A stretch of 46,079 bases of DNA from Prosthecobacter debontii. Lineage in GTDB: Bacteria > Verrucomicrobiota > Verrucomicrobiia > Verrucomicrobiales > Verrucomicrobiaceae. Position numbers and translations under genes: made by a program. The stretch lies in assembly GCA_945860295.1 (NCBI GenBank), contig CAMAQH010000031.1, positions 1-46,079 on the forward strand, written 5' to 3'. Of this stretch, positions 1-46,079 are shown one piece after another. The notes beneath the pieces were generated by a model. It had not been told where the DNA came from. It saw only the letters and a list, made by a program, of their open reading frames with translations, and searched no databases. Position 1 is the first letter of the stretch. Each line of letters opens with the position of its first letter.

Positions 1-24
1 CGCCATCCTGACTGAACTTACGTT

Positions 25-1359
25 ATGAAAACGGCATGGCTCATTTTAATGGTGTGTGTCTCTGTGCTCCGCGCTGACGAGTTGCGATTGCACTTCAAGC
101 CGGACGACCACGCCCTCGGCGATGTGCATCCCTTCTTCCACGAAGGCGAGTGCTTCCTCTATTACCTCAAGCCCGGCAAGTTCGACGCCCTTCTCTTGCG
201 TTCCCGCGACAGCCTGAATTGGACATCGCAGACACTCAAGCATGCACCAGTCACGCCAGAAGACTGGATGACGCCTTACTTTGTGCTTGGCGTGTTTCGC
301 GATGAGCCCGCAGGCCTCTTTCGCAGCTTCCATGGCCATGCAAAAGGCCGCATGGCTAGCCAGACGAGCACCGACCTCATCCACTGGGAATGCGCCGCAA
401 AGGAGTTTCATGTGCCCGCGGAGGACTACTACGAGCGCCGCCGTGATCCCTTCGTGTTCTGGATTTCAGAGGAGAAATGCTACGGCTGCGTGATGACGAC
501 CTGGATCAAAGGTCGTGCGAAATCCAGCGGCGGCGGCATCAGCCTCGCGACATCGCCGGACCTCAAAAGGTGGACCGATCATGGCATCGTTCTTGATCTG
601 GTGGATCAGGACGAGCCTGAGTGCCCGCAGATGTTTCAAATCGGCACGCGCTGGTATTTACTCACCAGCATCTACCATCACAAATCCGTCGGCGGTCCGG
701 TTTACTACACTGCCAGCCGACCTGAGGGCCCGTGGAGTATCGGTGGAAAACTCGATGGCAAAGATCTCTGCGCCGCTCAAGTCTCTCGTGACGGAAGCGG
801 ACGCTTCATGCTCTACGGCTGGATTCCGCTCACTCCTTCGACCGCAGAGAAGCAGCACTGGGGCGGCCATCTCGCCCTCGCCCGTGAAATTTACGCGCTG
901 CCTGATGGATCACTCGCCACGCGGCTGGCACCTGAGATTGCGAAGACGATCGACAAGCTCGTCTGGATGCCTGCCAGTGTCGCTGCCAAGGTGCCTTTGA
1001 AAAGCAGTCAGAGGTTTGGCGCGCGGTGCAAACTCTCGTGCCCTCCAGGCGGCCAAGGCGGTTTTGAGCTTTGTTTCCCTCCCTTGGGGAAGGTGGTCTA
1101 TTCTACCAACCACCTTTGCATTCAGGATGCCAGTGGCGTGAGCTGGAGCGAGTCAGAACTTGTCCCGCCACCAGCAGGCTCTTGGGATTTTAGCGTGCTG
1201 ATCGAGGATGATCGTGTGGAGGTCTTCGCTGCGGGTCGCCATTCACTGTGCGCCAGGCTTCCCGCTGCAAAAGCGCCCCCACATGTCTCATTCCATGCCA
1301 AGGGCGACCTATTCGAGGTTACGGATTTTCAGTTCAGTCTTCTTCAAAGTTCACCATGA
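25..1359 (+). CDS. Secreted GH32-like glycoside hydrolase
   Basis: Probably a periplasmic or secreted beta-fructosidase-like glycosidase of clan GH-J. Residues 1-17 form a short Sec signal peptide. The body has the GH32 order of motifs: an Asp in LGDVHPFF (D33) at the nucleophile position, an RDP triad at 140-142, and an EC pair (E199, C200) at the acid/base position. The C-terminal part, with a LIEDDRVEVF stretch, resembles the GH32 beta-sandwich. The motifs are more divergent than in classical invertases, so the substrate cannot be named. Its stop overlaps the start of the next gene by ATGA, so the two are probably co-translated. The 24 bases upstream are too short to show a promoter. GH43/GH62-like enzymes are the main alternative. 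Confidence 0.72.
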   Translation: MKTAWLILMVCVSVLRADELRLHFKPDDHALGDVHPFFHEGECFLYYLKPGKFDALLLRSRDSLNWTSQTLKHAPVTPEDWMTPYFVLGVFRDEPAGLFRSFHGHAKGRMASQTSTDLIHWECAAKEFHVPAEDYYERRRDPFVFWISEEKCYGCVMTTWIKGRAKSSGGGISLATSPDLKRWTDHGIVLDLVDQDEPECPQMFQIGTRWYLLTSIYHHKSVGGPVYYTASRPEGPWSIGGKLDGKDLCAAQVSRDGSGRFMLYGWIPLTPSTAEKQHWGGHLALAREIYALPDGSLATRLAPEIAKTIDKLVWMPASVAAKVPLKSSQRFGARCKLSCPPGGQGGFELCFPPLGKVVYSTNHLCIQDASGVSWSESELVPPPAGSWDFSVLIEDDRVEVFAAGRHSLCARLPAAKAPPHVSFHAKGDLFEVTDFQFSLLQSSP

Positions 1360-2093
1360 ATGCTTACACACCGCAACTCCTTACCGATTACGAGCACGAC
1401 GGCGTCGTGCTTGTCCCTCACTTCCTCAGCGCTGATGAAGTCGCCGCCGTGCGCGCCGAACTGGAGCGCTACATTCGCGATGATCTCGCCGCGCAGCCTA
1501 ACGATGCCCGCACGTTCGAGAAGGATGAGACGACCGTGCGCAATCTTTGGCGCTTGGAGAAATACAACAGCTTCTTCCGCGATCTTGGCGAGCGCGCCGA
1601 TATCATTGCCTTCATTGCGCCATTCGTGCATGGCGCGCCATTGCTTGTAGGCGTCGAGACCTTCAACAAAACCGCCCGCATCGGCTCTGGCGTGCCTTAC
1701 CATCAAGACAATGCCTACTTCTGCCAGACACCGCCGGACATGCTCACGGTGTGGATCGCGATTGATGCTGTGACCGAGGCAAACGGCCCCGTGTTCTTCG
1801 TCAAAGGCTCCCACAAAGACGGGATGCAACCCACCAAACCCAGCGGCGTGCGTGGCAACAGCATCGGTATGGCCGAGCCGTCCAGCGTGCCGCTCAGTAC
1901 ACAATTCTGCGGCCTTCTCGCCCCCGGCGATGCCACGATTCATCAGTGCGAGACGATCCATCACTCCGCGCCGAACACGACGGACTTCTCCCGCCTCGGC
2001 CTGCTGCTCGTCTATCGTGGCAGCCACACGCAGACTGATCCGAAACTCAAAGAAGCCTACGCCGTCGCCGTTAATGCCACACCACCCGCATGA
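1356..2093 (+). CDS. Phytanoyl-CoA dioxygenase (PhyH) family protein
   Basis: A 245-residue Fe(II)/2-oxoglutarate-dependent oxygenase-like protein. I chose the ATG at 1356 because it overlaps the upstream stop as ATGA and gives the usual PhyH N-terminus; an upstream extension would only run inside the glycosidase gene. The iron-binding HxD is seen in PYHQDNAYF (H116, D118). The distal His lies in IHHSAPN (about 202-203), followed by an Arg (about 213) suited to bind 2-oxoglutarate. The protein has no signal peptide and is cytoplasmic. Family members hydroxylate diverse small molecules, and no substrate can be deduced. Translational coupling suggests it acts with the glycosidase, which is an inference. 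Confidence 0.85.
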   Translation: MNAYTPQLLTDYEHDGVVLVPHFLSADEVAAVRAELERYIRDDLAAQPNDARTFEKDETTVRNLWRLEKYNSFFRDLGERADIIAFIAPFVHGAPLLVGVETFNKTARIGSGVPYHQDNAYFCQTPPDMLTVWIAIDAVTEANGPVFFVKGSHKDGMQPTKPSGVRGNSIGMAEPSSVPLSTQFCGLLAPGDATIHQCETIHHSAPNTTDFSRLGLLLVYRGSHTQTDPKLKEAYAVAVNATPPA

Positions 2094-2161
2094 AACACCA
2101 GCGCGTTCCCTTTGACGAAGTTCACCACTTCACCGGCATGCTCGTTGCGTATGGATCGTGA
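2090..2161 (+). other. Tiny coupled open frame and unannotated gap (2094-2268)
   Basis: An ATG at 2090 overlaps the PhyH stop as ATGA and opens a 23-codon frame ending at 2161. It resembles no family I know and may be the stub of a lost third operon gene. The rest of the gap to 2268 holds no other convincing gene, hairpin or repeat. Coding status is very uncertain. Confidence 0.15.
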
Positions 2162-2268
2162 GCGCATCCGCGGCCCTATCCATCCTATGGAATGAAATCT
2201 GCCTCACGTGACATCCATTCCGCAAAGATGTGCCCGCTCAGTGATCTGTATCTGACCGAGAAGTCGAG

Positions 2269-3003
2269 CTACGAGCACAGCGGAAACACCTTCACCTGAA
2301 CGCCGGGCGAACCAATGATGTGATCTGGGGGCCGTGTCGGCACGGGGTAATTGTTGAGACGAAAGAGATCAGCGTCCCAGGCTTCAAGCGCCACTTCAGC
2401 CAGCGGATACGGCTCGTGATGTACACGCCCTGAGCGCAGCCCGCTTGAGGTGTTCGCAAAGAGCAGGTAGCGTTCGGCGAGGAAGAACTCCAGCGTGCCG
2501 GGTGCGGCTAGATGGGTCGTGGTCTTGAGCCGATACTTGAACTCCGAGACATGTGCCTGACCTCGACGCTGTGAGCGGTAGTGAATCAGGCCGTCTGCCC
2601 TGCGTGTGGCAGTCATCGCGGCCTTTTGATAGGGCAGATGAAACAGCGTGCGTGCGGTCCAGACTGCTAGAGATTGATTGCAGTCGAGCGAGTCAAACCA
2701 CACACCAGGACGGCCCGCATCATCGTGGACATAAGTGCGCAGATTCATTTCCAGGAAGTCGCTGAGGCCCGGCACGGTGGGGCAGAAACGCGGGCGGATG
2801 CCGCGCATGAAAAACGGCACGATGGCGATCCAAGCCTGCCCATCAAATGTGTCCACATGCAGCCCTGCTGGCAGTCTTTTTTGAATCTGCGCTGGGTCAT
2901 AGGCCCAGTGCAGAAACAGCAGATCGTCCCAGCGCTGATGCATGATTACGGGCTGCATCGGTGAGTGGCGCAAAGCGAGGCGTTGTTGAAGCGTGGCTGG
3001 CAT
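2269..3003 (-). CDS. DUF2071 (YqjF-like) protein
   Basis: A cytoplasmic protein of about 244 residues from the DUF2071/YqjF family, whose biochemical role is not established. Typical features are an N-terminal stretch around RWDDLLFLHWAYDP, then PAGLHVDTFDGQAWIAIVPF, FLEMNLRTYV and a C-terminal AERYLLFA segment. I chose the ATG at 3003, which matches the family start; a longer frame to 3051 adds 16 unlike residues. It converges with the PhyH gene and is not in an operon with it. The family is common as single genes in soil and freshwater bacteria. Confidence 0.8.
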   Translation of the reverse strand: MPATLQQRLALRHSPMQPVIMHQRWDDLLFLHWAYDPAQIQKRLPAGLHVDTFDGQAWIAIVPFFMRGIRPRFCPTVPGLSDFLEMNLRTYVHDDAGRPGVWFDSLDCNQSLAVWTARTLFHLPYQKAAMTATRRADGLIHYRSQRRGQAHVSEFKYRLKTTTHLAAPGTLEFFLAERYLLFANTSSGLRSGRVHHEPYPLAEVALEAWDADLFRLNNYPVPTRPPDHIIGSPGVQVKVFPLCS

Positions 3004-3071
3004 TTTTCTCACTTCTACGTCCAGAAAAGTTAGACAGCGTAAAAGATTCACAGAAACGCATTTGCGAAAAT

Positions 3072-3257
3072 AACAATGGCACGCTGCTGTCCTGGGGTGA
3101 TGTCTTTTCTGGCTCTCTCGGCTATGGCTCGCTGGACAACCGAGCTCTGCTAGGGCTGGTGAGTCAGACCGGTGTGCGGGCTGGGAAGCGTGTGGTGTCC
3201 ATCGGTGCGACCAGTCATCATACGGTGGTCCTGTGCTCAGACGGAACTCAAAGTTTT
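3072..3257 (+). pseudogene. Orphan RCC1-repeat fragment
   Basis: About 60 codons read as one RCC1-type propeller repeat: NNGTLLSWGD, then SGSLGYGSLDN, AGKRVVSIGA and HTVVLCSDGT. In the long surface proteins where this repeat occurs, the same phrases recur many times. Here there is only one unit, with no start codon of its own, no signal peptide and no second repeat. The similarity stops where the stop codon of the opposing cytochrome/WD40 gene lies (3248). I read it as debris of a deleted surface-protein gene. Confidence 0.65.
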
Positions 3258-4561
3258 AGCTCACCACTGGTCTTTCCTGTAGCTCCATCCCAGACATAGA
3301 CTTTGCCATCAAAGGCTCCGGCGAAGACGGTTTTGGAATCGCTGGTGATCACGACACTTGTGGGTGTTTCGGGGATACTGGTGAGCTTGCGCGTTTTGGC
3401 TGCCTCACTGCGCTCACCGCCGGTGTGGCGGACGAAATCGGTGTAGAGACTGCCGCCGCCTTTTTCGGTGAGCGCTACCAGCGTCTTGCCATCAGGCGAC
3501 CAAGTGAGGGTGGAGCAGGGAGTCTTTTTGTCGCCGAGTGTGGCTTCCTGCTCGCCGCTGAGAGTGTTCCAGAGTTTCACTTCACGGTCCGCGCCAGCGG
3601 TGGCGATCTGCGTGGCGTCTTTGTTGAAGGCAACCGAGAGCACGTGGTTCGTGTGGCCTTCGTAGGTGGAGACGAGCTTGTTGTTAGCGCTGTCCCAGAG
3701 CTTGGCGAGTTTGTCCGCACTGCCACTGAGCAGGCGGTCGCCTTTGGGGGATAGCCTCAAGGCAAGCACGTTGTCTTCATGGGCCTTCCAGGTGGCGAGC
3801 AGCTTGCCCGTATTGAGATCAAACTTGCGAATGAAGCCCGCGCCGCCCGTCTCGCCATCAGCAGCAAAGATGGCGGCGCTTGATGCATCAACGACGACGG
3901 CGGTGATGCAGCCGAGCAGGCCACCCTCTAGCACTCGCGCTTGTTTGAGTGTCGTTATATCCCAGATGAACAAGCGCTGAAAGCCGCCGGACACGAGCCA
4001 CTTGCCATCGCGACTCCAGGCTACGGATGACACGAGTTCTGTGTGACCTTCGAGCTTGCCGAGCACAGGCCGCTCAGGCTTGGTCAGATCGACGATGATG
4101 ACCGCATTTGCCCGCGCGATGGCCAGGCGCTTTTCATCTGGCGACAATGCTAGCACGAGCACTGGCTGATAACTCGCTGGCATGGCACTGAGCTTCACCG
4201 GCTTCGGCGTAGGAGCTTCATCAAAGACGGTTGCATCCCAGACTGCGCCGCTGTCGATCCATGTTTTCAAAGCCGTGATCTCAAGCGCCGAGAGATTTTT
4301 CTTTGGCGGCATGTGCGACTCAGCATCGGCGAGAACGGACTGATAGAGCAAGCTGTCTGCTGCTTTACCCGGCTTTACTGGCACCTCGGTATCGCCGCCC
4401 TTCATCATCTTCTCACGAGTGGTCAGCAGCAGCCCGCCCTTTGCTTTGCCAGGCTTATGACAGCCCAGGCATTGATCCCGCAGCACACGCATGGCTGGTT
4501 TCGGATCGGCGGACAGAACGGCCGGGAGAATGAAGCAGGCGAAAAGGAGACGAGGTAGCAT
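3248..4561 (-). CDS. Secreted cytochrome c domain fused to WD40 propeller
   Basis: Residues 1-17 are a signal peptide. Residues 25-100 are a planctomycete-type cytochrome c domain (PSCyt1-like) with the heme site CLGCH at 31-35 and a likely distal Met in HMPPKK (M84). From about residue 125 to the end run WD40 repeats, for example WSRDGKWLVSGG, LSPKGDRLLSGSADK and FNKDATQIATAGADREVKLW. It is probably a periplasmic redox protein, but partner and substrate are unknown. In related genomes such genes often sit beside DUF1549/DUF1501 genes; here the neighbours are relics. An inverted repeat lies just upstream at 4576-4597. The C-terminus may be slightly clipped, because an alien RCC1 fragment abuts it. 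Confidence 0.88.
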   Translation of the reverse strand: MLPRLLFACFILPAVLSADPKPAMRVLRDQCLGCHKPGKAKGGLLLTTREKMMKGGDTEVPVKPGKAADSLLYQSVLADAESHMPPKKNLSALEITALKTWIDSGAVWDATVFDEAPTPKPVKLSAMPASYQPVLVLALSPDEKRLAIARANAVIIVDLTKPERPVLGKLEGHTELVSSVAWSRDGKWLVSGGFQRLFIWDITTLKQARVLEGGLLGCITAVVVDASSAAIFAADGETGGAGFIRKFDLNTGKLLATWKAHEDNVLALRLSPKGDRLLSGSADKLAKLWDSANNKLVSTYEGHTNHVLSVAFNKDATQIATAGADREVKLWNTLSGEQEATLGDKKTPCSTLTWSPDGKTLVALTEKGGGSLYTDFVRHTGGERSEAAKTRKLTSIPETPTSVVITSDSKTVFAGAFDGKVYVWDGATGKTSGELKL

Positions 4562-4575
4562 TGGCAGTGCAGATC

Positions 4576-4597
4576 ATACGTCGCCAAGATGACGTAT
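4576..4597. promoter_or_regulatory. Inverted repeat upstream of cytochrome/WD40 gene
   Basis: Perfect 7-base arms ATACGTC and GACGTAT are separated by 8 bases. The element lies 14 bases upstream of the start codon at 4561 on the minus strand, where it could be an operator or a 5' leader hairpin. No second copy was seen in the window. Confidence 0.35.
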
Positions 4598-4616
4598 CCT
4601 TGCGCTGTCGTAGATC

Positions 4617-4657
4617 GGGTTTTCCAACCCAATGCGGCTGGCTGCGGACAGCCCGCC
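4617..4657. repeat. Intergenic hairpins between minus-strand genes
   Basis: Two stem-loops lie back to back: GGGTT-TTCC-AACCC at 4617-4630, then an imperfect GC-rich stem formed by CGGCTG and CAGCCCG. They sit just downstream of the stop of the Ig-like gene and upstream of the cytochrome gene, so they may terminate or attenuate minus-strand transcription. The style resembles the hairpin at 18809-18829. Confidence 0.35.
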
Positions 4658-4664
4658 GTACCTG

Positions 4665-6479
4665 CTACTTCGCCAGCACCTGCACCTTGCCGCTTTCGCC
4701 GAGACCGTTCACGGGTGTGGCGCGGGACATGAAGTAGCCCCAGATGCCTTTCCTCGTGCCCTTCTGAATGATCACGCCTTTATACGCTGGCTTCGTAAGG
4801 TCGCTGTGGGTGAATGTGCCAGTGAGCTTGCCGGTTGCTTTGTCGATAAGCATCGTGGGGCTTGCTACGACCGGGGCGTTGGTCACGAGGTTCGCGGTGG
4901 AGATGTTGATGTTGTAGGGCAACGGCAACGGATTGAGCAGGCCGCCGGTAAAGGTGAGCGTGGCGTTGCCCGTCGTGGCATTCACGGCAAGGAGTCCGGG
5001 GAAGACGCTCGTCGCTGGTGTGGCAGGCGGCACGACATAGCGCGCGCCGTTCACATCGATGCTGATGCCCGCAGGCCAACCATTCGGATACCATTGCGCG
5101 GTCTTAATCGGGCGGAACCACTGCAAGTTCGTGCCGATCACGTCCTCGGTGGTACCAACAGCATCGCTCAGCGCTGCCATGCCAGCGATGCTGCCTTTCA
5201 GCGTGTAGAGCTGGGCAAAGATGGGCCAGAGGTTGAGCTTCGAGAGCGGTGCGCTGGCGGTGATGGGTGCAGTACCATCGGCCAGACTGATGGTGAGGGA
5301 AACGGTGCCATTCACATTGACGGACATGGTCGCGTAGCCATCGCCCTGCGGGAAAAGATTCAGGGCTTTCGCCGGGCTTTGTGTCTTGCTGGGGAAGACG
5401 AGCGTGTAGGGCTTCGTCGCGGTGCCAGCGAGATTGGCGGACACTTTGTTCGCGGTGCTGTAATGAGCGCGATCAGCGTCGATATCCGATACGGCTTGGA
5501 CCACGCTAAGCAACTTCTGCGTGACGGTGCCGCTGAGCTTGCCGCTGCCGGGTGTCATGTTTAGGAACAGCGCGAGTTCGATGTCAGGCTTACCGGTGCG
5601 TTTGAGGAGCAGCGTCGTGGCGCGCGTGGTCACGCTGAAGCGGGCTACGCCTGCGTTATCAAAGAAGCCCGGCGTGCTCAGGCTCACGCCATCGATCTTC
5701 AGACTGCCGGTGAAGCTGCCTTTGGTGTCGAGCACGAGATTGAGCAGACCGACATTCGCCACGCCGGGCGTGGTGCCACTCGGTGCGGGAAGTGTGGTGG
5801 AAGGCAGGGCGAGACTGTTGAAGGTGCCGACCAGTGCAAGAGTGAATGGATTGGGGATGAACTTGGCGGTGAGCTCCAGCCCTTCCGTGAAGGTGAAGGT
5901 CAGCTTGGGCAGTTCCAGCATCAGCGGCGTGATGGCAGTGCCTGCGGTGTTGTTGACTGTCCAGCCGTCGAAGACTTGGTCCTTGCCTGGAGTCGCCGCG
6001 ATGGTGAGTGGCTTGCCCACTTCACGGAAGGTCGTGCCAGCAAAACCTGTGCTGACCGTGCCGGTTCCAGCGAGGATGACGTGCAGGGGCCGCGTAACTT
6101 TGAAGACGCGGGTCAGCGACTTGGTGTTGCCTTTGTAGTCCGTGACTTTCACTTCCACGGTATTGAGACCCGTCACTGGCGTGATCGGTGCGGTGAACGT
6201 GGTGCTGGTGCCACCGGGCGTGCCGAGCGTGGCTAAAGCAAACGCAGTGGGCGTGCCGCCAGCGGTGAGCACTTTGAACTCCACTTTCTCCACGCCTTTG
6301 GCATCGGTGGCGGTGCCGATGAGGTTCGTGCTGCCGCCGATGTTCACGCCGACGTGCGCATTCAGGGCTGGCGTGGTGAGGGTGAGCGCTGGAGCGGTGA
6401 CATTCGTCGGCAGTGTGGCCGAGGGATCAATGATCGTGACGTGAGCAACAGATGGGGCACAGTATTCCCGATCTATCAT
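4665..6479 (-). pseudogene. C-terminal part of a large Ig-like surface protein, 5'-truncated
   Basis: A 604-codon open frame rich in Thr, Gly and Ala. Order: residues 13-20 (AHVTIIDP) look like the last strand of a Calx-beta or Ig-type domain. An Ig-like domain follows at about 28-130 (GSTNLIGTATDAKGVEKVEF), then an InlB-B-like repeat at about 133-208 (GTGTVSTGFAGTTF), then a long beta-rich C-terminal region without a recognised domain. There is no signal peptide. The frame begins in the middle of a domain, 18 bases from a duplicated esterase tail, so its true N-terminus has probably been lost. Whether the remainder is expressed is unknown. It would have been secreted or surface-exposed. Confidence 0.6.
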
Positions 6480-6496
6480 GAGGGAGAAAGAAGTCT

Positions 6497-6626
6497 TTAC
6501 CGTCGCTCTTCAACCACGATCGGTGTGGTCACAATCTCGGTGGCGATGCCGCGCAGATGCAGGTCAAGGAACTGCTTCACGCGGTCGTCGAGGATTGGGC
6601 TTTTGAAGCCGTGGCAGCCGTTAGTC
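6497..6626 (-). pseudogene. Duplicate of the esterase 3' end
   Basis: These 130 bases align without gaps to 7795-7924, the last codons and stop of the EF-hand esterase gene. By eye there are about 13 differences. The copy even preserves the TAA stop and encodes the same tail (GFKSPILDDRVKQF, then EIVTTPIVVEER). It has lost the rest of the gene and is fused to a propeller-repeat fragment at 6627. It is a relic of a local duplication or recombination. Confidence 0.85.
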
Positions 6627-6790
6627 CCGTTCTGAGTCGCGCTGCCGAGGAGTGACCAAGTGCTCCCCGTCGTGCTCCATTTGGCGACGTTGTTGGCGGA
6701 GTTTTTGACTGGGTGCTGCTGCTTACGGTGGTGAAGGAACCGCCGGCAAAGAGTTCGGGGCCACTCACGGCCAGGCGGGCAGCGGAGTGG
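6627..6790 (-). pseudogene. Propeller-repeat fragment with internal frameshift
   Basis: In one minus frame this reads LAVSGPELFAGGSFTTV. After a shift near 6710-6720 it reads NNVAKWSTTGSTWSLLGSA. Together these are one unit of the repeat found in large secreted propeller proteins, where the phrase 'LAVSG..LYAGGSFTTAGG....AKW....WS.LG' recurs. It is a single broken unit with no start codon, joined in frame to the duplicated esterase tail. It probably comes from the same lost surface-protein locus as the neighbouring Ig-like frame. Confidence 0.6.
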
Positions 6791-6840
6791 CTGGATTTAA
6801 AATCCCAAGACACAGCTTTTCAGAGAGGCGGCGGGCGTCT

Positions 6841-6856
6841 ATGATCGGCGGATCAT
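6841..6856. promoter_or_regulatory. Palindrome overlapping the antitoxin start codon
   Basis: ATGATC-GGCG-GATCAT is a perfect inverted repeat whose right arm contains the first bases of the ATG at 6855. Such placement suits an autoregulatory operator of a toxin-antitoxin operon. No protein binding is shown by the sequence itself. Confidence 0.4.
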
Positions 6857-7136
6857 GCCGCCCGCCACTGCCATGCCTGCTGACAATCTCGACTTTGCCT
6901 GGGACCGCCCGGAGAGCGTGGCGAGCCTGCGTGCGAAGCTGGCGGCACCGACCTCGCCCGACTGGCTGCAAACGGCGGCCTGGCTGATGCGTGAGGCGCG
7001 GGTGGAGCAGGTCTGGCAATTCCTGACTCTGCGGCAGATCGCGAGCTTGTTTCCGCAACTCAGCCCAATGCTGGGACGGCGGCGGCCGGTCTGGGACCAC
7101 TTACTGCGCGCCGCTCATGAACTGGGAAGACTCTAA
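6855..7136 (+). CDS. Small protein paired with AbiEii toxin (probable antitoxin)
   Basis: A 93-residue cytoplasmic protein with a helical, Trp- and Arg-rich body: DWLQTAAWLMREARVEQVW, then PMLGRRRPVWDHLL. Similar small proteins precede AbiEii-like nucleotidyltransferase genes in other bacteria, as far as I recall, which suggests an antitoxin or regulator role. It is not a recognisable AbiEi winged-helix protein. It overlaps the next gene by 20 bases, so translation is coupled. A palindrome covers its start codon. Function is inferred from position only. Confidence 0.6.
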   Translation: MPPATAMPADNLDFAWDRPESVASLRAKLAAPTSPDWLQTAAWLMREARVEQVWQFLTLRQIASLFPQLSPMLGRRRPVWDHLLRAAHELGRL

Positions 7137-7779
7137 AGCCTGCACGCCACTGAAGCGTGACTTTCTGCGGGCATGGTTTGCGCAGGAACAGCGCTTTTTC
7201 CTCACCGGTGGCAGCGCGCTGGGCTTGTTTTACCTGGATCACCGGCGCTCCTACGATCTGGATCTGTTCACCAGCGCGGAGGTGGAAGGGAAAGAAGTGC
7301 AGAATCTCGTGCAGCGCATCGCCACCGAGATCGGGGCTGAATGGGCGGCGCTGCGCACGGCACTCGATTTTAACCGCTTCCGACTGACGCGCGGTGAGGA
7401 GCGCGAGATCGTGGATGTGGTGGTGGACCGTGCGCCGCAGCTCGATGTGGAGAAGGTGAGCTTCGATGGCATCCGCGTGGACACGCTACGTGAAATGATC
7501 GCGAACAAGCTGACCACGCTGCTCAGCCGCACGGAACTCAAGGACGTGGTGGACCTCTACTTTCTGGAGCAGGCCGGTCATGATCTGCTGGCCGCGATCC
7601 CCGACGCACAGGCGAAGGACGGCGGCTGGGAGCCTGCCGTGGTCGCAATGCTGCTCGACGGACTGCGCGTGGATGAACTGCCAGTCTGGATGATCCGTGA
7701 GCTGATCCCGACGGACTTGGAAGCCTTCATTAACCGGCTGCGACTAGCGATTGCCGGTCTGGCGCTGCCGAAGGAATGA
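7117..7779 (+). CDS. AbiEii/AbiGii-family nucleotidyltransferase toxin
   Basis: A 220-residue member of the DUF1814/AbiEii nucleotidyltransferase family. Known members act as toxins of type IV toxin-antitoxin pairs, in phage defence or plasmid stability. The hallmark GGSALGLFYLDHRRSYDLDL is visible, with the GGS loop at 31-33 and the metal-binding DxD at D47/D49. A basic and helical part follows (REMIANKLTTLLSRTELKDV), also typical. The start overlaps the upstream small gene by 20 bases. The stop lies 15 bases from the converging esterase stop. Length and motifs suggest an intact gene. Confidence 0.85.
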   Translation: MNWEDSKACTPLKRDFLRAWFAQEQRFFLTGGSALGLFYLDHRRSYDLDLFTSAEVEGKEVQNLVQRIATEIGAEWAALRTALDFNRFRLTRGEEREIVDVVVDRAPQLDVEKVSFDGIRVDTLREMIANKLTTLLSRTELKDVVDLYFLEQAGHDLLAAIPDAQAKDGGWEPAVVAMLLDGLRVDELPVWMIRELIPTDLEAFINRLRLAIAGLALPKE

Positions 7780-7794
7780 AGAAATCTGCATTCA

Positions 7795-8937
7795 TTATCG
7801 GCGCTCCTCGACCACGATCGGTGTGGTCACAATCTCCGCAGCGATGCCGCGCAGGTGGAGGTCGAGGAACTGCTTCACGCGGTCGTCGAGGATGGGGCTT
7901 TTGAAGCCGTGGCCGCCGTTGGTCATTTCTTGGAGCAGGGATGGGACACCGGCTTTTTGCAGGGCGGCGTGGATCTCCTGACCTTGGGCAAAGGGGACGA
8001 GTGGGTCTTTGGTGCCGTGGGTGGTGAAGAAGGCGGCGTCACCTTTGGAAACGTGGGTCACGGGGGAGGCTTCTTTGGCGGCGGATTCACGCTCCTGCAC
8101 GGAGCCGCCGAGCAACAAGGCTTCGGGGTAATCTTTGCCTTTGGTGCGGTCGATGGTGCTAGGCTGGCGGACCATGGTGAGGAAGTCTTCGGGGCCGAAG
8201 AAATTCACGACGCAGGCGACGGTGCTGTTTTGATCGAGGTGCTTGCCGAGCGTGCCTTCGAGTTCCTTCACATCACCACTGGTCCCGAGAAAGGACACGA
8301 GATGCCCGCCTGCTGAGGTGCCCCAAACGGCGATCTTGCTGGCATCAATCCCGTGCTTTTTGGCGTTGGCTTTGATCCAACGCAGGGCGGCTTTGCAATC
8401 ATGAATCTGTGCAGGCCACTGGGCTTCGTCGGTGAGTCGATAACCGACGGAAACACCGGCATACTCGCCGCTCTGGACAAAGCGGGCGATGTTGCCGAGG
8501 CCGCCGCTTTTATCACCGGCTTTCCAGCCACCACCATGGATGAAAACGATCACGGGCAGTGGCTTGTCGGACTTGCGTGTTTTGGGCAGATACAGATCGA
8601 GTCTCGGGCGTGGATTGTCCGTATCCGCATACGGAAAATCGAGATGTGATTCGATGTCGGGCGGCACGGGGCGCGCACCGCCTTTCTTTGCCTGACCCTG
8701 CTGACGAGTGAATGCGGCGATGTGCTCGTCTTTGGAAATACCGCCGTCTTTGTTGGCATCGACACGCTCAAGGTTAGCGCGAAAGCCCTCGGGCAATTCT
8801 TCGCGGGTGAGCTTGCCATCTTTGTTGAGGTCGCTTTTCTCAAACTGCTGTGCAGCGCGCTTGGCAGGTGTGGGTGGCTGCTGGGCGTGCAGACTCAGAG
8901 AGACAAAGGCGAGTGGCAAAAGTTGGCAGAGTTTCAT
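7795..8937 (-). CDS. Secreted EF-hand alpha/beta-hydrolase esterase
   Basis: Starting from the ATG at 8937, residues 1-18 form a Sec signal peptide (an ATG at 8946 would add three residues). Two EF-hand calcium loops follow: DLNKDGKLTREE (36-47) and DANKDGGISKDE (60-71). The rest is an alpha/beta-hydrolase of the carboxylesterase/BD-FAE type: oxyanion motif HGGGW at 134-138, nucleophile S208 in GTSAGG, a likely acid in HGTKDPLVPF, and His in NGGHGF. It probably deacylates a carbohydrate or other ester outside the cytoplasm, perhaps under calcium control. Its last 130 bases are duplicated at 6497-6626. Confidence 0.88.
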   Translation of the reverse strand: MKLCQLLPLAFVSLSLHAQQPPTPAKRAAQQFEKSDLNKDGKLTREELPEGFRANLERVDANKDGGISKDEHIAAFTRQQGQAKKGGARPVPPDIESHLDFPYADTDNPRPRLDLYLPKTRKSDKPLPVIVFIHGGGWKAGDKSGGLGNIARFVQSGEYAGVSVGYRLTDEAQWPAQIHDCKAALRWIKANAKKHGIDASKIAVWGTSAGGHLVSFLGTSGDVKELEGTLGKHLDQNSTVACVVNFFGPEDFLTMVRQPSTIDRTKGKDYPEALLLGGSVQERESAAKEASPVTHVSKGDAAFFTTHGTKDPLVPFAQGQEIHAALQKAGVPSLLQEMTNGGHGFKSPILDDRVKQFLDLHLRGIAAEIVTTPIVVEERR

Positions 8938-9039
8938 GGGTGCCATCAAACACGGACGAGGCGTGGAAAGTTGCAGGTAAGTTGGGAAGAGGAATGAAGA
9001 GGCATTGCACTTCCTGCCTGTCCTGTCTAAATCCCACTC

Positions 9040-9759
9040 ATGCCATCAGCCGAATATCTCAATAATGTCCCGCGCCACATTGCCATCATCATGGATGGTA
9101 ATGGTCGCTGGGCGAAGGAGCGTGGCCAGCCGCGCACCGAGGGGCACCGCCAGGGCGCTGAGACGGTGCGGCGTGTTACGGAAGGATGCAGTGAGCTGGG
9201 TGTGGAGTTTCTCACGCTGTATGCTTTTTCATCAGAGAACTGGAAGCGCCCGAAACGTGAGGTGGATGCGCTGATGAAGCTGCTGGAGCAGTTCCTTCGC
9301 CAAAAAACGCCGGAGATGCAGGAGCAAAACATCCGTCTCCAGGCCATTGGTCGCTTGCATGATCTGCCGAAGAGCTGTCAGGCGCAGTTGCATCGGTCTA
9401 TCGAGACGACTTCCCAGAACACCGGGCTCACACTCATCCTGGCTTTGAGCTATGGCGGGCGTGAGGAGATCATTGATGGTGTGAAGAGCCTGATCGAAAG
9501 CATCGAACGCGGCCACCTCGACAAGGGCATGATCGACACAGAGGTCTTCAGCAAGCACCTCTACACGCGCTACTATCCTGATCCTGATCTGCTGATCCGC
9601 ACCAGTGGTGAGATGCGTCTTTCGAACTTCCTCCTCTGGCAGCTAAGCTACACGGAGTTTTACATCACGGAGAAGCTGTGGCCTGACTTTGGCAAAGATG
9701 AACTCAATGATGCTGTGCGTGCTTACGGGGAGAGGCATCGCCGCTTCGGCGCCGTCTGA
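9040..9759 (+). CDS. uppS: Undecaprenyl-diphosphate synthase (isoprenyl transferase)
   Basis: A cis-prenyltransferase that condenses isopentenyl diphosphate units onto farnesyl diphosphate, making the lipid carrier for peptidoglycan and other envelope polymers. The family signature IAIIMDGNGRWA carries the catalytic Asp (D19). LTLYAFSSENW and the C-terminal LLIRTSGEMRLSNFLLWQ are also typical. The length of 239 residues is normal. The enzyme is cytoplasmic and membrane-associated. The usual partner cdsA is not next to it; instead a dehydrogenase gene follows after 11 bases. Confidence 0.96.
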   Translation: MPSAEYLNNVPRHIAIIMDGNGRWAKERGQPRTEGHRQGAETVRRVTEGCSELGVEFLTLYAFSSENWKRPKREVDALMKLLEQFLRQKTPEMQEQNIRLQAIGRLHDLPKSCQAQLHRSIETTSQNTGLTLILALSYGGREEIIDGVKSLIESIERGHLDKGMIDTEVFSKHLYTRYYPDPDLLIRTSGEMRLSNFLLWQLSYTEFYITEKLWPDFGKDELNDAVRAYGERHRRFGAV

Positions 9760-9770
9760 TCTGTGCTGCT

Positions 9771-10766
9771 ATGAAAGCACTCGCACTGACTGCGCCGGGG
9801 TATCTTGCTCTTATTGTATTGCCTGAAGCCACCGCGCCATCTGCGGGTGAAGCGCTGGTGGCCATTCGTGCCATCGGCATCTGTGGCACGGACATCAGCG
9901 GCTACTTGGGGAAGATGCCTTTCATCGAGTATCCGCGCATTCTCGGCCATGAGCTGGGTGTCGAAGTGCTGGCTGTCGGAGCGGATGTCACGCATTTGAA
10001 ACCGGGTGATCGCTGCTCAGTCGAACCCTACCTGAACTGCGGCAACTGCCATGCCTGTCGTCAGGGCAAAACGAACTGCTGTGAGACTCTGCAAGTGCTC
10101 GGCGTTCACTGCGATGGCGGGATGCGTGAACGCATGATCTTGCCCGCTCATAAGCTGCATCCGTGCAATGCTCTGAGCTTTGAGCAACTCGCGCTCGTGG
10201 AGACACTGGCCATCGGCTGTCATGCGGTGAATCGCGCGGTCATCCAGGCAGATGAAGATGTGCTCATCATCGGGGCTGGTCCGATCGGACTCACGGTGCT
10301 GGAGTTTGCACGGCTCACCGGCGCGGCGATCACGGTGCTGGAGCTGAGTGAAACCCGACGTGCTTTTGTGCGGCAGCATTACAGCGGCGTCCAAGTCGTC
10401 GAGAGTCTGCCGGATGAACCCTGCGCGCAGGTCGTGTTTGATGCGACGGGCCATCCCGGCTCCATGGCGCGTACACTGCAGCTGGCTTGCTTCACTGGAC
10501 GCATCGTCTATGTCGGCATCACGAAGGAGCCCGTGCCGCTCGATGATCCGCTGTTTCACCGGCGTGAGCTGACGCTGTTGGCAAGCCGAAATGCCGTTGC
10601 CTCCGACTTTCCACGCATCCTCGGTTTGATCCAGTCCGGCCAGATCGACACGCGCCCATGGATCACGCATCGCTGTGATTTTGAGGAGCTACCTGCAAAG
10701 ATGCCCAAGTGGGTGAAGCCTGGGAGTGCCGTGGTCAAAGCGGTGGTTTTGTTCGAGCAGGATTGA
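9771..10766 (+). CDS. Zinc-dependent medium-chain alcohol dehydrogenase
   Basis: A 331-residue NAD(P)-dependent dehydrogenase of the MDR superfamily. The catalytic zinc site is seen as CGTD near the N-terminus and GHE a little further on. The structural zinc lobe is NCGNCHACRQGKTNCC, and the nucleotide-binding loop is GAGPIGLTVLEFA. The closest resemblance is to polyol/threonine-type dehydrogenases (RspB/galactitol-phosphate group), but the substrate cannot be named. It follows uppS at 11 bases on the same strand and may be co-transcribed, though no functional link is evident. Confidence 0.88.
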   Translation: MKALALTAPGYLALIVLPEATAPSAGEALVAIRAIGICGTDISGYLGKMPFIEYPRILGHELGVEVLAVGADVTHLKPGDRCSVEPYLNCGNCHACRQGKTNCCETLQVLGVHCDGGMRERMILPAHKLHPCNALSFEQLALVETLAIGCHAVNRAVIQADEDVLIIGAGPIGLTVLEFARLTGAAITVLELSETRRAFVRQHYSGVQVVESLPDEPCAQVVFDATGHPGSMARTLQLACFTGRIVYVGITKEPVPLDDPLFHRRELTLLASRNAVASDFPRILGLIQSGQIDTRPWITHRCDFEELPAKMPKWVKPGSAVVKAVVLFEQD

Positions 10767-10814
10767 CGAGTTCGTGGTGAATTCCTAGCTTGCGCTAGTA
10801 ATAGCTCTTTAATT

Positions 10815-11277
10815 ATGAACCGCCTCCAATTGCTGTTCCCTATTGTTTGCCTGCTCAATTTCGCGTCTATGGCCGATGCCGCTGAAAGTTAAGCCATCCA
10901 AAGTCAGCTCGGCCAAGTCACGAGATCGCGAGAAACTGTTCACTGATTGGATGACGCAGAATGAACTGGTCAAAATGAACGACGAGAAGGAAAAGGCCGG
11001 AGAACAGATGATTTATTATGAATATCATGAGGGCAAAAGGCAATTCCGGGCCATCCACTCGAAGGCGATTAAGTTTAACGGCTGGTGGTGGAGCACCGAA
11101 AGTGGAGAGAAAGACATGGAGGACGAAGTGAAAACCTACAAAGCGCGTGGTTACGATCCTCTCTTTGTCGTTCTCGAAGGGAATTTTTACTGCATGCTCT
11201 TTGTGAAGCCGGACCAGCTTGCAGCGGCCCAAAAGATTCTGAAAGACCTCGGCATCGAGCCTCCGGTGGTGAAGTGA
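10815..11277 (+). pseudogene. Small secreted protein with a one-base frameshift
   Basis: An ATG at 10815 opens a clear signal peptide (MNRLQLLFPIVCLLNF...ASMADAAES) that stops at a TAA at 10890. Leaving out one T of the AGTTAAG run joins it directly to the long downstream frame, which begins KPSKVSSAKSRDREKLFTDW and continues to 11277. The joined product would be about 153 residues, secreted, and of no family I recognise; it ends with a compact part (LFVVLEGNFYCMLFV). An ATG at 10843 in the downstream frame would give only a shadow of the signal peptide. Either the gene is broken or the sequence has an error here. Confidence 0.6.
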
Positions 11278-11320
11278 ATTTCCTCTCGCATCCCGCTGCG
11301 TCCTGCCCATAGCTCAGTGG

Positions 11321-12052
11321 GTGGAAGACAAGGATTACAAGGTTAAACTGGAGATTTTCGAGGGGCCCCTCGACCTGCTGCTGTATCTCATCAAGAAGGA
11401 TGAGATCGGTATTTATGATGTGTCCATCGAGCGCATCACGAAGCAGTACCTGGCCTACATCAACACCTTCAAGATGCTCAACGTGGAGCTGGCCAGCGAG
11501 TTCATCGTCATGGCGGCCAATCTGATGTACATCAAGAGCCGTGAGTTGCTCCCGCAAACCTTACAGCCATCTGAAGACGATGCGGATGAAGAGGATCCGC
11601 GCTGGGAACTGATCCGCCAACTCGTCGAGTACAAGAAGTTTAAGGACGCGGCGCAGTTCTTGGGGCACCAGGAGATCAAGGGAGACGAGTTCTTCGCCAC
11701 CAATCCTGAGCCGCTTGACCTGAGTGCTCTGCCTGAGGTTGCTGGTCAAGTCGGCATTTTTGACCTCATCCGCGCCTTCCAGCGTGTGTTGAAACGCTTT
11801 GAGAACACGACGGACATTCGCGAGATCGTCAGCGACCGTTTTTCCGTCGCCGACAAAATCGAGCACCTTCTGGTGGCAGTGCCCATCGGTGCGCGTGTTA
11901 GCTTCGAGACACTCTTTAGCGATGCGGCAAGCCGAGTGGAAGTGATCGTCACCTTCCTGGCTGTGCTGGAGCTCATGAAGCTCAATCAATTCATGATCGA
12001 GCAGGAGCAGATGCTTGGTGAAATCATCGTGATCCGCTCATCTGGAAATTGA
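11321..12052 (+). CDS. scpA: Segregation and condensation protein A
   Basis: The kleisin subunit that bridges SMC heads in the bacterial condensin complex. The diagnostic N-terminus is visible (LEIFEGPLDLLLYLIKKDEI), followed by MLNVELASEFIVMAANLMYI and RELLPQ. The C-terminus has the winged-helix part TFLAVLELMKLNQF. The length of 243 residues is normal. I use the GTG at 11321; no in-frame ATG precedes the family start and the ribosome site is weak. scpB is not adjacent; a converging Uma2 gene follows after 6 bases. Confidence 0.94.
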   Translation: MEDKDYKVKLEIFEGPLDLLLYLIKKDEIGIYDVSIERITKQYLAYINTFKMLNVELASEFIVMAANLMYIKSRELLPQTLQPSEDDADEEDPRWELIRQLVEYKKFKDAAQFLGHQEIKGDEFFATNPEPLDLSALPEVAGQVGIFDLIRAFQRVLKRFENTTDIREIVSDRFSVADKIEHLLVAVPIGARVSFETLFSDAASRVEVIVTFLAVLELMKLNQFMIEQEQMLGEIIVIRSSGN

Positions 12053-12058
12053 TCTGGC

Positions 12059-12625
12059 TCATGCTAGCAGAGCACTCAATGAGATGGTGATCTCTGGAAA
12101 GCTCAAGCAGGTGAGCTTGTCTGCTTTTTCCAGTCGCTTACACACTGAGTAGGTGCCTGATAGCGGCTTAGAAAACTGCTCGACCCAACCAGCTTCCGGG
12201 TTAACGAGCCAGTATTCAGCGACGCCCGCCTCTGCATAGATGGCAGCCTTTTCGCGATCACGCTCCAAAGTCGAGATGGATACTTCAACAATCAGAGTGG
12301 CCGTCCTCGGGTGTGCCGTAGCGAAGTTTTCCGAACTTCCTGCCACTACGGCGATGTCTGGCTCCGGCTCCGAATCTCTGCAGGCGATAGGCTGCTCTTG
12401 GCGAACAGAATATCCTGTTTTGATATGATGGCGCAGCCACTCGATGAGTCGTTGTGTGACAATGGTATGAAGTGGTGATTTGGACATCTTAGGAAGGACA
12501 AAGCCGCGAATGAGTTCCGTGCGCTCTTCAACCAGGCCCATCTGTCCAAGCGCTTCATAAGTGTGTACCGTCATGGGTATCACCTGTTGGCGCATCAAGG
12601 GGTGTTCGAGCACGGCATTAATCAT
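12059..12625 (-). CDS. Uma2-family (DUF820) putative endonuclease
   Basis: A 188-residue protein of the Uma2/DUF820 family, which has a PD-(D/E)XK nuclease fold and often expands in multicopy form. Visible core: ELIRGFVLPKM, then EPEPDIAVV, then LIVEVSISTLERDR, giving the acidic residues and the ExS/T-type motif of the fold, and AGVAEYWLVNPE. Biological role in the family is largely unknown; a mobile or selfish function has been suggested. It converges with scpA and diverges from the next gene. It appears intact. Confidence 0.85.
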   Translation of the reverse strand: MINAVLEHPLMRQQVIPMTVHTYEALGQMGLVEERTELIRGFVLPKMSKSPLHTIVTQRLIEWLRHHIKTGYSVRQEQPIACRDSEPEPDIAVVAGSSENFATAHPRTATLIVEVSISTLERDREKAAIYAEAGVAEYWLVNPEAGWVEQFSKPLSGTYSVCKRLEKADKLTCLSFPEITISLSALLA

Positions 12626-12736
12626 GGTGAGAGAATAGCAGATGACTCCAGTGTGGAAAGAGCATTCTCAGATGCAACAAACTCACCTATGCGGCCAGTT
12701 TGACAGGGAGACTGCCACCGCTAATCTCGCTCCCTC

Positions 12737-13561
12737 ATGCATCTCTATCGCACTCAACATGGCATTTACCTGCACACGGATCTTTGGTATCGACTCCCTG
12801 ATCTAGAGTGGGACGGGCTGATCGCTCATGAGGATTTGCAGGGCTACCTCGCTCATATTGCTGGCACCTACATGGCGGCCGCTGCACCGGCTGCGGATAG
12901 CATTCTTGCGCCTATTGGCACGCAGGAAGTCTGGGCGGCTGGGGTGACGTATTTCCGCAGTCGCACAGCGCGGATGGAGGAGAGCAAAGATGCCGGAGGC
13001 GGCAGCTTTTATGACCGCGTGTATGCGGCAGAGCGCCCGGAGATTTTTTTCAAAGCGACGCCTCAGCGTGTCGCGCATCCAGGGCAGGGGATGCATCTGC
13101 GCAGCGACTCGAAGTGGATGGTGCCGGAGCCAGAGCTGACACTCGTCATCAATCCAAAGGGTGAAGTCATCGGCTACACCATCGGCAATGATCTTTCCTG
13201 CCGCGATATTGAGGGCGAGAACCCACTCTACCTTCCGCAGGCCAAGTGTTTCAAGCTCTGTGCTGCGATTGGCCCCTGCTTGCGCATCACTCGTGACCTG
13301 CTGCCGCCTGAAACCAAAATCCAGATCACCATCTCCCGCAGTGGCGAGTCTGTTTTTAGCGGTGAAACTCCGATCTCACAGCTCAAACGCACGCCATCTG
13401 AGTTGGCGGGTTTCCTTTATCGCGACAACACTTTCCCCACAGGCGCACTACTCATGACCGGCACCGGCATTGTCCCTGGAGATGAATTCACCCTCAATTC
13501 TGGCGATGTCGTGGCCATCACGATCGACGGCATCGGAACGCTGGTGAATCCAATCGGCTGA
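12737..13561 (+). CDS. Fumarylacetoacetate-hydrolase family protein
   Basis: A 274-residue FAH-superfamily enzyme. The metal-binding acidic motif is seen in the middle: [16 protein letters not shown], then [20 protein letters not shown]. The C-terminus has [18 protein letters not shown]. In sugar-acid catabolism such proteins dehydrate 2-keto-3-deoxy sugar acids, producing semialdehydes for an aldehyde dehydrogenase. An aldehyde-dehydrogenase-like gene follows after 74 bases on the same strand, which fits that scheme but does not prove it. It is cytoplasmic. 2-hydroxyhepta-type isomerases are an alternative in this superfamily. Confidence 0.84.
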
Positions 13562-13635
13562 AAGACATCGCCTTTAACGCCAGTTTTCATTCGCCCGATT
13601 TCTGCGGGCATTCGTAAGTTTTCTCACCTCCTCAC

Positions 13636-15072
13636 ATGTCCATCCCTCATCTCCCCGCTCTCCGCAAAGGCCGCCCTTACGAGTCACTCGACAAAGCTCA
13701 GGTCAAAGATCACAAAACTGGCGAAGTCTGCGCTGAGATCAGTCAGGTCAATGCGGGCATTGTTCGCAAGGACTTGGGGCGCATTAGCGAGGCGCGCGCT
13801 GTCCTGAAGAAATTCACAGTCGCGCAGCTTATCGAGATCACGGCCAAAGCGGGCGAGCTTTTCCTCAATGGCACGCTGCCGCTGGGTGACAAAGGTCACA
13901 CGCAAAGCCCGCAGGAATACATTGCCACGCTTTCCCGCACGAGCGGTCTGCCACACATCATGGTGAAGCGGAACATGACCAAGCTGCACTACGCGTTGAC
14001 GCACATGGAGATGATCCTCAATGGCCTCTCACGCGGTCTCGACATGAGCGTGATCGACAAAGGATTCGGCACGCAGGCGGGTTGCCCGGTCTCCTACTTC
14101 CCGACCACAAACAGCCTCGGTCTGGTCATGCCGAGTAACTCGCCTGCGGTGAACTCGCTTTGGTTGCCAGCCATCGCGCTGAAGATCCCTGTGGTCATCA
14201 AACCAGGCCGGGAGGAGCCTTGGACGCCTTTCCGTTTGATTCAGGCTTTCATCGCCGCGGGGGCACCGCCTGAGGCTTTTGGCTTCTATCCCACCGACCA
14301 TGAGGGCAGTGGTGAAGTCGTCAAACTTAGTGGGCGCAATCTTGTCTTTGGTGATGTCGCGATGGCGAAGCTGTATGAGGGCAATCCTTCCGTGCAGGTT
14401 CACGGTCCAGGCTGGAGCAAGATCATCATCGGCGAAGATAAAATCGAGAACTGGAGGGACTACCTCGATGTCATTGTTGGCTCGATCAGCGACAATGGTG
14501 GCCGCTCCTGCATCAATGCCAGTGCGGTGCTCGTGCCAAAGTATGGCAAAGAGATCGCAGATGCGATTGCGCAGCGTCTGGGTCCGGTTCAACCACTGCC
14601 TAGCGATGATGAGAATGCCCGTCTAGCTGGCTTTGCCAACACCAAAATGGCCGACTACATCGATGCGGCGATCGACGCCGATTTGGCCAACACTCCAGGG
14701 GCTGAAGACGTAACGGCGAAGTATCGCAACGGACCGCGCAAGGTGGAGTTCCAGGGTGGAACCTTCCTGCGTCCGACGATCATTCGTTGCGACAACTTCA
14801 GCCACCCGCTGGCCAATCGTGAGTTTCTCTGCCCCTACGCTAGCGTGGTCGAAGTGCCACAGAGTGAGGTGCTCTCGAAGATCGGCTATTCACTGATCGT
14901 CACGGCGATCACTCAAGATCCTGTTTTCAGCGAAGCTCTTCTGGAGTGCCCAAGCATCGACCGTCTCAACCTCGGACCGCTCAGCACGATGAGTATCAGT
15001 TGGGATCAACCGCATGAGGGGAACATGTTTGAGTTCCTCTACAAGCGCCGCTCCATCGACCGCTCTTGGTAG
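13636..15072 (+). CDS. Atypical aldehyde-dehydrogenase-family protein
   Basis: A 478-residue ALDH-fold enzyme. The nucleophilic Cys is at 292 in NGGRSCINAS, and a VMPSNSPAVNSLW stretch (164 onwards) replaces the usual PWNFP loop. Where most ALDHs carry the general-base Glu of the ELGGK motif, this protein reads VQVHGPGWSK (253-262), with Val/His and no Glu. Acylating (CoA-linked) ALDHs also lack that Glu, so a CoA-dependent or other unusual reaction is possible. It is probably co-transcribed with the FAH-family gene, with a plausible role in sugar-acid or semialdehyde metabolism. It converges with mnmE, 3 bases away. Confidence 0.8.
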   Translation: MSIPHLPALRKGRPYESLDKAQVKDHKTGEVCAEISQVNAGIVRKDLGRISEARAVLKKFTVAQLIEITAKAGELFLNGTLPLGDKGHTQSPQEYIATLSRTSGLPHIMVKRNMTKLHYALTHMEMILNGLSRGLDMSVIDKGFGTQAGCPVSYFPTTNSLGLVMPSNSPAVNSLWLPAIALKIPVVIKPGREEPWTPFRLIQAFIAAGAPPEAFGFYPTDHEGSGEVVKLSGRNLVFGDVAMAKLYEGNPSVQVHGPGWSKIIIGEDKIENWRDYLDVIVGSISDNGGRSCINASAVLVPKYGKEIADAIAQRLGPVQPLPSDDENARLAGFANTKMADYIDAAIDADLANTPGAEDVTAKYRNGPRKVEFQGGTFLRPTIIRCDNFSHPLANREFLCPYASVVEVPQSEVLSKIGYSLIVTAITQDPVFSEALLECPSIDRLNLGPLSTMSISWDQPHEGNMFEFLYKRRSIDRSW

Positions 15073-15075
15073 CCT

Positions 15076-16422
15076 TTATTTGCCGATGCAGAAACTGGAG
15101 AAGATGACATCCAGAATCTGCTCGACATCAACGACGCCCACGACTTCGCCGAGTGCTTGCAAGGCCTCGCGCAGATCGAGGGCTACATATTCCGGCGCGG
15201 CGCTCGCTAGCAGTGCGGCGCGTCCTGTTTCGACATGATGCAAGAGTCGCTCGAAGCAGGATTTGTGACGCGTATTGATGGCGACTGGGTGATCGGCTAG
15301 CAGCGGCCCAGCTCTCATGACAATGTCACGGATGGCATCACGCAGGGCTTCGACTCCGCTGCTGCTCATGCACGACATGGGGATGCCGCTTTCCCAGCCG
15401 GTGGCGATGCCGAGATCGGCTTTGTTTAAAAGGAGTAAGCGGCGTGACTGCAACTCAGGCGACAGCACGACGCGGATGGCATTGGCCGCAGGCAGGCTGG
15501 CATCGATCACCTCAAGGATGAGATCAGCACGCTCAAGCTCGCGCTGAGTGCGCTGAATGCCGACGCGCTCGATGTCGTCGCGACTCTCACGCAGGCCGGC
15601 GGTATCGACGAGGCGGAGCGGAATGCCGTGCACTTGAATGATTTCCTCAATAGTGTCGCGCGTGGTGCCTGCGGTCGGGCTGACGATGGCGCGCTCGAAG
15701 CCTAACAGGAGATTGAGCAAGCTAGACTTACCGACATTCGGCTCGCCACAGATGACTGTGCGCGCGCCGTGGCGGAGGATGCGCCCCTGCTCGCTGGTGG
15801 CGATGAGACGACGCGCTCGATCAAGTACGGCATCCATTTTCGCGATCAAAGCCGCGCCAGTGTCAGGTGAGATGTCTTCCTCTGGGAAGTCGATGTAGGC
15901 TTCGATATGAGCAAGCACGGGCAGCAGTTCTTCACGCAGCGCATTGGCTTCTCGACCGATGGCTCCACCGAGCTGCTCATTGGCAGCACGCAGCGCCAAG
16001 GTGCTCTGTGCATGGATCAGATCCATGACTGCCTCAGCTTGCGTGAGATCCATTTTGCCATTTAAAAAAGCCCGCTGGGTGAACTCACCTGGCTCAGCGG
16101 CGCGTGCGCCAGCGGTGAGCAGGGCTTCGAGCACTTTTTGCGTGACGAGCAGGCCGCCGTGGCCCTGAAACTCGATCACATCTTCCCCGGTGTAGCTGGC
16201 TGGCGCACGGAAAATCAAGACAAGCCCCTCATCCAAGAGCCTGCCTTCAGCATCTACCACACAGGAGCGATGAGCTGTGCGGGCGCTCAGTTCGGAGATC
16301 GGGAACTTTGCTTTAATAACTCGCGCAGCCAGACTTAACGCCTGTGGCCCAGTAACTCGGAGCACCGAGATAGCGGCCTCTCCGGGCGCGGTGGAAATGG
16401 CAGCGATGGTGTCATTGAGCAT
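15076..16422 (-). CDS. mnmE: tRNA modification GTPase MnmE
   Basis: With MnmG it installs the 5-(carboxymethyl)aminomethyl group on wobble uridine-34 of certain tRNAs. Domains in order: N-terminal folate-binding part (start MLNDTIAAIST), helical region with GEFTQRAFLNGKMDL, then a GTPase with G1 GEPNVGKS at 226-233, G2 TAGTTRD, G3 DTAGLR and G4 NKAD, and the C-terminal FCIGK whose Cys is essential in the family. The length of 448 residues is normal. mnmG is not adjacent. It is followed on the same strand by an ArsC-like gene. Confidence 0.97.
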   Translation of the reverse strand: MLNDTIAAISTAPGEAAISVLRVTGPQALSLAARVIKAKFPISELSARTAHRSCVVDAEGRLLDEGLVLIFRAPASYTGEDVIEFQGHGGLLVTQKVLEALLTAGARAAEPGEFTQRAFLNGKMDLTQAEAVMDLIHAQSTLALRAANEQLGGAIGREANALREELLPVLAHIEAYIDFPEEDISPDTGAALIAKMDAVLDRARRLIATSEQGRILRHGARTVICGEPNVGKSSLLNLLLGFERAIVSPTAGTTRDTIEEIIQVHGIPLRLVDTAGLRESRDDIERVGIQRTQRELERADLILEVIDASLPAANAIRVVLSPELQSRRLLLLNKADLGIATGWESGIPMSCMSSSGVEALRDAIRDIVMRAGPLLADHPVAINTRHKSCFERLLHHVETGRAALLASAAPEYVALDLREALQALGEVVGVVDVEQILDVIFSSFCIGK

Positions 16423-16466
16423 CGTTTAGAAATAGGCAGGCAGCGGGCTGACTCAATCGAAGATGT

Positions 16467-16823
16467 TCAAGTCAGTGCCTTCGCCCATGCTTCTTCGCGG
16501 AAGCCAACGAGGTGGACGCCGCGTTTGCTGTCGATGGCAAAGGGCCTCTTCACGAGGTTACCGTTTTGAGTGAGCAATTGCAGCGCTTCATCCGTGCTCA
16601 TGCTGGGCAGTTTGTCCTTGAGTTCGAGTGCTCGGTAATCCAGGCCGGAGGTGTTGAAGAGCAGGCGTAGCTGGCCGCCGTGCGCAGTCAACATGGCGTG
16701 CAGCTCAGCCGTGGTCGGCGGCGTTTCGCGGATGGGGATTTCGGTAAAAGGGAGATCATGCGCCCGCAGCCACTTGATGGCATTGCGGCAGGTGGAGCAT
16801 CCTTGATAGGCGTAGATTTTCAT
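16467..16823 (-). CDS. ArsC/Spx-like thioredoxin-fold protein
   Basis: A 118-residue single-domain protein of the ArsC/Spx/YffB family. The redox site is YQGCSTCRNAIKW, with a CxxC pair in the first 12 residues, and the conserved KRPF stretch lies near the C-terminus (NLVKRPFAID). Family members are glutaredoxin-linked arsenate reductases or Spx-type transcription regulators. The CxxC form here is closest to the Spx/MgsR-like group, and no arsenic genes are nearby. The gene sits 44 bases upstream of mnmE on the same strand. Confidence 0.87.
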   Translation of the reverse strand: MKIYAYQGCSTCRNAIKWLRAHDLPFTEIPIRETPPTTAELHAMLTAHGGQLRLLFNTSGLDYRALELKDKLPSMSTDEALQLLTQNGNLVKRPFAIDSKRGVHLVGFREEAWAKALT

Positions 16824-16869
16824 GGGGCTCAGGTTGTTAGCAGAGACTAACGCCGTGGCAATTGCGGAC

Positions 16870-17439
16870 TCACTTCACTTGTCGCCGCATCCATTCAGCG
16901 ATGGTGGCGTAGATGGGGAAATCGGTGATGAGGACGTTGTCGTGATCCGCTCCGGGGACGTCGATCCACTGCTTTTCCAAAGTGGCGGGTAGAGCGGCAA
17001 AGAGTCGTTGGCCTGATTCTAGCGGTATGATGCGATCCTTTGTGCCATGGGCGATCAGGGTTGGCATCGTGATGTTTGCGGCGACGATGTCGGATCGGAT
17101 TTCATTCAGCGCATGGCCGGTCATGAATCGGTAAACGAGTCCTGCACCCTGGCTCCACAAGCTGCCGACACGATCTGAGACAGTCTTTTGAATAGCGACC
17201 TCAAGTCGATCAAAGCTGCTGACAACGACGAGCGCTCGCCACTCGGCCTGGGGTAAAGAAGCCGCACGCATGGCCACAGCGCCGCCCATCGACATGCCCA
17301 TAAGCCCAGCAGGGGCATTGGAGAAGTGGTATCGCTCTGTGGATTCATGCAGCACACGACTGGGGAGTGTGTCATGTGGATATTGAGGTGCTCCAATTGG
17401 GACGTACGAGCGGAGCATGGCGATCATGAAAGACCGCAT
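16870..17439 (-). pseudogene. Alpha/beta hydrolase lacking its N-terminal part
   Basis: The 189-residue frame has the central and C-terminal part of a serine alpha/beta hydrolase: nucleophile elbow GMSMGGAV, an acid in AHGTKDRIIPL, and a His in GADHDNVLI. The first strands with the oxyanion HG loop and about 80 residues are missing, and a TGA lies in frame just upstream of the start. The N-terminal 35 residues resemble no hydrolase segment. I think it is a 5'-truncated gene that is unlikely to be active, though its catalytic triad survives. Confidence 0.55.
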
Positions 17440-17539
17440 GAAGTGGCCGCACGTGCGCCAAATGGTGGAGGATATTCAGGCTCGCGTTTATCAAGCGACT
17501 GCAGACAGTTATAAATCCAGGGCGACAGCTTCTTTATGA
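17417..17539 (+). CDS. Possible 40-residue protein
   Basis: An open frame MAIMKDRMKWPHVRQM... of 40 codons reads divergently from the truncated hydrolase and ends 46 bases before the secreted esterase start. The product would be amphipathic and basic (VEDIQARVYQATADSYKS). It matches no family I know and could be chance, because it overlaps the hydrolase start by 23 bases. A second ATG lies at 17426. Confidence 0.2.
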   Translation: MAIMKDRMKWPHVRQMVEDIQARVYQATADSYKSRATASL

Positions 17540-17584
17540 TTGGATGGAAGGCTTGAGCTAAGGGCTTCGTTTGAGGGCATCCAA

Positions 17585-18796
17585 ATGCGACTTTCTCTTC
17601 TTACGCTCCTCCTCTGCACTACAAGTGCTCTCTGCCAGACGGCGATTTCTCCTGGAGTTTCTCCGGTTTCCCTGCAGCGAGCGCTGGCCTCTACTCCTGA
17701 CTCGACGAAGACGCAGGAGTTGCATGACCAAGTGTTCAAGCTCTTTGGAAAGCAGAATCTGCTGAAAGGCAAATCGGGTGCCAAGATCGAGGGCACAACT
17801 GTCGCTTGGGCGGTCATGAACGCCAAGCCTGCACAGGTGCTGCATGATGATGGGTCACTGATCGGAGCCATGACCTCGCTGGGCAGTGATGGACTGCAAG
17901 TGCTGGTGCAAACGCACCCCAACTTTACCGAGTTCAATTACCACATCACTGCTGACGCGAAGCCGTTGCTTGCAGGCAAAGTCAGCATCGAAAACTATAC
18001 CTACACGTCAGATAGTGAGCCGCAGAAAGGCGTGCCCACAGGCAGGCTCGAAAAGTTTGAGTGGAAGCAGAGTCGAATTTTCCCAGACACTCTGCGTGAT
18101 GTGACGGTTTACATTCCCCAGCAATACCACCCCGGCACTGAAGCTTGCCTGATGGTTTGGCAGGACGGCAGTCGCCATGCAGACCCCAAAGGCTCGATGC
18201 GTGCCAGCGTGGTCTTTGATAATTTGATCGCCAAGAAAGACATGCCTGTGACGATCGGCGTCTTCATTGATCCAGGTCGTAAACTGAATCAGAAGGCAGG
18301 CGACAAAGCCGGAAACCGAAGTCTTGAATACGACAGTCTTGGAGATGCGTACGTCCGCTTCCTTCTGGAGGAAATCCTGCCCGAAGTGCAGAAGCGCTAC
18401 AACGTACGCTTTCGCTCTGAGGCTGCGGCGTGGGCTATCGCGGGTGGTTCATCGGGCGGGATCTGTGCTTTTACTGCGGCCTGGGAGCGACCCGATAAAT
18501 TTGGCAAAGTGCTCTGTTGGGTGGGCACGTTTGTGGATATTCGCGGCGGCAATGCCTACCCCTACTTGCTCCGAATTACCGAGCACAAACCCATCCGCGT
18601 CTATCTGCTGGATGGTGCCAATGATCTCGATAACAAGTATGGCAACTGGCCGCTTGCCAATCGCATGATGGAAGCCAGCCTCAAGTTCATGAACTACGAC
18701 TATCGCATGGACTGGACCCAGTGCTTTCATGGCAGCAAAGGCATGTCACCAGCACTGCCGGATGCTTTGCGCTGGCTCTGGCGTGATGCGCGCTAA
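17585..18796 (+). CDS. Secreted esterase (enterochelin-esterase/esterase D type)
   Basis: A 403-residue protein with a signal peptide at 1-18 (MRLSLLTLLLCTTSALC). I chose this start for that reason, over a TTG at 17540. The N-terminal half is a linker and beta-rich domain. The C-terminal half is an esterase D/Fes-like alpha/beta-hydrolase: RDVTVYIPQQYHPG, nucleophile in AGGSSGGICAF, acid in LLDGANDLDN, and a likely His in QCFHGSKGM. It acts outside the cytoplasm on an unknown ester. It converges with phoH, and a hairpin between them may serve as terminator. Confidence 0.85.
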   Translation: MRLSLLTLLLCTTSALCQTAISPGVSPVSLQRALASTPDSTKTQELHDQVFKLFGKQNLLKGKSGAKIEGTTVAWAVMNAKPAQVLHDDGSLIGAMTSLGSDGLQVLVQTHPNFTEFNYHITADAKPLLAGKVSIENYTYTSDSEPQKGVPTGRLEKFEWKQSRIFPDTLRDVTVYIPQQYHPGTEACLMVWQDGSRHADPKGSMRASVVFDNLIAKKDMPVTIGVFIDPGRKLNQKAGDKAGNRSLEYDSLGDAYVRFLLEEILPEVQKRYNVRFRSEAAAWAIAGGSSGGICAFTAAWERPDKFGKVLCWVGTFVDIRGGNAYPYLLRITEHKPIRVYLLDGANDLDNKYGNWPLANRMMEASLKFMNYDYRMDWTQCFHGSKGMSPALPDALRWLWRDAR

Positions 18797-18808
18797 AGCA
18801 TAAGCATG

Positions 18809-18829
18809 TGGCGGACTCGAAGCCCGCCA
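18809..18829. terminator. Hairpin between convergent genes
   Basis: TGGCGG and CCGCCA arms enclose a 9-base loop, located 13 bases after the esterase stop and 22 bases before the phoH stop. It could end both transcripts, but has no T run, so a factor-dependent or structural role is equally possible. It resembles the hairpins at 4617-4657. Confidence 0.4.
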
Positions 18830-18850
18830 TACGCGATTCGAGGACCGAGA

Positions 18851-20404
18851 TTACAACAGCCGCGCTCCGGCTTCGGCCAAGGGACTGCGCTCACCTTTGG
18901 TAAGCGGGACGTGCGCTGCGAAGGATTGGCCCCTCATGCGCTGGCGTGTATAAACGAGGCCGTTGCTACGGCTGTCCACATAGGGATTGTCGATCTGAGC
19001 GGGGTCGCCCACGAGCACGAGCTTTGATCCACGCGACATACGGGTGACGATGGTTTTAGCCTCCAAAGGCGTGAGTTGCTGCGCCTCATCGAGGATGAAG
19101 AAACGATCAGGAATGGAACGCCCGCGGATGTAGCAGAGTGCCTCAATCTCGATTACTCCCTGCTGAATGAGCGGATCATAAGGAGCAGCGGCTTCTGTTT
19201 GATTCGGCGTGCGCTCTGGGAGGAAACGATTCTTCTTCCTCTGCGGTCCCTGAAGATTGTCCACAGGCCGCATGAGTAGATCAAGCGCGTCATAAACGGG
19301 CTGTAGCCATGGGCGCATTTTTTCCTGAAGCGTTCCAGGCAGGAAGCCAACAGTCTGCCCCATCGCCACGATCGGACGACTTACGGTTAGGCCATTGTAA
19401 GTGCGATCAAAGACCTGGGAAAGGCCGGCAGCCACAGCGAGCAGGGTTTTGCCAGTGCCCGCCTGACCGTAGCAGGTGACGAGGCTGATCTCGGGATCGA
19501 GCAGCGCGTCGAGCAGGCAGGTCTGGCCCAAATTCATCGGCTTGATGGAGCGCCCCTGGCCCACTTTGATGGCCTCAGGCGTGTGTATCAGCCTCACAAA
19601 CTCTCCCTGCGCGTTCAGCCTCGTGGGTATGGATGTTTTCTCACCTGCGGTTAGCAGCGCGTAGTCATTCGTCATCACATCGCCCATGCGTTTGGCAGGC
19701 AAGGTGAGGCGACCACTGCTGGCATAGCGCTGAAGTTCATGTGACGTGACATCGATGCGGGCGATGTCAAAATTCGACACCTCACGCTGCTCGACTTTGT
19801 CATGCAGATAGTCCTCACATTCGATGCCCACAGCACGGGCTTTGAGCTGCATGTTTAAATCCTTGCTCACCAATATCACAGGCGGCTGCACCTGCTCGCA
19901 GAGCTGAAGAACACAGGCGAGAATGCGGTGATCCGTCTTCTCGATGCCAGGGAAAATGCGCTCAAACTGCTGCACGCTCGGGATGCGCCGCGCCGTCTCA
20001 GGATCGTAGGTAACGATGCGGATATTTCCACCACCAGCCGTCTTCACTCCATCCATCACGGACGCACCTGTAGCGGAGAAAATCTTCATCAAAGCGCGAT
20101 GCACTTCACGGGCATTCGCGCCGCGTTCAGTCATCTCATTTTTAAAGCGGTCCAGTTCGCTGAGCACATCCACAGGGATACAGATGTGATGCTCGGCGAA
20201 GCGATTGATACAGGCCGGGTCATGCAGCAGGACATTGGTATCCAAGATAAAGGTCTTGGTGCCGACGGGCACTGTCGAGTGACGGTGACTGATGACGGTT
20301 TTTCGCTTTCGAGGGGCAGATCGAGCTGACTGCGCGATGGGCGCGAGGTCGAGGTTTTCGATGAGGGTGGAAGCGTGGCTGGCGGTATGGTCGTCGCGGT
20401 CCAT
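18851..20404 (-). CDS. PIN-PhoH fusion protein
   Basis: Residues 50-205 form a PIN endonuclease domain with the acidic site D55 (FILDTNVLL), E83, D158 (KTDHRI) and D182. Residues 290-500 form a PhoH ATPase with Walker A GQAGTGKT (313-320) and Walker B FFILDEAQQLT. Such PIN-PhoH proteins unwind and cut RNA; some are toxins of PhoAT pairs, others act in ribosome or RNA quality control. No small antitoxin gene precedes it; upstream is a 287-base region with several palindromes. The length of 517 residues is normal for the fused form. Confidence 0.92.
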   Translation of the reverse strand: MDRDDHTASHASTLIENLDLAPIAQSARSAPRKRKTVISHRHSTVPVGTKTFILDTNVLLHDPACINRFAEHHICIPVDVLSELDRFKNEMTERGANAREVHRALMKIFSATGASVMDGVKTAGGGNIRIVTYDPETARRIPSVQQFERIFPGIEKTDHRILACVLQLCEQVQPPVILVSKDLNMQLKARAVGIECEDYLHDKVEQREVSNFDIARIDVTSHELQRYASSGRLTLPAKRMGDVMTNDYALLTAGEKTSIPTRLNAQGEFVRLIHTPEAIKVGQGRSIKPMNLGQTCLLDALLDPEISLVTCYGQAGTGKTLLAVAAGLSQVFDRTYNGLTVSRPIVAMGQTVGFLPGTLQEKMRPWLQPVYDALDLLMRPVDNLQGPQRKKNRFLPERTPNQTEAAAPYDPLIQQGVIEIEALCYIRGRSIPDRFFILDEAQQLTPLEAKTIVTRMSRGSKLVLVGDPAQIDNPYVDSRSNGLVYTRQRMRGQSFAAHVPLTKGERSPLAEAGARLL

Positions 20405-20443
20405 GTCGGTGTGGGTTGGTGGTTAAGATGTGGCCCGGCGCTG

Positions 20444-20458
20444 GGGGAGGTCCTCCCC
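20444..20458. repeat. GGGGAGG-T-CCTCCCC palindrome
   Basis: A perfect 7-base inverted repeat around a single T lies 40 bases upstream of the phoH start. It is similar in build to the AGACGGGAG-G-CTCCCGTCT element at 42072-42090, and may be an operator or a cruciform-like repetitive element. Confidence 0.4.
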
Positions 20459-20564
20459 GTCCTGTGCATATCAGATGCCAAGTTGGCCGTTCCACGTTCT
20501 GAATTTTGTGAGTGTCTCACGGAATTAATTGAGGCTGTCAAAATCATAAGCAGCCGACAAGCCA

Positions 20565-20597
20565 TTTATTCACAAAGACGCAGCTTATGTGAATAAA
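20565..20597. promoter_or_regulatory. TTTATTCACA-N13-TGTGAATAAA inverted repeat
   Basis: Perfect 10-base arms are separated by 13 bases, 95 bases upstream of the serS start and 161 bases upstream of the phoH start. The half-site TGTGA/TCACA is shared with CRP-like sites, but here the arms point outward. The element could be an operator, a repressor site, or part of a divergent promoter. Confidence 0.5.
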
Positions 20598-20617
20598 GTT
20601 CAGTGACGTTGCTGGCA

Positions 20618-20636
20618 CACGATCAAAGAGATCGTG
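20618..20636. promoter_or_regulatory. Hairpin in the serS leader
   Basis: CACGATC-AAAGA-GATCGTG forms a 7-base stem with a 5-base loop, ending 55 bases before serS. It may be a leader stem-loop or one of the dispersed hairpins of this genome. No T-box features (stem I, specifier and anti-terminator) are apparent. Confidence 0.35.
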
Positions 20637-20691
20637 CCCACCCCCAAAGCACTCTTGCCAATTCAGCATCCCGTCCTAGCCTCCGCGCCCT

Positions 20692-21963
20692 ATGCTCGAC
20701 ATCCGCCTCATCCGCGAAAACCCTGATCTCATCAAACAACGCCTTGCCAACCGGAGTGGTGACTTTGCGCCCATCGTGGATGAAGTGCTCGCCATCGATA
20801 TTACTCGCCGCACGGCGGAGACCGAGCGTCAGAAGCTTCAAAGCGACCGCAACCGTATCAGCAAAGAGATAGGCATCGCCAAAAAGAACGGTCAGGACAC
20901 TAGCGCCATCGAAACCGAGGTGCGTGGAATCGGCAGTCGCATTGACGAGATCGGTTTTGAGGCTGATGCCGCTGACGTCCGACAGCGTGATCTACTCCTT
21001 GGTATCCCAAATCTACCGCACGATGCATGCCCCGTGGGCCATAGTGCCGAGGAGAACCCTGAAATACGTGTCTGGGGCACCAAGCCATGCTATGACTTTC
21101 AGCCCAAAGATCACACCGTGCTCGGTCAGGCGCTGGGCATGATCGACTTCGAGGCTGGGGCAAAGATCACTGGCAGTGCTTTTGTCGTTTATCGCGGCAC
21201 AGGGGCTCGATTGGAGCGCGCACTCATTAATTTCCTCCTCGACTTGCACACCACGCAGCATGGCTACACGGAGATCAGTCCGCCGCTGTTGGTTAAACCT
21301 GAATGCCTCGTCGGTACAGGTCAGTTGCCGAAGTTCGGTGACCAAGTATACCACTGCCCTGAAGACGACCTTTATCTCATCCCCACTGCTGAGGTGCCGG
21401 TCACGAACTTGCACCGTGAGGAGATACTCAAAGCCGAGCAGCTGCCCGTGCAATACGCCGCCTACACGCCCTGCTTCCGCCGTGAGGCGGGCAGCGCTGG
21501 GCTTGGCACGCGCGGCCTCATCCGCATGCATCAGTTTGATAAAGTGGAGTTGGTGAAAATCACCACGCCTGAGACGAGTATGGCTGAGTTGGAAAGCCTA
21601 ACTGCCAATGCCGAAAAAGTGCTGCAACTCCTCGGTCTGCATTACCGCATCATCGAACTCTGCACTGGCGACATCGGTTTCGGCTCTGCTAAGACCTACG
21701 ACATCGAAGTCTGGGCGCCAGGACAGGGGACTTATCTTGAAGTATCGAGCTGCTCGACCTTTGGCGACTACCAGGCCCGCCGCATGAATCTGCGCTTCAA
21801 AGATGCCGAAGGGAAGAACCGCTTCTGTCACACGCTCAATGGCTCTGGTACTGCTCTCGCTCGGCTCTTCGTCGCGCTTGTGGAAACGTATCAGCAGGCG
21901 GATGGCAGCATCCTCATTCCTGAGGCGCTCCGCTCGCATTTCGGAGCGGAAAAGATTGGCTAA
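20692..21963 (+). CDS. serS: Seryl-tRNA synthetase
   Basis: Charges tRNA-Ser and tRNA-Sec. The N-terminal coiled-coil arm spans about residues 28-100 (RTAETERQKLQSDRNRISKE). The class II catalytic motifs follow: motif 1 around GYTEISPPLLVKPE, motif 2 in FRREAGSAGLGTRGLIRMHQ, and motif 3 in NGSGTALARLFVALVETYQ. Start MLDIRLIREN is the family norm, and the length of 423 residues is normal. The gene stands alone; it converges with the TIM-barrel gene 12 bases away. The palindrome cluster upstream may bear on its control. Confidence 0.98.
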   Translation: MLDIRLIRENPDLIKQRLANRSGDFAPIVDEVLAIDITRRTAETERQKLQSDRNRISKEIGIAKKNGQDTSAIETEVRGIGSRIDEIGFEADAADVRQRDLLLGIPNLPHDACPVGHSAEENPEIRVWGTKPCYDFQPKDHTVLGQALGMIDFEAGAKITGSAFVVYRGTGARLERALINFLLDLHTTQHGYTEISPPLLVKPECLVGTGQLPKFGDQVYHCPEDDLYLIPTAEVPVTNLHREEILKAEQLPVQYAAYTPCFRREAGSAGLGTRGLIRMHQFDKVELVKITTPETSMAELESLTANAEKVLQLLGLHYRIIELCTGDIGFGSAKTYDIEVWAPGQGTYLEVSSCSTFGDYQARRMNLRFKDAEGKNRFCHTLNGSGTALARLFVALVETYQQADGSILIPEALRSHFGAEKIG

Positions 21964-21975
21964 ACTATTCGCCCA

Positions 21976-22860
21976 TTAGGCCGCAGCAAGGCGGGCTGTC
22001 TTCACCAGATCCATGAAGGCAGCCTTCTGCTCGGCCAGGATGGTCGCAGGATCGCCCTCAGGGCGCTTGCCACCAGCTTCGAGCAGCACCCAGCCTTCGT
22101 AGTCGGCTTCGACGAGTAGTTTAGCGAGCTTGTCCCATGGGTAGCCAGGAACCTTGGCTCCGCGGATATGCACTGTGTGGCCGAGGTAGTCTTTTACTTT
22201 GGCAAAGTTGGCTTCAATGCCATCGCCCTCTTGATCGATGTTGTTGGAGTTCCAGCAAACACGGACGTTGTCGCGCGCAGCGGTTTTCATGATGGTTGCG
22301 ATGTCGCCGAGGTCGTTGACGCCACCGTGGACTTCGAGGCGGATCTCCTGACCAAAACCGAGCGCATAATCACCGAGTTCCGCGAGCGACTTGGCGATCT
22401 GATCGAGTGTCTTGGCTTTCTCGACCTCTTTCGGCAGTGCGTTGGGTTTGACCTTCACACCTGAGGTGCCGATGTCGTGACCGAGCTTGATGTACTCCTT
22501 GGCACCTTCGATGTTCTTCCTCACTTCATCTAGATTGGCCGAGTGAAATTCAAAGTTGGTGCCGAGCCCGATGGCCTTCACAGTCGAATCATCAAATCGC
22601 TTACGCACCTCTGCGCGCGCGGCTGAGCTGAGTTTGGGGCCGACGCTGTGGGCATGATCGACACGCAATTCGACTCCGAGTAACTCAGCTTTCTCGAGTG
22701 TGGTGATGAGCGTGGGCAAATCCAGATCCGCACCCCACATGTACGTGACGAGTCCGAACTCAATGTTCTCGCCCTTGTAACTGAGCTTTGCTCCCTGTGC
22801 AGAGGCAATGCAGGCGAAGGCGCCGCCAAGTGTCGTGATGAAGTGGCGGCGATTGGTCAC
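21976..22860 (-). CDS. Exported TIM-barrel sugar isomerase/epimerase-like protein
   Basis: A 294-residue protein of the xylose-isomerase-like TIM-barrel family (AP endonuclease 2 superfamily). It begins with a twin-arginine-like signal (NRRHFITTLGGAFACIASA). Core motifs include GVELRVDHAH, KAIGLGTNFEFH, the metal-ligand strand IRLEVHGG, VCWNSNNIDQEGDG, VHIRGAKVPG, and EGWVLLEAGG. It probably binds a divalent metal and rearranges a sugar or a related substrate outside the cytoplasm; no specific reaction can be assigned. It follows sdhB on the same strand after 36 bases, perhaps by chance. Confidence 0.82.
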   Translation of the reverse strand: MTNRRHFITTLGGAFACIASAQGAKLSYKGENIEFGLVTYMWGADLDLPTLITTLEKAELLGVELRVDHAHSVGPKLSSAARAEVRKRFDDSTVKAIGLGTNFEFHSANLDEVRKNIEGAKEYIKLGHDIGTSGVKVKPNALPKEVEKAKTLDQIAKSLAELGDYALGFGQEIRLEVHGGVNDLGDIATIMKTAARDNVRVCWNSNNIDQEGDGIEANFAKVKDYLGHTVHIRGAKVPGYPWDKLAKLLVEADYEGWVLLEAGGKRPEGDPATILAEQKAAFMDLVKTARLAAA

Positions 22861-22896
22861 AAGAGTGGAGGTATATAAAGGGATGAGAGGGGAGTA

Positions 22897-23685
22897 TCAA
22901 TCTCCGCCTTCAGCACGTTCTTGCACGCCGACAAAGGCCTCTTTGGCAGAAGCCAGGGCGTAGTCTCGGTTCAGCTTGGTGATCCAGCGGACGCTGATTT
23001 CCTTTGGGCAGGCGGCTTCGCACTCATATTGATTGGTGCAATTTCCAAAACCTTCTTTGTCCATCTGGCGAACCATGCCGAGTGTGCGGCGATCTTTTTC
23101 CGGCTGGCCTTGCGGCAGGGAATTGAGCTGCCCTGCCTTGGCTGAGACAAAGAGCATGGCGCTGGCGTTTTTGCATGAGGCGACGCAGGCACCACAACCA
23201 ATGCAGGCGGCGGCGTCCATGGCGGCATCTGCCACTTCTTTACCGATGAGGATGCTGTTGGCATCAGGCGCTGCGCCAGTGCGTACAGTGACAAAACCAC
23301 CCGCCTGTTGGATGCGGTCAAAAGCACCGCGATCCACCATCAAGTCCTTCACCACAGGAAAAGCACGAGCGCGGAAAGGTTCGACCCAGATGGTGTCGCC
23401 ATCGCGGAACTTGCGCATGTGAAGCTGGCATGTTGTGGTGGCTTTTTCAGGGCCATGGGCGATGCCGTTGATCGTCATCGAGCACATGCCGCAGATACCT
23501 TCACGGCAATCATGGTCAAAGGCCACCGGATCACCACCATCTTTGATGAGGCGCTCATTGACGATGTCCATCATTTCCAAAAAAGACGCATGATCGGGGA
23601 TCTGGCTTGCTTTGATGTCCTGGAAGTGACCAGGCTGTCCTTGGTTCTGACGCCAGACTTTGAGTTGGAGGTTGAGGAGTGACAT
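22897..23685 (-). CDS. sdhB: Succinate dehydrogenase/fumarate reductase iron-sulfur subunit
   Basis: Carries electrons from SdhA to the quinone site. Cysteine clusters are visible: CREGICGMC plus a later Cys for 2Fe-2[12 protein letters not shown] for 4Fe-4S, and [12 protein letters not shown] for the third cluster. The length of 262 residues is typical of the type B (single cytochrome subunit) class. It is the last gene of the sdhC-sdhA-sdhB operon, 39 bases after sdhA. Peripheral membrane, cytoplasmic face. Confidence 0.95.
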
Positions 23686-23724
23686 AAACCAGTGTGTTTG
23701 AAGGTGGATTCGTGCAGATAGCAG

Positions 23725-25641
23725 TTACTTGTAGCTGCGGACGCTGAGGTGCACTTCCTCGAAAGTGAGTTGCTCTTTGTTCAGTTTTGGTTTGGAGAGA
23801 TCGCCGGTATATTCCCAGGCGGCGGCATAGCAGTAGTTTTCGTCGTCGCGTTTGGCTTCACCGTCGGGATACTGATGCTCAGTGCGGAAGTGGCCACCGC
23901 AGCTCTCTTTGCGGTCCATGGCATCGTAACAGAGCAGTTCGGCAAACTCCATAAAGTCGGCCACACGACCTGCTTTCTCCAGCTCAGGATTGGCGGTGCT
24001 GCCGGAACCCGTGACGTTGACATTGCTCCAGAATTCTTCCCGCAGTTCGGGGATGCGCCTAAGGGCTTCTGACAAACCAGCTTTGTCGCGTGCCATGCCG
24101 CATTTGTCCCAGACGAGCAGCCCCAGTTCACGGTGGAAGCTGTCCACGCTGCGCTTGCCTTTGACGTTGAGGAGTCGGTTGGTCCGGCCACGGGCATCTT
24201 CCAGAGCTTTCTGAAATTCAGGATGCTCAGTGGTGACGCTGCCCGGTGTCTGAGTGACAAGATAGGGTGCGACGGTCGTTGGGATAACAAAGTAACCATC
24301 GGCCAAACCCTGCATCAGCGCGCTGGCACCAAGTCGATTCGCGCCATGGTCGGAAAAGTTCGCCTCACCGAGCACGTGCAGGCCGGGCAGGCTACTCATC
24401 AAATTGTAATCCACCCAAAGGCCACCCATCGTGTAATGCACGGCGGGATAGATCCGCATGGGCTGCTTGTAGCCACTTTCTCCGGTGATCTTTTCATACA
24501 TTTCAAAAAGATTGCCATAGCGCTCGGCGATGGTCTTCTGGCCAAATTGGCCGATGGCTTCGGCAAAGTCGAGATACACACCACGCCCACCGGGGCCGAC
24601 ACCGAGACCGGCATCACAGGCTTCTTTGGCAGCACGGCTGGAAATATCGCGCGGGGCCAAGTTTCCAAAGCTCGGGTACTTGCGCTCTAGGAAGTAATCA
24701 CGATCTGCTTCCGGAATCTGCGAGGCAGCTTTGCCGATGTCTTTGTTGTTTTTCGGCACCCAGATACGGCCATCATTGCGCAGCGACTCAGACATCAGCG
24801 TCAGCTTGCTTTGGTAGTCACCACTTACCGGGATGCAGGTCGGGTGGATCTGTGTGTAGCAGGGGTTGGCAAAGTAAGCACCCTTGCGGTGCGCGCGCCA
24901 AGTGGCGGTCACGTTGCAGCCCATCGCATTGGTGGAAAGGTAGAACACATTGCCGTAGCCGCCGGTGCAGAGCAGCACGGTGTCGCCCGCATGAGCTTCG
25001 ATTTTTCCTGTGGTGAGATCGCGCGTGACGATGCCCTTTGCATGCCCATCCACGACCACGACTTCCAGCATCTCAGAGCGCGTGTGCATTTCCACACCCC
25101 CACGAGCTACCTCTTTGTTGAGAGCCGAATAAGCACCGAGTAAAAGCTGCTGCCCCGTCTGGCCGCGAGCATAAAACGTACGGCTCACCTGAGCGCCGCC
25201 GAACGAACGATTCGCCAATCCACCGCCATACTCACGAGCGAAAGGCACACCCTGCGCGGCGCATTGGTCGATGATGTTGACGCTCTCTTCAGCGAGGCGA
25301 TGCACGTTTGATTCACGCGCACGGAAGTCGCCACCTTTGACCGTGTCATAAAAGAGGCGATGCACGCTATCACCATCGTTTTGGTAATTCTTCGCGGCAT
25401 TGATTCCACCCTGCGCAGCGATGGAGTGAGCGCGGCGCGGGCTGTCCTGGAAGCAGAAGCATTTTACTTGGTAGCCCAGTTCAGAAAGCGTGGCAGCGGC
25501 TGAGGAACCCGCTAGGCCACTGCCGACGACGATCACTGTGTACTTGCGCTTATTCTTCGGGTTGATCAGCTTGGAGTCCTGCTTGTGCTTGGACCACTTG
25601 AGAGCCATCGGGCCGGAGGGAATTTTAGAGTCGAGTGACAT
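23725..25641 (-). CDS. sdhA: Succinate dehydrogenase/fumarate reductase flavoprotein subunit
   Basis: Oxidises succinate to fumarate (or the reverse) at an FAD site. The dinucleotide fold [18 protein letters not shown] appears near residue 40. The His that covalently binds FAD lies in [14 protein letters not shown]. Catalytic-site stretches include [10 protein letters not shown] and [19 protein letters not shown]. The length of 638 residues matches the long type B flavoproteins of Bacteroidetes, Chlamydia and Verrucomicrobia. It is the middle gene of the operon, 36 bases after sdhC. Confidence 0.96.
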
Positions 25642-25677
25642 AGGGCAAAGAGCTGAGGGCTATAGACAAAGAGTGAA

Positions 25678-26388
25678 TTAGCGACCGTAACCAAAGACGA
25701 GGATGGAAATCGGGATGGAGCAGTTGCCGATCACGACAAGCAGAGCAAAAGCATACCCGAGCTTCTTGAACAGCGGCTCCGAGCGGTGAGTGGAAAGACC
25801 GAGCGTCTGGAACAGACTGGACACCCCGTGACTCAGGTGACTGCTCAGCAGAAGCATCGCGATCACATAAAAGATCGAAGCTGGAGCCCAGGAAAACCCG
25901 TCGATCACCATCTTGTAAACATTGTGCGCTTTGTGGCCGTCGATCTGGATCTCATAAGCAGCACCGCCAAAACCGTGCCACAGCCGAGCGGTGAAATGCA
26001 GCAGGTGATAAATGATGAATGCCAGGATGGTCAGTCCGCTCCAGATCATCGTGCGGGATGATTTGCTTGAGACTTGAGAGGCGACCTTGCCGTAGCCGTC
26101 CACACGTGCGGCGCGGTTTTGTTTCGTGAGATGGATGGTGGCGATCACATGCACCACCACAGCGGCGAGCAGTCCGAGACGGGCGATCCACACCCCGCCG
26201 CCATGCAGCGCGGTTTGCAGCAAGTGGCCGTATTCATTGATAGCGTCAGGCCCGACAAAGACCAGCAAGTTGCCTATCATGTGGCCAAGTACAAAGATCA
26301 CTAGCATAGCCCCCGTCAGGGCAACGAGGATCTTTTTACCGATGGAAGAAGCATAGAAACGGAAAAGGGAGTCAAAAACAGCGCTCAT
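25678..26388 (-). CDS. sdhC: Succinate dehydrogenase cytochrome b subunit
   Basis: A 236-residue membrane anchor with about five hydrophobic segments. Candidate heme-ligand His residues are in GHMIGNLLVF, VVHVIATIHL, IYHLLHFTARL and SSHLSHG. It is the single-subunit, probably di-heme type B anchor that passes electrons to quinone. I chose the ATG at 26388: MSAVFDSLFRFY is the family start, whereas a frame reaching 26532 would add 48 unlike residues. First gene of the operon; the 140 bases upstream (26389-26528) likely hold the promoter, but no clear -35/-10 boxes were seen. Confidence 0.93.
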   Translation of the reverse strand: MSAVFDSLFRFYASSIGKKILVALTGAMLVIFVLGHMIGNLLVFVGPDAINEYGHLLQTALHGGGVWIARLGLLAAVVVHVIATIHLTKQNRAARVDGYGKVASQVSSKSSRTMIWSGLTILAFIIYHLLHFTARLWHGFGGAAYEIQIDGHKAHNVYKMVIDGFSWAPASIFYVIAMLLLSSHLSHGVSSLFQTLGLSTHRSEPLFKKLGYAFALLVVIGNCSIPISILVFGYGR

Positions 26389-26528
26389 GAGTGGAAAAAG
26401 TTCACTCTGGCAATACGCCACAGCCCCGCAAGCGGCACCTGCTTTTTTCATGCATATCTTGTCGAAGATGATTTCGCATTTGCTAGCTCGCTGCCTGACT
26501 CTGAGTTCGCTGAGGCGCAGACCAGTTC

Positions 26529-27755
26529 TCACCCCACTCGGCTCACCCGTGTGCTATTCACACCCGGCTGGAAAAGCTCGTCCTTCAATCGGGTGCCTAG
26601 GCCAGTGCCGGCGGGGAGCTGTGCGTGGCCGTTTTGGATGATGGGCAGTGTGTCCACGAGCTTGTGGTAAAAGGAGCGGATATGGGCGCGGACGCTTTCC
26701 TGGAAGACGACGTTGGTGGAGGCGGCGGCGAGGTGCAGGCCGGAGAAGAGGGTGAGCGGGCCGGTGCAGTCGTGGATGGTGGAGGGAATGTTAAACGTCT
26801 GCGCGAGGTCGATGACGCGACGGGTCTCGCTGATGCCGCCGTTCCAGGTGGGATCGACCATGCAGTAGTCGCAGGCGCGCTCTTGCAGCACTTGCAGGTA
26901 TTCCTTGCGTCCGAGCAGCATCTCACTGGCTGCGATCGGTAGGCCGGAACGCTGACGGAAATCGGCGAGTGTGCCGACATGATCGACGCGCAGCACGTCT
27001 TCTAACCAGAGTGGCTTGATCTCGCGCAGGGCCTCGGCGATTCGCAGCGCGGCGGGCAGGTGGAAGAAGGCGTGGCCCTCGATGGCGATGTCCATTTTCA
27101 TGCCGACGCGGTCGCGGATTTCGCGCAGCGGCTTCATGGCTTCCTCGATATCAGCCCACGAGATGTGCAGGCCGCCGCTGCGATGCGCGGCGCGGTCAAA
27201 GGGCCAGAGTTTCATTGCGGTGATGCCTTCAGCAAGGAGTTCCTGAGCGAGATCACCGGCGGCGAAGTGGGAGGACCAGTTGTCCTGAAGCGGCCCCTTT
27301 TGACCGATGTCGCCATAGCCTGGCCAGCCAGGATGACGTGGGCTTTCATCTGCTCCGGCGACGGCACCATAGCTGGGACCACCGCTGGTATTATAGACCG
27401 GGATACTCTGCCGCACGGGACCGCCCAACAAACGATATACAGGTTGCCCGCAGGCTTGTCCAAGGATGTCCCACAGCGCGAGATCGAGCGCCGATAGGGC
27501 GCGCATTTCCGCGCCGGGATGACCGTAGGGCGTGCAGCGCTCATACAGGAAACGCCAGTGGGACTCGATGGCCAACGCATCGGCCCCGAGCAGGCGCTCC
27601 GCCATCCAATCATGAATCAGCGCGGCGATGGCGTGCGGCGTGTAGTAGGTCTCTCCGCAGCCGATGAAGCCGTCGTCCGTGTGAATGCGGACGAGTAGCA
27701 AGTTTGGCATGATGCTAGAAGGGATGCAGGTCTCGATGGCGGTGATGCGGGGCAT
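26529..27755 (-). CDS. Enolase-superfamily sugar-acid dehydratase-like protein
   Basis: A 408-residue member of the mandelate racemase/muconate-lactonizing group. The N-terminal cap (ITAIETCIPSS, VRIHTDDGFIGCGET) leads to a barrel with metal-ligand strands MDIAIEGH, WLEDVLR and ASEMLLGR. The STIHDCTGP stretch near the end is typical of acid-sugar dehydratases (galactonate/gluconate/fuconate type). These make 2-keto-3-deoxy acids, potential substrates of the FAH-type enzyme at 12737. The substrate is unknown. It stands alone, with sdhC downstream on the same strand. There is nothing distinctive in the 160-base gap to 27916. Confidence 0.86.
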   Translation of the reverse strand: MPRITAIETCIPSSIMPNLLLVRIHTDDGFIGCGETYYTPHAIAALIHDWMAERLLGADALAIESHWRFLYERCTPYGHPGAEMRALSALDLALWDILGQACGQPVYRLLGGPVRQSIPVYNTSGGPSYGAVAGADESPRHPGWPGYGDIGQKGPLQDNWSSHFAAGDLAQELLAEGITAMKLWPFDRAAHRSGGLHISWADIEEAMKPLREIRDRVGMKMDIAIEGHAFFHLPAALRIAEALREIKPLWLEDVLRVDHVGTLADFRQRSGLPIAASEMLLGRKEYLQVLQERACDYCMVDPTWNGGISETRRVIDLAQTFNIPSTIHDCTGPLTLFSGLHLAAASTNVVFQESVRAHIRSFYHKLVDTLPIIQNGHAQLPAGTGLGTRLKDELFQPGVNSTRVSRVG

Positions 27756-27915
27756 GGTGAGGAGAAAACGCTGTCAGCAGGCCATCTATCGCATGGTGCC
27801 TGCAATCGAGTGGTCATTGGAACCCTCTTCATTTGTTTGCGTCAAAATCTGTTTTGAAGCGCACTCGCATGTTTCTTGAATCCAACGCGTAGAGGCTTCC
27901 GTTTGAGCTTCCCTG

Positions 27916-29256
27916 ATGAATGCGTGCAGCTGCTTCTTACTCCTCACCTCGCTAGCTTCTTTTGTCTCGGCAGCCGAGCTGAAAACGAAGCGTTCGAATC
28001 CTGAGAACTATCGGAGCATCATCAGCACGCTCGTCGCTGGTGATACATTGATGCTGGAGGCGGGAGTGTATCCACGCGGTCTGCCCCTCACCGCTTGCAA
28101 TGGCACGGCGGAGGACTGGATCACGATTCAGGGGCCGGCTAATGGAGTGGCTGAGATTCGTCAGTCTCAGGAAGCCAACTGTGTGGAACTGAGGCAGTGC
28201 AGCTACGTCGCCTTGAAGTCGCTTTTGATTCAAGGAGAAGGCAGCAGCGGCATTCCGGGCCTCTTCGGCATCAGCGCGCAAGGCGGCGCGAAAAACTCGG
28301 TGCATCACATCTTGATCGAAGACTGCACCATCAGTGATTGGTGTACTTCACAGCAGGCCGTGGGCATTTCCACGAAGACACCGACTTGGGATTGGATCAT
28401 TCGGAGAAACATTATCCGCCGCTGCGGCACCGGACTCTATCTCGGCAACTCGAATGGTGAGTCGCCCTTCATTCGCGGGATCATCGAGCACAATCTCGTG
28501 CATGACTCCATCGGCTACTGCATGGAGATCAAATATCAGAATCCACGGCCGGAGATCGCGGGCATTCCCACCACGCCCAGCCGGACGATCATTCGCCACA
28601 ATGTCTTCATCAAAAACGATGCTCCAAGTCCTGATGGAGATCGCCCGAATGTCCTGGTCGGTGGCTTTCCTGACACGGGTGCTGGTTCCGCTGATCTGTA
28701 TGAGATCTACGGCAACTTCTTCTTTCATAATCCACGCGAGTCTCTGTTGCACGCTTCGGGTCGAGTGACCATTCATGACAATGTCTTTGCCGATTGTCCA
28801 AGCACCGACTCCGCTGCGATTTTGCTGCGCGATCATGATCTACCGCTGAAGCAAGCGTACCTTTACAACAACACCCTCTGCGCCGTCACGCGTGGCGTTC
28901 GCATCGCCAGCCCCGCAAGGGAGCGGCACGCTGTCATCGGCAATGTGATTTTTGCCACTGAGCCGCTCGTCTTGCACCCCTCGATCACGGAAGTCGCTGA
29001 AAACATCATGGGACCTATCGCGTCTGCTACGGATCACCTCAAGAAGCCGGTAGCCACACTCGGCCTCATGGATCTACATCCCCGGCCTGATCATTGCCAA
29101 GAGGCACCGCTGGATCTATCGGCCTTTGCCACGGATACCGCTTTTGATCTCGATTTCGATGGTGAAACGAAAGCAAGTCGCACTCATCGTGGCGCTTATT
29201 CAGGTCATGCTGTCACGCAAGGGTGGCAGCTTCAGCACGAACGCAAAACACCGTAA
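27916..29256 (+). CDS. Secreted right-handed parallel beta-helix protein
   Basis: A 446-residue exported protein with a signal peptide at about 1-18 (MNACSCFLLLTSLASF). The body has the repeating rungs of a pectate-lyase-like beta-helix: HHILIEDCTISDW, WIIRRNIIRRCGTGLYLG, IIEHNLVHDSIGY, IIRHNVFIKND, VTIHDNVFADC, AYLYNNTLCA. In polysaccharide lyases and carbohydrate esterases of this fold the active site is family-specific, and I could not pin it. It probably acts on a polysaccharide outside the cell. It may form an operon with the PQQ and DUF1501 genes downstream (27- and 73-base gaps). Confidence 0.85.
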   Translation: MNACSCFLLLTSLASFVSAAELKTKRSNPENYRSIISTLVAGDTLMLEAGVYPRGLPLTACNGTAEDWITIQGPANGVAEIRQSQEANCVELRQCSYVALKSLLIQGEGSSGIPGLFGISAQGGAKNSVHHILIEDCTISDWCTSQQAVGISTKTPTWDWIIRRNIIRRCGTGLYLGNSNGESPFIRGIIEHNLVHDSIGYCMEIKYQNPRPEIAGIPTTPSRTIIRHNVFIKNDAPSPDGDRPNVLVGGFPDTGAGSADLYEIYGNFFFHNPRESLLHASGRVTIHDNVFADCPSTDSAAILLRDHDLPLKQAYLYNNTLCAVTRGVRIASPARERHAVIGNVIFATEPLVLHPSITEVAENIMGPIASATDHLKKPVATLGLMDLHPRPDHCQEAPLDLSAFATDTAFDLDFDGETKASRTHRGAYSGHAVTQGWQLQHERKTP

Positions 29257-29283
29257 CAAACGTCAAATAACTAATATCGTTTT

Positions 29284-30552
29284 ATGATCACGATTCTCCT
29301 TCGTATTACGTCTCTCTCTCTCGTGCTGACATCAGGAATCACAGCGGCTCCATGGCCATCTTGGCGTGGTGCTGAGGGAACCGGTGTCTGTGTGGAGACT
29401 GATCTTCCACTCAAGTGGAGCGCGACGGAGAATGTGAAGTGGAAGGTGGCTTTGCCTGAACCTGGGAATTCTACCCCTGTTGTCTGGGGTGATCGCGTCT
29501 TCATCACTCAAGCCATCGGTGATGAGCGGCTGATACTTTGCTTCTCGTGTCAGGATGGGAAAGAACTCTGGCGCAGTGGGGCCAAAGGCGTGGCGAAGGA
29601 GCCAAGCCACCCAACCAATCCCTATTGCTCTGCCTCGCCTGTGACCGATGGCGAGCACGTCTATGCTTGGTTTGGCTCGGCTGGCCTTTACTGTTTTGAC
29701 ATGTCTGGAAAGCAGCTCTGGCAGCGTGATCTCGGGGAGCATCGTCACGAGTGGGGTTACTCAAGCGGGCCGGTTCTTCATGACGACTTCTGCTATTTGA
29801 ATTTTGGTCCAGGTCCGCGCACTTTTCTTCTGGCCGTGAATAAACTCACTGGCATCGACATGTGGCGGCAGGAGTTGGGCAAGGTGGATGTTTCCATGCC
29901 GAGAAATGATGGGTTTGCTGCCAAAGACGGCGTCGTCGGCTCATGGAGTGTGCCACTTTTGATCAATGCTGGGAGTCGTGAGGAACTCGTCATGTCGTGG
30001 CCTGAGCAGGTGCGCAGTTATGACCCAAAGACGGGACAGCTATTATGGCAGTGCGGTGGGCTGAACCCTTTGATTTACAGCACCACACTCTATGGTGAAG
30101 GCGTGATCATCGCTATGGGTGGATACAGCGGCAGCACTGTGGCGGTGCGTCCTGGCGGCAGTGGAGATGTAACAGAGACTCACCGCCTTTGGCATGAACC
30201 GCGTGATAGGGGTCACATCGGCTCGGGTGTGATCAAAGATGGCCGCATTTATATTCAGAACATGAATGGAATCGTCGAATGCGTGGAACTTAAAACTGGC
30301 AAGAGTCTGTGGAAAGAGCGACTCAAAGGCAGTGGTAGTCGTTCGGAATCCTGGTCTTCAATCGTGCTGGCTGGAGATCGGCTCTATCTCGTGAATCAAG
30401 GCAGTGACTGCTACGTTCTGTGCGCATCTCCGACATTTGAAGTGCTCTCTCATAATCCGCTGAATGATGGGTTAACAAACGCCTCGCCAGCCATCAGTGA
30501 TGGTAACGTCTTTATTCGTTCTCATACGCATCTTTGGTGCATCGGGAAATAA
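29284..30552 (+). CDS. Secreted PQQ-repeat beta-propeller protein
   Basis: A 422-residue protein with a signal peptide at 1-19 and a propeller of PQQ/BamB-like blades. The blades show as repeated 'G...W' units: DGKELWRSGAKG, GKQLWQRDLGEH, TGIDMWRQELGK, TGQLLWQCGG, TGKSLWKERL. It starts WPSWRGAEGTGV, a phrase common to a planctomycete/verrucomicrobial family of unknown role. Such propellers usually serve as scaffolds; dehydrogenase residues for PQQ binding are not evident. It is periplasmic. Confidence 0.88.
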   Translation: MITILLRITSLSLVLTSGITAAPWPSWRGAEGTGVCVETDLPLKWSATENVKWKVALPEPGNSTPVVWGDRVFITQAIGDERLILCFSCQDGKELWRSGAKGVAKEPSHPTNPYCSASPVTDGEHVYAWFGSAGLYCFDMSGKQLWQRDLGEHRHEWGYSSGPVLHDDFCYLNFGPGPRTFLLAVNKLTGIDMWRQELGKVDVSMPRNDGFAAKDGVVGSWSVPLLINAGSREELVMSWPEQVRSYDPKTGQLLWQCGGLNPLIYSTTLYGEGVIIAMGGYSGSTVAVRPGGSGDVTETHRLWHEPRDRGHIGSGVIKDGRIYIQNMNGIVECVELKTGKSLWKERLKGSGSRSESWSSIVLAGDRLYLVNQGSDCYVLCASPTFEVLSHNPLNDGLTNASPAISDGNVFIRSHTHLWCIGK

Positions 30553-30625
30553 GATTAACCTGCCTTTTCTGCCAACCGTCCGTTCTGTGAGAAATGTGTG
30601 CAGGTAGTTCCGTAGAGGGAAGCTC

Positions 30626-31975
30626 ATGCATTCAATTCCTTTATCCCGCCGTGAACTGTTGACCCGTATGGGTGGCGGGCTGGGTGCTCTTGGATTGGCA
30701 TCGAGCTTGCAGGGGGCTGGGACACACTTTCTGCCGAGGGCCAAGCGGGTGATTCATCTGTTCATGAATGGTGGGCCGTTTGGGCCGGACTTGCTCGACC
30801 CGAAGCCGATGCTGACAAAGCACAATGGGCAGCGACCCGATGGCGCGGATCTGCGCACGGAGCGGCCTACGGGTGGACTGCTGGCGTCTCCCTATGCTTT
30901 CTCGAAGCATGGTCAGAGCGGACTGGAGGTCAGTGAGCTGCTGCCAAATCTCGCAGGCTATGCAGACGATCTTTGCGTTCTTCGCTCCTGCTACACCGAC
31001 AATCCAAATCACGGCCCAGCGTTGCTGCTGATGAACAATGGCACGATGACCGAACGCGTGCCGAGCATGGGTTCGTGGATGAGCTACGGTCTGGGCAATG
31101 AGAATGCGAACTTGCCCTCTTATGTTGTGCTTTGTCCAGGCAGGCCGGTGCGCTTTTCCATTTTGTGGAGCAGCGCGTTTTTACCAGCGCAGCATCAGGG
31201 GGTGTACATCAATCACTCTAATCTAGATCCGAAACAGATGATCCCATGGCTGAACAATGATCGGCTCGCCAAGCTGGATCAGCGCAAGCAGCTCGATCTG
31301 ATGCAGTCGCTGAATGCCGAGCATCTCGCGGCGCGCGGTGGTGCGGATGTGGCGCTGAATGGCCGCATTCAGGCGATGGAGACTGCCTACCGAATGCAGT
31401 CTGCTGCGACGGATGCTTTTGATGTGAATCTAGAACCCGAGAAGGTGCGTGAGATGTATGGGAAAAGTCATTTTTCCAATGGCTGTCTCATGGCGCGACG
31501 ACTCGTCGAACGTGGTGTGCGTTTTGTGCAGGTCTATTATGGCAATGGCCAGCCCTGGGACACGCACTCGAATCACGATGCCACGACGCGCAGGCTCGCG
31601 GCAGACATTGATCGGCCAATCGCTGCTCTGATTGGTGATCTTAAACAACGTGGCCTGCTTGATGACACGCTGATCGTATGGGGTGGTGAGTTTGGCCGCA
31701 CGCCCGTGAGTGAAAACGGCAATGGCCGCGACCACAACCCGCATGGCTTCTGCATGTTCTTCGCCGGCGGCGGCGCCAAAGGTGGCACGGCTTATGGAGA
31801 GAGCGATGACTTTGGCTTCAAAGCAGCCGTGGATAAGATGCACGTCCATGATGTTCATGCGTCCATACTGCATCTACTGGGCATGGATCACGAGCGTCTG
31901 ACCTATCGCTACGCGGGCCGTGATTATAGACTCACGGATGTGAAGGGCCGCGTGCCTCGGGCTATCCTCGCCTGA
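30626..31975 (+). CDS. DUF1501 protein with Tat signal
   Basis: A 449-residue exported protein with a twin-arginine signal (SRRELLTRMGGGLGALG). It belongs to the DUF1501 group of the alkaline-phosphatase/sulfatase fold. Key stretches are VIHLFMNGGPFGPDLLDP, LCVLRSCYTDNPNHGPALLL, VQVYYGNGQPWDTHSNHD, IVWGGEFGRTPVSE and NGRDHNPHGFCMFFAGGG; His and Asp residues here suit metal binding. Enzymatic activity is not established for the family. In planctomycetes it is normally paired with a DUF1549/DUF1553 cytochrome protein, which is absent here. Its stop overlaps the converging rsmE stop by 14 bases. Confidence 0.93.
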   Translation: MHSIPLSRRELLTRMGGGLGALGLASSLQGAGTHFLPRAKRVIHLFMNGGPFGPDLLDPKPMLTKHNGQRPDGADLRTERPTGGLLASPYAFSKHGQSGLEVSELLPNLAGYADDLCVLRSCYTDNPNHGPALLLMNNGTMTERVPSMGSWMSYGLGNENANLPSYVVLCPGRPVRFSILWSSAFLPAQHQGVYINHSNLDPKQMIPWLNNDRLAKLDQRKQLDLMQSLNAEHLAARGGADVALNGRIQAMETAYRMQSAATDAFDVNLEPEKVREMYGKSHFSNGCLMARRLVERGVRFVQVYYGNGQPWDTHSNHDATTRRLAADIDRPIAALIGDLKQRGLLDDTLIVWGGEFGRTPVSENGNGRDHNPHGFCMFFAGGGAKGGTAYGESDDFGFKAAVDKMHVHDVHASILHLLGMDHERLTYRYAGRDYRLTDVKGRVPRAILA

Positions 31976-32696
31976 GTTCGTGGGAGAGGATCGCAAGCGT
32001 GGTGATCGCTGCAGTTTCGGCGCGCAGGATGAGCGGACCGAGAGTGATTGGCTGAAAGCCTTGCTGCTGAGCTATCACTTCTTCTTCGGTAGTGAAATCG
32101 CCTTCCGGGCCGATCAGAGTACAGACCGATGTGACTCCTGTGAGTTGGATTTCATGAAGTGACCGTGAGTGTTCGCTCAGTGCAGGGATGACCTTTACGA
32201 CATCGTTTGGGAGCGCGCAGAGTATCTCCGCCAATGGGCGCGGCTTTTCCAAACGTGGCAGCCAGGGCGTATGGCATTGTTTGGCGGACTCGATCATGTG
32301 GCGCTGCCATTTGAGCATCTTCTTTTCCAGGTTTTCGCCGCTGAGGTGAACGATGGTACGCGTGCTGATCACGGGCTGAATACTGGCGGCTCCAAGTTCC
32401 ACGGCCTTCTCTAGCATCCATTCGAAAGGCTCGGCTTTGATCATGGCTGGCAGCAGATGAATCTCATATCTGCGCGGCTCATGCTGATGCAAAGAGTTGA
32501 TCCGTGCAGTGACGCTGGCCTTGGAAATCGCCGTGATCTCAGCGGTGGCTACGCGACCTCTGCCGTCAAAGATTTCAATCGCATCGCCGATCTCCCGGCG
32601 CAACACACGATAGCAGTGTGCTGCTTCGTCACCACTCAGTGTGAGTGTTTCCGGCTGCCATGACTCGGCCGTGAGATGGAAGCGGCTGAGGGACAT
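31962..32696 (-). CDS. rsmE: 16S rRNA m3U1498 methyltransferase
   Basis: Methylates N3 of U1498 in the small ribosomal subunit with S-adenosylmethionine. A SPOUT-class fold with the N-terminal PUA-like part (MSLSRFHLTAESW, AAHCYRVLRREIGD) and the C-terminal knot: LIGPEGDFTTEEE, then LGPLILRAETAAITTLAIL. The length of 244 residues is normal. It is convergent and overlapping by 14 bases with the DUF1501 gene. Confidence 0.96.
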   Translation of the reverse strand: MSLSRFHLTAESWQPETLTLSGDEAAHCYRVLRREIGDAIEIFDGRGRVATAEITAISKASVTARINSLHQHEPRRYEIHLLPAMIKAEPFEWMLEKAVELGAASIQPVISTRTIVHLSGENLEKKMLKWQRHMIESAKQCHTPWLPRLEKPRPLAEILCALPNDVVKVIPALSEHSRSLHEIQLTGVTSVCTLIGPEGDFTTEEEVIAQQQGFQPITLGPLILRAETAAITTLAILSHELRRG

Positions 32697-32699
32697 TAG

Positions 32700-32845
32700 A
32701 GGAATGACGAATGACGAATTCCCGAATGATGAATGAATGACGAAGTTCGAATGCCAAAACCAGCCACAGTTGGCTTCTCAATCTTTTCGGACTTGGGATT
32801 TCGGATTTCTTTCGTCATTCGGATTTACTCATTCGTCATTGGCTG
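32700..32845. repeat. GAATGACGAA-type tandem and inverted repeat tract
   Basis: The intergenic space between truB and rsmE holds repeated GAATGACGAA units on the left (32700-32748) and their inverted copies (TTCGTCATTCGGATTT, ATTCGTCATTGG) on the right (32808-32845). A small AGCCA-CAGT-TGGCT hairpin lies between them. The whole can fold into a long imperfect stem-loop. Similar GAATGACGAA tracts occur between genes in related genomes, as far as I recall. No gene lies inside; an apparent coding frame starting at 32733 is antisense to truB. Confidence 0.7.
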
Positions 32846-32849
32846 GCAT

Positions 32850-33578
32850 CTACGCTCCTCTGAGCTTCGACACGTCATAGAGGCTCATGATGGACTTCAT
32901 GACTTCATCACGGCGGCCTTCTTTGAGCGCGGCAAAGGTGGTGTGATTGCCTTCGGTGAATTTGAAATGTCCGCTGCGTGTGCGGCGCAGATCGGTGAGG
33001 TGAGCTCCGGTGCCAAGTTTCTCGCCGATGTCATTGGCATAGGTGCGGACGTAGAAACCTTTGCTGCACACGACGCGGAAGTCGATGTCTGGCAGGGCGA
33101 TTTGATTGATCTGATAATCATAAACGCGCACGAAGCGCGGCTCGCGCTCCACGACCTGACCTTTCCGCGCGAGCTTGTAGAGCGGGACGCCGTTGATCTT
33201 GATGGCGCTGACCATCGGCGGCATCTGGTAGAAGTCGCCTTTGTAGGCATCAAAGGCGGCTTTGATCTCTTCTTCGGTTAGGGCTGGGACGGGCTTCTCC
33301 TCCAGGATTTCGCCTTCACGATCCTGGGTGGAAGTGGTGGCTCCAAGCTTCAGGCTGCCGGTGTATTCCTTGTCCTCACTCATCAGCAGATCCTGCAATT
33401 TCGTGCCGCTGCCGAGCACGAGAATGAGCATGCCTGTGGCCATGGGATCGAGCGTGCCACAGTGGCCGATTTTTTTCATGTTCAAGCAGCGACGTGCCAC
33501 GGCCACGACATCGTGGGAGGTCATGTCGGGGCCTTTATCAACCAGTAGGACGCCGTTAATTGATTCTTCTAACTTCAT
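32850..33578 (-). CDS. truB: tRNA pseudouridine(55) synthase
   Basis: Isomerises U55 in the T loop of tRNAs. The catalytic Asp (D44) is in the signature GHCGTLDPMATGML. Flanking motifs are GVLLVDKGPDMTSHDVV, KEYTGSLKLGATTSTQDREG and SKGFYVRTYANDIG. The length of 242 residues is slightly short, because the C-terminal PUA part is minimal. Its start lies inside the end of the upstream nrnA-like gene (23-base overlap), so the two are translationally coupled, an arrangement common in bacteria. Confidence 0.96.
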   Translation of the reverse strand: MKLEESINGVLLVDKGPDMTSHDVVAVARRCLNMKKIGHCGTLDPMATGMLILVLGSGTKLQDLLMSEDKEYTGSLKLGATTSTQDREGEILEEKPVPALTEEEIKAAFDAYKGDFYQMPPMVSAIKINGVPLYKLARKGQVVEREPRFVRVYDYQINQIALPDIDFRVVCSKGFYVRTYANDIGEKLGTGAHLTDLRRTRSGHFKFTEGNHTTFAALKEGRRDEVMKSIMSLYDVSKLRGA

Positions 33579-34545
33579 GTTCGAGTGCTTTTAGATAGGT
33601 TTCTGCGGCCTCAGTGATCGGGCCTTTCATGCGTGCGCCTGCGGCCATCCGATGCCCACCGCCGCCGAATTGGGCACAGATGGCGGAGACATCCAGACGA
33701 CTGTCTTTGGAGCGAGATGAGACGCGTACTTTGCCTTCAGGGATCTCTTCAAAAATCACGGCTGCTACGACAGAGTCGATCATGCGCATGGTGTCGATCA
33801 GCCCTTCGGTGTCTCCAGGCTGAACCTGTACTTCATCCATTAACTTTTGAGTAAACTGCCAGCTCGCGATGCGGCCATCAGCACGCAAAGCCATCTCATT
33901 GAGCATGGCCCGCAGCAGCAGTAAGCGCCGTGCGGGGAAGGTCTGATAGAGCAACTGAGCAAGGCGTGCGGTATCGAGTCCCGCTGCGATCATCTCAGCT
34001 GCGATCTCATGCGTGCGTGCGGTGGTGCTGGAATACTGGAAGGAGCCGGTATCCGTGCTGATCGCGGTGAACAGGTGTTGCCTCACTTCATCTGTGATCG
34101 GAAAATCGCCCGCTTTGAGCAGTTCATAGACGATTTGTCCGACAGCTGGCTGAGCGCCATCCACATGATTCAAGTGTCCGTAGCCTGGATTGCTTGGGTG
34201 ATGATCGATGTCGATCATCAAAGGCGCGCGGCCCATGACAGTGACGGTGTTTTGTCCCAGTCGCTCATGCGTGGCGGTGTCGAGTGCCACGGCGACATCG
34301 ATTTCAAAATCGGCATACGGTGGACTCTGCACGGTAGCGATCTCTGGCAAGAAAGTCAGATTTGAGGGCACGCCATCTTCAAGAAGTGCATAGACCGTCT
34401 TACCCATGGCCCGCAGGCTCAGAGCCAGTCCGAGCACTGATCCCACGGCATCTCCATCTGGCCGCACATGCGCTGCGATGGCGATGCGCTGTGCAGAGCG
34501 CAGAGCGGTAGCAATCTCGGAAAGCGGAGTGAGTCGGGCAGGCAT
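33556..34545 (-). CDS. DHH-family phosphoesterase (NrnA-like)
   Basis: A 329-residue oligoribonuclease/pAp-phosphatase of the bifunctional NrnA type. DHH motifs: IAAHVRPDGDAVGS (motif I), ALDTATHERLG (motif II), DIDHHPSNPGYG (motif III), and the DHHA1 end with GGGGHRMAAG. It degrades short RNA fragments (nanoRNA) or 3'-phosphoadenosine phosphate with Mn2+. I chose the ATG at 34545 (MPARLTPLSE), which suits the family; a frame to 34653 adds 36 unlike residues. It is coupled with truB downstream. rbfA, often next to these, is not present. Confidence 0.92.
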   Translation of the reverse strand: MPARLTPLSEIATALRSAQRIAIAAHVRPDGDAVGSVLGLALSLRAMGKTVYALLEDGVPSNLTFLPEIATVQSPPYADFEIDVAVALDTATHERLGQNTVTVMGRAPLMIDIDHHPSNPGYGHLNHVDGAQPAVGQIVYELLKAGDFPITDEVRQHLFTAISTDTGSFQYSSTTARTHEIAAEMIAAGLDTARLAQLLYQTFPARRLLLLRAMLNEMALRADGRIASWQFTQKLMDEVQVQPGDTEGLIDTMRMIDSVVAAVIFEEIPEGKVRVSSRSKDSRLDVSAICAQFGGGGHRMAAGARMKGPITEAAETYLKALEHEVRRIN

Positions 34546-34677
34546 TGGGATAGGGCGGGTGAGCACAAAGCACTCTCGGCCAAAGCTGCAACAGGAAGAT
34601 GAGTCTTGGCCTGAGTGTAAACTCGTCGCTGCTGGCTGAAAGGCAGTGTTCAAAGGCCGCGTTGAGGCCCAACTGCT

Positions 34678-36231
34678 ATGCGCTTTCTGACTCCGCTCAC
34701 ACTACTCGTTTCCACGTCCTTCTGTCTCGCCGACTGGCCTCAATGGCGCGGACCCAACCGCGATGGTGTGTCCACCGACACCGCGCCGATTGCGGAAACT
34801 TTTCCTGAGGCGGGTCTAAAGAAGGTCTGGGAGAGCGACTTCATCCCGAGCGATCACTACGGCGGTCATGGCAGCCCGGTCATTGCGGGTGAGCAGGCCT
34901 TCATGTCCGTGGTCTGGCATGAGCGCGTGGTTTCGCAGAAGCGGGAGATCGACACCGAGGTCATGCAGCAGTTGAACTATCGCGGCGTGTCGCCAGAGCT
35001 GATGAAGAAGATGGAAGAGACACGCCTCAACCTGCCCGTGATGCGCGGCACGAAGTTTGATGAATGGATGATCGAGTGGCGCAAAGCGAACCTCACGGCG
35101 AAAGAAGACGTGAGTCTAGGCAAGTGGGCCGAGTCACGCTTCAAGGCAGGCAAGACCGCGCTGCCGCTGGAAGAACTGGCCAAGGTGTCCAAGCGTGAAG
35201 GCAAGCCGTTTGCCAATGCCGATGAATTCAAGAAATGGATCGAAGATGAGAAGTTCTCCCAGGCTGTGAAGGACAAGCTGCTTAGTGCCGTGCCAAACAC
35301 GATCCGAGTCGCGAAGGATGTCATCGTTTGTCTCGACATGAACACAGGAAAACAAGTTTGGAAGTTTGAGTCCGAAGGCAAGCCAACGGGGCGCGGTTCA
35401 AGTAGCACGGCGGCAGTTGTGGATGGTCGTGTGTTTGCCGCGTGCAGCACACACCTTTACTGCGTGAACCAAAAGGATGGTAAGCTGCTCTGGAGGGTGG
35501 CTCTGGCGACTCAAGGTCCTGCGGCCTCGCCTTTGATCGTGGGCGATACACTTTATATAGCTGCCGGAAATGCCCAGGCCTATTCAGTGACGGATGGCAA
35601 GCTTCTATGGGAACAAAAGGCAGCCCGCAGTAACACCGGCAGTCCTACTTTGTGGACGCCGACTTCGGGTGATCCAGCGCTGCTCATCGTTGGCAACAAC
35701 AGCGTCTATGGCCTGTCGCCAAAGGATGGCAAAGTGCTCTGGGAAGTCGAAGGCGGCGGTCAGTCCACTCCCGTGACGCAGGGCGACTGGCTGGTCATTT
35801 ACAGTGGAGCGAAGGATGTGGGTCTGCGTGCCTATCAGTGGCAGAAAGAAGGTCCGCCTAAAGTCGCGTGGTCAAACTTCTGGGTGACGCTGCGCTACAG
35901 TGGCAGTCCGATCATTCATGAAGATCACGTCTATCTTATGTGCGGTGGCAAACATCAGTGCGTGGAGTTGGCAACCGGCAAAGTGAACTGGGTGGAGAAC
36001 GAAGTGAATAGCACCATCACCTCACCCATCATGGCTGATGGTAAGCTGATGGTTTTCGAGAACAACGGCACACATCTTCGCATCGTCAAAGCTGGCACGG
36101 ATGGCTATCATCAATTCGCTCGCCCAAAAATCGAAGGCATGGGCTGCACATCGCCCGCACTCAGCAACGGGCGGCTCATCGTCCGCCAGCGTGAGAAACT
36201 CGTGTGCTTTGATTTGAGGCCGGAGAAGTGA
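34678..36231 (+). CDS. Secreted PQQ-propeller protein with helical insertion
   Basis: A 517-residue protein with a signal peptide at 1-18 and the start WPQWRGPNRDGVS shared by a planctomycete/verrucomicrobial propeller family. Blades are marked by TGKQVWKFESEGK, DGKLLWRVALATQG, DGKLLWEQKAAR and DGKVLWEVEGGG. Unlike the propeller at 29284 it carries about 120 charged, helical residues between blades (roughly residues 82-205, from HERVVSQKREID to LLSAVPNTIRVAK). It is periplasmic, of unknown partner. It is directly adjacent (no gap) to the converging DUF1015 stop. Confidence 0.85.
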   Translation: MRFLTPLTLLVSTSFCLADWPQWRGPNRDGVSTDTAPIAETFPEAGLKKVWESDFIPSDHYGGHGSPVIAGEQAFMSVVWHERVVSQKREIDTEVMQQLNYRGVSPELMKKMEETRLNLPVMRGTKFDEWMIEWRKANLTAKEDVSLGKWAESRFKAGKTALPLEELAKVSKREGKPFANADEFKKWIEDEKFSQAVKDKLLSAVPNTIRVAKDVIVCLDMNTGKQVWKFESEGKPTGRGSSSTAAVVDGRVFAACSTHLYCVNQKDGKLLWRVALATQGPAASPLIVGDTLYIAAGNAQAYSVTDGKLLWEQKAARSNTGSPTLWTPTSGDPALLIVGNNSVYGLSPKDGKVLWEVEGGGQSTPVTQGDWLVIYSGAKDVGLRAYQWQKEGPPKVAWSNFWVTLRYSGSPIIHEDHVYLMCGGKHQCVELATGKVNWVENEVNSTITSPIMADGKLMVFENNGTHLRIVKAGTDGYHQFARPKIEGMGCTSPALSNGRLIVRQREKLVCFDLRPEK

Positions 36232-37461
36232 TCAGAACGTGTGGATGAAAAGTCCTGAACGGAGCTTTGGCTCAAACCAGGTGCTCTTCGGCGGCATGAT
36301 CTGCGTGGCGTCGGAGATGGCCATGAGCTGATCGACGGTCACGGGATACATGCTGAAGGCTACGGCGTGGTCGCCTGCATCGACAAGCTTTTCCAACTCG
36401 GTCGTGCCGCGAATGCCGCCGATGAAGTCGATGCGCTTGCTGGTGCGCGGATCGTCGACGCCGAGCACGGGCTTGAGCAGGCGATCCTGTAGGATGCTGA
36501 CATCGAGTTCGTCGATGGGGCTGGCGTTGTCTGCTGCCTGCCACGCGAGGTCATACCATTGGCCACCGAGATACATGCTGGCATGACCGGGGATAGTCGG
36601 GGATTTGATCTCGGTCGGTGTGACGGTGAAGATGCTGCTGACTTCAGCCAGGAAGGCTTCTGTCGTGCGGCCGTTTAGATCCTTCACGGCGCGGTTGTAG
36701 GGCAGGATGTTTAGCTCATTGCCGGGGAAGAGCACGCAGAGGAACCAGTTGTAATCCTCAGCGCCCGTGTGGCTTGCATTGCGCTCGCGGCGCAGCTTGC
36801 TAACGCGGAAAGCACTAGCAGCACGATGATGGCCATCGGCGATGTAGGAGGCAGGAACTTCAGTGGCAAAGAGCTGCTCCAATTGCTGGCAGGACTCTGC
36901 TGGCAGACGCCAGGATTGGTGACGAACGCCATCGGGCGCTAGGAAATCATGATCAGCTGCGTGAGCCTGCATTTGGCCCTGAATAATCGCATCAATGGCT
37001 GGCTGGCCACGATAGGTCAGAAAAATCGGTCCTGTGTTTCCGCTCAAGGCATCCACCAGACGGGTGCGGTCATCTTCTTTGTCGGGGCGTGTCTTCTCAT
37101 GCTTCTTGATGATGTCTTTTTCATAATCCTCCGTGTGGCAGACGCCCACGAGACCGGTTTGACTGTGGCTACCCATCGTCTGCCGATAGAGATACAGGCT
37201 CGGCGCGGCTTCACGCACCAGCACGCCATCGGCCACGAGCTTATCCAAGTTCTCATTAGCCTTCGCATAGACCTCAGCTGAGTAAGGATCGACTGACAAA
37301 GGCAGGTCGATCTCTGCCCGGTCCACATGCAGCAGGTTCAAAGGCTTATCGTGAGCGAGCGCGTAGGACTCCTCGCGATTGACGACATCATATGGCACAG
37401 CAGCAACATCTGCGGCGTGCTGTGGAGTAGGGACAAGACCTTGAAAGGAACGAAAGCGCAT
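36232..37461 (-). CDS. DUF1015 family protein
   Basis: A 409-residue cytoplasmic protein of the DUF1015 family, which resembles ParB/sulfiredoxin-fold proteins and includes members called serine-kinase-like; its activity here is unproven. Signature phrases are VAAVPYDVVNREESYALA, DIIKKHEKTRPDKEDDR, NTGPIFLTYRGQPA, VPASYIADGHHRAASAF and PYNRAVKDLNG. The start MRFRSFQGLVP fits the family. It reads divergently from the membrane-protein gene at 37595; that intergenic space holds a palindrome. Confidence 0.88.
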   Translation of the reverse strand: MRFRSFQGLVPTPQHAADVAAVPYDVVNREESYALAHDKPLNLLHVDRAEIDLPLSVDPYSAEVYAKANENLDKLVADGVLVREAAPSLYLYRQTMGSHSQTGLVGVCHTEDYEKDIIKKHEKTRPDKEDDRTRLVDALSGNTGPIFLTYRGQPAIDAIIQGQMQAHAADHDFLAPDGVRHQSWRLPAESCQQLEQLFATEVPASYIADGHHRAASAFRVSKLRRERNASHTGAEDYNWFLCVLFPGNELNILPYNRAVKDLNGRTTEAFLAEVSSIFTVTPTEIKSPTIPGHASMYLGGQWYDLAWQAADNASPIDELDVSILQDRLLKPVLGVDDPRTSKRIDFIGGIRGTTELEKLVDAGDHAVAFSMYPVTVDQLMAISDATQIMPPKSTWFEPKLRSGLFIHTF

Positions 37462-37536
37462 AAGGCGCGCATGGTTGACGGCAAGGGCAGGAAGTCAACG
37501 GCGGAGACAGGTTGGAGGTGCTTCTCAAGCACCGAG

Positions 37537-37551
37537 CTTTGTTTCGCAAAG
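37537..37551. promoter_or_regulatory. CTTTG-N5-CAAAG palindrome, upstream copy
   Basis: CTTTG-TTTCG-CAAAG, 15 bases long, lies 44 bases before the ATG of the membrane-protein gene. The same 15-base form recurs at 38566-38580, just after the winged-helix gene. Position and repetition suggest the operator of that regulator, with autoregulation. This is an inference. Confidence 0.5.
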
Positions 37552-37594
37552 TTGGCCGCTAGTAGGCTTGGCTCTATGCTGCAAATTGATACGC

Positions 37595-38242
37595 ATGAGC
37601 AGCCAGCAAGCCGCCCTCGAAAACCTGCGTGTGATCCGATCACTGATGGAGAAAGCCCACATCTATCGGGCAATCTCAGCTCCGGCGGCGTTGGTAGGCG
37701 GAGTGCTGGCGGTGGGTGTTTCGCTATGGGGCATGGCGGCTTTCACGAAGATCAATGACATGCCGCATGATCAGTTTCTGTGGCAGTGGCTAAGCGTCCT
37801 TGCCGTCACTTCTGTCCTGAATGTTGTTTTACTCTCCCGTGATGCGCGTCGTCGCGGCCAGCCCTTTTTGTCGGATGGGATGCGCATGGCGTTACGGGCG
37901 ATTTTGCCGCCGATGATGGTGGGATGTGTCCTGGGCATCGGGCTGGTAGTGTATCTGCACAATCTGACCCTGGCGGCGCTGATCTGGATTCTTTGTTACG
38001 GGCTGGCACTGCTGGCGACTGCGAGCTTTTCGCCGCGTTCTTTGCTGTGGCTTGGCTGGGCGTTTGTAATCAGCGGACTGACTCTGTTTCTGGTCTGGGC
38101 GGCCAATGGCGACATCCGCCTGTTGCCGACCGATGAAGGCCCGGCTTCCTTCGCGATGGGTGTGACCTTTGGACTGCTGCACATCGTGTATGCCATTGCA
38201 GTGTTTGTGAGCAAGAAACCGGAGGTCGTCACGGCGGAATGA
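37595..38242 (+). CDS. Integral membrane protein of unknown function
   Basis: A 215-residue protein with about six hydrophobic segments (around residues 27-47, 65-80, 95-115, 120-138, 145-165 and 185-203). I chose the ATG at 37595; a longer frame starting at 37475 adds 40 residues with no membrane-protein character. Function not recognised. Its stop overlaps the start of the winged-helix regulator (ATGA), so the two are coupled. The conserved membrane-protein/ArsR-like regulator pairing suggests that the regulator controls it, or that the membrane protein modulates the regulator. Confidence 0.75.
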   Translation: MSSQQAALENLRVIRSLMEKAHIYRAISAPAALVGGVLAVGVSLWGMAAFTKINDMPHDQFLWQWLSVLAVTSVLNVVLLSRDARRRGQPFLSDGMRMALRAILPPMMVGCVLGIGLVVYLHNLTLAALIWILCYGLALLATASFSPRSLLWLGWAFVISGLTLFLVWAANGDIRLLPTDEGPASFAMGVTFGLLHIVYAIAVFVSKKPEVVTAE

Positions 38243-38538
38243 TCGACTTCAACCAGCTCGACAAGACGATCCACGAGAAGGCGCGTCTCTCGATCATGAT
38301 GCTGCTGGCCGGGCGTGGTGAGTGGGCTTTCCAGGATCTGAAGGCGCAGCTTGGCATGAGCGATGGCAATCTGATCAGCCACCTGCGCATCCTGAGCGCG
38401 GTTGGATTTGTGATTGAAGATCGTGATGAATCCGGCACGCGGCCCCGCACGACTTACAAGCTCACGTCGGCGGGCCGCAAGGCCTTCAAGAGCTACGTGG
38501 ACATCCTGGAAAGCATCGTGAAAGCCATGAAGCCATAA
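38239..38538 (+). CDS. Winged-helix transcriptional regulator (HTH_34 type)
   Basis: A 99-residue DNA-binding protein of the winged-helix family resembling ArsR/MarR-type regulators. The recognition helix region reads FQDLKAQLGMSDGNLISHLRIL, and the wing follows with GFVIEDRDESGTRPRTTYKLT. A dimerisation helix ends the chain (SYVDILESIVKAM). It probably binds the CTTTG-N5-CAAAG palindromes flanking the cassette. Translation is coupled with the membrane protein upstream. No cysteines suggestive of metal sensing are visible. Confidence 0.88.
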   Translation: MIDFNQLDKTIHEKARLSIMMLLAGRGEWAFQDLKAQLGMSDGNLISHLRILSAVGFVIEDRDESGTRPRTTYKLTSAGRKAFKSYVDILESIVKAMKP

Positions 38539-38565
38539 ACTCAAATCTGTTTTGTTGCCCAATCA

Positions 38566-38580
38566 CTTTGTAATACAAAG
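38566..38580. promoter_or_regulatory. CTTTG-N5-CAAAG palindrome, downstream copy
   Basis: CTTTGTA-A-TACAAAG is a perfect palindrome with 7-base arms, 28 bases after the winged-helix stop and 33 bases before the ispH-like start. It matches the outer five bases of each arm of the copy at 37537-37551. It may control the ispH-like region downstream, or end the cassette. Confidence 0.5.
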
Positions 38581-38612
38581 CCAAACCACAATCAATCACC
38601 GCCAACTCTCCT

Positions 38613-39233
38613 ATGAACCTCCATTTCGCTCAACATCACGGCATGTGCTTCGGCGTCCGCGACGCCCTACGTGCCACTCATGCGGCCGCCATGCGCGAGC
38701 CGGTGACTATGCTCGGTCAACTCGTCCTTAATCTGGTGGTGGATGCGCACCTGAAGACGCTGGGAGTGAGTGCAGGAAATCTTGAACAGATGGACTCGGC
38801 GCTCACGAGTCGTGTGGTGATCACAGCACATGGATCGTCGGACAATCATCGTGCTGCTTGGCGTGCGGCTGGGCATGAGATCACGGACACGACATGCCCG
38901 CTGGTGCGGAAGGCTCACATGGCACTCTCGACGCTGGTGAAGGAGGATTATCATCCCGTCGTCATCGGGCAAAAGGAACATGTGGAGGTGCGTGGGCTGA
39001 TAGGTGATTTTCCTCAGGCCAGTGTGCTGCTGAATGCGGATGAGATCAGTTCACTGCCGAGTCATGCGTGGCATGTCGCCAGCGTTGTTTGCAGAGTTGG
39101 GCACGCTTTTAATGGAGACTTGGGCGCGCTGTCGCAAGCTGCCTCACGTGCCAGTCAAAACGGTGCGCGGATCAGGCTGGATTGCGGGTCAAATAGGGCG
39201 TGCAGGTGCGAATGCAGTCGCCCGCGCGGTTGA
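38613..39233 (+). pseudogene. ispH: ispH-like gene, 3'-truncated
   Basis: The N-terminal about 130 residues are a good 4-hydroxy-3-methylbut-2-enyl diphosphate reductase (last step of the MEP isoprenoid pathway). C12 lies in GMCFGVRDAL, as in E. coli. C94 and H101 lie in TTCPLVRKAH, and H122/E124 lie in KEHVEVRG. The third cluster Cys and the C-terminal lobe are absent: the frame turns into unlike sequence after about residue 140 and stops at 206. No frameshift was found that restores the rest. The enzyme would be inactive; an intact copy elsewhere is likely. It ends 46 bases before opgG. Confidence 0.75.
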
Positions 39234-39279
39234 CTCACTCTGGGCACGGGGCATGCTAGAGCCTCACTCTGCATCACCT

Positions 39280-40812
39280 ATGATCGTCTCCCGCGCTTCC
39301 GGCTTCCTGCTTCTTTCTCTGCTCTCTGCCTTCAGTCTTGCCAGCTACGCGGTGGACATGACGCCGATGGATGTGATGGATTTTAGTTCGCTCGAAAAGA
39401 TGGCAGCCGAGATGGCTCTGAAGCCTTATGTGGCACCGACTCAGCAGCTTGATCCTTTCTTTGAGGGACTTAAATATGACGGGCATCGTAAGATCCGCTT
39501 CCTCCGTGATAAGGCGCTCTTTGCTGACCTTGGAGATGTCTATCGCGTGGAGTTTTTCCATCCGGGTTGGATGTTTAAAAAGCCAGTCGTGTTTCACAAT
39601 ATCCAGGGCATCGAAACCAAAGGCGTGCCCTTTAGCCAGAGCCTCTTCGACTACGATGATTTGAAGGTGCCAGAGAAAGTGATCAGCCCTGCTGGCTACG
39701 CTGGCTTCCGCGTGCTGGCACCGGACTCGATGTTGAAAAAGCCTTTTGAATTCATGGTCTTCATGGGGGCCAGCTACTACCGCGCCGTGACCACCGAGCT
39801 CGGCTACGGCATCAGTGCGCGTGGTGTGGCAGTGAACACCATCGGCGGTAAGCCAGAGGAGTTTCCTGACTTCACGCACTTCTGGTTTCAGCAGCCAAAA
39901 CCGGGTGATCAATACTTCCGCGTGTATGCTTTGCTCAATGGTCCTAGCATCACTGGCGCGTATCAGTTTGATGTGAAACCAGGTAAGACCACCGAGACGC
40001 TGGTGAAGGTCACGCTGCATCTGCGTAAGCCCGTGGAGATGCTCGGCATCGCCCCATTCTCCAGCATGTTTTGGTTTGGTGAGAACAGCAATCCGAAGCC
40101 CTATGACTTCCGCCCCGAGGTGCATGACAGTGATGGCTTGCAGATCGAGGTCGATGGCGGCCCGTCCATATGGCGTCCTCTGGATGTGGGGCGCGATCTG
40201 CGTCTGAGCTTGTTTGAAATGGACAAGCTCAAGGGCTTCGGCCTCGCCGAGCGTGATCGTGATTTCAAAAACTTTCAGGACCTAGAGGCCGTCTATCATC
40301 GCCGTCCCGCCGTGTGGGTGGAGCCGACAAAGGGCTTTGGCAAAGGCGCTGTTGCACTCGTCGAGTTGTCCTCGGGTGAAGAGACTTGGGATAACATTGT
40401 CGCCATGTGGAAGCCCGCCGTGCTGCCTGCCACACCGCAGGAGCCGCTGAGCTTTGAGTATCGGCTAGCCTGGCTTGAGGAGCAGCTTCCTGGCCTGCTT
40501 TGCAAAGTCACCTCCACTCGCCGTGGTTTCGTGATGGACAGTGACGACCACCTCTACGTCGTCGATTTCACCAAAGGCGGCCTCAAGCTCGACAAGCCAC
40601 GCGAATGGGTGCCCGACATCGACGTCATCCTCAGCAACGGCGAAGCCAAAGTCTTGGACAAGCGCGTCATGTTCAATCCCGAGACCGGCGGCTGGCGTGC
40701 CTTCTTCAAGCTCGACATCCCTGCGACGACGAACCTCCTGGAAATAACCAGCGAACTCAAAGATGCCGATAAAGTCATCTCCGAGCGCTGGATGTATCAG
40801 TGGCGGAAGTAG
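39280..40812 (+). CDS. opgG: Periplasmic glucan biosynthesis protein OpgG-like
   Basis: A 510-residue protein with a Sec signal (MIVSRASGFLLLSLLSAFSL) and the OpgG/OpgD fold. In E. coli this family shapes osmoregulated periplasmic beta-1,2-glucans and is now known to include beta-1,2-glucan hydrolases (GH186). Typical stretches are FEGLKYDGHRKIRF, FHPGWMFKKPVV, GASYYRAVTTELGYGISARG, APFSSMFWFGEN, and the acidic RPEVHDSDGL. I chose the ATG at 39280 as the one that gives the signal peptide. The glucosyltransferase opgH is not in the window. The nearby ispH relic and SWIM gene offer no functional link. Confidence 0.92.
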   Translation: MIVSRASGFLLLSLLSAFSLASYAVDMTPMDVMDFSSLEKMAAEMALKPYVAPTQQLDPFFEGLKYDGHRKIRFLRDKALFADLGDVYRVEFFHPGWMFKKPVVFHNIQGIETKGVPFSQSLFDYDDLKVPEKVISPAGYAGFRVLAPDSMLKKPFEFMVFMGASYYRAVTTELGYGISARGVAVNTIGGKPEEFPDFTHFWFQQPKPGDQYFRVYALLNGPSITGAYQFDVKPGKTTETLVKVTLHLRKPVEMLGIAPFSSMFWFGENSNPKPYDFRPEVHDSDGLQIEVDGGPSIWRPLDVGRDLRLSLFEMDKLKGFGLAERDRDFKNFQDLEAVYHRRPAVWVEPTKGFGKGAVALVELSSGEETWDNIVAMWKPAVLPATPQEPLSFEYRLAWLEEQLPGLLCKVTSTRRGFVMDSDDHLYVVDFTKGGLKLDKPREWVPDIDVILSNGEAKVLDKRVMFNPETGGWRAFFKLDIPATTNLLEITSELKDADKVISERWMYQWRK

Positions 40813-40819
40813 TCATCGC

Positions 40820-40826
40820 AGGAGGT
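40820..40826 (+). promoter_or_regulatory. Strong Shine-Dalgarno site for the SWIM gene
   Basis: AGGAGGT lies 11 bases upstream of the ATG at 40838 and decides that start over an upstream in-frame ATG at 40763 inside opgG. Such a full consensus site is rare in this window. Confidence 0.7.
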
Positions 40827-40837
40827 GCGCCAATCCT

Positions 40838-41608
40838 ATGTCCTGGGACTACTACGACGCCAGAGAGCGCAAAGACAAACTCGAGCGCGCGATCTCGAAG
40901 CGGCAGAAACGCGGCGAGCGCTTTGAAGTGCTGGCTGCGCCTGCGGGTCAGAAGAAACTCAGCACCACTTTTTGGGGTCAGGCCTGGTGTCGGAATCTGG
41001 AGTCCTACCAGCAGTATGAGTCACGCCTGCCGCGTGGTCGCAGCTATCTGCGGCAGGGAAAGGTGTACAATCTGGAAATCGAATCTGGCAAGCTCAGTGC
41101 CGTGGTCGCCGGATCAGATCTGTATGAAACCAGCATTCACATCCAACCTCTGTCAAACAAGCGCTGGCAGGAAATCGTGGCGGAAGGCTCCGGCCAAGTC
41201 AGCTCAATGCTTGACCTGCTCGCTGGCAAGTTGGGAGATGGCTTGATGCAATTGCTCACTGATCCCGAGCGCGGCCTTTTCCCAAAACCCAAGGAGATCC
41301 GCTTTGACTGCTCCTGCCCCGACTACGCAGACATGTGCAAGCATGTGTCTGCTGTGCTTTATGGCGTCGGTGTGCTTTTAGATTCTAAACCCGAGCTTCT
41401 CTTCACCCTGCGCGGCGTCGATCAGGCTGAGCTCTTATCGAGCGCCAGTTCCACGACTATGGCGGATCTAGGAGGTGATGGCGAATTGGCTGGCAGTGAC
41501 TTGTCAGCTTTGTTCGGAATTAATTTCGGCACTGCCGTCGAAGTGCCAGTCGAGCCTGTGCCGGTCGTGAAATCAAAGCGGCGCGCCACCAAAAAAAGCC
41601 CGGTCTAG
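40838..41608 (+). CDS. SWIM zinc-finger protein
   Basis: A 256-residue cytoplasmic protein. The N-terminal part has the phrases FEVLAAPAGQKKLSTTFWG, AWCRNLESYQ and RGRSYLRQGKVYNLEI that accompany SWIM domains in bacteria. The zinc finger is C158-x-C160...C167-x-H169 (FDCSCPDYADMCKHV). SWIM domains bind DNA or protein, and in bacteria often pair with SWI2/SNF2 helicases, which are absent here. The C-terminus is acidic then basic (PVVKSKRRATKKSPV). Its start is fixed by a strong ribosome-binding site. Confidence 0.88.
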   Translation: MSWDYYDARERKDKLERAISKRQKRGERFEVLAAPAGQKKLSTTFWGQAWCRNLESYQQYESRLPRGRSYLRQGKVYNLEIESGKLSAVVAGSDLYETSIHIQPLSNKRWQEIVAEGSGQVSSMLDLLAGKLGDGLMQLLTDPERGLFPKPKEIRFDCSCPDYADMCKHVSAVLYGVGVLLDSKPELLFTLRGVDQAELLSSASSTTMADLGGDGELAGSDLSALFGINFGTAVEVPVEPVPVVKSKRRATKKSPV

Positions 41609-41801
41609 TAGACCAAGCTTCGTAAAGATTTGAACGCATCGTTGGTTCGCCAGCAGGAGCGGCCATAGCCACCGCCCGAAGCCGCCGTATCCGTAGCCAC
41701 GACCAAAGGGTTGATCTTGGCCGGTAGGAACCAGCATAGTTGTAGGGGTAAACGCAGGAACTGAGTGTCAGCGCTAATCCAAGGGCATCGATCGAGACCA
41801 T
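41605..41801 (-). pseudogene. Frameshifted glycine-rich lipoprotein remnant
   Basis: The ATG at 41801 opens MVSIDALGLALTLSSCVYPYNYAG, a lipoprotein-like signal with a Cys lipobox (TLSSC). After that, coding character jumps between frames: GQDQPFGRGYGYGGFG in one, GGGYGRSCWRTNDAFKSL in another, ending at 41605. These would join into one small Gly/Tyr-rich outer-membrane lipoprotein, but only with two frameshifts, so it is probably dead. The rest of the gap to 42167 holds two palindromes and nothing else recognisable. Confidence 0.4.
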
Positions 41802-42071
41802 TTGACGGAGGGATGTTTACATGGGGCATGATGATTGAAGCCTAGGGTCGTTTACAAGCTCCTGTTTCATCACCATGACACTGCGATCAGCCTTGCACGA
41901 CAAGACGAAAAAATGCGCGCTTATGGGCTAGTATTTTGGCTTAAACGCAAAGGGTGGCCTTGAGCTTCTCAAGTAGGCAAGTCTATAGCATCACAGTAAG
42001 TTCGAAGTAGGCTGCGACGGCGAGTGAGGGTGGCGGCCTGATGACATTCGCAGCAGGATCAGCCGTGATGC

Positions 42072-42090
42072 AGACGGGAGGCTCCCGTCT
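42072..42090. repeat. AGACGGGAG-G-CTCCCGTCT palindrome
   Basis: A perfect 9-base inverted repeat around a single G, in the gap between the SWIM gene and ybaB. Its style recalls dispersed REP-like hairpins of related genomes, and the GGGGAGG palindrome at 20444. Confidence 0.55.
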
Positions 42091-42153
42091 CGGTCTCTCT
42101 GTGCAAACTGCGAGCGAAAATGGTCAGGCCTAACTGGAAGAGCTTTTAGAACA

Positions 42154-42171
42154 ATAGATCACCTGATCTAT
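42154..42171. repeat. ATAGATCA-CC-TGATCTAT palindrome at the ybaB stop
   Basis: Perfect 8-base arms with a 2-base spacer span the stop codon of ybaB (42168-42170). The stem is AT-rich and not followed by a clear T run, so it may be a binding site rather than a terminator. Confidence 0.35.
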
Positions 42172-42482
42172 AGACCCAACCCTTGCGGTAGGCCCATGCC
42201 ACCGGTGAGCTTGCCCATTTCTGTGGCTTGGGTGTCTTTGATTTGTTTTTGCACCTGCTGGACGGCGGAAAGGATGAGGTCTTGGAGCATTTCGACATCA
42301 TTAGGATCGACGATTTCTGGGGCGATCTTGATGGCGGTGATGTCTCCCTGGCCATTCGCAATGATGCTGATCTTTCCACCGGCGACGCTGGACTCAAAGG
42401 TGCGTTTGGTGAGCTCGGCCTGTGACTTTTGCATCTGGCTCTGCATTTGCTGCACCTGCTTCATTATTTTTTGGATGTCCAT
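42168..42482 (-). CDS. YbaB/EbfC family nucleoid-associated protein
   Basis: A 104-residue DNA-binding protein of the YbaB/EbfC type, a small dimer that coats DNA. Typical parts: start MDIQKIMKQVQQMQSQMQKS, then ESSVAGGKISIIANGQGDIT, then PNDVEMLQDLILSAVQQVQK. The end is Gly-rich (GMGLPQGLGL). In most bacteria it lies between dnaX and recR; here it follows an AAA+ ATPase gene by 18 bases. A palindrome covers its stop. Confidence 0.92.
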   Translation of the reverse strand: MDIQKIMKQVQQMQSQMQKSQAELTKRTFESSVAGGKISIIANGQGDITAIKIAPEIVDPNDVEMLQDLILSAVQQVQKQIKDTQATEMGKLTGGMGLPQGLGL

Positions 42483-42500
42483 GGTATGAGGAATGAGGGA

Positions 42501-43928
42501 TCAGGGTTCGCGCTGGGAGGGGGCGTTGAGGAATTTGCGGACCTCAGTGGTGTAGGCGTCTGGTGTGGTCTGCTGGGCCTGCTCGTGAGCGCCTTCGAAC
42601 CATGAATGGGTGCTGGGGGCGTGGCTGCGGGCGACGCTGATGAGCAAGTCCATGGCGATGGGAACGGGCTGTCCGCTGTGAATGGCGGCGGACAAGGTCA
42701 TCTCGGCGGCGCGGTCAAAGACCCATTTGAGGTCAGCACCGGAGAAGCCGGCTGTGGCTTCGACGAGTGCTTCGACGTCGAGATTGGATATGGGTTTATC
42801 CTTCGCGAGGAGGGTGATGATTTGGGCACGGGCGGCGGCATCTGGTGGCGGTATGAAGATGGCCTGATCAAAGCGGCCTGGACGGCGAAAGGCTGGGTCG
42901 AGTGACCAGGGCTGATTGGTGGCTCCGATGACGAGGACGCGCTGGTTCTCGCCTCTCATGCCGTCCATTTCGTGGAGGAACTGGTTAACGAGATTGCGCA
43001 GCTGGCTTTCGCGCACATTGCGGCGATCCTGGGCGAGGGAGTCGATGTCGTCAAAAACGAGAACGCAGGGTGAATTGGTTCGGGCGGTCTCGAAGATTTG
43101 ATGGAGATTCCGCTCGGTGCTGCCGAAGTAGGGGTCGAAAATCTCGTGGAGACCGACGGATAGGAAGTTGCACGGTACCTCGCCGGCGACGGCGCGGAGC
43201 ATGAGCGTTTTCCCACAACCTGGCGGTCCATAAATGAGAATGCCACCGCCAGTGCGCTTACCGTAGGCTTTGTAGAGATCTGGAAACTGAAGTGGGTAGA
43301 TAATCTTGAGGCGGATCTCTTCTTTGAGTTCTTCCATGCCGCCGACATCGGCAAAGGTGGTGCCAAAGCGGTTCGGGTCGCCGGGGGTGTAAAAGGTCTC
43401 GGGTCGCCAGTCATAGGGCGGGTCATCAAAGGGATCGTCGAAGATGTCCTGAGCCTGATCGCCATCTTCAGGGCCTTCATTTGCACCGGATTCTGGGATG
43501 ATGGGGGCAGGGGAAGTGCGGCGGACATCGCGGGCGGATCGCCCGAGCTCGCGCTCCAGGGCCGGGTCACTCATAGTCCCGTCGATGAGGGCGGCTCGAT
43601 CAAAGTGCTCGATGGCTTTTGGGCGGTCGCCTTCTGAAAGATAGACGCGGCTGAGCAGCAAGTGGGCTGGGGCATTCTCGGGTTCTTGCTGGAGTACTCG
43701 CTCGGCACGCACCGCTGCGCCCGAGGTTTCACCCTGAAGGAAAAGCACACGGGCGATGCCGAGATGGGCATCTGTCTGATGCGGGTCCAGTTCGAGGACG
43801 CGCTCGAAGCTTTCACGGGCGTCGTCTAATTGGAGCTGCTCAAGACAGGCGCGGCTGTAAAGAAGTAGCAGGGAGATGTTGTCGGGCGACTGTAGGATGG
43901 CGTCGCGAATGGCCTGGAGTGATGACAT
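42501..43928 (-). CDS. TPR domain plus AAA+ ATPase
   Basis: A 475-residue cytoplasmic protein. Residues 1-125 are three or more TPR units (ARESFERVLELDPHQTDAHL, AERVLQQEPENAPAHL, AIEHFDRAALID). A 60-residue acidic linker follows. Residues 190-400 are one CDC48/p97-like AAA+ domain: Walker A GPPGCGKT at 234-241, Walker B VLVFDDID, sensor Asn in GATNQP, arginine fingers in FRRPGRFD. I chose the ATG at 43928; a frame to 44054 adds 42 unlike residues. It is co-transcribed with ybaB. Substrates are unknown. Confidence 0.9.
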   Translation of the reverse strand: MSSLQAIRDAILQSPDNISLLLLYSRACLEQLQLDDARESFERVLELDPHQTDAHLGIARVLFLQGETSGAAVRAERVLQQEPENAPAHLLLSRVYLSEGDRPKAIEHFDRAALIDGTMSDPALERELGRSARDVRRTSPAPIIPESGANEGPEDGDQAQDIFDDPFDDPPYDWRPETFYTPGDPNRFGTTFADVGGMEELKEEIRLKIIYPLQFPDLYKAYGKRTGGGILIYGPPGCGKTLMLRAVAGEVPCNFLSVGLHEIFDPYFGSTERNLHQIFETARTNSPCVLVFDDIDSLAQDRRNVRESQLRNLVNQFLHEMDGMRGENQRVLVIGATNQPWSLDPAFRRPGRFDQAIFIPPPDAAARAQIITLLAKDKPISNLDVEALVEATAGFSGADLKWVFDRAAEMTLSAAIHSGQPVPIAMDLLISVARSHAPSTHSWFEGAHEQAQQTTPDAYTTEVRKFLNAPSQREP

Positions 43929-44084
43929 GCCTTGTTTTGGGGAACGGTAACAGCGCCGAAGCGCTATCTGACGGGAAGTAACAGGGACCAAGCAAGCACG
44001 CCAGAGATTTCTTTGGCTTCTCTCAAAGCCTGCGATTGAATGGAGTCGCTGCATGGGCTGTCATAAGCCGCTCACCGATCCATT

Positions 44085-44792
44085 ATGAAACGCCGACTCT
44101 TTCTCGTCTCGCTAATTGTTGCCATAACTCCTATTCGAGCTGAGGACCCGAAGCCGACTGCAGAGTTCGTGCTGAGTTTGGTGCGTCGTAGTTATGCTTT
44201 GCAGGATCACAAGATGACCGGGCGGCTGCGCGATGATGCAACGGGTCGTGAGGAACCGCTGGAACTGACATTGAGCAGCACGGTGATGCGGTTTCTTTTC
44301 AGGAATTCGCCACCTGAAATCGTGCATCTGGATCTCACCACTTCACCCGCCACACTTTGGCAGGTGAAGTCTGGCGGCAGTAGCCAAGTTCCTCTCAAGA
44401 ATGCGGCGGACCCTGTTCGCGGCATGGATTTCAATTATGAGGACCTGTCCCTCCGTTTCATCTATTGGAAGAATGTGAAGATGCTGGATGCAGAGGCTCG
44501 CATTACCGCGGCTAGAATCAAATGTTGGTTAATCCGAGTGACTGCGCCGGATCAAAATGGTCCTTATTACACCGTTGATCTCTGGGTTCATAAAGACAGC
44601 GGTGGGGTGGCCAAAATGGAGGCCTACGACACGCGCAGTAAAATGGTGAAGCGTTTTGAGGTCCGGAAAATGCAAAAAAAGGTGGATGGTGCGACCGTTC
44701 TCAAAGAGATGGTGATCGAATCGCTCAACCAACTCAGTGGCGACGTCAAAGGGCGCACCTACATGACGATGGATGCTCCGGCAAAGCACTAG
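44085..44792 (+). CDS. LolA-like outer-membrane lipoprotein-sorting family protein
   Basis: A 235-residue exported protein, with a signal peptide at 1-19 (MKRRLFLVSLIVAITPIRA). The body is the beta-rich barrel of the LolA/YdhA-like 'outer membrane lipoprotein-sorting' superfamily: SLVRRSYALQDHKMTGRLRD, ADPVRGMDFNYEDLSLRFI, AARIKCWLIRVTAP and SGGVAKMEAYD. Proteins of this group in Verrucomicrobia/Bacteroidetes bind lipids or lipoproteins in the periplasm. It reads divergently from the AAA+ gene over 156 bases. Confidence 0.75.
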   Translation: MKRRLFLVSLIVAITPIRAEDPKPTAEFVLSLVRRSYALQDHKMTGRLRDDATGREEPLELTLSSTVMRFLFRNSPPEIVHLDLTTSPATLWQVKSGGSSQVPLKNAADPVRGMDFNYEDLSLRFIYWKNVKMLDAEARITAARIKCWLIRVTAPDQNGPYYTVDLWVHKDSGGVAKMEAYDTRSKMVKRFEVRKMQKKVDGATVLKEMVIESLNQLSGDVKGRTYMTMDAPAKH

Positions 44793-45183
44793 CCAACGGC
44801 TGTTTAGCGGCAGACAGCGCTCCGAAAACTGTGAGCACATTCGCTTTGGTCGCTGGGCGTATCGAGCGGGTTTCCGTGATGACATCGGCGACCCTTTCAG
44901 CGTTGCCATGATCTCGTGATTGCAGTGCCGAAGGCTGACATCGCATCCCAACCGAGTTCGATTTCAACAGTTTAGAAAGCAACGACCGACATGGCTTGCC
45001 ATCCGAGGGCTTTATCATTCGTGATATTGAATGAGGTGGAAGTATTCATGGTGATTGAAGTGATTGATGTTTTTAAATTTTGAGAGTGCTGAGTGGCGGC
45101 TCTATGGCGGAATCAGTTACGAGGGGGCATTCTGGGTTACAGGTATAAGATGAGAGGTGGAATCGAGTCGCATAATTTGAGAA
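44793..45183. other. Gene-free stretch
   Basis: Between the LolA-like gene and the decayed NlpC/P60-like gene I see no convincing coding frame, hairpin or repeat. A minus-strand frame of 90 codons (44746-45018) has no signal, domain or ribosome site and overlaps the end of the LolA-like gene. Confidence 0.5.
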
Positions 45184-45833
45184 TTACATGCCAAAAGGAT
45201 GACGAGGAGCTAATCCAGCATTGCTGCGACCCTTGGTGCGCCAGCGTGGACCTTCGCCCACTGAGCCACCAGATGTGTCCAAGCGAAGACCGCACACAGT
45301 CATGAAAACATGTTCACCAGGCTTCACCCAGATGCTGATGAAGCGGCCTTCACCAGCCTGCCCAAAATTCGCAAAACCAATCGAGGTGAGGGGAGCCTTC
45401 AATAGACCGGCCTTGATCAGGGTATAAGAAGTCGAGCTAGAGCAGTCGTAGGCGCGATCTTCGATTTTACCGTGACCAGCACCGCGAACGTAAGGGCTGC
45501 CCTGGAGGGGATTCGCAGCATTGATAGCGTATTGGACTTGAGTTGGCAGACAGGCGGAGCAAGCAGCGAAACGGCCTTCAAAACGGATCAGGTTGTTGGC
45601 AATAGGGGCTGGGCAGCGACTGCTTTTTGAGCCTGGTAAGCGGCCATCTGCTGATTATAGACGGCGATCTGTTACTGATAGGCGGCCCATTGTTGCTGTG
45701 CGTAAGCGGCTTGATGAGCCGCATAAGCGTTGGCGGCGTAGCCGTTCTGAGCGCTGGAAATCGAGGGGGCCAGGGCTGCGAGGAGCAGAGCTAAGGCGAT
45801 CAGAAGGCGAAGGGTGTTTGAGGCGGTATGCAG
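45184..45833 (-). pseudogene. NlpC/P60-like cell-wall endopeptidase, inactivated
   Basis: Read across frames, this is a secreted peptidoglycan hydrolase. A signal peptide (LRLLIALALLLAALAPSISS) leads to a Tyr/Ala/Gln-rich repeat (NGYAANAYAAHQAAYAQQQ), then the peptidase: YVRGAGHGKIED, AYDCSSSTSYTLIKAGLL (catalytic Cys), KPGEHVFMTV (catalytic His), and GEGPRWRTKGRSN...RHPFGM. A TAA stop at 45672 interrupts the Q-rich part (probably once CAA). A frameshift lies between about 45600 and 45620. No ATG precedes the signal peptide; a CTG at 45833 is the likely remnant. An IS256-type element begins 63 bases upstream. Confidence 0.78.
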
Positions 45834-45896
45834 TGGAGTGCGTCGCGGACTTCCTTTGATATTAAGCGTGATAGAACAGCCAACATGAGATTGACC

Positions 45897-45920
45897 GAGC
45901 CTGTCAGAAAGTTTGTGTGG
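45897..45920 (+). repeat. Probable left inverted repeat of an IS256-family element
   Basis: GAGCCTGTCAGAAAGTTTGT, continuing GTGG, resembles the terminal repeats of IS256-family insertion sequences, which typically read 'GnnnCTGTCAGAAAGTTTGTGT'. It lies 27 bases before the transposase start. The right end lies beyond the window, so the match and the target duplication cannot be checked here. Confidence 0.6.
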
Positions 45921-45946
45921 AGGGTCAAATCCGAGGACAGGAAGAC

Positions 45947-46079
45947 ATGAGAAGACCCAAAACGAAGGAAGACAAAGCGCTCGATGAAGCGCTGGACGTG
46001 TTAATCGCCAAAAGCGGCCATTCACCGGAGGCGATCATGGGCGACCAAGGCCTACTCGCACAGCTCACCAAGCGATTAG
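45947..46079 (+). mobile_element. IS256-family transposase, 5' part
   Basis: The last 44 codons of the window read MRRPKTKEDKALDEALDVLI, then GHSPEAIMGDQGLLAQLTKRL, the N-terminus of IS256-family (mutator-type) transposases, where GLLKQLTKR.LE is characteristic. The DDE catalytic part lies beyond the window edge. The gene is open at the edge and follows the terminal repeat at 45897. It reads away from the decayed NlpC/P60-like gene; the insertion lies in or near the promoter of that gene. Confidence 0.75.

Follow-up and report, generated by a model that had tools for sequence, protein, structure and literature searches.

What do two matching palindromes control when they flank a pair of small genes in Prosthecobacter debontii? 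For a stretch of 46,079 nucleotides from this bacterium (henceforth referred to as the window), a sequence-only reading had described a coupled gene pair, encoding a six-helix membrane protein and a small winged-helix protein, between two palindromes of the same length and with the same arms, and had suggested a self-regulated unit that may also act on genes downstream. Both palindromes (henceforth referred to as operators 1 and 2, after the putative role deduced from their sequence and setting) were confirmed at positions 37537 to 37551 (CTTTGTTTCGCAAAG) and 38566 to 38580 (CTTTGTAATACAAAG), neither being assigned to a strand. They are the sole copies of CTTTG-N5-CAAAG in the window, where 0.07 copies are expected and none of 100 shuffles reached two. 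As had been described, one lies 5' of the pair and the other 5' of an ispH-like relic, 43 bp and 32 bp before the respective ATG codons. Over the whole 4.68-Mb genome the motif occurs five times, compared to six times for a reversed control; the motif alone is thus at chance level genome-wide, and the case for the operators rests on their position and conservation. A refined motif, CTTTGYNNNRCAAAG, occurs at two places in this genome, both at the pair, and its reversed control at one. A promoter scan of positions 37400 to 38700 found no sigma-70-like promoter at either operator, and the same region contains four terminator-like sites (1.3 expected).

The membrane-protein gene (37595 to 38242, forward strand, ATG at 37595; 215 aa) and the regulator gene (38239 to 38538, forward strand; 99 aa) share 4 bp (ATGA, 38239-38242). 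The coupled pair that had been proposed is upheld by this overlap, by an AlphaFold model of the membrane protein with six main helices (mean pLDDT 90.8) and by the match of the regulator to the Pfam family PF13601 (HTH_34), of which it is a member with 76 bits over residues 16-94 (gathering cut-off 27 bits). The regulator, a proposed autorepressor, scores below the cut-offs of the SdpR autorepressor model NF033789 (16.3 bits, cut-off 100) and the ArsR/SmtB metalloregulator model NF033788 (33.8 bits, cut-off 55), and it consists of the winged-helix domain only, with no effector domain. Of the solved structures, PH1061 (PDB 1ub9; E 1.5e-15) is the best match to the aligned regulators and has the same domain by profile; it is titled a hypothetical protein and is not known to have an operator or regulon. 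The membrane protein, a proposed sensor or anti-repressor, matches no Pfam family above cut-off. Searches with its model gave a best E of 0.18 in Foldseek and, in VIA-align 2, a best Z of 8.2 (rmsd 5.6, 182 residues aligned) to a helical filament; these and other middling matches (rhodopsins, receptors, designed bundles) were read as common helix packing, and the fold searches yielded no clue to function. The protein is homologous across classes, with S28, G36, W65, P105, W131, G136 and P147 invariant in 46 sequences. A DUF1015 gene (36232-37461 in the window) is divergent from operator 1 and starts ~75 bp away from it. Neighbours encoding DUF1015, PQQ and MdoG proteins were rejected as parts of the system, being matched in only one (locus L036), one and two of 40 family loci, respectively, some of which are short.

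If the palindromes belong to the pair they should accompany it in other genomes, and the motif was found at most homologous pairs instead of being missing beside them. Of the distinct Verrucomicrobiota sequences compared, 103 of 124 upstream of the pair and 96 of 129 downstream of it contain CTTTG-N5-CAAAG; many of them come from closely related genomes, so that the counts are not independent. Since the best 80 relatives overlap the genomes sampled earlier, all were pooled and duplicates removed, which reduced the upstream set from 149 to 124 and the downstream set from 155 to 129. On the same sequences, 19 permutations of the arms gave at most one occurrence each, as did every spacer length from 0 to 11 other than 5. 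Within the family of the window, the regulator was detected in 55 of 68 genomes (E<=0.001, own genome included; the match in G054 is weak and partial). The motif is present in each of the 29 relative loci that the regulator search returned; it flanks the pair on both sides in 28, and the other, L010, ends at a contig edge. Of 40 longer family loci, 38 have an exact operator 1 (absent from L039, which is cut, and from L069) and 39 an exact operator 2 (absent from L070). An even draw of the phylum returned a regulator match in 40 of 387 genomes (E<=1e-12), and its distribution is therefore patchy. In a scan with one genome per species, the best 80 of 544 relatives were kept; judged by title, almost all of these belong to Verrucomicrobiota (Prosthecobacter, Brevifollis, Verrucomicrobium, Haloferula, Roseibacillus, Methylacidiphilales) and one is labelled Bacteroidetes, and the refined site lies within the locus in 79 of the 80 and an IspH-like match near the pair in 74.

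IspH (LytB, HMBPP reductase) is the last step of the MEP pathway, which supplies the isoprenoids from which carrier lipids and pigments are built. In most relatives, operator 2 precedes a short second IspH of ~280 aa (henceforth referred to as IspH2), which is additional to the long IspH and exceeds the cut-off of the IspH model TIGR00216; IspH2 differs from the familiar enzyme in being a second copy under a dedicated putative operator. In the family, 53 genomes contain both the regulator and the short IspH (the relic in the window counted), one the regulator only (G032, a partial match), none the short IspH only and 14 neither, with G054 scored as lacking the regulator and relatedness ignored. 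Poor assemblies may lie behind the missing regulator and short IspH in G035 and G057. Of 40 family loci, 35 have a ferritin-like (AurF/Rubrerythrin-related) gene 3' of ispH2, the source of the query included.

In the window, ispH2 is reduced to a relic (38613 to 39233, forward strand) with ~150 homologous N-terminal residues, which scores 89.9 bits over residues 5-142 against TIGR00216 (cut-off 187.85) and in which the position equivalent to H41 is Leu and those equivalent to T167 and C197 are absent. The break (39032 to 39220, assigned to no strand) spans ~190 bp where the nearest relative, L036, has ~1.27 kb comprising the C-terminal half of ispH2 and the ferritin-like gene (1285-2073 from the regulator start in L036), both of which are lost in the window; the blastn blocks shared with L036 correspond to positions 38239-39031 and 39221-40992. 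The dN/dS of the remaining half compared to L036 (~0.13) is similar to that between the intact copies of L036 and L037 (~0.15), and the loss therefore looks recent. The IspH2 target has probably been lost lately in the window, with the pair and both operators intact, though the break may instead be an assembly fault. No operator was found at the long IspH of the same genome, where the best match within the locus has three mismatches.

The sites also precede ispH-like genes remote from the pair, which supports the suggestion that a self-regulated unit may act on other genes. In three genomes of the same order (G244, G368 and G312), an IspH-like gene with one or two operators just 5' lies elsewhere in the genome, and in L308 (titled Haloferula luteola) an extra gene separates the pair from the IspH-like gene, which has two operators 5' of it. 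The IspH-like proteins beside the pair and at relocated genes, leaving out the truncated copy in the window, comprise 73 distinct sequences. Of these, 58 resemble IspH/LytB in retaining the three cluster cysteines as well as eight more active-site residues. In departure from that enzyme, two or all three cysteines are absent from 13 (the relocated proteins of G368 and G312 lack the cysteines) and two are 100-aa C-terminal pieces, with two more such pieces in L289 and L298. The 100-aa proteins (L293:6345-6644, L282, L289 and L298) correspond to the C-terminal third of IspH only and lie 3' of operator 2. Conserved proteins without the cysteines are found under one or two operators (L169:9227-10075, L166, L312, L313, L319, L320, L299, L337 and L338), in genomes of the same order, several titled Akkermansiaceae, and where operators are paired they are mostly 57-85 bp apart. 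For five such forms, pairwise dN/dS was ~0.13-0.18 in those eight of ten pairs for which dS was finite, although dS is near saturation, and this points to purifying selection on the cysteine-less forms.

The identity of the putative target changes with the pathway used. In 24 distant genomes (23 regulator matches from the rest of the phylum and G397), the gene for HMG-CoA synthase follows the pair in ten, with one gene between in L150; the protein of L147, for example, matches TIGR01835 with 480.6 bits. Each of these ten genomes encodes an HMG-CoA reductase and gave no match for IspH. The remaining 14 show the opposite, with IspH present and the reductase missing; IspH exceeds the curated cut-off in 12 of them and falls short of it in G375 and G440. 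All ten synthase genomes have a site with one mismatch or none in front of the pair or, in L153, between the regulator and synthase genes. An exact operator precedes an ispH-ispG operon in G126 and G402, which belong to one family, and no exact site was found at nine other distant IspH loci (L339-L347). This match between putative target and pathway is our main reason for reading the module as a regulator of isoprenoid supply.

Other genes appear under the same sites. Within the family of the window, a two-gene operon for membrane proteins of no known family follows tandem operators 22 bp apart in G013, G016, G017, G035, G036, G039 and G040, and a single operator in G001. The spacing of the tandem sites is exactly 22 bp in the loci L107:4861-6412, L108, L109, L114, L323, L324 and L335. 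Similar membrane operons follow single operators in G090 and G254, from another class, homology having been tested for G254. The membrane protein of the window showed no homology to one protein of this operon, and a search of the window's genome for the second protein of the operon gave no match, in a search run without a control and hence uninformative. In G144 and G383 (same class; L172 and L173), both operators flank the pair with no IspH after operator 2, 3' of which lies a gene for a 561-aa protein, or genes for 113-aa and 511-aa proteins; each of these genomes has a single long IspH, and both cases weigh against the proposed regulon. An operator also precedes a 383-412-aa membrane protein in G432 and G349 and, as single cases, an exosortase-like gene (G159), a YjbQ-like gene named by eye (G126) and a gene for a 245-aa protein in L146, dolichol/phytol-kinase-like by eye and without a Pfam or NCBIfam match. 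Among the loci inspected, 18 with extra sites looked unrelated. The 4.1-Mb genome G397 (loci L221-L240 and L163) contains 74 CTTTGYNNNRCAAAG sites, with none for the reversed control; a large regulon was rejected, 33 of 35 inspected sites lying inside mechanical ORFs of at least 80 aa. The G397 sites often read ACTTTGCNNNGCAAAGT and form a dispersed palindrome.

We consider it likely that the pair serves as control module for a small isoprenoid-supply regulon, which would combine autorepression, isoprenoid targets and a membrane sensor and which has lost its IspH2 target in the window. The 99-aa winged-helix protein would bind CTTTGYNNNRCAAAG as a dimer and repress its own operon, and would control those isoprenoid-precursor genes that have the site or lie within its operon, both steps being well supported. 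The genes controlled would be that for IspH2 in the family of the window and numerous relatives, ispH-ispG in a single distant family and the HMG-CoA synthase gene in mevalonate users. Polytopic membrane proteins would be further targets in several genomes. Much more tentatively, and by analogy, the translationally coupled membrane protein might sense the state of the membrane or of lipid carriers and relieve repression, our guess being that it could do so by holding the regulator at the membrane. The model for this is SdpR/SdpI of Bacillus subtilis, where, according to an excerpt of PMC1626106, SdpI sequesters SdpR at the membrane. The layout is of the same type, in that a conserved palindrome precedes genes for a regulator and a polytopic membrane protein, and autorepression, established for SdpR, is a proposal here. 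Several features differ: the regulator is an HTH_34 protein whose score falls well short of the SdpR cut-off, it is encoded after the membrane gene, its usual targets would be isoprenoid genes and not toxin immunity, and sequestration is conjecture.

The palindromes could in principle be chance occurrences, or form an RNA hairpin or terminator, as the near-equal counts of motif and reversed control in the window's own genome might suggest. The conservation at a fixed position compared to the permuted controls contradicts this, provided that the loci were compared in the right register, and we reject chance given 0.07 copies expected in the window and at most one hit for the permuted motifs. 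The flanks of the family's sites are poorly conserved (0.14-0.46 bits per column; the 2.0 bits of the arms hold by construction, the rows having been chosen on the arms), which favours the operator reading. The spacer speaks against a hairpin: it begins with Y in 220 of 235 sites and ends with R in 234. These inner bases are independent of each other and form the non-pairing combination C..A 68 times among the 235, as would be expected of two protein half-sites but not of an RNA stem. With inner positions frequently unpaired and sites lying 5' of gene starts, the hairpin is likewise rejected and this explanation as a whole is barely credible. It is somewhat less improbable, though still very unlikely, that the palindromes are the sites of a different, unlinked regulator that the HTH_34 protein simply adjoins. 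Binding by the latter is a prediction from sequence; moreover, nine distant loci (L145, L156-L158, L161, L164, L175, L176 and L178) have no match with up to two mismatches in the two scanned windows (an exact site lies further off in four, at -1131 in L157, -1179 in L164, -966 in L175 and -428 in L176), and G035, a fragmentary assembly, has tandem sites before the membrane operon and no regulator match. Against this, sites and regulator gene remain together down to 34-35% regulator identity, and site counts track the presence of the gene, averaging 2.57 per genome (control pattern 1.52) in the 54 family genomes with the regulator and 0.64 (control pattern 0.93) in the 14 without it.

What the module senses is a separate matter. 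IspH and IspG are [4Fe-4S] enzymes, and this, together with the ferritin-like gene that follows ispH2 in most family loci, raises the alternative that the signal is iron-sulphur or oxidative stress and that the regulon repairs or replaces oxygen-sensitive steps. We regard this as unlikely because the partner of the pair in mevalonate users, HMG-CoA synthase, is not known to be an Fe-S enzyme and because operators are kept at IspH forms without the cluster cysteines. A possibility to which we give more weight, while still doubting it, is that the membrane protein is an output, such as an isoprenoid-lipid carrier or envelope protein, and that the signal reaches the regulator from elsewhere. An output would suit both the location of the membrane protein under operator 1 and the nature of the further candidate members of the regulon, which include other polytopic membrane proteins of no known family. 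The domain content of the regulator argues the other way, since a protein with a winged-helix domain only must receive its signal via a partner or a small ligand, and so does the position of the membrane gene as the regulator's regular neighbour, with the 4-bp overlap in the window.

A limited literature search, judged by title or by the start of the abstract, found no description of this system. The review PMC13001223 lists feedback on Dxs among the controls acting on the MEP pathway; its main text does not contain 'transcription factor', 'transcriptional regulat' or 'repress'. PMC10663253 terms IspG and IspH evolutionarily rigid and gave no hit for 'paralog' or 'second copy'. It is conceivable, though we would not bet on it, that a sensor-repressor was kept as a module while its target followed the pathway (HMG-CoA synthase in mevalonate users, IspH in MEP users), and that the presumably dead IspH descendants under the same operators, both the full-length forms without cysteines and the 100-aa pieces, would serve as non-enzymatic parts of the circuit, for example by sensing metabolites or by partnering the housekeeping IspH. 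If the proposed regulon is real, a repressor whose target follows the pathway would be a direct handle on how the supply of carrier lipids is matched to the demands of the envelope in bacteria, and possibly a biosensor for isoprenoid engineering, and IspH pseudoenzymes under purifying selection would form a new class.
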